In this document: in pieces, positions 1 through 32,394 of the stretch | Layout of the letters: every line of letters begins with the position of its first letter | Numbering within the stretch: the first letter of the stretch is position 1 | DNA from: Flavobacteriales bacterium | GTDB lineage: Bacteria; Bacteroidota; Bacteroidia; Flavobacteriales; UBA1820 | Length of the DNA stretch: 32,394 nucleotides | Reading direction: 5' to 3' | Assembly (NCBI GenBank): GCA_017537565.1 | Contig: JAFYKQ010000046.1 | Span: forward strand, 1 to 32,394 | Notes under the pieces: generated by a model | The model's database searches: none | What the model was told of the DNA's origin: nothing | Seen by the model: only the letters and a program-made list of their open reading frames with translations | Position numbers and translations under genes: made by a program

Positions 1-2
1 AG

Positions 3-179
3 TATATCATATCTGCTATGAGTGTGTTTGACGGGCTATTTGATAAAGACGGGAATGCACGCGTATATAAAACACCAGAAAGCCCCGGCTATCAACGAGT
101 ATTAAAAGAAGCATATTCAAAACTCACACCTACGAGTAACCCTATTCTATATGTCTTTAAATTTAAAGACGTAGAGTAA
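3..179 (+). CDS. C-terminal end of an unrecognised protein (5' truncated)
   Basis: An open frame enters from the left edge and ends at TAA 177-179, giving the last 58 residues of a protein that ends in KFKDVE. An in-frame ATG lies at 18, but nothing before it looks like a promoter, so I read this as the tail of a longer gene. It is rich in charged residues and Tyr, with no signal or membrane segment visible. A strong terminator follows at 207-236, which supports this being a real gene end. I do not recognise the family. Confidence 0.5.
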   Translation, partial: YIISAMSVFDGLFDKDGNARVYKTPESPGYQRVLKEAYSKLTPTSNPILYVFKFKDVE

Positions 180-206
180 ATTCATTTAGGTATAAGATTT
201 AAAACT

Positions 207-236
207 AAAACCCCACCTTTTGGTGGGGTTTTTATT
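207..236 (+). terminator. Rho-independent terminator
   Basis: An 11-bp stem (AAAACCCCACC 207-217, GGTGGGGTTTT 222-232) with a TTTT loop runs into a T-rich stretch. It sits 28 bases after the stop of the truncated first gene. Confidence 0.85.
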
Positions 237-246
237 TATTTTTCAC

Positions 247-254
247 TAAATTAG
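247..254 (+). promoter_or_regulatory. Candidate -7 element, variant TAAATTAG
   Basis: TAAATTAG lies 26 bases before the ATG at 281 and matches the Bacteroidetes -7 form TAnnTTTG with one change (TTAG). No clear -33 TTTG is present because the preceding terminator occupies that space. The same variant occurs with a better -33 before the Cys/His-rich lipoprotein gene (29063-29070). Confidence 0.35.
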
Positions 255-280
255 CAGCATAAATAAAAGTATCTACCATT

Positions 281-766
281 ATGAAAAAATTACTGGTTAT
301 GGCTATGTTGTTACTGGGAGTAGTAGCACAGGCACAGGAAAGAGAAACGGTATATGTAACATTTACATCTCAACCATTAGGCGGGGATGAAGGAGTAATG
401 AAAGGTTATCCTAAACAAGATGAATATATTTTATCAGACCCTATGGGTTTTTGGATAAAGTCGGAGCAAAAAAATTATAAATTAACATTTTTTCATATAA
501 ACTATGATTTAGAAAAATTGGCACGGATAAGAGAAGTAAAATGGGACGACACGGTAGAGATAATTTATCGCCCTACTTCGTTCTTAAATGAAGTGACGGT
601 TATAGACCTTGATACTATGCTTCCCTTTGCAGATAAAGCTACTGCCGAAGCTTGGGGAGATACTATGGTAGATAAAAAAGTCTATTTCATAGATAAAAAT
701 GATACGGTAGATGGAACTCTACGACTTATACAAGTGACGTATCTCAAAAAATATAAGATTTTTTAA
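281..766 (+). CDS. Small secreted protein of unknown function
   Basis: The 161-residue product starts with a standard signal peptide (Lys-Lys, a hydrophobic stretch, then VVAQAQ), with cleavage expected near residue 19-20. It is therefore probably periplasmic or outside the cell. The mature part is rich in Thr, Val, Tyr and Asp and looks mostly beta, with no Cys and no catalytic motif I recognise. The frame begins 102 bases after the previous stop, past a terminator, so the gene is probably transcribed alone. By eye it is more AT-rich, with more TTA and AAA codons, than the genes to its right, which could mean accessory origin. It ends at a hairpin shared with the opposing gene. The open frame and signal peptide are clear; the function is unknown. 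Confidence 0.7.
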   Translation: MKKLLVMAMLLLGVVAQAQERETVYVTFTSQPLGGDEGVMKGYPKQDEYILSDPMGFWIKSEQKNYKLTFFHINYDLEKLARIREVKWDDTVEIIYRPTSFLNEVTVIDLDTMLPFADKATAEAWGDTMVDKKVYFIDKNDTVDGTLRLIQVTYLKKYKIF

Positions 767-770
767 AACT

Positions 771-805
771 AACACCCCCGCCACTCGTGGCGGGGGTGTT
801 TTTTT
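771..805. terminator. Bidirectional terminator between convergent genes
   Basis: A 14-bp perfect stem (771-784 with 787-800) is followed by seven T on the plus strand. On the minus strand it is followed by a shorter T tract. It serves the gene ending at 766 and probably the opposing phosphoesterase gene ending at 826. Confidence 0.85.
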
Positions 806-825
806 GCCTTATATTAAAGGCAGGA

Positions 826-2670
826 TTAAAGTTTCATATAGTGTATGGCTCCACCCATAGTAGTTACTATAAGAGCCTCCTGCCCTACGGGATATACACA
901 GGTTATAAGCGATGACGAGAAACGATGACACCACAGCGTCTCTCCTGTCTTTTTATCCAGACAGTAAACCTTGCCGTTGCCAGTAGGAATAAATGCTTTG
1001 GTGTCATTGACAGTGATACGTGTAGGGCCGTATTCTGGTCCCATTCCTATATTGGCACGCCATAGTTCTTTATATGTATCTACCGTAGCGTCTATTGCTA
1101 TGATATAGTCATTGATACTCTTTAGGTATAGAACACTGCCATCTGGTTCGGCACCCAATGATTCGCGACCGTTAGGTTTTTTGGTAGCCCACACACGATG
1201 TCCGTCTTTTTCATCAAAACAGTACAGATTATAATCTGAACTCTGGGCATAGATACGTCCGCCATATGACACAGGCCAAGTCGCTCCAGGAGAGAAATAA
1301 CGGTTCAATCCAGGTGCAAATTTCCAAGCCAGCGTACCGTCCTTTTTATTGATAGCATTAAATTCTGCCGCCCAAGAGCCTATACCTACCACGTTTTTAC
1401 CTATCGCTGGACGTGCCTCCATATAACCATTTATGCCTTCGTACTGCCACAACAGTTTTCCTCCTACTGCATCAAAAGCATAGAAACGTCCCTTACCCCC
1501 AGCCACATACATCGTGTCATTCTCTATGGCAGGAGTAGTCAATATAGGATAGTCTGTCATATGTTTCCACACCAGTTTTCCCTTGCGTGCAGACACACAA
1601 TACACACCACCATCTGTCGAAGTGAAGTAGATATTTTTATCGTAATACACAGGTTCTGAATATATCTTATCCCCCGTAGCAAATGTCCATAGGTATTTTC
1701 CTGTCTTTGCGTCCAATGCGCGTAATTCACCCAGTGTATTGGTAAAGTAAACAACTTTACCCTCCTGTATAACACCCGATGCTATATCGCTATGGTCTTG
1801 TACGTGCCAAAGCTGTGTTATGCGAGACGTACGGGCATTATCGGCCGTATAGTCTTGGCGGGCAGGGCGAGGAGTTGCTGCCGCATCAAATTTTTTAAGA
1901 GTAAGCGTAGCCCAAGCCTCACGAGGAGCCTCATCACAAGGACGACGTTCTACCACATCTACCTTTCCATTCTCTATCGTAAAGATAGTGTAACCCCCAC
2001 ATTTTTCTTTTGTACGCAATGTAGAACGGCATAGGAAGCCTGGTATTCCCTCAAAATCTGTCGCAGAATTGACGTGATAGTGTCCTGCTATGACAAACTG
2101 TATGTTGCGTGTTTTGAGCAGGTCTATTATTTGGTCGGCATTGGCTATGGCAGTCAATGTAAGTGGTGAATGGCACACAAATACCACAGGTGTATCCTCT
2201 GGTGTTTCTTTAAGATTTTTTGCCAGCCATTCTATGTCTTCACGTGGAGCCTGGCAAGGTCCCATACGCATATATGGGCCAGATGATATCCCTAGGAACA
2301 ACACCCCGTCGTGCATATAGCGGAACTGGCTGCCACCCATCACTTTGTTAAATGTAGTGCAACCGCTTTCACTCCAGTTGGTATCGTGGTTACCTGGCAC
2401 AAAAAGCAATGGTTTTTTATTGATTTCCAGTTCTTTTTTTACAGCCATTATCTCTTCATCGGTACCAAATTCTGTTATATCCCCCGCTATGATGATAAAT
2501 TCTATATCGCTCTGGGAGTTGATATCTTCCATAACTGCACGCAAGTCTGCCGATGCCGAAGCATAAGCCCCTAGGTGAGTGTCTGCCAATACAGCAAATT
2601 TGATTTTTCCCTCCTGTGCCTGTAGCATAAGTGCACACAACAGGAATAATGATAGTAAAAGTCTTTTCAT
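826..2670 (-). CDS. Secreted calcineurin-like metallophosphoesterase fused to a PQQ-type beta-propeller (copy 2)
   Basis: The 614-residue product starts with a signal peptide ending near LQAQE (residue 20). Residues 24-200 carry the ordered metal-binding motifs of calcineurin-like phosphoesterases: DTH (30-32), GD (63-64), GNHD (93-96), a His at 167 and GHYH (196-199). All expected ligands are present, so hydrolysis of a phosphoester is plausible; the substrate is unknown. From about residue 285 to the end, repeated blades of the form ALDAKTGKYLW and GGVYCVSARKGKLVW indicate a PQQ/YVTN-type beta-propeller, probably for binding or scaffolding. It lies 13 bases after its paralogue (2684-4543) and is surely co-transcribed with it. 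The family assignment is strong; its role is inferred only. Confidence 0.88.
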   Translation of the reverse strand: MKRLLLSLFLLCALMLQAQEGKIKFAVLADTHLGAYASASADLRAVMEDINSQSDIEFIIIAGDITEFGTDEEIMAVKKELEINKKPLLFVPGNHDTNWSESGCTTFNKVMGGSQFRYMHDGVLFLGISSGPYMRMGPCQAPREDIEWLAKNLKETPEDTPVVFVCHSPLTLTAIANADQIIDLLKTRNIQFVIAGHYHVNSATDFEGIPGFLCRSTLRTKEKCGGYTIFTIENGKVDVVERRPCDEAPREAWATLTLKKFDAAATPRPARQDYTADNARTSRITQLWHVQDHSDIASGVIQEGKVVYFTNTLGELRALDAKTGKYLWTFATGDKIYSEPVYYDKNIYFTSTDGGVYCVSARKGKLVWKHMTDYPILTTPAIENDTMYVAGGKGRFYAFDAVGGKLLWQYEGINGYMEARPAIGKNVVGIGSWAAEFNAINKKDGTLAWKFAPGLNRYFSPGATWPVSYGGRIYAQSSDYNLYCFDEKDGHRVWATKKPNGRESLGAEPDGSVLYLKSINDYIIAIDATVDTYKELWRANIGMGPEYGPTRITVNDTKAFIPTGNGKVYCLDKKTGETLWCHRFSSSLITCVYPVGQEALIVTTMGGAIHYMKL

Positions 2671-2683
2671 ATTTATCTATTGT

Positions 2684-4543
2684 TTAGTTTTCTGTGTAAC
2701 TTATACATACTATCTTACCGTCCATAGTAGATGCTACGACTGTCTTTTCGTCCAATGGCATTATATGATTTATAACGGTATTTGATAGTTTTTTTGCCCA
2801 GATGACACGACTGCCATCACGACTCACTGCATACACCTTACCTATGCTCGATGGAACAAATACGGCATTTGAATTACTCATAATAGGAGCCGGTGCTAAA
2901 TCCATATCCTGGTCATTGGGTAGAGGACATTTCCATACTATCTTACAAGTATCTGCCACAGCATCTACTGCTACCAGTTCATTGGTAAGCATAGTCTTGA
3001 CATATAGTTCTTTTCCGTCCAATGATATACCTTGGCTTTCACGTCCATTAGGTTCTTTGGAGAACCATATCTCTTCTCCTGTGTTTTTATCCAATGCTCG
3101 TGTAGCGCGTTCGGGGGTGGTGATAAATACTTTATCTCCCGATATCACTGGCCAGCACGCCGCAGCCGAATACATACGGCTACCCGTATTGTTCCACTTC
3201 CAAACCAACGTACCATCTTTTCTATCCAGCGCATAGAACTCATTACCCCAAGAGCCTATGTAAACTTTCTCGTCATCTGCCACAGCACGAGCCTCTATAA
3301 ATCCTTTCACTCCGTCAAATGTCCACTTTCTATCCCCACTCATAAGGTCTATGGCATAGAACTCTCCTGCCGATGAGCCTACATACACCACTCCTTCCTC
3401 TACCAGCGGGCAAGCCACTATACCTTTTCCCGTAGGGTGTACCCATATAAGACGTCCGTTTTTGGCATTGAGGCAATAAACATTACCATCTGTAGAGGCA
3501 CATACCACACGTCCTGCACTATATGCCGGGAAAGAATATATACGTCCACCTGTCTTGTAGCTCCACACATCACCTCCCGTACGAGCATATATAGATTTTA
3601 TCTCTCCCGCTGCCGTAGCATAGAAAAGACGTGTGCCATCACTTGCAAATCCACTACCTATATCGGCCGTTTCTTGTTTTTCCCACACGGTAGTAGCATT
3701 AGGATATTTTTCATTAAGAGAATAGTCTGGACGGGTAGTCTGTATGGAAGGGTCAAAAGGTTTCATATCAACCTCTGCCCACACTTTGCCATCTTTACCT
3801 CCACTCTCGTGGTTGCGTACAGTAAGATGCATAGTAGTAGTATCTATCGTTATGATGTTATACCCCACCACTTTACTAGGAGGTGTGCTACGCAATGTAC
3901 TACGCCCCACTATGGCAGGAACTCCGTCATAGTTTTTAAGATTATCTGTATGCCAATGCCCTGCCAGAGTAAGCTGTATGTTTCCTTTTTTAAGAACATC
4001 ATAGACTTCTGCTACATTGGATAGAGAGGCGTCCATAGGGTTGTGGTTGGTGTAGATGATAGGCATACCATCTGGTGTTGCAGATATAAGGCTATCCAGC
4101 CAAATGATAGACTCGCGTGGCACCTGTGCCATACCCATACGCATATTGGGGCCCGATGAAGTCCCACAGAAGAGTATCCCGTGAGACTCAAAAGCAAAGT
4201 CTGTACCACCAAATATACGTGCAAAACTATTGCAACCGCTCTCACTCCATTTGGTATCGTGGTTTCCTGGCACTATGTAATATGGCACGTCCAGTTCTTC
4301 AAAAATCTCGTGGGCTGCTTCCAGTTCCCAGTCTGCGCCAAATTCTGTTACGTCTCCCGCCATAATGACAAATTCTATATCATCACGAGAGTTGATATCA
4401 TCTACCGTCTTTTTAAGGTCTTCCATAGAAGACTTCCCACTTATATGGGTATCGGTAAGAAGAGCAAATGAAAATTTAGGATTATTTCCTCCACATAGCA
4501 CTACCGAGAGGAACAACATAGAAAATAATAAAATACGTCTCAT
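2684..4543 (-). CDS. Secreted calcineurin-like metallophosphoesterase fused to a PQQ-type beta-propeller (copy 1)
   Basis: This 619-residue protein is the first gene of a two-gene operon and a diverged tandem paralogue of the next gene. An N-terminal hydrophobic segment (residues 3-17, ending LCGG) targets it for export; the Cys at 17 is a poor lipobox, so I do not call it a lipoprotein. Phosphoesterase motifs are intact: DTH (31-33), GD (63-64), GNHD (93-96), NHNP near 167 and GHWH near 197. Propeller blades with the pattern LNAKNGRLIWVHPTG fill the C-terminal half. The pair shares domain order and local motifs (SGPxMRMG, NGRESxG), so it arose by duplication of the whole fusion gene. Its promoter region faces a Nudix-type regulator, which may control it. 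Confidence 0.88.
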   Translation of the reverse strand: MRRILLFSMLFLSVVLCGGNNPKFSFALLTDTHISGKSSMEDLKKTVDDINSRDDIEFVIMAGDVTEFGADWELEAAHEIFEELDVPYYIVPGNHDTKWSESGCNSFARIFGGTDFAFESHGILFCGTSSGPNMRMGMAQVPRESIIWLDSLISATPDGMPIIYTNHNPMDASLSNVAEVYDVLKKGNIQLTLAGHWHTDNLKNYDGVPAIVGRSTLRSTPPSKVVGYNIITIDTTTMHLTVRNHESGGKDGKVWAEVDMKPFDPSIQTTRPDYSLNEKYPNATTVWEKQETADIGSGFASDGTRLFYATAAGEIKSIYARTGGDVWSYKTGGRIYSFPAYSAGRVVCASTDGNVYCLNAKNGRLIWVHPTGKGIVACPLVEEGVVYVGSSAGEFYAIDLMSGDRKWTFDGVKGFIEARAVADDEKVYIGSWGNEFYALDRKDGTLVWKWNNTGSRMYSAAACWPVISGDKVFITTPERATRALDKNTGEEIWFSKEPNGRESQGISLDGKELYVKTMLTNELVAVDAVADTCKIVWKCPLPNDQDMDLAPAPIMSNSNAVFVPSSIGKVYAVSRDGSRVIWAKKLSNTVINHIMPLDEKTVVASTMDGKIVCISYTEN

Positions 4544-4553
4544 AATATATAGT

Positions 4554-4591
4554 GATAAAAATTATCGTTAATATGTGTCAAAAATACACAT
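4554..4591 (-). promoter_or_regulatory. Promoter of the phosphoesterase operon with overlapping inverted repeats
   Basis: On the minus strand TATTTTTG (plus 4579-4586) matches TAnnTTTG, with a TTG 17 bases upstream. An inverted repeat ATGTGT-N7-ACACAT (4573-4578 and 4586-4591) brackets the -7 box. A second repeat, GATAA-N3-TTATC (4554-4566), lies between it and the start codon. Both are good positions for a repressor operator. That a regulator binds here is inference. Confidence 0.5.
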
Positions 4592-4663
4592 TTTAGTTAT
4601 TTCCAACCATAATAATTGTGAATTATACATCAATTTTTTTTAGTTTTTGTTATAGTTTAATAA

Positions 4664-4671
4664 TATATTTG
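4664..4671 (+). promoter_or_regulatory. -7 element of the Nudix regulator gene
   Basis: TATATTTG matches TAnnTTTG and lies 30 bases before the ATG at 4702. T-rich sequence stands in the -33 region, but the nearest exact TTTG is too close. The box lies downstream of an earlier in-frame ATG at 4618, which argues against that start. Confidence 0.6.
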
Positions 4672-4701
4672 CAGGCACACATATACACCTATCGTTATAT
4701 C

Positions 4702-5403
4702 ATGACACGCGAAGACATTAAAGACTATTTTAACGTGGCCATTTCTGTATCTATGGTCATATTTGCTTTTGATGGGGAAAAGTTACGTATCCTTATCCAA
4801 CGCCGCGACGAAGACCCATTTAATGGCGCCTGGCAGTTACCATCACGTTTTGTACGCCCCAACGAAAGCCTGGAACTAAACGCCAAGATGCTTCTGGAAG
4901 AGACTATACCTATGACAGAAACGATAGACTCTTATTCAGAACAGCTAAATGCATTTGGTAAGGTATATCGTAATCCTCTGGGACGTGTAGTAAATGTAGG
5001 GTTCTATTGCATCGTGAAAATGACAGACGAAGACCGCCGTATGGCAGAACAGAAAGGCATGATGTGGGCTGCCTATACCGAAATCCCAGACTTGGCATTT
5101 GACCACAACGAGATAATAGACTACGCCAAACAGCGTCTTAAACGCCGTTTCAAACGCCGTCCAGTGGGATTCTCTCTACTACCAAAAGAGTTTACCCTCA
5201 CACAGTTGCAGATACTGTATGAAGGAGCCCTCAATAAAAAATTTGACAAGCGAAATTTCCGTAAGAAGGTATTTAATTCGGCTCTACTTATAGACCTGGA
5301 TAAAACGATAGAGACATCATATGGTAAAGTATCCAAACTATACCGTTTTGACGAAGACAAATATGAGAAAATGTCCCTCAAAGGATATGACTTCTTGTTC
5401 TAA
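4702..5403 (+). CDS. NrtR/AraR-type transcriptional regulator: Nudix domain plus winged helix
   Basis: I place the start at ATG 4702 (MTREDIKDYF), giving 233 residues. The frame is open back to 4618, but that stretch contains the promoter. Residues 12-140 form a Nudix-like fold; residues about 150-233 (FSLLPKEFTLTQLQILYE and after) match the C-terminal winged helix of NrtR-family regulators. The Nudix box is degenerate: Arg at the position of the first Gly, Lys-Met in place of Arg-Glu, and one residue missing, though Glu66-Glu67 remain. This fits a ligand sensor and not a working hydrolase. Known relatives sense nucleotide-sugar-like or sugar ligands (NrtR, Bacteroides AraR). It diverges from the phosphoesterase/propeller operon, its likeliest target. 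A terminator begins at its stop codon. Confidence 0.85.
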   Translation: MTREDIKDYFNVAISVSMVIFAFDGEKLRILIQRRDEDPFNGAWQLPSRFVRPNESLELNAKMLLEETIPMTETIDSYSEQLNAFGKVYRNPLGRVVNVGFYCIVKMTDEDRRMAEQKGMMWAAYTEIPDLAFDHNEIIDYAKQRLKRRFKRRPVGFSLLPKEFTLTQLQILYEGALNKKFDKRNFRKKVFNSALLIDLDKTIETSYGKVSKLYRFDEDKYEKMSLKGYDFLF

Positions 5404-5436
5404 AAAACAGTGCCACGTGTGGCACTGTTTTTTTTA
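5402..5436 (+). terminator. Rho-independent terminator
   Basis: A 15-bp stem (5402-5416 with 5419-5433), including the core CAGTGCCAC/GTGGCACTG, runs into T residues. It overlaps the stop codon of the Nudix regulator. Confidence 0.85.
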
Positions 5437-5475
5437 TACCCAATAATAATTGAACTGCATTTTACTTAATTTTAT

Positions 5476-5483
5476 TATTTTTG
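5476..5483 (+). promoter_or_regulatory. -7 element before yihY
   Basis: TATTTTTG matches TAnnTTTG and lies 25 bases before ATG 5509. A TTG at 5450-5452 is 23 bases upstream, slightly wide for a -33 element. Confidence 0.55.
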
Positions 5484-5508
5484 TCATTCATATAGTAGCA
5501 GTATCACG

Positions 5509-6477
5509 ATGAGTCGCCATTATAACAAACGTACAGCAATCTACCGCGTGCTTTATAGTATGTGGGATATTGTGATGACTATATGGGCACACATACGCCG
5601 ATTGCTTTATAGCGTCAAGGTTTCTGCTATGGGACGGCTTTCGCTTTACAGGATACTGGCTCTATATGGCAACGGACTGGTAAAAGGGACACTGGCTGCC
5701 CGTGCCGAAAGCATAGCTTACAGTTTCTTTATGGCTATGTTCCCAGGGGTGATATTCATATTCTCACTTATAGCATACATACCCATAGACGGCCTACAAG
5801 AAACCCTTATGGAGATAATAGAAGAAGCTCTCCCCCCACACACCTGGGAGACAGTGGCCTCTACCGTACACGATATAGTAAGCATAAAACGCGGTGGACT
5901 GCTATCTGTATCGTTCATAGGTGTCATATTTTTTGTAACCAACGGTGTAAATGGTCTTATAGCCAATTTCAAGACCTCGTATAACCAGATAAGTATGCGT
6001 CCCTACATCAACCAATATCTGGTATCACTTAACCTCATCTTTATGCTATTTGTCATACTGGTAATAACGCTATCGCTTATCATATTCAGTAAGGTGTTCT
6101 GGAATCAAGTGATGACGGTTTCGTTGCTGGGGATAGAGGTTACCAGTATCATATCGGTGGGTAGATACATACTTATATGCTTTGCTATACTGCTGACTGT
6201 ATCTCTTATATTCTACTTTGGCCCCAAGACCAAAGGTCTGCCGTTTTTCTCACCAGGAGCCATACTGTCCACCATTCTCATATTGATATCCTCATACGCA
6301 TTTGCGTTTTATATAGAGACTTTTTCACAATACAACAGGCTTTACGGGTCACTGGGAGCTATTCTTATATTTATGTTCTGGCTCTTTATAAACTCATTCC
6401 TGCTACTGGTAGGATTTGAGCTCAATGCCGCCATCATCAAGAGCATCAACACCATTAAAAGGAGGACCGAAAGATGA
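5509..6477 (+). CDS. YihY/BrkB-family inner membrane protein
   Basis: The 322-residue product has an amphipathic N-terminus, then the family signature AARAESIAYSFFMAMFPG (about residues 65-82), followed by about six hydrophobic segments. A conserved GxLLSVSFIGVIFFVTNGVNGLI region and a C-terminal LYGSLGAILIFMFWLFINSFLLL pattern are also typical. Members are polytopic inner-membrane proteins of unknown activity; the older ribonuclease BN label for the family is not supported. The last codons overlap the next gene (ATG 6474 inside the stop region, ATGA), so the two are translationally coupled. A promoter sits just upstream at 5476-5483. Confidence 0.85.
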   Translation: MSRHYNKRTAIYRVLYSMWDIVMTIWAHIRRLLYSVKVSAMGRLSLYRILALYGNGLVKGTLAARAESIAYSFFMAMFPGVIFIFSLIAYIPIDGLQETLMEIIEEALPPHTWETVASTVHDIVSIKRGGLLSVSFIGVIFFVTNGVNGLIANFKTSYNQISMRPYINQYLVSLNLIFMLFVILVITLSLIIFSKVFWNQVMTVSLLGIEVTSIISVGRYILICFAILLTVSLIFYFGPKTKGLPFFSPGAILSTILILISSYAFAFYIETFSQYNRLYGSLGAILIFMFWLFINSFLLLVGFELNAAIIKSINTIKRRTER

Positions 6478-7169
6478 TACGTTGCATTATCATAGACCCA
6501 GACATAGAATCTCGCAAGAACACTTCGCGTCTGCTTTCCAGACACGACGATTTCTCTATAACTGGTATGTATTCCCACCCAGACGAAGTCCCTTATCCCA
6601 TAGACAAGAGGGAGGTAGATGTACTTTTTATAGAAGTGGTTTTCTCCCGTCTTTATGGGCTGGATTACATACGCTCTCTTTCCAATGCTCCGCTTACGGT
6701 CATAACTACTTCACACCGCGAATATGCGGTAGAATGTTTTGAACTGGATATACTGGATTATCTCATAAAACCCATAGAGCCCGCCAGACTATCCACCACC
6801 ATATCACGCATAAAACGAGCTATAAAAGATTCTATTACCACCCTCCCACAGAAGGAAAACAACGAAGATTTTATATTCATTCGTGCCGAACGCCGCCGCA
6901 TCAAGATACCTTATGAATCCCTGCTATATGTAGAGAGCATAAAGGACTACATATCTATACACACCATAGGTGGGGAATATGTCATACACCAGACCTTATC
7001 GGGTTTTACGGCTATGCTACCCAGTGAGAACTTCATACGCTGCCATAGGTCATACACGGTAAACGTCCGCCATATAGAGGCTATGAGAGCATCTACGCTT
7101 ATAGTGGCAGGAAAATCCATTCCCATAGGTCGTATGTATATGACACAGGTGAAAGAGAAAATACTCTAA
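6474..7169 (+). CDS. LytTR-family response regulator with an atypical receiver domain
   Basis: The 231-residue product has an N-terminal receiver-like domain (residues 1-120) and a C-terminal LytTR DNA-binding domain (about 130-231, with FIRCHRSYTVNVRHI). The receiver keeps the switch Thr (78/79, in VITTSHREYA) and Lys99 (in DYLIKP). At the phosphoacceptor position, where relatives read LFLDI, it reads LFIEV, so Glu54 replaces Asp. The acidic pair is also altered (D8-P9-D10). Phosphorylation at the usual site is therefore unlikely, and the protein may be constantly active or work as a non-phosphorylated regulator. No sensor kinase lies nearby. It overlaps yihY by four bases, which suggests joint expression and perhaps a shared role at the membrane. 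Confidence 0.85.
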   Translation: MIRCIIIDPDIESRKNTSRLLSRHDDFSITGMYSHPDEVPYPIDKREVDVLFIEVVFSRLYGLDYIRSLSNAPLTVITTSHREYAVECFELDILDYLIKPIEPARLSTTISRIKRAIKDSITTLPQKENNEDFIFIRAERRRIKIPYESLLYVESIKDYISIHTIGGEYVIHQTLSGFTAMLPSENFIRCHRSYTVNVRHIEAMRASTLIVAGKSIPIGRMYMTQVKEKIL

Positions 7170-7300
7170 ACAGACATTTTGTCACTTCTCTTTATCTTTT
7201 TGTCATATTCGCTACGTCACACACACTTTGGCACAGAATGTGCTATATTTATTTACAGAAAACAACAAGAGATTAAATAACCAATATATATTTTTAAAAA

Positions 7301-7579
7301 ATGGAAAAACTTAACATTACTCCTCTATCAGACCGCGTACTGATAGAGCCTATGGAAGCCGAGACCAAAACAGCATCGGGACTTATCATACCAGACAGTG
7401 CCAAAGAAAAACCACAGATGGGAATAGTCCTGGCGGTAGGTGCAGGTAAAAAAGACGAACCTATGACTGTTAAAGCAGGTGACAAAGTCCTCTATGGAAA
7501 ATATTCGGGCAGTGAGTTCACACTAGATGGTAAAAAATACCTCATCATGCACGAAAGCGATATTTACGCTATCATCTAG
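7301..7579 (+). CDS. groES: Co-chaperonin GroES (10 kDa)
   Basis: The 92-residue product matches GroES throughout: [21 protein letters not shown] (with the mobile loop), the [16 protein letters not shown] turn, and the final [12 protein letters not shown]. It caps the GroEL ring in the cytoplasm and assists ATP-driven protein folding. It precedes groEL by 39 bases, the usual operon order. Upstream, TATATTTA (7244-7251) resembles a -7 box but lacks a well-spaced TTTG. A TTTTGTCA motif occurs twice between 7177 and 7204. I see no CIRCE-type inverted repeat, so heat regulation by HrcA is not supported by the sequence. Confidence 0.97.
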
Positions 7580-9250
<1,671 letters not shown>

Positions 9251-9275
9251 TACCTTTTAACAGGTACCCCCAAAA

Positions 9276-9309
9276 ACGCCAGAGCCCTGGGGCTCTGGCG
9301 TTTTTTTTG
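9276..9309 (+). terminator. Rho-independent terminator of groESL
   Basis: A 12-bp perfect stem (9276-9287 with 9290-9301, core CGCCAGAGCC) is followed by eight T. It lies 25 bases after the groEL stop. Confidence 0.92.
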
Positions 9310-9325
9310 CATAGCAAAAAAAATT

Positions 9326-9357
9326 TTTGGCACACATCACTACATTTACTACATTTG
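9326..9357 (+). promoter_or_regulatory. Consensus promoter of the alkaline phosphatase gene
   Basis: TTTG (9326-9329), 20 bases, then TACATTTG (9350-9357): a full match to the Bacteroidetes consensus. Transcription should start near 9364, so translation must start downstream of that. Confidence 0.8.
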
Positions 9358-9384
9358 CTATCAAATCACAAACAATTATTTACA

Positions 9385-10572
9385 CTGAAAAATATCAGAT
9401 TTATACTCCTTGCACTTGCAACTATCCTAGTGGCTTCTTGCGCTCCAGAAAAGAAAGAGCCACACGCACAGAACGTCATCTACCTTATAGGTGACGGTAT
9501 GGGATTTGGTGCGGTATCTTCCCTTCTTCTTTCACAAGATTCTCTCACAGGTTTTGAAAAAGCTCCTGTGATAGGCCTTTCAGAAACTCAATCTGCCAAC
9601 AACCACGTTACAGACTCTCCTGCTGGAGGTTCGGCATTGGCTTGTGGTACTCGTGTTAAAAACGGCGTCCTAGGTCTAGACCCTGTGGACAGCACACATC
9701 TTACCAGCATACTGGAAAAAGCACAGGTAATGGGCAAAAAGACAGGCATAGTCGTTAACACTACCCTTACCGAAGCTACTCCTGCTGCGTTCTATGCAAA
9801 TGTCAAATCTCGTTCTATGAGCTATGAAATCGCCCGCCAATTCACAGAAAGCGGTGTAGATGTAGCCATAGGTGCAGGTCTTAGTGCGTTTATAAATCGT
9901 CCAGACTCTCTAGACCTTACTCGTGTACTTATAGAAGAAAAAGGATATGACGTGTACCTAGACTGGAAGAGTGTTCTTAACTCTACATCAGAAAAATTTG
10001 TAGGCATACTTTCTATGGGAGATGTACACCGTCGTAACAAACCTACTACTGCAAAACCAGGTGCTGCCGCAGGCGATGAAGTATGTCTAGCTGCCAAACT
10101 AGCTGCCGATGCTGCCGACCAAGCAGACACTACTATATTCTCTGAACCAGACCTTTATCTGGAAAAAGCTACTGCCAAAGCTCTTACAGCTCTTGAAAAG
10201 AACGCTCCAAACGGTTTCTTCCTAATGATAGAAAGTGCTATCATAGACGGCTATGGTCACAACAATGACAGCGATGGTATGATAGAAGAGATGCAGGAAT
10301 TTGACCGCACATTGCAGATGTTGGTACAGTATGTAAATGCTCACCCTGGAACACTGCTAGTAGTTACTGCCGACCACGAGACAGGTGGCACAGGTGTAGG
10401 ATACAAAGGCCACAAAGTGGGTGAAAAAGCAGACGTAAGTCTTACATTCAGCACCAAGGGCCATACAGGAACTGTTGTTCCTATCTTTGCTTATGGTGAA
10501 GGAGCCGAAAAATTCTCGGGCATAATGAAAAACAGAGATGTGCCTGGTAAAATAGAAGCTCTTATAAAATAA
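9385..10572 (+). CDS. Alkaline phosphatase, lipoprotein, apparent CTG start
   Basis: Alkaline phosphatase superfamily: NVIYLIGDGMGFG with a metal-binding Asp, VTDSPAGGSALACG holding the Ser nucleophile after Asp, an Asp/His pair in DGYGHNND, and TADHETGG. It hydrolyses phosphomonoesters outside the cytoplasm. The frame is open from an ATG at 9307, but that ATG lies in the groEL terminator and upstream of the promoter. After the predicted transcript start the frame has no ATG, GTG or TTG before the signal peptide. Reading from CTG 9385 gives (M)KNIRFILLALATILVASC, a complete lipoprotein signal with lipobox VASC and Cys19. The product would be 395 residues. The enzyme call is firm; the CTG start is inference and a base error is possible. 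Confidence 0.85.
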   Translation: MKNIRFILLALATILVASCAPEKKEPHAQNVIYLIGDGMGFGAVSSLLLSQDSLTGFEKAPVIGLSETQSANNHVTDSPAGGSALACGTRVKNGVLGLDPVDSTHLTSILEKAQVMGKKTGIVVNTTLTEATPAAFYANVKSRSMSYEIARQFTESGVDVAIGAGLSAFINRPDSLDLTRVLIEEKGYDVYLDWKSVLNSTSEKFVGILSMGDVHRRNKPTTAKPGAAAGDEVCLAAKLAADAADQADTTIFSEPDLYLEKATAKALTALEKNAPNGFFLMIESAIIDGYGHNNDSDGMIEEMQEFDRTLQMLVQYVNAHPGTLLVVTADHETGGTGVGYKGHKVGEKADVSLTFSTKGHTGTVVPIFAYGEGAEKFSGIMKNRDVPGKIEALIK

Positions 10573-10621
10573 GAAACATATATCGTGGTGGATGTGGATT
10601 TAATCCCACTGCCTCGCCATA

Positions 10622-10657
10622 AAAAAATGAGGTCATCTATCGATGACCTCATTTTTT
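10622..10657. terminator. Bidirectional terminator
   Basis: A 13-bp stem (10625-10637 with 10642-10654, core TGAGGTCATC) with loop TATC is flanked by A on the left and T on the right. It serves the alkaline phosphatase gene and the convergent permease gene. Confidence 0.9.
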
Positions 10658-10671
10658 ATACCTAATATTCT

Positions 10672-11904
10672 TTATTCATAACGCACCGTGTGTGCAGGAT
10701 TTATACGGGATATAAACATTGCTGGCAGTAATAACATCAGCATATTTATCAATATCACTCCCACGTTAAGTGCTACTATCGCTCCCCACTCAAAACATAC
10801 TGGCACTACCTCTACACTATACACACTGGCGTCCAGCCTTATCACTCCCCAGTGATGCTGTATCCACAGCAATAACAACGCCACTGCATTACCTATAACA
10901 AGAGCTCTCACTATGATATAAAAAGCATTCCACAGGAATATACCTCCCACATATCTGCTACTAGCCCCCAATGTACGCAATATGCCTATCAGTGAGGTTT
11001 TTTCCAGTATGAGTATGAGCATTACAGTTATCATATTTACGGCACACACTATGGTCATTATGGCTATTATCACCCATATATTCACATCAAACATCTTCAC
11101 CCAGTCCAGTAACACCGCGTGTGTTTCTTTCATAGTAGTTACACTATACTTCCACGATGTTTCCATATAGACCTGTGCTGCGACATCTGGTATGCTTTTC
11201 ATATCGTCCAGTACTATTTCATAACCAGACACCTGCCCCTCATTCCAACCGTTTATCCTACCCACTGTCTTCTGTGATGAGATAGCATAGGCCTCATCTA
11301 TGGCTGTGATATCTGTCTTGTAGATGGCCGCTATGGTAAAATATCTCATTATGGGGCTTTGTCGACCTTCACGCATAAAGTGAGCCTTGATACGCCCCCC
11401 TACCTTTACATTTAGACGGGCTGCCGTGGTGGTAGATAGCACTATACTATCGTTCTCCACGTCGTTTTCATAGGCTGGCATATGTCCTTCCACTATAAAA
11501 CTCTCAAATGTCTTTCTGGGAAAATTCTCTCCTACTCCCTTGATGATGACACTTTCAAATTCGTCACCTTCTTTTATCACAGACACACATATGGAATAGG
11601 GATATATGCACTTTACTTTTTCATTTGCGGTGATTACAGAAACAAAATCTTCGTTTCCTGTCATAGATTGCGCCGATGCAGAAGAGGACATTTGGGGTGT
11701 TATCTGTATATGACCGCCAAAAGAAGCTATATTTTCCTGTATCTTACGTTGCAGTCCTATACCCGTACATATAGCTATAACCATCACCACAACCCCTATT
11801 GCGATAGAGCTTACAGCAATTTTAAAAGCAGGCGAAGAAATATTTCCGTGATACGTTCCTTTTTTGTAAATTCGCCTTGATATAAAATACTTAGTACTGA
11901 ACAT
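10672..11904 (-). CDS. LolC/LolE-type ABC transporter permease (FtsX-like)
   Basis: The 410-residue product has the layout of the lipoprotein-releasing permease family. After a short cytoplasmic N-terminus come one membrane segment (about residues 27-50, AVSSIAIGVVVMVIAICTG), a long periplasmic domain to about residue 265, then three membrane segments in the FtsX-like domain. The pattern IGILRTLGASSRYVGGIFL between the last segments is typical. Such permeases work with a LolD-like ATPase to extract lipoproteins from the inner membrane; no ATPase gene lies in this window. The start codon is only 17 bases from the divergent namZ start. A candidate -7 box (TAACTTTG on the minus strand) lies inside that neighbouring gene. 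Confidence 0.85.
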   Translation of the reverse strand: MFSTKYFISRRIYKKGTYHGNISSPAFKIAVSSIAIGVVVMVIAICTGIGLQRKIQENIASFGGHIQITPQMSSSASAQSMTGNEDFVSVITANEKVKCIYPYSICVSVIKEGDEFESVIIKGVGENFPRKTFESFIVEGHMPAYENDVENDSIVLSTTTAARLNVKVGGRIKAHFMREGRQSPIMRYFTIAAIYKTDITAIDEAYAISSQKTVGRINGWNEGQVSGYEIVLDDMKSIPDVAAQVYMETSWKYSVTTMKETHAVLLDWVKMFDVNIWVIIAIMTIVCAVNMITVMLILILEKTSLIGILRTLGASSRYVGGIFLWNAFYIIVRALVIGNAVALLLLWIQHHWGVIRLDASVYSVEVVPVCFEWGAIVALNVGVILINMLMLLLPAMFISRINPAHTVRYE

Positions 11905-11921
11905 TCAATAATCCTCTTACA

Positions 11922-13118
11922 ATGAGCTACAAAGTTACTATTAAATTCTTATGCACAGCGTTTTTATGTGCAATTTGTTCGCTTTCTCTACTAGCTGGAA
12001 GCAAAGAAGAACCCAAAAAAGGCACAGACATTCAGCCTGGTGCCGCTCAATATGACCAATATCTGCATCTTTTGCAGGGAAAACGCGTTGCTTTTACAGG
12101 TAACCACACATCTATAGTTGGTGATAAACACCTAGTAGATATCCTTATGGAAAAAGGCATAAACATCGTCAAAGCCTTTGCTCCAGAACACGGTTTCCGC
12201 GGCACGGCCGATGCAGGTGAACGCGTAAACAACGAAGTAGATGAAAAAACAGGCATCAACATCGTATCCCTATATGGTAAGATGAGTAAACCTACTCCAG
12301 AAATATTGAGCGATGTAGATGTATTGCTTTTTGACATACAGGACGTGGGAGCCCGCTTCTACACATATATCAACACTATGCAACGCATAATGGAAGCAGG
12401 TGGTGAAAACAACATTCCTGTAATAGTCCTAGACCGTCCTAACCCTAACGGATACTATATAGACGGTCCTATACTTAAAGACACTTGTATATCTGGTATA
12501 GGTATGCAGCCTGTGCCTATCGTTTATGGTATGACAATAGGAGAATATGCACTTATGCTCAACGGCGAAGGTTGGATGAAGAAAGGCGTGAAATGTGACC
12601 TTAAAGTTATACCTTGCGTAGGTTACACTCACAAATCTCGTTATAGCCTACCTGTTCCTCCATCTCCAAACCTACCTACCGACCGTTCGGTAAACCTATT
12701 CCCTAGTACTTGTCTTTTTGAAGGAACACCTCTTTCTGAAGGTCGTGGTACAGACTGGCCATTTGAAGTATTTGGCAGCCCGCTTATAGACTCTACTGCC
12801 ACAGACTTTACATTCACTCCTGCTCCTAACTTTGGTGACAAACGTCCTAAACAACGCGGCAAAGTATGCTATGGTATGGACCTACGCAGCGAGAAAGAAC
12901 AGAAAGAAGTAAATCTTGACTACATCATATGGGCGTACAACAACTATACCGATAAAGAAAAATTCTTTAACCATCGTGGTTTTGCCATACGTATAGGTAA
13001 CTATGAGGTAGAAGACCAGATAAAAGCAGGTATGAGTGCCAAAGAAATCAAAAAAGACTGGAAAAAAGGCATAGAAGATTTCAAGAAAATACGCGCCAAA
13101 TACCTCATCTACAAGTAA
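11922..13118 (+). CDS. namZ: Exo-beta-N-acetylmuramidase NamZ-like (DUF1343), copy 1
   Basis: The 398-residue product begins with a signal peptide (hydrophobic to about residue 25, LLAGS). It matches the DUF1343/NamZ family: GKRVAFTGNHTS (53-64), FAPEHGFRG (86-94), DIQDVGARFYTYI, LDRPNPNG and FEGTPLSEGRGT. Characterised members (Bacillus subtilis NamZ, Tannerella forsythia homologues) release N-acetylmuramic acid from the non-reducing end of peptidoglycan fragments. The role here is probably cell-wall recycling or salvage in the periplasm. It leads a two-gene unit with its paralogue 25 bases downstream. The promoter must lie within the divergent permease gene; TTTG 11863-11866 is one possible -33, but the -7 match is poor. 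Confidence 0.9.
   Translation: MSYKVTIKFLCTAFLCAICSLSLLAGSKEEPKKGTDIQPGAAQYDQYLHLLQGKRVAFTGNHTSIVGDKHLVDILMEKGINIVKAFAPEHGFRGTADAGERVNNEVDEKTGINIVSLYGKMSKPTPEILSDVDVLLFDIQDVGARFYTYINTMQRIMEAGGENNIPVIVLDRPNPNGYYIDGPILKDTCISGIGMQPVPIVYGMTIGEYALMLNGEGWMKKGVKCDLKVIPCVGYTHKSRYSLPVPPSPNLPTDRSVNLFPSTCLFEGTPLSEGRGTDWPFEVFGSPLIDSTATDFTFTPAPNFGDKRPKQRGKVCYGMDLRSEKEQKEVNLDYIIWAYNNYTDKEKFFNHRGFAIRIGNYEVEDQIKAGMSAKEIKKDWKKGIEDFKKIRAKYLIYK
11930..11937 (-). promoter_or_regulatory. Candidate -7 element of the permease gene, inside the divergent CDS
   Basis: Read on the minus strand this is TAACTTTG, a match to TAnnTTTG, 25 bases before the permease ATG at 11904. No good -33 TTTG is seen. It lies within the first codons of the divergent namZ gene. 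Confidence 0.45.
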
Positions 13119-13143
13119 AAAACAATATAAATACACATAAAAT

Positions 13144-14319
13144 ATGAAAACTATTTCTAGATTATTAGTTGTGGCTATGATGCTGCTGGGCATCACAGCT
13201 TGGGCGGCAGGAAACCAAGACGTAAAAGTAGGAGGTGACCAGACTGCCAAATACATGAAAATGCTCAAAGGAAAACGTGTAGCATTTGTAGGTAACCAGA
13301 CATCTGTTATGACAGATGAGAAAAATACTCACTTAGTGGACTATCTGGTAGCACAGAAGATAAATCTGGTAAAAGTATTTGCTCCAGAACACGGATTCCG
13401 TGATATGGCTGCCGCTGGTGCCAAAATCACAGACGGTACAGACCCTGTAACAGGCGTACCTGTGGTTTCTCTATATGGTAAAAACTATAAACCTACACCA
13501 GAAATGTTGGCAGATGTAGATGTAATCATCTATGACATACAGGACGTAGGTTGCCGTTTCTATACTTACATATCTACTATGACATACGTTATGGAAGCCG
13601 CTGCCGAATTGGGCAAAAAAGTAATAGTGCTGGACCGTCCTAACCCTAACGGCCACTACATAGACGGTAATATACTGGATATGGAGTATAAGTCATTTGT
13701 AGGTATGCACCCTGTGCCTATCGTTTACGGTATGACAGCAGGCGAATATGCACAGATGGTTAACGGCGAAGGCTGGATGAAAGACGGTGTGAAGTGCGAC
13801 CTTACAGTTATACCTTGCAAGGGTTATGACCGTAGCGCTCCATACAGCCTACCTGTTGCTCCATCACCAAACCTAGCGACAGATGCTTCTATTGCTTGGT
13901 ATCCTAGCTTGTGCTACTTTGAAGGAACACCTCTTTCTGAAGGTCGTGGCACGGTTGCTCCATTTGAAATGTTTGGTAGCCCAAACCTTCCTGTGACTGG
14001 ACACAAATTCACTCCAACGAGCAGCAAAAACAAAGGCGTAGAATGTAACGGTGTTGACCTACGCGGCGTTAAAGCTCCTAACTACATAGACCTTAAATAT
14101 GTGGTATGGGCTTATGAAAACTATGAACCACAAGACAAATTCATACTGGGAGCCAATCTTAAAAAGCCTTTCTTTGACCTGCTATGCGGTGGTCCTACCA
14201 TTCGCAAACAGATACTTTCTGGTATGAGTGCCGAAGAAATACGCGCAACGTGGAAAGAAGGCATCGAAAACTTTAAAAAGACTCGTGCCAAATATCTTAT
14301 CTATCCAGATTTTGAATAA
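13144..14319 (+). CDS. namZ: Exo-beta-N-acetylmuramidase NamZ-like (DUF1343), copy 2
   Basis: This 391-residue tandem paralogue of the preceding gene has its own signal peptide (residues 1-22, ending AWAAG). The same family motifs recur: GKRVAFVGNQTS (43-54), FAPEHGFRD (79-87), DIQDVGCRFYTYI, LDRPNPNG and FEGTPLSEGRGT. Substrate-pocket differences are possible; the FAPEHGFR segment is followed by Asp instead of Gly, and the C-terminal third diverges most. A gap of 25 bases and no terminator between the genes show one transcript. Two copies could split work between substrates of different size or cross-linking, as suggested for other Bacteroidetes with two NamZ proteins; that is inference. A bidirectional terminator follows. 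Confidence 0.9.
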   Translation: MKTISRLLVVAMMLLGITAWAAGNQDVKVGGDQTAKYMKMLKGKRVAFVGNQTSVMTDEKNTHLVDYLVAQKINLVKVFAPEHGFRDMAAAGAKITDGTDPVTGVPVVSLYGKNYKPTPEMLADVDVIIYDIQDVGCRFYTYISTMTYVMEAAAELGKKVIVLDRPNPNGHYIDGNILDMEYKSFVGMHPVPIVYGMTAGEYAQMVNGEGWMKDGVKCDLTVIPCKGYDRSAPYSLPVAPSPNLATDASIAWYPSLCYFEGTPLSEGRGTVAPFEMFGSPNLPVTGHKFTPTSSKNKGVECNGVDLRGVKAPNYIDLKYVVWAYENYEPQDKFILGANLKKPFFDLLCGGPTIRKQILSGMSAEEIRATWKEGIENFKKTRAKYLIYPDFE

Positions 14320-14336
14320 TCTAGTACTACACCTAT

Positions 14337-14369
14337 AAAAAAAGGCTCGCCTGTGGCGAGCCTTTTTTA
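14337..14369. terminator. Bidirectional terminator
   Basis: The stem GGCTCGCC/GGCGAGCC (14344-14351 with 14355-14362) is extended by A and T runs on both sides. It ends the namZ pair and, from the other strand, the acyl-CoA synthetase gene. Confidence 0.9.
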
Positions 14370-14392
14370 TATTCCATTACTTATCGTTAGCA

Positions 14393-16210
14393 CTATTTCT
14401 CTCCTGCACCAGACGTGTTTCCACTGCCTGCATACATAAGGTCCAGTTCACGATGTAGTTTCTCAAGAATTATCTTGCGACGTACCTTAAGGGTAGGTGT
14501 AAGTTCTCCTGTATCCATCGTAAAGACGTCTGGCAATATGGTGAATTTCTTTATCTGCTCAAATCCCGCAAGTCCCACCTGCAAAGCATCTATCTTTTCC
14601 TCATACATAGCACGTACCGCTGGGTGTGCCACCAGTTCTTCCCTACTGTCATAACCCCAACCATTATCTTGTGCCACTCGCTCCAACTGCTCAAAATTTG
14701 GAACGATAAATGCCGTAACATATGGGCGACCATCACCAGCCACCACAGCCTGTTCTATCATCATATCACTGGTAAGACGTGCTTCCAACATTTGCGGAGC
14801 CACATACTTACCTTGTGAAGTCTTCATAAGGTCCTTGATACGTTCTGTGATATACAGGTTACCTTCGGCATCTATCATACCTGCATCTCCCGTATGGAAC
14901 CAACCTTCGCTATCTATAACCTCGGCCGTAGCCTCTGGTTTTTTATAATAACCACGCATCACCGTCTTACTACGCACCAATATCTCGTCGTTCTCACCTA
15001 TACGCACCTCTATGTCTGTAAGAGGGGTTCCTATAGAACTCAACTGGTAATTGACATAAGGACGAGCCGACACCGTAGCCGTAGTCTCGGTAAGGCCATA
15101 ACCCACCATCAGTTTTATGCCCATAGCGTGGAAAAACTCTACTATAAACGAAGGTACGTGAGCACCTGCCGTAGGCATTATTCTCAATCGTCCTCCTATA
15201 CCTTTTTTCACCACCTTGAACACCAGTGCATCGGCCAGGCTATACAACAATCTGAGATACCACGGAGGAGTAGCTCCCACACGACCATATTCGTTGTACG
15301 CACGCCCTACTCTCATCGCCAGATTAAATGCTATGCGTTTAACTCGTGGACCCGATAGTATCGTCGCGTTAACCTTCTGATACACCTTTTCATAGACACG
15401 TGGCACAGAACAGAAGCACGATGGTGCAACCTCGGGCAGAGCCTCAGCTATGACCTTGGTATCGGTAAGGACATATGAAGGGCAATTCTTGTATAGACAG
15501 AACCAACTCCACCCACGTTCAAACACGTGACACAATGGCAGAAAACACAACGATGTATCATCTTCCTTCATATCCAAACGTATATCGTGGATTATCATCG
15601 CCTGCATAATGTTATCGTGCCCCAACATCACGCCCTTGGGTTCTCCGGTAGTACCACTGGTATATATGATAGTTGCCAAATCGTTCTCTGAAGCCTCACT
15701 TCTGCGTTTTTTATATTCGGCTTGTGCAGTATCATTTACTCCACTATTCTTGTATTCGTCAAAATAGCAGCCATAGCCATCACTTAATTTCACGCTATTG
15801 TCAAATACCACCACACGTCTAGGGCTTATCTTACCACTCTTTATGAGTTCCATCGTAACATCATACTGCAACTGTGTACCCACAAATATGATGTGTGATT
15901 CTGTCTCACTTGCTATGTACAATAATTGTGAAGGACTGGAAGTGGCATACACCGGCACCGTTACAGCACGTATCCCCATTATCGCCATATCTGCAACATG
16001 CCAATGAGTCATATTTGGAGAGAAGATGATTATACGGTCTTCTTCTTTTACTCCATCACTTATAAGTGTTTGTGAAAGTTCTACAAAATCGTCCCTAAAC
16101 TCTCTCCAAGTAATATCACTCCACCCAGTAGGTGTCTTACCGTGTAATATAACATCATTTGGATGAGCCAAAGCATTGGCTTCTATGTAACTAACGTAAT
16201 CTTTTTTCAA
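14393..16210 (-). CDS. fadD: Long-chain acyl-CoA synthetase (AMP-forming)
   Basis: The 605-residue product is an AMP-forming adenylate-forming enzyme: P-loop IYTSGTTGEPKG (182-193), VGYGLTETTATVS, and GWFHTGDAGMIDAEGNLYITERIKD. The AMP-binding domain is at the N-terminus with the small C-terminal lid after it. It activates long-chain fatty acids to acyl-CoA at the cytoplasmic membrane face. Length and the VMLGHDNIMQ and KTSQGKYVAPQMLE motifs fit the long-chain group well. A -7 box (TATATTTG on the minus strand, 16254-16261) lies 44 bases upstream, so it can be transcribed apart from the gene ahead of it. The symbol is a family label; chain length preference is not visible. Confidence 0.92.
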   Translation of the reverse strand: MKKDYVSYIEANALAHPNDVILHGKTPTGWSDITWREFRDDFVELSQTLISDGVKEEDRIIIFSPNMTHWHVADMAIMGIRAVTVPVYATSSPSQLLYIASETESHIIFVGTQLQYDVTMELIKSGKISPRRVVVFDNSVKLSDGYGCYFDEYKNSGVNDTAQAEYKKRRSEASENDLATIIYTSGTTGEPKGVMLGHDNIMQAMIIHDIRLDMKEDDTSLCFLPLCHVFERGWSWFCLYKNCPSYVLTDTKVIAEALPEVAPSCFCSVPRVYEKVYQKVNATILSGPRVKRIAFNLAMRVGRAYNEYGRVGATPPWYLRLLYSLADALVFKVVKKGIGGRLRIMPTAGAHVPSFIVEFFHAMGIKLMVGYGLTETTATVSARPYVNYQLSSIGTPLTDIEVRIGENDEILVRSKTVMRGYYKKPEATAEVIDSEGWFHTGDAGMIDAEGNLYITERIKDLMKTSQGKYVAPQMLEARLTSDMMIEQAVVAGDGRPYVTAFIVPNFEQLERVAQDNGWGYDSREELVAHPAVRAMYEEKIDALQVGLAGFEQIKKFTILPDVFTMDTGELTPTLKVRRKIILEKLHRELDLMYAGSGNTSGAGEK

Positions 16211-16253
16211 AATAAAATATCTTTATATAAACGTAGTCTTAAGTATAATTGAG

Positions 16254-16261
16254 CAAATATA
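16254..16261 (-). promoter_or_regulatory. -7 element of the acyl-CoA synthetase gene
   Basis: The minus strand reads TATATTTG, an exact TAnnTTTG, 44 bases from the start codon. A TTG is present 16 bases upstream, closer than usual. Confidence 0.55.
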
Positions 16262-16337
16262 GACATTAAAGTCCATACAAGTGAAAAAAACACAGACTTT
16301 TACCTTTTTTTTAACATCTGATAAATAACCTGTACAC

Positions 16338-18599
16338 TTACTCCCATACGGGTAAACCTGTGATAGCGTGCAGTTTATTAACATCATCTGCATCTTCTCC
16401 CCATAGAGCATCTCCCCAAGGAGCAGATAGTAGGCTATTCATTCCTACCCCCATAGGTTTTAATATGATAGAGAACCGCCCTCCTTTTCTTTTCTTATAA
16501 GCATACACCCTATCCAAATCCATAAGCGTATAGACATCTGGAGAGATCACTACACCACTTATGTAGTCTTTATTTATGGCATAGGTCTGCATAGAAAGAA
16601 AAGCCTCTTTTATTTCATCGCAAGGCTCAAACTTCATATATCGTCCGTCGTCTGTGTACTCATACTTATACCCCATAGATTCCAGTATTCTACCCAGAAC
16701 CCCCGATGAAGAAAGAGTGTATCCGTCCAGTAGCAACATCACTCTACGTCCTGTACTATGTGCTGCCCTAAGACTCGCCTCGCTGTGTGGGTTATAAACG
16801 GCCTCTATTCCTCTTACCAGCAGGATATCATCCCCATCTTCACGCCTGCCTACCTCTTCCCACATAGATATTTTATTCCCTATCGCGTGTCTCGCTCCAT
16901 CCGAAGGCAACATCTGCACGCTGCAATTCATATCTATACCAGTAGATGCTCTTGCCGTAAAAGCACCAGTAGACACCACCGATGCATATCCACTAGACCT
17001 ATAAAGAGATATAGAAGAATGTGGCATATTATAAAAAGCATTTGCTGCATAACGAGGTAGCGTCAGACACACAGCTACACTATCCCCTGCCACCCATATA
17101 CCATCATTATCCTTTTTGGGATTAAAATGATAAACACCTGCATTGTCACAAGTAGTCTCATCTATGCCACCCGTCTTAAACAAGCCCGCAAAATCAAACT
17201 CCAACGATATGTTCTTAAAGTCTATATTTTCCATAAAATCTGCGTGTGTATTTATGTCCACTCGCCCATATGGAAACACATATACCGCTACCTCTACTTT
17301 CATATCGTGTGTAGTGGCCTCTCCGCTCCATTTAACGACCCCGCTACCTACATTACGCACCGATGTCTGTTCCACACTCAGTTTACGAGTACCATTAGCC
17401 GAGGCAAAAACCAGAGTTATAGGTGCATCTAGCAGTTCGCGTCCCTTGTGTTTGATGGAGGATATGAGAGAGGTAGCGTGGTCCATCTTGATAGAAAAAC
17501 CATTCACCTCCACTCGAGGAACGTCATACATCACCGCCCCTCTATCACTATTGATAAGCGGATTAAACATATTTTCATCTGCCAATACATCTCTATCTAT
17601 CACAGATATAAATCTAGCTATGTAATCATCGGCGATGGATTTTTCATCATTTACCACATTTAATATCATATTTATCTCTTTCATCACCCCCGATGTAGAA
17701 GATAGATGTGCTGTAAGATAACTTTCTGTGCAAGTAGCCGTAGGAGCAGCCTCTACCACCGCCCAGAAAGTAGATATTTCTCCTTTGGATAGGTGTTTTA
17801 TGCTATCCCCTATCATTCTTATGGACAGTCCCTTTGTAAGAGTAGAAAATGATATTGATATCTCTTCATCATCACGAGTACTTACCACCCCTATTGACAG
17901 CGGAGCAACTTTGCCTACACCTACCGTCAGCGTATCCACTTGAATCGTTTTTTTGCGAGGCTTTTTTTGATGTACATCTAGGACTTTTTTTGCCCATACT
18001 TCTGGCAGTAATCTAGACGAAGGCAGTGGTGTACGCCAAGACACATAATGAGCATCAAATTCCCCTGCCAGTGCCGTATAATACATCTGTGTACGTATAT
18101 CGGTAGCGGTACGGTCATAAGGATTGCCCGTAGGACGCCCTTTTATCTCTACGTGAGTGGAGCGATAACGAGGCAGCAGTGCAAAATCGGGATAGTTTGT
18201 AAGATTAAACTTTTCTATCCATACATCTGGCGAGTCCTGTGATATTTGTTTGGTGGGGATATAGTATATCTCATACACACCACTCCCCAGCGGCTCAAAT
18301 GCAAGCGTGAGACGTTCTGTGTTTATCTCACGTACATAGAGATTGGTTATCTCCATATCGTTCTTCACGTTAAAGATACGTATAGAACATCTGCTGGTAT
18401 CTGTCTGCATAGCAAACGGCAGTCGCCATAGGATTTCGGCTACCACGGCAGGAGCTGTACTTATTTCCACACGAGACATTATCACGGCGTCTTTTACCCG
18501 CCAGGAGTCATAGCCCCCATCTGCATAGAGATAAGAACCACATAGACAACATATTAACCCTATGAAAAAACGTGTGATATATATCTTTAATATCGTCAT
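16338..18599 (-). CDS. Large secreted protein resembling DUF6067 glycoside-hydrolase-like proteins
   Basis: The 753-residue product has a signal peptide (cleavage near LYADG, residue 27) and long beta-rich regions. From memory of the family, the stretch from about residue 310 to 500 follows the DUF6067/GH123-like pattern: RFISVIDRDVLADENM, then VEVNGFSIKMD, GRELLDAPITLVF, VKWSGEA, a DINTHADFMENIDFKNISLEFDF strand pair and NDGIWVAGDS. The part after this, where relatives carry a long catalytic barrel, is only about 190 residues and lacks clear catalytic motifs, so it may be non-hydrolytic or highly diverged. A carbohydrate role is inference. It diverges from rplU and precedes the acyl-CoA synthetase gene by 127 bases. 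Its promoter is unclear; TATCTTTA and CACCTTTG are weak candidates. Confidence 0.5.
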   Translation of the reverse strand: MTILKIYITRFFIGLICCLCGSYLYADGGYDSWRVKDAVIMSRVEISTAPAVVAEILWRLPFAMQTDTSRCSIRIFNVKNDMEITNLYVREINTERLTLAFEPLGSGVYEIYYIPTKQISQDSPDVWIEKFNLTNYPDFALLPRYRSTHVEIKGRPTGNPYDRTATDIRTQMYYTALAGEFDAHYVSWRTPLPSSRLLPEVWAKKVLDVHQKKPRKKTIQVDTLTVGVGKVAPLSIGVVSTRDDEEISISFSTLTKGLSIRMIGDSIKHLSKGEISTFWAVVEAAPTATCTESYLTAHLSSTSGVMKEINMILNVVNDEKSIADDYIARFISVIDRDVLADENMFNPLINSDRGAVMYDVPRVEVNGFSIKMDHATSLISSIKHKGRELLDAPITLVFASANGTRKLSVEQTSVRNVGSGVVKWSGEATTHDMKVEVAVYVFPYGRVDINTHADFMENIDFKNISLEFDFAGLFKTGGIDETTCDNAGVYHFNPKKDNDGIWVAGDSVAVCLTLPRYAANAFYNMPHSSISLYRSSGYASVVSTGAFTARASTGIDMNCSVQMLPSDGARHAIGNKISMWEEVGRREDGDDILLVRGIEAVYNPHSEASLRAAHSTGRRVMLLLDGYTLSSSGVLGRILESMGYKYEYTDDGRYMKFEPCDEIKEAFLSMQTYAINKDYISGVVISPDVYTLMDLDRVYAYKKRKGGRFSIILKPMGVGMNSLLSAPWGDALWGEDADDVNKLHAITGLPVWE

Positions 18600-18705
18600 T
18601 TGAATATATGAATGTTACAAAGGTGTAAAGATAGTCACTTTTATGTGAAGAGTCTTAAAGATAAACGACAAATTTGTTGTGAAAAAATTTTAAAGCCACA
18701 CAGGG

Positions 18706-18736
18706 TTGCATATGTAGAAAATATGTAGTACATTTG
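18706..18736 (+). promoter_or_regulatory. Promoter of rplU-rpmA
   Basis: TTG (18706-18708), 20 bases, TACATTTG (18729-18736). The leader to the rplU ATG is about 45 bases and AT-rich, with no clear fold. Confidence 0.75.
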
Positions 18737-18788
18737 CAGCCTGAATAAAATCAATTATTAATCAACCTTATAACCAATTAGTTACAAA

Positions 18789-19100
18789 ATGTTTGCAATT
18801 GTAGAAATAGCGGGGTTTCAGTACAAAGTACAAAAAGACCGTTACATCTATGTAAACCGTCTTAAAGGCGAGGTTGAGGATAAAATCACTTTTGATAAAG
18901 TGCTTCTACTCTCTACCGACACAGATGTTAAAGTAGGCACCCCGACTGTATCAGGAGCCAAAGTTGAGGCTACAATCCTTGAGCACCTTCGCGGTGAAAA
19001 AGTCATCGTATTTAAGAAAAAACGCAGAAAAGGCTATCAAGTTCAGAACGGTCACCGTCAGTACTTGACAAAAATCCTTATAAGCGATATCATTGCGTAA
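18789..19100 (+). CDS. rplU: 50S ribosomal protein L21
   Basis: The 103-residue product matches L21: MFAIVEIAGFQYKVQKDRYI at the start, GAKVEATILEHLRGEKVIVF in the middle and KKKRRKGYQVQNGHRQYLT, the rRNA-binding basic segment, near the end. L21 binds 23S rRNA in the large subunit. It precedes rpmA by 39 bases, the nearly universal arrangement. A consensus promoter lies just upstream. Confidence 0.97.
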   Translation: MFAIVEIAGFQYKVQKDRYIYVNRLKGEVEDKITFDKVLLLSTDTDVKVGTPTVSGAKVEATILEHLRGEKVIVFKKKRRKGYQVQNGHRQYLTKILISDIIA

Positions 19101-19139
19101 TTAAACCAAGTCTAACTTTTTAATACCATTATATAGAAC

Positions 19140-19403
19140 ATGGCACACAAGAAAGGCGTCGGCAGTTCCAAGAACGGTCGTGATTCAGAAAGTAAACGTC
19201 TTGGTGTAAAGATTTACTCTGGTGAAGCAGCTGTAGCTGGCAACATCATAGTACGTCAAAGAGGTACTGTACACCACCCTGGTAAAAACGTAGGTATAGG
19301 TCGTGACCATACTCTTTTTGCCACAGCAGACGGTATAGTTTCTTTTACTAAAAAACAGGGCGACAAATCTGTCGTAAGTGTTCTTCCAGTAGCAGAAGCT
19401 TAA
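19140..19403 (+). CDS. rpmA: 50S ribosomal protein L27
   Basis: The 87-residue product matches L27: [20 protein letters not shown], then [32 protein letters not shown] and a C-terminal VSFTKK region. The N-terminus reaches towards the peptidyl transferase centre and starts directly with AHKKG, without the cleavable extension found in Firmicutes. It is co-transcribed with rplU and followed by a strong terminator. Confidence 0.97.
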
Positions 19404-19441
19404 TTCAACACATACTATGGCGGTAGTAGTCCGCTAATGTC

Positions 19442-19474
19442 AAAAGCGGTTCCCATCGGGAACCGCTTTTTTTA
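19442..19474 (+). terminator. Rho-independent terminator of rplU-rpmA
   Basis: A 13-bp perfect stem (19442-19454 with 19458-19470, core AGCGGTTCCC) and loop ATC are followed by T residues. Confidence 0.92.
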
Positions 19475-19505
19475 TCATCAATCCATACCCTATCTCACTA
19501 TAAAC

Positions 19506-19535
19506 CACAGGCGGTTTGCAAGCAAACCGCCCGTG
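19506..19535 (-). terminator. Possible terminator hairpin downstream of argH
   Basis: A 10-bp perfect inverted repeat GGCGGTTTGC/GCAAACCGCC (19510-19519 and 19522-19531) is extended by CAC/GTG with one mismatch. It lies 24 bases past the argH stop on the minus strand. The T tract after it is weak, so termination may be inefficient. Confidence 0.5.
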
Positions 19536-19558
19536 TTTTACCTGGCAGTATAACCACA

Positions 19559-20848
19559 TTACTTATCATTGATAGCACGGTCCATCTTCTCTCGTATCAT
19601 ATCATTACGCAAGTTACCCACCGAGCCTATATGAGTATGACATACCCTCTTTTCTGGACAGAAATTACCCTCCATTATATCACGCCCCACCTTCTTATAT
19701 GCATCGCGGAAAGGAATTCCGTTTATGACCATCTTGTTAACCTCTTCTACCGAAAATATATACAGGTAACGCTCATCTTCCAGCAGATTATCACTCACCT
19801 TAATGTTTTCGAGCATAAATATCGCCATATCTATGCAGCTTTTAAGCGTCGATATAGCTGGCACAAAACTTTCTTTGAGTAGTTGCAGGTCTCGCTGATA
19901 ACCCGAAGGCAGGTTATTCTGTATCATAGTAAGTTCCATAGGCAAGGTCTGTATCTTGTTACACTTACTACGAATGAGTTCAAACACATCTGGATTTTTC
20001 TTGTGTGGCATTATGGAAGAACCAGTAGTGAGTTCGTCTGGGAATGACACAAAACCAAAGTTTTGACACATATAAAGACATATATCCATAGACATCTTGG
20101 ATAGTGTTCCCGCCACCGATGCCATAGCCATAGCCGTAGTCTTTTCCAGTTTACCTCGGCTCATCTGTGCAGCTACACTGTTTACCTTCATCTGTGAGAA
20201 ATGCATATGACGTGTCGTTGCCTCACGGTCTATCGGGAACGAACTACCATAGCCTGCCGCCGAACCCAATGGATTTTGGTCGGCTATCTTATATGCAGCA
20301 TTAAGCATATATACGTCATCTATGAGGCTTTCGGCATACGCTCCAAACCACATACCAAACGACGAAGGCATAGCCACCTGCAAATGCGTATAACCTGGTA
20401 GCAATACGTCTTTATACTTTTCAGAAAGAGACATCAGCAGGTCAAAAAGACGCAACACACCATCGCGTATATTAAGTATCTCATCACGAGTATAAAGGTG
20501 CATATCCACCAGCACCTGGTCATTGCGAGAGCGAGCCGTATGTATCTTTTTACCCGTATCGCCCAGGCGTTCTGTAAGCATAAATTCGATTTTGGAATGC
20601 ACGTCTTCAAACGTATCCTCTATCACAAATTCACCGTTATCTACCACCTGCATTATATCGTCCAGTTCACGATTTATGTCTTCCAGTTCCTTTTCTGTAA
20701 GCACACCTATACTACACAACATAGCCGCTTGAGCTTTGTTTCCTTCTATGTCATAACGCGCCAATACCGTATCCAGTACACGGTCATTACCCACCGTAAA
20801 GATGTCTATCTTTTTATCTATGGAATATCCTTTGTCCCAAAGTTTCAT
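19559..20848 (-). CDS. argH: Argininosuccinate lyase
   Basis: Splits argininosuccinate into arginine and fumarate, the last step of arginine synthesis. The 429-residue product starts MKLWDKGYS at ATG 20846-20848. The frame is open to 20914, but those residues overlap the end of argE and are not family-like. It has HTARSRNDQV, the fumarase/lyase signature GSSIMPHKKNPD with the active-site Ser loop, and the TTAMAMASVAG region. The start is 13 bases after the argE stop, so the two are one transcript. In Bacteroides relatives arginine is made through N-succinylated intermediates, and deacylation precedes ArgG and ArgH, which fits this pairing. Confidence 0.95.
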   Translation of the reverse strand: MKLWDKGYSIDKKIDIFTVGNDRVLDTVLARYDIEGNKAQAAMLCSIGVLTEKELEDINRELDDIMQVVDNGEFVIEDTFEDVHSKIEFMLTERLGDTGKKIHTARSRNDQVLVDMHLYTRDEILNIRDGVLRLFDLLMSLSEKYKDVLLPGYTHLQVAMPSSFGMWFGAYAESLIDDVYMLNAAYKIADQNPLGSAAGYGSSFPIDREATTRHMHFSQMKVNSVAAQMSRGKLEKTTAMAMASVAGTLSKMSMDICLYMCQNFGFVSFPDELTTGSSIMPHKKNPDVFELIRSKCNKIQTLPMELTMIQNNLPSGYQRDLQLLKESFVPAISTLKSCIDMAIFMLENIKVSDNLLEDERYLYIFSVEEVNKMVINGIPFRDAYKKVGRDIMEGNFCPEKRVCHTHIGSVGNLRNDMIREKMDRAINDK

Positions 20849-20861
20849 ATCTATATTTCTT

Positions 20862-21947
20862 TTATTGTTTTTTCTCCTCCAGAATCTTTGAAAGCAGGGA
20901 GATGTATATATCAAGCCCTTCTTTTAGTTCGTTTATCTCTATGTATTCATCTGCCGTATGTGAACGAGCACTCTCTCCCGGTCCTATTTTAAGCGAAGGA
21001 CACGATAGAAGTGCTTGGTCTGAAAGTGTAGGCGAGCCAAACATTTCCAGCCCCATCTCTACTCCCGCCACCACTATTGGGTGAGTCACAGGTATAGACG
21101 ATGCTCTACGACGCATATTACGTGGTGTAGCCTCGGCTTTAATGATAGAGCAGATGGTCTCCATTATCTCTTCATTGGTATAGACATCGGTAGGGCGTAT
21201 GTCTATTACGTATGAACAGGTCGATGGTATCACATTGTGTTGAGTCCCCGCATTTACCATCGTTACATTCATATGCACCTCGCCCAGTGTAGGCGACACC
21301 CTTTCAAAGCGATAATTTTTAAGAGCCGCTATATCCTCTATGGCGTGATATATAGCATTATCCCCTTCGCTACGGGCAGCATGTCCGCTTACTCCACGTG
21401 ACACACAGTCCACCACCAAGAGTGATTTTTCGGCTACAGCCATCTTCATACCAGTAGGTTCCCCCACTATCGCAAATTCATATGCAGGAAGTAGCGGCAG
21501 TATAGCGGTAAGGCCTCCCGCCCCCGAACGCTCCTCTTCGGCTACAGCAGCCAATATGAGATTATACTCCATATCTCCCCTGTCATAGAAATGCAAGAAC
21601 GTCTCTATAAGACACACTAACGGGCCTCCCGCGTCATTACTTCCCAATCCATATAGACGTCCTTCTTCCTGCACAGGAGTATATGGGTCGCGAGTATAGC
21701 CCTCCACCGCACGCACCGTATCGTGATGTGAACACAATAGTATAGATGGTTTGGCAGGAGTATAATGAGCATTTACCGCCCATATATTATTTAAATGGCG
21801 GTTTACCTCCTTTACTCCTTTTGACTTAAGGTATTTTTCTATAGCAGTAGCCGTAGCATCTTCCTGCCCACTTATCGACGGTATCGATATGAGTTCTTTA
21901 AGAAGTCTTACGGCTTTTTCATCTCGTGTGATAGTGGCACTCATCAT
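20862..21947 (-). CDS. argE: M20-family deacylase of arginine synthesis (ArgE-type)
   Basis: The 361-residue zinc-dependent M20 peptidase-family enzyme has the metal and catalytic motifs LLCSHHDTVR (His-x-Asp), GSNDAGGPL (bridging Asp), AVAEEERSGAGG (catalytic Glu pair), VGEPTGMKMAV and a C-terminal SARSHTADEYIEI with the last His ligand. It removes the acyl group from acetyl- or succinyl-ornithine or -citrulline. In Bacteroides the pathway uses N-succinyl intermediates with a special transcarbamylase, so the substrate here is probably an acylcitrulline. Members can also be annotated DapE; the argH neighbour decides for arginine. It lies 41 bases after the gene before it. Confidence 0.88.
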   Translation of the reverse strand: MMSATITRDEKAVRLLKELISIPSISGQEDATATAIEKYLKSKGVKEVNRHLNNIWAVNAHYTPAKPSILLCSHHDTVRAVEGYTRDPYTPVQEEGRLYGLGSNDAGGPLVCLIETFLHFYDRGDMEYNLILAAVAEEERSGAGGLTAILPLLPAYEFAIVGEPTGMKMAVAEKSLLVVDCVSRGVSGHAARSEGDNAIYHAIEDIAALKNYRFERVSPTLGEVHMNVTMVNAGTQHNVIPSTCSYVIDIRPTDVYTNEEIMETICSIIKAEATPRNMRRRASSIPVTHPIVVAGVEMGLEMFGSPTLSDQALLSCPSLKIGPGESARSHTADEYIEINELKEGLDIYISLLSKILEEKKQ

Positions 21948-21988
21948 ATTATATTTACAAGTGTCAAATATACGTTTTTACTCTCACA

Positions 21989-22795
21989 TTAAAAATATGT
22001 AGGCACACCTCTGTTTGCCAGGTTTTCGCCCGTGAAACGACGCATCTTTTCGTTCAGTTCACGATAAAAATCCCCTAGCATAGTTATTCCCACACCGGGC
22101 GAGAACATTTCCCCTGGCACAAATACCGTAAGAGCGTGTTCTGTGTACTGTCCCATAGTAAAGGCATCATCATCTGTAAGAGCCACAGGACTATCTGGCA
22201 GGAGTATTAGTTGTGGGTCCATCAATTTTAATGTAGATAAATCCACCTGTGCGTCTTTTTTGGCTATATCCTTATATACATTTGACAGAGCATTTACTTC
22301 CAGTAGTTCTGTGATGATATTTCCTCCAGCAGCCACCGTATATGGCTCTCGCCCCGTAAAGAAAGCTGTACGTATAGGTTCCATATCCTTAACACGACGA
22401 CGTGTCTCATCTATACCATACATCATACGTGTTACCAATTTTTCGGCCTGTGTGCTACGGGCTACCGTACGAGCTACACGATATATTTCACGTTCTACCT
22501 CATCTATGCTTCCTGCATCAAACGTTATCACATCTATACCGTTACTTTTTAGCTCATCTATAAAATTTTCTGCAACGGGAACATCTGGTGTGAGGTAAAT
22601 GGCCTGTGTTCCTATACTTTTTAAGTGTTCTATCGTTACATTTTCCACCTGTCCCAACGATGGCACCGTAGCAAAAAGCGGGTATCTGGAAGATTTTTGT
22701 GATACTGCACCCAATAGTTTTTCTGCCACTCCTAGTGCCAAAAGCAGTTCGGTGGTACGGGGTGATAGTGATGCTATTTTCTGATATACTGACAT
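21989..22795 (-). CDS. Helical-backbone (class III) substrate-binding protein without signal peptide
   Basis: The 268-residue product resembles BtuF/FhuD-type binding proteins: KIASLSPRTTELLLALG near the start, SLGQVENVTIEHLKSIGTQAIYL, the long helical linker around residues 90-140, and LKLMDPQLILLPDSPVAL. Such proteins bind cobalamin, haem or siderophores for ABC import. Here there is no signal peptide and no adjacent permease or ATPase. The predicted -7 box (22825-22832) leaves only about 20 leader bases, so a longer N-terminus is unlikely. It is therefore probably cytoplasmic, with unknown ligand. It heads the run argE-argH with a 41-base gap and may share their transcript. Confidence 0.8.
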   Translation of the reverse strand: MSVYQKIASLSPRTTELLLALGVAEKLLGAVSQKSSRYPLFATVPSLGQVENVTIEHLKSIGTQAIYLTPDVPVAENFIDELKSNGIDVITFDAGSIDEVEREIYRVARTVARSTQAEKLVTRMMYGIDETRRRVKDMEPIRTAFFTGREPYTVAAGGNIITELLEVNALSNVYKDIAKKDAQVDLSTLKLMDPQLILLPDSPVALTDDDAFTMGQYTEHALTVFVPGEMFSPGVGITMLGDFYRELNEKMRRFTGENLANRGVPTYF

Positions 22796-22824
22796 TTAAC
22801 TATTTTTTATGGCTTTCTATGGGA

Positions 22825-22832
22825 CAAAGGTA
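22825..22832 (-). promoter_or_regulatory. -7 element of the binding protein-argE-argH unit
   Basis: The minus strand reads TACCTTTG, matching TAnnTTTG, 29 bases before the start codon. The -33 region is only T-rich. Confidence 0.55.
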
Positions 22833-22885
22833 CTACATATTCCCTGCATAGAAAATAAATTTTTTGGATATATTTTGAAAAAATA

Positions 22886-22916
22886 TTTGCAAATAAAGAA
22901 AATGTGCGTATCTTTG
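22886..22916 (+). promoter_or_regulatory. Consensus promoter of tRNA-Asp
   Basis: TTTG (22886-22889), 19 bases, TATCTTTG (22909-22916). The tRNA begins 36 bases after the -7 box. Confidence 0.85.
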
Positions 22917-22952
22917 CACTCGCTGATGGGGACGAAATCTCCTCGTAAAAAA

Positions 22953-23026
22953 GGTTTGGTAGTTCAGCTGGTTAGAATACATGCCTGTCACGCATGGGGT
23001 CGCGGGTTCGAGTCCCGTCCAGACCG
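22953..23026 (+). tRNA. tRNA-Asp (anticodon GTC)
   Basis: The acceptor stem GGTTTGG pairs with CCAGACC through one G-T pair. The D arm contains AGTTCAGCTGGTTAGA, the anticodon stem CATGC/GCATG surrounds CTGTCAC with GTC at 22987-22989, and the T arm is CGGGTTCGAGTCCCG. The discriminator base is G. CCA is not encoded (the next bases are CCC). Confidence 0.97.
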
Positions 23027-23031
23027 CCCCG

Positions 23032-23061
23032 AAAAAGCCTCCACTACGGTGGGGGCTTTTG
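23032..23061 (+). terminator. Terminator of tRNA-Asp
   Basis: The stem AAAAGCCTCCAC/GTGGGGGCTTTT (23033-23044 with 23049-23060) has one G-T pair and a TACG loop. It begins five bases after the tRNA. Confidence 0.85.
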
Positions 23062-23071
23062 GTTTTAAATT

Positions 23072-23142
23072 ACTTGCGGGATATTTGGCGGGATAACACA
23101 TATCTTTTAAGCGTGGTCGCTATTGAAATCCCATCCAGACCG
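23072..23142 (+). pseudogene. Decayed second copy of tRNA-Asp
   Basis: From 23115 the sequence repeats the tRNA 3' half (22998 onward), with GGTCGC, then TCCAGACCGCCCC and the start of the terminator, broken by a one-base gap and several changes in the T arm. Upstream, 23091-23116 aligns with 22971-22997 at roughly two thirds identity, including the former anticodon arm (CTGTCAC became CTTTTAA). Stems are broken, so it is not a working tRNA. The 5' limit is approximate. Confidence 0.6.
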
Positions 23143-23148
23143 CCCCCG

Positions 23149-23183
23149 AAAAAGCCTCCGCTCTAGCGGAGGCTTTTCTTTTT
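23149..23183 (+). terminator. Terminator retained by the decayed tRNA copy
   Basis: A perfect 12-bp stem AAAAGCCTCCGC/GCGGAGGCTTTT (23150-23161 with 23166-23177) and a T-rich tail. It is a paired variant of the first tRNA terminator. Confidence 0.85.
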
Positions 23184-23269
23184 TACCCAAACACATACTT
23201 CCTCCCACCTCAAAATCATAAGAAATACATAAAATATGAGAAAAACTATAAAATACGGTCAAATGTTAG

Positions 23270-23277
23270 TAAATTTG
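23270..23277 (+). promoter_or_regulatory. Candidate -7 element of the protease gene
   Basis: TAAATTTG matches TAnnTTTG, 49 bases before ATG 23327. No -33 TTTG is seen at the usual distance. Confidence 0.45.
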
Positions 23278-23326
23278 ACGCGTAAAGAATGCCGCTATCT
23301 CTCCTAGAGGAGTTAAAGATAAAACT

Positions 23327-25447
23327 ATGATAAAGATGATAAAGAAATACAGATTCTTATTGGGAAGCTCTCTCATAGTATTGGTAGGGCTTTGCACACT
23401 TATACGTCTTAACGCTTCACAGCCGTCTGAATCACCTACACGTCAACCTCAGAAAGAAGAATTTATACTCCAATTAGTGAGTTACATACTATCTGAATGG
23501 CATTACAATCCCAAGGCGGTAGATGATTCGCTTTCTGTTGCTGTATTTGACGGTTATATGTCCACCCTTGACTTTGGCAAGAGATTCTTCACTACGGCCG
23601 ATGTCGCTGTACTGGAAAAATACCGTTATGATGTAGATGATCAGATAATGAATGGAGACCTATCGTTCTTTAACAGCTCTACACAGATATTCAAGGAGCG
23701 TATGCGTCAGGTTTCATCAGAACTGGACACTCTACTTAAAGACCCTATGGACTTTACCATAGACGAATACTACACGACAGAAGAAACAACATACCCAGCC
23801 TCTCGCGAAGAGATGATAGACCGCTGGCGTAAATATCTTAAATACAATATCCTTACACGCATTTATGCCGACGAAGAAATAGAACGTGAAAAAGCCGCCA
23901 AAGACTCTACATATAAACCTCGTACGTACGACGAAATAGAAATCAAGGCTCGCGAAGGCGTTCTTAAAAACTATCACGACTACTTCCGTCGTATGGAGAA
24001 ACTATCCAGTGACGACTGGTTCTCTATGTATGTAAATTCGCTTACTACATACTACGACCCTCATACCACATATATGGCTCCCGAGGAAGAAAAAGAGTTT
24101 AACGAGTCTATGTCTGGACAGATGGAAGGCATAGGCGCCGTCCTGCAACAGAAAGACGGTTACATAACCGTTTCCAGTATAGTCCCAGGTGGTCCTGCCG
24201 CCAAGGACGGCAATCTGGCAGCCGGAGACCAAATCCTGGAAGTAGCACAGGGAGATAGCCTGTATGTAAACATCGTGGGAATGATGCTAGATGATGCGGT
24301 AGAGATGATACGCGGTAAAAAAGGCACAACGGTACGTCTTAAAGTTCAGAAAGCTGCCGATGGCTCATTCCGCGAGATATCCATCGTACGCGACGTGGTA
24401 GAGATAGATGAGACATTTGTACGTAGTGCCGTGGTAGAAAAAGACGGTCGCAAGTACGGCGTTATATACGTTCCTAAATTCTATGTCAATTTTGAAGACA
24501 AGAATGCACGTGAGTCTGCTGCCGACCTTGAAAAAGAAATACAACATCTCAAGGAAGAAGGCGTTGAAGGTCTTGTCATTGACTTACGAAACAACGGTGG
24601 TGGAGCTCTTTCGGGAGCGGTTAAAATGAGTGGACTATTCATAGACAAAGGCCCCGTCGTTTCCACCAAGAGCCGCAACGGTTACCCTCGCTCACTCAAT
24701 GATGATATAGAAGGTCTATCGTGGGACGGTCCTATGGTGGTAGTCATCAATGGACTTTCGGCTTCGGCATCAGAGATTTTTGCGGGAGCAATGAAAGACT
24801 ACAACCGTGCCGTGATAGTAGGTTCACCCCAGACGTTCGGTAAGGGAACGGTACAAAACGTGATAGAACTGGACGATATGGTACGCAGCGAGCTGTTTGG
24901 AAAAGAAAAATTGGGAGCTCTTAAACTGACGATAGAAAAATTCTACCGCGTGAACGGTGCCGGCAACCAACTGCACGGTGTAGCTTCCGATGTAGTACTA
25001 CCAGATGCCGTATCGGTACTGGATATGGGCGAAGGAACAGAAAAACACGTTATGGGCTGGGACTCTATCCCCAGTGCAGGATATGACCGCTTGGACAATG
25101 ATTTCACACCTGTTATAAATGCAGCTCGCGAGAGAGTAAAAAAATCCCCATATTTCAACCTGGTGAGCGAAAATATAGACTGGCTCAAAGCTCGTCGAGA
25201 GATAAAACAGGTGCCTCTTTCTATGGAAAAATTCCGCGAAGACGACCATAAATATAAACAAGAAGCCAAAAAATTTGACTCAATAGGCAAATACACTTCG
25301 CCTTATGATTATGTTTCACCTCGCTACGAATTGCCACAGGTAGAGAAAGACACCATTCTAGCCTCCAAACGTGCATCGTGGCACCGCGACCTTAAAAAAG
25401 ATGCAACACTGGCAGAAAGCATAGAGATACTATCCAGTATGAAATAA
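23327..25447 (+). CDS. prc: C-terminal processing peptidase (Prc/Tsp type, S41)
   Basis: The 706-residue product has an N-terminal membrane anchor or signal (residues 8-27), a Tsp-type N-terminal helical region (45-255), a PDZ domain (about 265-345) and an S41 protease domain. The catalytic Ser lies in GLSASASEIFAG (477-488) and the Lys is K506 in FGKGTVQ; LVIDLRNNGGGALSG (416-430) is the usual preceding strand. The C-terminal extension after residue 560 is typical of the long Prc group. It degrades or trims periplasmic proteins from their C-termini. A second in-frame Met at residue 4 could be the real start. It is followed by its own terminator. Confidence 0.93.
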   Translation: MIKMIKKYRFLLGSSLIVLVGLCTLIRLNASQPSESPTRQPQKEEFILQLVSYILSEWHYNPKAVDDSLSVAVFDGYMSTLDFGKRFFTTADVAVLEKYRYDVDDQIMNGDLSFFNSSTQIFKERMRQVSSELDTLLKDPMDFTIDEYYTTEETTYPASREEMIDRWRKYLKYNILTRIYADEEIEREKAAKDSTYKPRTYDEIEIKAREGVLKNYHDYFRRMEKLSSDDWFSMYVNSLTTYYDPHTTYMAPEEEKEFNESMSGQMEGIGAVLQQKDGYITVSSIVPGGPAAKDGNLAAGDQILEVAQGDSLYVNIVGMMLDDAVEMIRGKKGTTVRLKVQKAADGSFREISIVRDVVEIDETFVRSAVVEKDGRKYGVIYVPKFYVNFEDKNARESAADLEKEIQHLKEEGVEGLVIDLRNNGGGALSGAVKMSGLFIDKGPVVSTKSRNGYPRSLNDDIEGLSWDGPMVVVINGLSASASEIFAGAMKDYNRAVIVGSPQTFGKGTVQNVIELDDMVRSELFGKEKLGALKLTIEKFYRVNGAGNQLHGVASDVVLPDAVSVLDMGEGTEKHVMGWDSIPSAGYDRLDNDFTPVINAARERVKKSPYFNLVSENIDWLKARREIKQVPLSMEKFREDDHKYKQEAKKFDSIGKYTSPYDYVSPRYELPQVEKDTILASKRASWHRDLKKDATLAESIEILSSMK

Positions 25448-25456
25448 AACCACAGG

Positions 25457-25489
25457 AAAGAGGAGCACATATAGTGTTCCTCTTTTTTG
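25457..25489 (+). terminator. Rho-independent terminator of the protease gene
   Basis: The stem AAGAGGAGCAC/GTGTTCCTCTT (25458-25468 with 25474-25484), one G-T pair, loop ATATA, followed by T residues. Confidence 0.88.
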
Positions 25490-25520
25490 ATGAAAAGATA
25501 TTGTAGAAACATAAAAAAAA

Positions 25521-25551
25521 TTTGAATTTTTAATCCATACTTGTATTTTTG
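25521..25551 (+). promoter_or_regulatory. Consensus promoter of the PurF-type gene
   Basis: TTTG (25521-25524), 19 bases, TATTTTTG (25544-25551), 30 bases before ATG 25582. Confidence 0.85.
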
Positions 25552-25581
25552 TAGCCACGAAATAAAAAGCAACTTTCACTT

Positions 25582-27483
25582 ATGAGCGAGCAGATAAAAC
25601 ACGAATGTGGTATAGCTATGGTGCGTCTTTTACGCCCATTATCATATTACCAGGAAAAATACGGCAGTGCATTTTGGGGACTGAACAAGATGTACCTGCT
25701 TATGGAAAAACAGCATAACCGTGGCCAGGACGGTGCTGGTATAGCAGCTGTTAAACTAAACTCTCCTGTAGGTCTTCCTTATATAGACCGCGTACGTAGC
25801 CGCGACCCACAACCTATAAAAGACGTATTCCGTCAGGTAAACGGAGACATAAACCAGCTCCTAAAATCAAATCCCGAGCACAAGAACGACACACAGTGGA
25901 TAAAGGAGAACGTTCCTTTTGCATCAGAGATATATTTAGGACACCTGCGTTATGGAACTTACGGTGGTAACACCATCGAAGCCATACACCCATTTATGCG
26001 TAAAAACATAAACGCAGCCAAAAATCTGGTAGTAGCTGGCAACTTCAATATGACCAATGCTGCATTCCTATATAAACGTCTGGTAGAAATGGGACACCAC
26101 CCTATCGCCCAGCTGGACACTATCACTGTGATGGAACGTATAGGACACTTCCTGGACGACGAGGTTGACAATATCGTTTATAAGCACAAACAGGAGGGAA
26201 TGCCTGGACTGGAAATAGCTTCTCGTGTGAATGAAGAATTGAGTACGTTGCGAGTACTGGAACGTGCGGCAGCTCGTTTTGACGGAGGTTTTGTGATAGG
26301 AGGTCTTATAGGTCACGGTGATGCTTTTGTATTGAGAGACCCTGCGGGCATACGTCCTGCATTCTATTATGCCGACGACGAAGTTATAGTGGTAGCATCT
26401 GAACGTCCTGTGATACAGACAGCGTTTAATGTACCTATTGATTCTGTACACGAGGTAGAAGCAGGTCACGCTCTTATCATGAAAAGAGACGGAACATACG
26501 GTATGTATCCTGTTATGGAACAACTGGAGAAAAAGGCTTGTTCTTTTGAACGTATATATTTCTCTCGTGGCAGTGATGCCGACATTTACCAGGAACGCAA
26601 AAAACTAGGTCGCAATCTGGTTCCTGCTCTGCTGGAAAAAGTGGACTATGACCTACCTCACACAGTGCTATCCTTTATCCCAAATACAGCCGAAAGTTCA
26701 TACTTTGGACTGATAGAAGGCATGGACGAATACCTCAATGCTCGCAAGGCTCGTGAGATATCGGCCCTTATACAGAAAAACGAACACCCTAGCGAGCAGC
26801 AGATAAACGAAATTCTTTCGGCTCGTGTACGTGGGGAGAAGATTGCCATAAAAGACGTCAAATTGCGTACGTTCATCACAGAAGACGCTTCGCGTGATGA
26901 TATGGTGGCTCACGTGTATGATGTGACATACGGTGTGGTACAACCAGATGACCATCTGGCTCTTATAGATGACTCGATAGTACGTGGAACAACTCTTCAA
27001 CAGAGCATAGTACGCATAATGGACCGTTTACGTCCTAAACACCTCATAATACTATCCAGCGCTCCACAGGTACGTTATCCAGACTGCTATGGTATAGATA
27101 TGGCCAGCATGCAGGAGTTTATAGCGTTCCGTGCAGCGATAGCGCTACTTAAAGAAAATGGAATGGAGTCTGTAATAGATGATGTTTACCGCAAGTGTAA
27201 AGCACAGGAATGTCTGGAAGATGCACAGTTGGTGAACTACGTAAAGGAAATCTATGCTCCATTTACCGACGAACAGATAGCCGACAAGATAGCACAGATG
27301 ATAACATCAGAAGATACACACGCTCGTATAAGTGTTATATTCCAGACACTGGAAGGCTTGCACGATGCTTGTCCTAATCACTTGGGAGACTGGTATTTTT
27401 CGGGAGACTATCCTACGGTGGGAGGTAACAGAATGGTCAACAACGCCTTTATCTCTTACATAGAAGGAAAAGACAAAAAATAA
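25582..27483 (+). CDS. purF: Amidophosphoribosyltransferase, long Bacteroidetes form
   Basis: The 633-residue enzyme joins an N-terminal Ntn glutaminase to a phosphoribosyltransferase domain. It is expected to make phosphoribosylamine from PRPP and glutamine, the first step of purine synthesis. Cys9 in HECGIAM is the candidate nucleophile, with NRGQDGAG (46-53), LRYGTYGG (122-129) and GNFNMTN (153-159). The PRPP loop is LALIDDSIVRGTT (459-471). The protein is about 150 residues longer than standard PurF, with insertions at 55-115 and 385-430. Eight residues precede Cys9 and would have to be removed for it to act as an N-terminal nucleophile. A shorter canonical PurF may exist elsewhere in the genome, so the exact role is less sure than the family. 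Confidence 0.85.
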   Translation: MSEQIKHECGIAMVRLLRPLSYYQEKYGSAFWGLNKMYLLMEKQHNRGQDGAGIAAVKLNSPVGLPYIDRVRSRDPQPIKDVFRQVNGDINQLLKSNPEHKNDTQWIKENVPFASEIYLGHLRYGTYGGNTIEAIHPFMRKNINAAKNLVVAGNFNMTNAAFLYKRLVEMGHHPIAQLDTITVMERIGHFLDDEVDNIVYKHKQEGMPGLEIASRVNEELSTLRVLERAAARFDGGFVIGGLIGHGDAFVLRDPAGIRPAFYYADDEVIVVASERPVIQTAFNVPIDSVHEVEAGHALIMKRDGTYGMYPVMEQLEKKACSFERIYFSRGSDADIYQERKKLGRNLVPALLEKVDYDLPHTVLSFIPNTAESSYFGLIEGMDEYLNARKAREISALIQKNEHPSEQQINEILSARVRGEKIAIKDVKLRTFITEDASRDDMVAHVYDVTYGVVQPDDHLALIDDSIVRGTTLQQSIVRIMDRLRPKHLIILSSAPQVRYPDCYGIDMASMQEFIAFRAAIALLKENGMESVIDDVYRKCKAQECLEDAQLVNYVKEIYAPFTDEQIADKIAQMITSEDTHARISVIFQTLEGLHDACPNHLGDWYFSGDYPTVGGNRMVNNAFISYIEGKDKK

Positions 27484-27507
27484 TCATCTACCCATATATG
27501 TAAAACC

Positions 27508-27539
27508 AAAAAGCTCACCCCACGGGGCGAGCTTTTTTA
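27508..27539. terminator. Bidirectional terminator
   Basis: The stem AAAAAGCTC/GAGCTTTTT with an A-C mismatch and then CCCC/GGGG (27508-27521 with 27524-27537). T runs follow on both strands. It serves purF and the opposing outer-membrane gene. Confidence 0.85.
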
Positions 27540-27559
27540 TACATCATAAGGTCATTTAT

Positions 27560-28198
27560 CTAGAACTGATAACCAAACGATATCACAAAACCACTTAGGT
27601 GTGCACGTACATCGTCCAGTAGTACATATCCGCCATCGGTAGGGAAACTTTCTCCAGAATCTGGGTCCACGACAACCTCTCCCGACCCTGGTACAGGCTC
27701 CCACATCTTACTCAACGAACCATTATATCGTTCATAGACATATCCTATGGATAGTTTAAGAGCTTGACCTCCCTTGAGCATCATCTTAATGCCCACCGTT
27801 GGTTCGGCAAATATACTATTGATACCAGAATAACCTATGCTCGCTCCCGCATAAGGCACATATTTGTGTTTTTTAGGATTGATAAGATTACTCTGCCCGT
27901 GTAGGAAAAGGGTCCACTGTGTCGTTTCCTTATAGTAACGTTGAGTGTAGTAATAAAGACCTGTTCCAAGACCTACCGATGCATAATCACCAAAGGCCAG
28001 CCCGTGTATCGTTGTAATACCATATCGTCCCACCCCAGAATTACCTATACGTATAGATGCGTCTATACTACCGCGATATTTGACGTTACTGTTGGGATTA
28101 GGTGCAAAATAAGCCGATGTGGTACCTTCTGGAAAAGCTTGTGCAGACAACTCACAGAATGCTGGCACCAATAATAACAATAAGAATAATTTTTTCAT
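27560..28198 (-). CDS. Predicted outer-membrane beta-barrel protein
   Basis: The 212-residue product has a clear signal peptide (MKKLFLLLLLVPAFCELSAQ). The rest alternates short amphipathic strands with turns (YASVGLGTGLYYYTQRYY, YVPYAGASIGYSG, QALKLSIGYVYERY) and ends GFVISFGYQF; a final aromatic residue is the usual signal for barrel insertion. About eight strands fit, as in small OmpA/OmpX-like barrels. Loop residues around 165-190 are acidic and Pro/Gly-rich. Function is unknown. A -7 box (TATATTTG, minus strand, 28231-28238) is present 33 bases upstream of the start. It converges on purF and shares its terminator. Confidence 0.75.
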   Translation of the reverse strand: MKKLFLLLLLVPAFCELSAQAFPEGTTSAYFAPNPNSNVKYRGSIDASIRIGNSGVGRYGITTIHGLAFGDYASVGLGTGLYYYTQRYYKETTQWTLFLHGQSNLINPKKHKYVPYAGASIGYSGINSIFAEPTVGIKMMLKGGQALKLSIGYVYERYNGSLSKMWEPVPGSGEVVVDPDSGESFPTDGGYVLLDDVRAHLSGFVISFGYQF

Positions 28199-28230
28199 AA
28201 TAAAGACTATTTTGTTGTGTGTTTACGGCT

Positions 28231-28238
28231 CAAATATA
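28231..28238 (-). promoter_or_regulatory. -7 element of the outer-membrane protein gene
   Basis: The minus strand reads TATATTTG, an exact TAnnTTTG match, 33 bases before ATG 28198. A -33 element is not evident. Confidence 0.5.
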
Positions 28239-28269
28239 ACACTTTTTCACTTATATCATAAGTCCATAC

Positions 28270-28301
28270 AAAAAAAAGCACACTTTTTTCAAAGTGTGCT
28301 T
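28270..28301 (-). terminator. Terminator of rpsO
   Basis: An 11-bp perfect stem (AAGCACACTTT 28276-28286 with AAAGTGTGCTT 28291-28301). On the minus strand it is followed by a run of T, 24 bases past the rpsO stop. Confidence 0.9.
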
Positions 28302-28324
28302 CTCCTGTGGGATATGAAGTGTGA

Positions 28325-28594
28325 TTATTTTCTCAGTCCCAATTGTTCAACTATCTTACGGTAACGGTTGATGTCACGGTCTTTAAGATAGTTAAGAAGT
28401 GAACGACGTTTACCTACCAGTTTAGTAAGAGAGCGTTCTGTGTTGAAATCGTGAATGTTTTTCTTAAGGTGTTCAGTAAGGTGGCTGATACGATAAGAAA
28501 ATAGAGCTATCTGTCCTTCGATAGATCCTGTGTCAGTAGCAGATTTTCCGTACTGAGCAAAAATTTCCTGTTTTTTTTCTTTTGATAGATACAT
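28325..28594 (-). CDS. rpsO: 30S ribosomal protein S15
   Basis: The 89-residue product is a full match to S15: [45 protein letters not shown] and the final [14 protein letters not shown]15 binds 16S rRNA early in small-subunit assembly. It stands alone with its own -7 box (TACATTTG, minus strand, 28644-28651) and terminator. The leader to the start codon is about 40-45 bases; I cannot tell whether it folds for autoregulation as in E. coli. Confidence 0.97.
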
Positions 28595-28643
28595 GCCAAT
28601 ATCGGTTTAATGATTGTTATGTATGATTTTTAATTGTGCGGGG

Positions 28644-28651
28644 CAAATGTA
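28644..28651 (-). promoter_or_regulatory. -7 element of rpsO
   Basis: The minus strand reads TACATTTG, an exact TAnnTTTG. It is 49 bases before the rpsO ATG; the -33 region is A-rich with only a weak match. Confidence 0.6.
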
Positions 28652-28779
28652 CGTACTTTTTTTCTTTTTCCAGTCATAATATCACATTTTTTTCCATTTA
28701 AAATATGATAACTCTTTTTCCTTCTCACACTACCCCACAGACCGTATATTTATATATAACAACCATAAATCTTAAACAG

Positions 28780-29025
28780 ATGAACATCATTTGGTACATA
28801 GCCATAGGCATCGTGGCTGGGATTTTAGCCGATAAAATTACTGGAAAAGACAGTTTCGGATTATTTGGGTATCTTCTATTGGGTGTGATAGGCAGCGTGA
28901 TAGGAGGCTGGTTATTTTCTTTTACAGGGATTGGTTCTATGATAGGAGTAATAGGTTCTTTTATAAGTGCTGCGGTGATTGCAATCCTGCTACTATGGGT
29001 TATAATACTCATAAAGAAAATGTAA
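28780..29025 (+). CDS. GlsB/YeaQ/YmgE-family small membrane protein
   Basis: The 81-residue product starts MNIIWYIAIGIVAGILADKI and has three hydrophobic segments rich in Gly: about 4-18, 27-47 and 55-78. The pattern GxxAGxLAxKI, then GYLLLGVIGSVIGGWLF is typical of the family sometimes called transglycosylase-associated. Members are stress-linked inner-membrane proteins of unknown activity. I chose ATG 28780; the frame is open to 28705, but the added residues are unlike the family. It diverges from rpsO. A TATATTTA about 36 bases upstream is a weak -7 candidate. Confidence 0.85.
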   Translation: MNIIWYIAIGIVAGILADKITGKDSFGLFGYLLLGVIGSVIGGWLFSFTGIGSMIGVIGSFISAAVIAILLLWVIILIKKM

Positions 29026-29040
29026 AATCCTGCCAAACGC

Positions 29041-29070
29041 TTGCATTTCTGCAAAATATACTTAAATTAG
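29041..29070 (+). promoter_or_regulatory. Candidate promoter of the Cys/His-rich lipoprotein, TAnnTTAG variant
   Basis: TTG (29041-29043), 19 bases, TAAATTAG (29063-29070), one base off TAnnTTTG, 39 bases before the ATG at 29110. Confidence 0.5.
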
Positions 29071-29109
29071 CACGCAGAAAATAGTATTAACCATAAATTT
29101 GAAGAAAAG

Positions 29110-29595
29110 ATGAAAAAAGTATTATTGGCCATTATGAGCATTGCCTTGTTTGCTTCGTGCTGTTCTGTCCCACAAGAGGTAAAAGATGCCTTTGCAGCAG
29201 ATTTCCCTACTGCAAGTGACGCTGTATGGGATTGTGATGATGACTCTTATGAAGTATCATACGTTGTGGACGGAGTGCGTTATGAAACCGAATATGACAA
29301 ACTAGGAAACAAGATGGCAACAGATGACCCACAACCTTCTACTTGCTCACACGGTCACGGCACTTGCAGCGGAGACCATCAGGGACATAACCACGGTACA
29401 TGTGAGGGAAATCATGAGCATTCGACTTGCAAAGACAGCACTGCTTGCACTGGCGAACACCACCATCACGACCACGCAGCCTGTGACGGCAACCACGACC
29501 ATTCTGCCTGCAAAGACAGCACTGCTTGCACTGGAGAGCATAAACACGACAAGACCACCTGCACAGGTAATCACGAGAATTGCTCTCATAAATAA
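29110..29595 (+). CDS. Lipoprotein: PepSY-like N-terminal part and a Cys/His-rich repeat tail
   Basis: The 161-residue product has a lipoprotein signal with lipobox FASC (Cys17). Residues 20-70 (VPQEVKDAFAADFPTASDAVW, then YEVSYVVDGVRYETEYDKLGN) resemble PepSY-like domains of Bacteroidetes exported proteins. Residues 75-161 are a low-complexity tail with His, Cys, Asp and Gly, built on a 27-residue unit around HSxCKDSTACTGEH. Two copies share a perfect 26-base DNA repeat (29428-29453 and 29509-29534), so the tail grew by duplication. Spaced Cys and clustered His (HHHHDH, HGHGTC) point to binding of zinc, copper or nickel at the cell surface or periplasm. Function is inference; no export or import genes lie nearby. 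A terminator follows. Confidence 0.78.
   Translation: MKKVLLAIMSIALFASCCSVPQEVKDAFAADFPTASDAVWDCDDDSYEVSYVVDGVRYETEYDKLGNKMATDDPQPSTCSHGHGTCSGDHQGHNHGTCEGNHEHSTCKDSTACTGEHHHHDHAACDGNHDHSACKDSTACTGEHKHDKTTCTGNHENCSHK
29428..29534 (+). repeat. 81-base direct repeat unit inside the Cys/His-rich tail
   Basis: The bases at 29428-29453 are repeated exactly at 29509-29534, an offset of 81 (27 codons). They encode CKDSTACTG. The flanking bases are similar but not identical, as expected from an older in-frame duplication. Confidence 0.9.
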
Positions 29596-29610
29596 TTTGG
29601 AATAAAAACT

Positions 29611-29637
29611 ACCCCGCCTTTCGGCGGGGATTTTTTA
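29611..29637 (+). terminator. Rho-independent terminator
   Basis: The stem CCCCGCC/GGCGGGG (29612-29618 with 29623-29629) has a TTTC loop and a T run after it. It ends the lipoprotein gene. Confidence 0.9.
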
Positions 29638-29664
29638 TATATCTACTTGTAATTGTTTAAAATG

Positions 29665-29689
29665 AAAAAGCCAACCTTAGGTTGGCTTT
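29665..29689 (-). terminator. Terminator of tRNA-Leu
   Basis: The stem AAAGCCAACC/GGTTGGCTTT (29667-29676 with 29680-29689) has loop TTA. On the minus strand T residues follow, four bases past the tRNA 3' end. Confidence 0.85.
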
Positions 29690-29693
29690 CTAG

Positions 29694-29777
29694 TACCCAG
29701 AGCGGGGGTCGAACCCGCACGCCCGTGAAGGCACTGGATTTTGAGTCCAGCGCGTCTACCAATTCCGCCATCTGGGC
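29694..29777 (-). tRNA. tRNA-Leu (anticodon CAA)
   Basis: On the minus strand the acceptor GCCCAGA pairs with TCTGGGT (G-T at the end pair). There is a leucine-type D arm (GGCGGAATTGGTAGACGC), anticodon stem CTGGA/TCCAG around CTCAAAA (CAA at plus 29741-29743), a long variable arm (TGCCTTCACGGGCGT) and T arm GCGGGTTCGACCCCCGC. The discriminator is A; CCA is not encoded. Its promoter and terminator are both clear. Confidence 0.96.
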
Positions 29778-29796
29778 ATAACGTTCTCTGGCGGTG

Positions 29797-29828
29797 CAAA
29801 TATAGTATGTTTTTCTATTCTGACCAAA
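29797..29828 (-). promoter_or_regulatory. Consensus promoter of tRNA-Leu
   Basis: On the minus strand: TTTG (plus 29825-29828), 20 bases, TATATTTG (plus 29797-29804). The tRNA starts 19 bases downstream. Confidence 0.85.
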
Positions 29829-29847
29829 AGAAAAATATTTTTTCGCT

Positions 29848-29880
29848 AAAAAAAAGCACAGCCATATAAAGACTGTGCCT
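29848..29880 (-). terminator. Terminator of the acidic-tailed protein gene
   Basis: On the minus strand GCACAG and CTGTGC (29856-29861 with 29873-29878) form a short stem with an 11-base loop, followed by eight T. Confidence 0.7.
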
Positions 29881-29922
29881 CAATCTATCATTGATTAAAA
29901 ATTATATTGTCATGAAAACTCT

Positions 29923-30276
29923 TTATTCGTCTATATCATCGTCATCATCTAGCTCGTCATCACGATGAGCATTTTCTTCTTTTTTCTCGTCTTCTTCCTG
30001 TGATTTTTCTTCTTCTTCTATCTCACGAGGTTTGCTTGGTGTTTCCACCATAGTATGGTCCATCTCAAAATTTTCAAGACCCACACTTAAATAACGACCT
30101 ATTTTGATAAGATAGACAGCATCTGGAGCTTCTACCTGTATAGCTTCTATCGTTTCGTTTTTCTGATTTTTAAATACTATGATATCGTCCTCAAAATAAC
30201 CTTCGGGATACTTTTCTTTCACCAGTGCCATTATCTCTGGTGTCATTTTTTTGGAATCTATTATAAGTCTTTTCAT
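29923..30276 (-). CDS. Small cytoplasmic protein with a highly acidic tail, unknown function
   Basis: The 117-residue product opens MKRLIIDSKKMTPEIMALVK, followed by a compact alpha/beta segment to about residue 75 (DIIVFKNQKNETIEAIQVEA, VYLIKIGRYLSVGLENFEMD). It ends in about 35 residues that are mostly Glu, Asp and Lys, finishing DDELDDDDDIDE. I recall similar small hypothetical proteins in many Bacteroidetes genomes, with a conserved front and a variable acidic end. There is no signal or membrane segment. The tail could mediate binding to basic proteins such as ribosomal or DNA-binding proteins, but this is a guess. A perfect palindrome (30290-30299) lies 14 bases upstream of the start. 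A terminator follows at 29848-29880. Confidence 0.75.
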   Translation of the reverse strand: MKRLIIDSKKMTPEIMALVKEKYPEGYFEDDIIVFKNQKNETIEAIQVEAPDAVYLIKIGRYLSVGLENFEMDHTMVETPSKPREIEEEEKSQEEDEKKEENAHRDDELDDDDDIDE

Positions 30277-30289
30277 TTTTTATCTAGTG

Positions 30290-30299
30290 GGGTTAACCC
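30290..30299. promoter_or_regulatory. Perfect 10-base palindrome upstream of the acidic-tailed protein gene
   Basis: GGGTTAACCC is centred 19 bases from the start codon of the minus-strand gene, where an operator or leader element would sit. Flanks AGT and ACT extend the symmetry imperfectly. Only a single copy was found. Confidence 0.3.
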
Positions 30300-30511
30300 T
30301 TTACTTTTTTTATTTGCTTTATAGATATTGCGACCATTTCTATGGGCGTGCTAATATATAAAAGTCCCTCAAACTCTCATAATTTTCTAATGAAAAATTA
30401 CTATCTTTAATATGCAGATAGCCAAAAGATTGAGTAATACACATTGTTAAATCTTTGGATTAAAAATGTCTTTATCACCCAAAACACAGCCTACAATCAC
30501 CCAAACGCCAT

Positions 30512-30970
30512 ATGAAACACCTATTTTATCTATCACTCATACACGCCGCTGCATCATCACTAATGCTTATTTCTTGCGACAAAATAGCCACACATTGCCC
30601 TTCATACGGTCCTCTACGTGTAGAAATAGACCTCCATATAGATATCCCATCACAGAACCCCTACATCAACGGCTATGTAGAATATCACGGAACAAATGCC
30701 GGTTATGGTGGCGTAGTAGTCGTTCCCTCCTATGGAGCTAGTGGTTTCAGAGCATTTGAACTATCGGCCCCTCACCTACCTCATACTCCCGATAACCTAC
30801 TGACGATATGTGACGATGCAATGAGAGCTTTCTGTCCCACAGATAGCAGTTTTTTTATGCTATCAAATGGCCTACCACTAGCAGAGGGCAAGTGCGTAAG
30901 CCCTTGCCCTCTGGTGGAGTATATAGTTACCTATGATGAAACAAATAGGGTGATAAGTGTTCGCAATTAG
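30512..30970 (+). CDS. Lipoprotein with a degenerate Rieske-like domain
   Basis: The 152-residue product has a lipoprotein signal with lipobox LISC (Cys22). Residues 58-152 follow the layout of Rieske [2Fe-2S] proteins: GGVVVVPSYGASGFRAFELSAPHLP (66-90), then CPTDSSFFMLSNGLPLAEGK (108-127) and PLVEYIVTYDETNRVISV. In true Rieske domains the ligands are Cys-x-His and Cys-x-x-His. Here the first motif is Ala86-Pro-His88 and the second is Cys108-Pro-Thr-Asp111, so two of four ligands are lost and a normal cluster is unlikely. Extra Cys at 29, 100, 128 and 132 could form disulfides. The gene ends on the corA stop codon. The Rieske call rests on pattern, not a search. Confidence 0.7.
   Translation: MKHLFYLSLIHAAASSLMLISCDKIATHCPSYGPLRVEIDLHIDIPSQNPYINGYVEYHGTNAGYGGVVVVPSYGASGFRAFELSAPHLPHTPDNLLTICDDAMRAFCPTDSSFFMLSNGLPLAEGKCVSPCPLVEYIVTYDETNRVISVRN
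30882..30913. other. Long hairpin inside the end of the Rieske-like gene
   Basis: A perfect 11-bp inverted repeat, CAGAGGGCAAG (30882-30892) and CTTGCCCTCTG (30903-30913), has a 10-base loop. It lies in codons 124-134, about 55 bases before the converging stop codons. No T run follows on either strand. Confidence 0.6.
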
Positions 30971-31896
30971 AACCAATTTCTGCGGCGTAACACCCAGAAA
31001 CAGCCCAATGATATGATGAGCGAAACGATTACTATCGTTATAAATGCCCACGGAGTCTCTTGGAACGTATTAGGAACGTTCATACCATAGAAACTCGCTA
31101 TAAGGGTAGGCACCATCAGCACGATAGATACCGATGTAAGCTGTTTCATTATGTTGTTCATATTGTTGGATATGACCGATGCATACGTATCCATCATTCC
31201 CGAAAGAATGTTTGAATGGATATTGGTAGATTCCTGTGCCTGTTTAAGCTCGATTTCCACGTCTTCCAGTAGGTCTTCGTCAAATGTCACACGCTCTACC
31301 TTATTATTTTTAAGGCGTTGGAGGAGCATATAGTTACCATTGATGGACGTGATGAAGAACACATAACATTTCTCGATGTGCAACAATGCCTGCAACTCTT
31401 GGTTACGTACGGCACGTTCCAGACGTTTTTCGGCACGTTTTACCTGTATATTGAGCTGTTTAAGGTATTTAAGATACCACACCGACGATGACAGCAGCAA
31501 CCTTAACACCAGGTTATAGGCATTGGTAAAGCCGCGGTTTTTGCGTTGGTTATAGGTTATAAAATCACTCAACATCTCGTTTTGGTGGTAACATAGAGTA
31601 ACCAGCACATCTCCACGCAATATGATACCCAGTGGCACTGTCGAGAACGGCAAACCGTGATGAGCCGTATCTCTCACCGGGATACGCATAACGATGATTT
31701 TCCAATCGTCCTCGTGTTCTATACGTGGGCGTTCATCGGGGTCCTCTATGTCGTTAAGGAATGATTGAGGGATTTGAAGTTCCTCGGTAAGGTAATTGAG
31801 GTCTTCAAGCGTAGGGTTTTCAATGTTTATCCAGCAGCGGGGAGCCCAATCCTGAATAACGTTGAGTCCGTTGTCTCCGTTTATGAATGTCCGCAT
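30967..31896 (-). CDS. corA: CorA-family magnesium/divalent cation transporter
   Basis: I set the start at ATG 31896 (MRTFINGDNG), giving 309 residues; the open frame reaches 31926, but the extra ten residues are not family-like. The large N-terminal cytoplasmic domain (WINIENPTLEDLNYL, then DPDERPRIEHEDDWKIIVMRIPV) and long coiled helix (about 130-240) precede two membrane segments at the C-terminus. The first ends in the selectivity motif YGMNVPN. The C-terminus has the basic cluster RRRNWF. It forms a pentameric channel that lets Mg2+ (or Co2+, Ni2+) into the cell. Its stop overlaps that of the gene on the other strand (TTAG at 30967-30970). A distant -7 box implies a leader of about 145 bases. 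Confidence 0.93.
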   Translation of the reverse strand: MRTFINGDNGLNVIQDWAPRCWINIENPTLEDLNYLTEELQIPQSFLNDIEDPDERPRIEHEDDWKIIVMRIPVRDTAHHGLPFSTVPLGIILRGDVLVTLCYHQNEMLSDFITYNQRKNRGFTNAYNLVLRLLLSSSVWYLKYLKQLNIQVKRAEKRLERAVRNQELQALLHIEKCYVFFITSINGNYMLLQRLKNNKVERVTFDEDLLEDVEIELKQAQESTNIHSNILSGMMDTYASVISNNMNNIMKQLTSVSIVLMVPTLIASFYGMNVPNTFQETPWAFITIVIVSLIISLGCFWVLRRRNWF

Positions 31897-32008
31897 AGTG
31901 CAAAATACTTTTAGTCTGCAAAGCACGCACTATGGGGCGGTGTGCCTTACAGAAGTTGATAGTTACGTTTCGGATGATAATCGTCCATTTTTCTGTGATT
32001 TTTTAATG

Positions 32009-32034
32009 GAAAACGACCCGCGAGGGCAGTTTTC
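32009..32034 (-). other. Hairpin near the 5' end of the predicted corA leader
   Basis: GAAAAC (32009-32014) pairs with GTTTTC (32029-32034) and CCC (32017-32019) with GGG (32024-32026), with a two-base internal loop on each side. It lies just after the predicted transcript start. Confidence 0.4.
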
Positions 32035-32047
32035 GTGTTAGGCGTGG

Positions 32048-32055
32048 CAAAGGTA
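32048..32055 (-). promoter_or_regulatory. Candidate -7 element for corA
   Basis: The minus strand reads TACCTTTG, matching TAnnTTTG. It lies about 152 bases from the chosen corA start. No clear -33. Confidence 0.4.
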
Positions 32056-32066
32056 AACAAAAAATG

Positions 32067-32111
32067 CATATATGGAGCTTTTTAAAGAAAAAATTCTCCT
32101 ATCCATATATG
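32067..32111. repeat. Inverted pair of CATATATGGA motifs
   Basis: CATATATGGA (32067-32076) and TCCATATATG (32102-32111) are exact reverse complements, each containing the palindrome CATATATG. They sit between the divergent promoter boxes of corA and the receptor gene. Confidence 0.7.
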
Positions 32112-32131
32112 TTGTGTATAAAAATTTTACT

Positions 32132-32139
32132 TAATTTAG
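32132..32139 (+). promoter_or_regulatory. Candidate -7 element of the receptor gene, variant TAATTTAG
   Basis: One base off TAnnTTTG, with TTG (32112-32114) 17 bases upstream. The leader to ATG 32215 would be about 70 bases. Confidence 0.4.
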
Positions 32140-32214
32140 GAGCGGTGTTACAAACACTTGTATTTAATCAAACAAAATAGATATAATCTATTGTAAAAAA
32201 AAACTTACATCGCT

Positions 32215-32394
32215 ATGAGATTACTTAAATTATTTTTCCTACTGGCGATAGGTAGCCTATCCATTGGAGCAGCAGCACAAGACTATGAGGTAAAAGGAGT
32301 GGTCATAGACGCAAAGGGTGAGCCTGTGGTGGGTGCCACCGTACGCACCAACAAGAGCAAATCGGCAGCCACAACCAAGGCAGGCGGAGTCTAT
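32215..32394 (+). CDS. Start of a SusC/RagA-like TonB-dependent receptor (3' truncated)
   Basis: ATG 32215 opens a frame that runs off the right edge after 60 codons. Residues 1-22 are a signal peptide (hydrophobic, ending GAAAQDYE). The rest, EVKGVVIDAKGEPVVGATV followed by TTKAGGVY, is the carboxypeptidase-regulatory-like beta-sandwich that begins SusC/RagA TonB-dependent outer-membrane receptors, in which the usual sequence is GxVxDxxGEPLxGAxV and TDxxGxF. Such receptors take up glycans or peptides with a SusD partner, which would lie to the right. The TonB plug and barrel are outside the window. Other proteins also start with this domain, so the receptor call is likely but not proven. Confidence 0.7.
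   Translation, partial: MRLLKLFFLLAIGSLSIGAAAQDYEVKGVVIDAKGEPVVGATVRTNKSKSAATTKAGGVY

Follow-up and report, generated by a model that had tools for sequence, protein, structure and literature searches.

A gene for a Nudix-domain regulator and an operon for two predicted-secreted phosphoesterase/propeller fusions lie back to back in the 32,394-nucleotide stretch of Flavobacteriales DNA analysed here (the window, contig C42 of G000, a 1.71 Mb genome that is 97% complete). Which genes does this regulator control, and are the phosphoesterases its private partners? The first-pass annotation had proposed a dedicated pair, in which the regulator represses both itself and the operon, with a phosphoesterase product as its ligand. 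The genus comparison set comprised four genomes (G000, G001, G002 and G003). The reading that we favor, and consider probable, is that an NrtR/AraR-family repressor with a Nudix effector pocket controls the operon via the palindrome at 4573-4591, and that the operon is one target of a small multi-target regulon rather than a private partner. Features of the locus and candidate sites elsewhere are given in Table 1.

Table 1. Features of the locus (window positions) and intergenic GTGT-N7-ACAC sites of G000 (contig:position, except the PPEA site).
Feature	Position	Strand	Basis or remark
Nudix-domain winged-helix regulator, NrtR/AraR family, 233 aa, unnamed Flavobacteriales clade	4702..5403	+	Pfam, PDB match, model, tree
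DKRNFRK segment of the recognition helix (residues 182-188), same as in the BtAraR DNA-reading helix	5245..5265	+	Alignment
Predicted -7 box TATATTTG of the regulator promoter	4664..4671	+	Sequence
Putative operator ATGTGT-N7-ACACAT, core GTGT-N7-ACAC	4573..4591	.	Sequence; BtAraR half sites and spacing; core kept in G002
Predicted -7 box TATTTTTG of the phosphoesterase operon, embedded in the operator	4579..4586	-	Sequence
GATAA-N3-TTATC, left out of the proposed system	4554..4566	.	Present, but absent from G002
PPEA, first predicted-secreted metallophosphoesterase/PQQ-type propeller fusion, 619 aa	2684..4543	-	Pfam, alignment, model
PPEB, second fusion, 614 aa, 13 bp downstream of PPEA	826..2670	-	Pfam, alignment
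Site at PPEA	4573-4591 (C42)		Counterpart in G002
Site at methylmalonyl-CoA mutase small subunit	C43:11615		Counterpart in G002; kept in G001
Site between kinase-MurQ-GHL10-transporter-AnmK-dehydrogenase run and GH3 gene	C112:14771		Counterpart in G002
Site in OsmC region	C71:1291		Counterpart in G002; kept in G001
Site at DnaB-like gene	C33:1939		Counterpart in G002
Site at MFS-like transporter	C97:27226		Counterpart in G002
Seventh intergenic site	C112:1399		Not kept in G002 or G001

The regulator and its relatives

The regulator is an NrtR/AraR-family protein. We identified the architecture of this family, an N-terminal Nudix-like domain followed by a C-terminal NrtR/AraR winged helix (Pfam: NUDIX 6.5e-6, NrtR_WHD 6.8e-21, AraR_C 6.7e-10). 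ATG 4702 is the likely start of the gene because the mechanically called start, GTG 4618, falls upstream of the regulator -7 box. The best PDB sequence match is BtAraR (5bs6, E 3.5e-41); the predicted model compares with this structure at TM 0.80 and 36% identity, and its top nine fold matches are all AraR or NrtR. The Nudix signature is altered (S-R at the positions of BtAraR G47-G48, and a changed REUXEE region), and thus we take the Nudix domain to be a sensor and not a hydrolase. The protein falls short of the NCBIfam equivalog for the ADPR-responsive repressor (102.7 bits vs a cut-off of 400). Each of the four genus genomes has one NrtR-family match at E <= 0.001. Across the order, 247 of 395 genomes, including those of the genus itself, have some match at this threshold.

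BtAraR (BT0354) is the arabinose repressor of Bacteroides, with structures 5bs6, 5dd4 and 5deq, and the part of its structural description used here places GTGT at bases 7-10 and ACAC at bases 18-21 of the 27-bp crystal operator, i.e., GTGT-N7-ACAC (PMC4666351, Table 2). Residues K179, R180, N181 and K184 touch this DNA, and its authors state that the protein-DNA contacts set the GTGT motif (PMC4666351). The window regulator has the same residue at all four positions, and also at those of D178 and R183, as mapped via the alignment of the PDB match; its equivalents of the wing contacts K204-R205 are G-K. DKRN is invariant in a 13-sequence alignment and occurs in all 33 tree rows of the regulator clade, with K or R at the K184 position and Q at the R183 position in one member (L014).

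The arabinose-binding residues R34, R86 and H131 of BtAraR correspond to R, R and H, and F36 is replaced by E and G47-G48 by S-R. BtAraR thus shares with the window regulator its domain order, fold, reading helix, GTGT-N7-ACAC operator and polar pocket (R34/R86/H131). Unlike BtAraR, the window regulator belongs to a separate clade, carries these pocket and wing changes, and has no arabinose genes recognised nearby: none for arabinose catabolism were recognised among those regulator neighbours that are annotated in the four genus genomes. Shewanella NrtR (3gz5/3gz6), an ADP-ribose sensor of NAD genes, has the same fold and belongs to the same family. However, the window regulator has L, E and T in place of the NrtR ADP-ribose contacts R98, N43 and K76 (mapped through BtAraR), and no NAD genes were recognised among the candidate targets. 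These residue differences led us to set the ADP-ribose/NAD reading aside. XylR (BT0791), an NrtR-family xylose regulator (PMC3878776), is of the same family and phylum, and is likened here by that affiliation. Our guess is that the ligand is likelier to be sugar-like than ADP-ribose; an amino sugar or sugar phosphate would be a guess of the same kind.

In a tree of 56 rows, the window protein falls within a clade of 33 rows (support 100/100). BtAraR, represented by its aligned part only and on a long branch, groups outside this clade with four rows from f6 genomes (L018, L019, L021 and L022; 100/98). The clade is spread over several Flavobacteriales families.

The phosphoesterase/propeller operon

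Metallophos (PF00149) and PQQ_2 domains were identified in both PPEA and PPEB, above the Pfam cut-offs, and both N-termini are signal-peptide-like by eye. The DxH, GD, GNH, H and GHxH residues of metallophosphoesterases are all present. D31, H33, D64, N94, H95, H167, H196 and H198 are invariant in all 11 homologues aligned (alignment A2); these residues are the presumed metal ligands of the family. The model of PPEA has a mean pLDDT of 87.6, and its best predicted fold matches are BamB propellers. BamB/PQQ-like propellers and calcineurin-like phosphoesterases have the same two domains; unlike them, PPEA and PPEB combine both in one predicted-secreted protein.

At E <= 1e-40, the fusion family was found in 6 of 60 genomes: G020, G055 and all four members of the genus. 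The best regulator match of G020 (L017) lies outside the window clade in the tree, and that of G055 (E 4.7e-20) was left out of the tree. Among the titles listed for our searches of one open-licence literature library, none concerned the phosphoesterase/propeller fusion or the regulator clade.

The palindrome and the two promoters

The divergent starts noted in the first-pass annotation are confirmed: the regulator ATG (4702, plus strand) and the first fusion ATG (4543, minus strand) are 158 bp apart. The repeat that it placed around the operon -7 box is also as described. Positions 4573-4591 read ATGTGT CAAAAAT ACACAT, an exact repeat that encloses TATTTTTG, so that the minus strand reads GTG-TATTTTTG-ACAC. 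The -7 box consensus of Bacteroidota is TAnnTTTG. The repeat ATGTGT-N7-ACACAT occurs once in the window, a count reached in none of 100 shuffles. The 19-bp form also occurs once in the entire 1.71 Mb G000 genome, with none in the reversed control. The eight-base core is a different matter, as GTGT-N7-ACAC shows no genome-wide enrichment over the reversed control in G000 (18 vs 33 places), G001 (19 vs 22) or G002 (20 vs 21).

Two further elements had been noted. The ACACAT after the regulator -7 box is present (4677-4682), but only as a lone half site, with no GTGT 7 bp before it. GATAA-N3-TTATC, with 0.05 expected in the window, is likewise present, but we rejected it as part of the system because the nearest relative, G002, lacks it. 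Also dropped was GTGTACGTTTGACAA, which matches with one mismatch and reads the same in G000, G001 and G002; it lies inside a gene that we presume to be ribosomal-protein-S12-like.

Conservation of the locus within the genus

The regulator and operon are adjoining and divergent in two of the four genus genomes (G000 and G003), and the palindrome at the operon is kept in two (G000 and G002). The conservation criteria set out in the first-pass annotation thus give a mixed outcome. In G001, a cation-efflux gene separates the regulator from the operon. In G002, the operon is on contig C32 (PPEA 90% identical) and the regulator is on C4 (94%). There are 1,745 bp, with another open frame, between the regulator and its upstream contig end, and 309 bp on the upstream side of PPEA, so the divergent pair may be linked across the contig gap, at least 2 kb apart. 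Downstream of the regulator, G002 and G003 share the gene order BrkB-LytTR-GroES-GroEL with the window, and in G001 BrkB follows the regulator up to the contig end.

In G002, the arms of the palindrome are fully conserved (8/8) against a flank identity of 0.62, with the regulator on another contig. The absence of the palindrome from G001 (arms 4/8) and G003, and the lack of enrichment of the core, would be expected if the 19-bp palindrome were a chance feature of AT-rich promoter DNA. We regard this as highly improbable, given that the genome holds a single copy of the 19-bp form and the control none, that this copy is centered on a -7 box, and that the core arms in G002 outlast their flanks. 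By its letters and placement, the palindrome appears to be an AraR/NrtR-type operator at the phosphoesterase promoter, a reading that is well supported, and the comparison with BtAraR supports the divergent regulator as a protein of the type suited to binding there. The regulator presumably binds at 4573-4591 and exerts a repressive effect there.

Self-regulation, by contrast, did not hold up. Setting the operon operator aside, no exact GTGT-N7-ACAC occurs within 160 bp before the regulator in any of the four genomes. The best scores in the 160-200 bp before the regulator are 6/8 in G000 and G002 and 7/8 in G001 and G003, the latter being one-mismatch sites at -96 in G001 and at -31, directly after the -7 box, in G003. 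The one-mismatch level is also the best score in 162 of 2000 160-base stretches drawn at random from the window (7 or 8 is the best in 173 of 2000).

These results also bear on the idea of a dedicated local switch, in which the regulator would repress its own gene along with the operon and would sense a phosphoesterase product. The divergent layout in G000 and G003, the operator on the operon and the G003 near site directly after the regulator -7 box would all suit such a switch. We nonetheless consider it distinctly unlikely. The pair is non-adjacent in G002 and interrupted in G001, the regulator has no exact operator of its own in any of the four genomes, and the clade, wider than the six phosphoesterase-bearing genomes, has members in genomes that lack this phosphoesterase family. 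Moreover, the enzymes, which by eye appear to be secreted, would work beyond the cytoplasm, whereas the sensor is inside, and we found nothing pointing to a phosphoesterase product as the ligand.

Sites upstream of the regulator in other lineages

Beyond the window, GTGT-N7-ACAC occurs upstream of 6 of 32 clade members (L012, L013, L014, L015, L066 and L067). As the 32 regions include three genus members without a site, the count outside the genus is 6 of 29. All six sites are in f8 or f14 genomes and lie 20-37 bp upstream of the start codon; three of them surround an exact TAnnTTTG box and the other three a near form of it. A first-order Markov null gave a mean of 0.06 and a maximum of 2 in 1000 runs, and the reversed control gave 0 of 32. 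The remaining 26 regions, including those of the seven closest non-genus relatives (L006-L011 and L065), have no site.

The regulator of G058 (L042) lies among genes for thiolase, thioesterase, 3-hydroxyacyl-CoA dehydrogenase and enoyl-CoA hydratase. By eye, the neighborhood of L044 resembles that of G058. The targets of the regulator therefore probably differ between lineages.

A related motif, GTGTA-N5-TACAC, exceeds its reversed control in G023 (13 vs 5), G050 (18 vs 4), G004 (10 vs 1) and G019 (5 vs 1), though not in G006 (1 vs 3) or G373 (1 vs 1), and many of the flanking genes are for starch, glycogen or glycolysis (by eye). We rejected crediting this enrichment to the window clade because f8/f14 genomes, G004 and G019 contain a family paralogue that has sites of this kind next to it. 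Given the single NrtR-family match per genus genome, no such paralogue is available in the window genus.

Candidate targets elsewhere in the genus

In our own reading, 7 of the 18 sites in G000 and 9 of the 20 in G002 are intergenic. Against the non-coding fraction of the window (0.118, used in place of that of the genome, with mechanical gene calls), binomial P is 0.003 for G000 and 0.0002 for G002. Two of 15 reversed-control places examined (of 33) are intergenic, for a Fisher P of 0.13 with G000 alone and 0.06 with both genomes pooled; the intergenic excess is thus significant relative to the non-coding fraction but not relative to the reversed control. The intergenic placement of the genus sites is suggestive, and some of the sites could be relics.

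For six of the seven intergenic G000 sites, G002 carries a matching site in the corresponding position. The comparison with G001 covered four of the seven; there, the mutase and OsmC sites are kept, and those at PPEA and C112:1399 are not. Additional sites came from the other genomes. An acyltransferase-like gene heading a deacetylase-GH9 run has a site after its -7 box that is exact in G001 and G002 and 7/8 in G000, with diverged spacers. A site at aspartate ammonia-lyase is common to G001 and G002, and in G001 a DUF4015-domain lipoprotein-like gene has an exact GTGTANNTTTGACAC upstream. Some sites, such as the OsmC one, are separated from the nearest -7 box by about 40 bp.

Curated Pfam or NCBIfam cut-offs were passed by AnmK, MurQ, aspartate ammonia-lyase, GH3, GHL10, GH9, the deacetylase and OsmC. 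The names AmpG, NagK, NagZ and mutase small subunit come from NCBIfam matches below cut-off, with the mutase and MFS folds passing Pfam. Tentative names are used for the DnaB-like gene, the MFS transporter of C97 and the acyltransferase-like gene, the last of which has no Pfam match.

How telling the conservation is depends on the surrounding DNA. It is weak for the mutase, OsmC and DnaB sites, around which G000 and G002 are 84-90% identical, and for the MFS site, where the surrounding DNA is nearly identical. Besides the PPEA site, the telling cases are the site at the acyltransferase-like gene (flank 0.52-0.58, arms 7/8), that at the kinase-GH3 promoter (flank 0.74, arms 8/8, spacer 2/7) and the mutase site compared with G001 (flank 0.70, arms 8/8, spacer 3/7). 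At E <= 1e-60, the mutase small subunit was found only in G003 and G004 among 12 genomes searched (one of the genus). The promoters of both have no site, with a best score of 6/8; its absence in the genus member G003 counts against conservation of the mutase site.

A palindrome of this kind could also be real and be read by another dimeric regulator, e.g., a Crp-like protein, as short palindromes are bound by many regulators and some GTGT-N7-ACAC places (OsmC) are far from a -7 box in the way described. However, the half site and odd spacing fit BtAraR and not the Bacteroides Crp motif TATGTTnTAnAACATA, and six orthologous regulators have the site before their own genes. We consider another reader unlikely.

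With the NrtR/AraR-family regulator as reader, the phosphoesterases would seem to be a lineage-restricted target among several in a broader regulon. Tentatively, the one genus NrtR-family protein could be a multi-target regulator that answers to a single effector, which may be an amino sugar or an amino-sugar phosphate. Its targets would be genes for cell-wall amino-sugar scavenging (NagK-like kinase, MurQ, AmpG-type transporter, AnmK and NagZ-like GH3), a polysaccharide-processing operon, an MFS transporter, methylmalonyl-CoA mutase and the lineage-restricted secreted phosphoesterases.

Proposed mechanism and implications

In the mechanism that we propose, the Nudix domain would form the effector pocket, and each DKRN-bearing helix of a regulator dimer would read one GTGT half of the 4573-4591 palindrome. 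As the -7 box sits mid-operator, the bound regulator would block RNA polymerase and keep the predicted-secreted phosphoesterase/propeller operon off. A small effector may then swing the DNA-binding domains apart and relieve repression, a step borrowed from BtAraR. The operon would be one lineage-restricted member of a small multi-target regulon. The family assignment, the operator, its overlap with the -7 box, the identical reading helix and the core kept in G002 form the basis of this proposal in sequence; binding by this protein, repression and its relief by a ligand are likely, on a mechanism taken over from BtAraR.

Because the operator core is the same as that of the solved complex, binding is directly testable. 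In this genus, the regulator may have a broader set of targets, of greater interest than the operon with which the analysis began. MurR and AmpR are known regulators of murein recycling, and if the multi-target reading is true, these bacteria would have a murein-recycling control unlike either. If the wider set of sites holds, murein recycling and methylmalonyl-CoA mutase would be candidate genes pointing to the effector, and a function would be assigned to an unnamed clade of Nudix-type regulators across several Flavobacteriales families.

Additional phosphoesterase/propeller genes and the groESL region

The phosphoesterase/propeller fusion recurs, as additional copies or fragments, in the window's genome (G000) and in three further genomes of the genus (G001 to G003). 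Both G001 and G002 carry one of these next to a regulator-like gene and the acyltransferase-like/deacetylase run.

Coordinates of additional features
Feature	Genome or region	Position	Remarks
Phosphoesterase/propeller fusion, copies or pieces	G000	C17:18978; C58:5; C112:17	
As above	G001	C7	
As above	G002	C3	
As above	G003	C143	
Murein-recycling-type run (L262)	G000	C112:2000-16500	Counterparts L253/L278 (G002); part in L277 (G001)
Alkaline-phosphatase-family protein	window	9307-10572	Immediately past groESL

Regulators and operator-like sites at other loci

Orthologues of the window's regulator clade occur inside acyl-CoA/phenylacetate-type gene runs at L042 (G058) and, as judged by eye, L044 (G034), both outside the genus. 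AGTGT-N7-ACACT lies directly 5' of the orthologue's start at L042, and by eye also at L044. A strongly conserved stretch, TTTAGTTTTTCATAGTTATAGTTTTTAGGTTTG, adjoins the OsmC gene at three loci (L115, L123, L058), downstream of a GTGT-N7-ACAC site and a -7 box. No tRNA was found at this stretch, which is possibly a small RNA or leader.

A second NrtR-type clade, accompanied by GTGTA-N5-TACAC or near sites, adjoins what look, from their sequence, like glycolysis and maltose/amylase-like genes (L120, L121, L122). Site lists for four genomes outside the genus (G004, G019, G023, G050) place GTGTA-N5-TACAC-type sites 5' of presumed glycogen-phosphorylase-, gapA-, pgk- and MFS-like genes, and a glycolysis/glycogen regulon is possible.

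An apparent murein-recycling locus

The single run at L262 encodes a NagK-like kinase, MurQ, GHL10, an AmpG-type MFS transporter, AnmK and a large GlcD/GlpC-like dehydrogenase, with a NagZ-like GH3 gene divergent from it. Together these look like a near-complete murein-recycling set at one locus.
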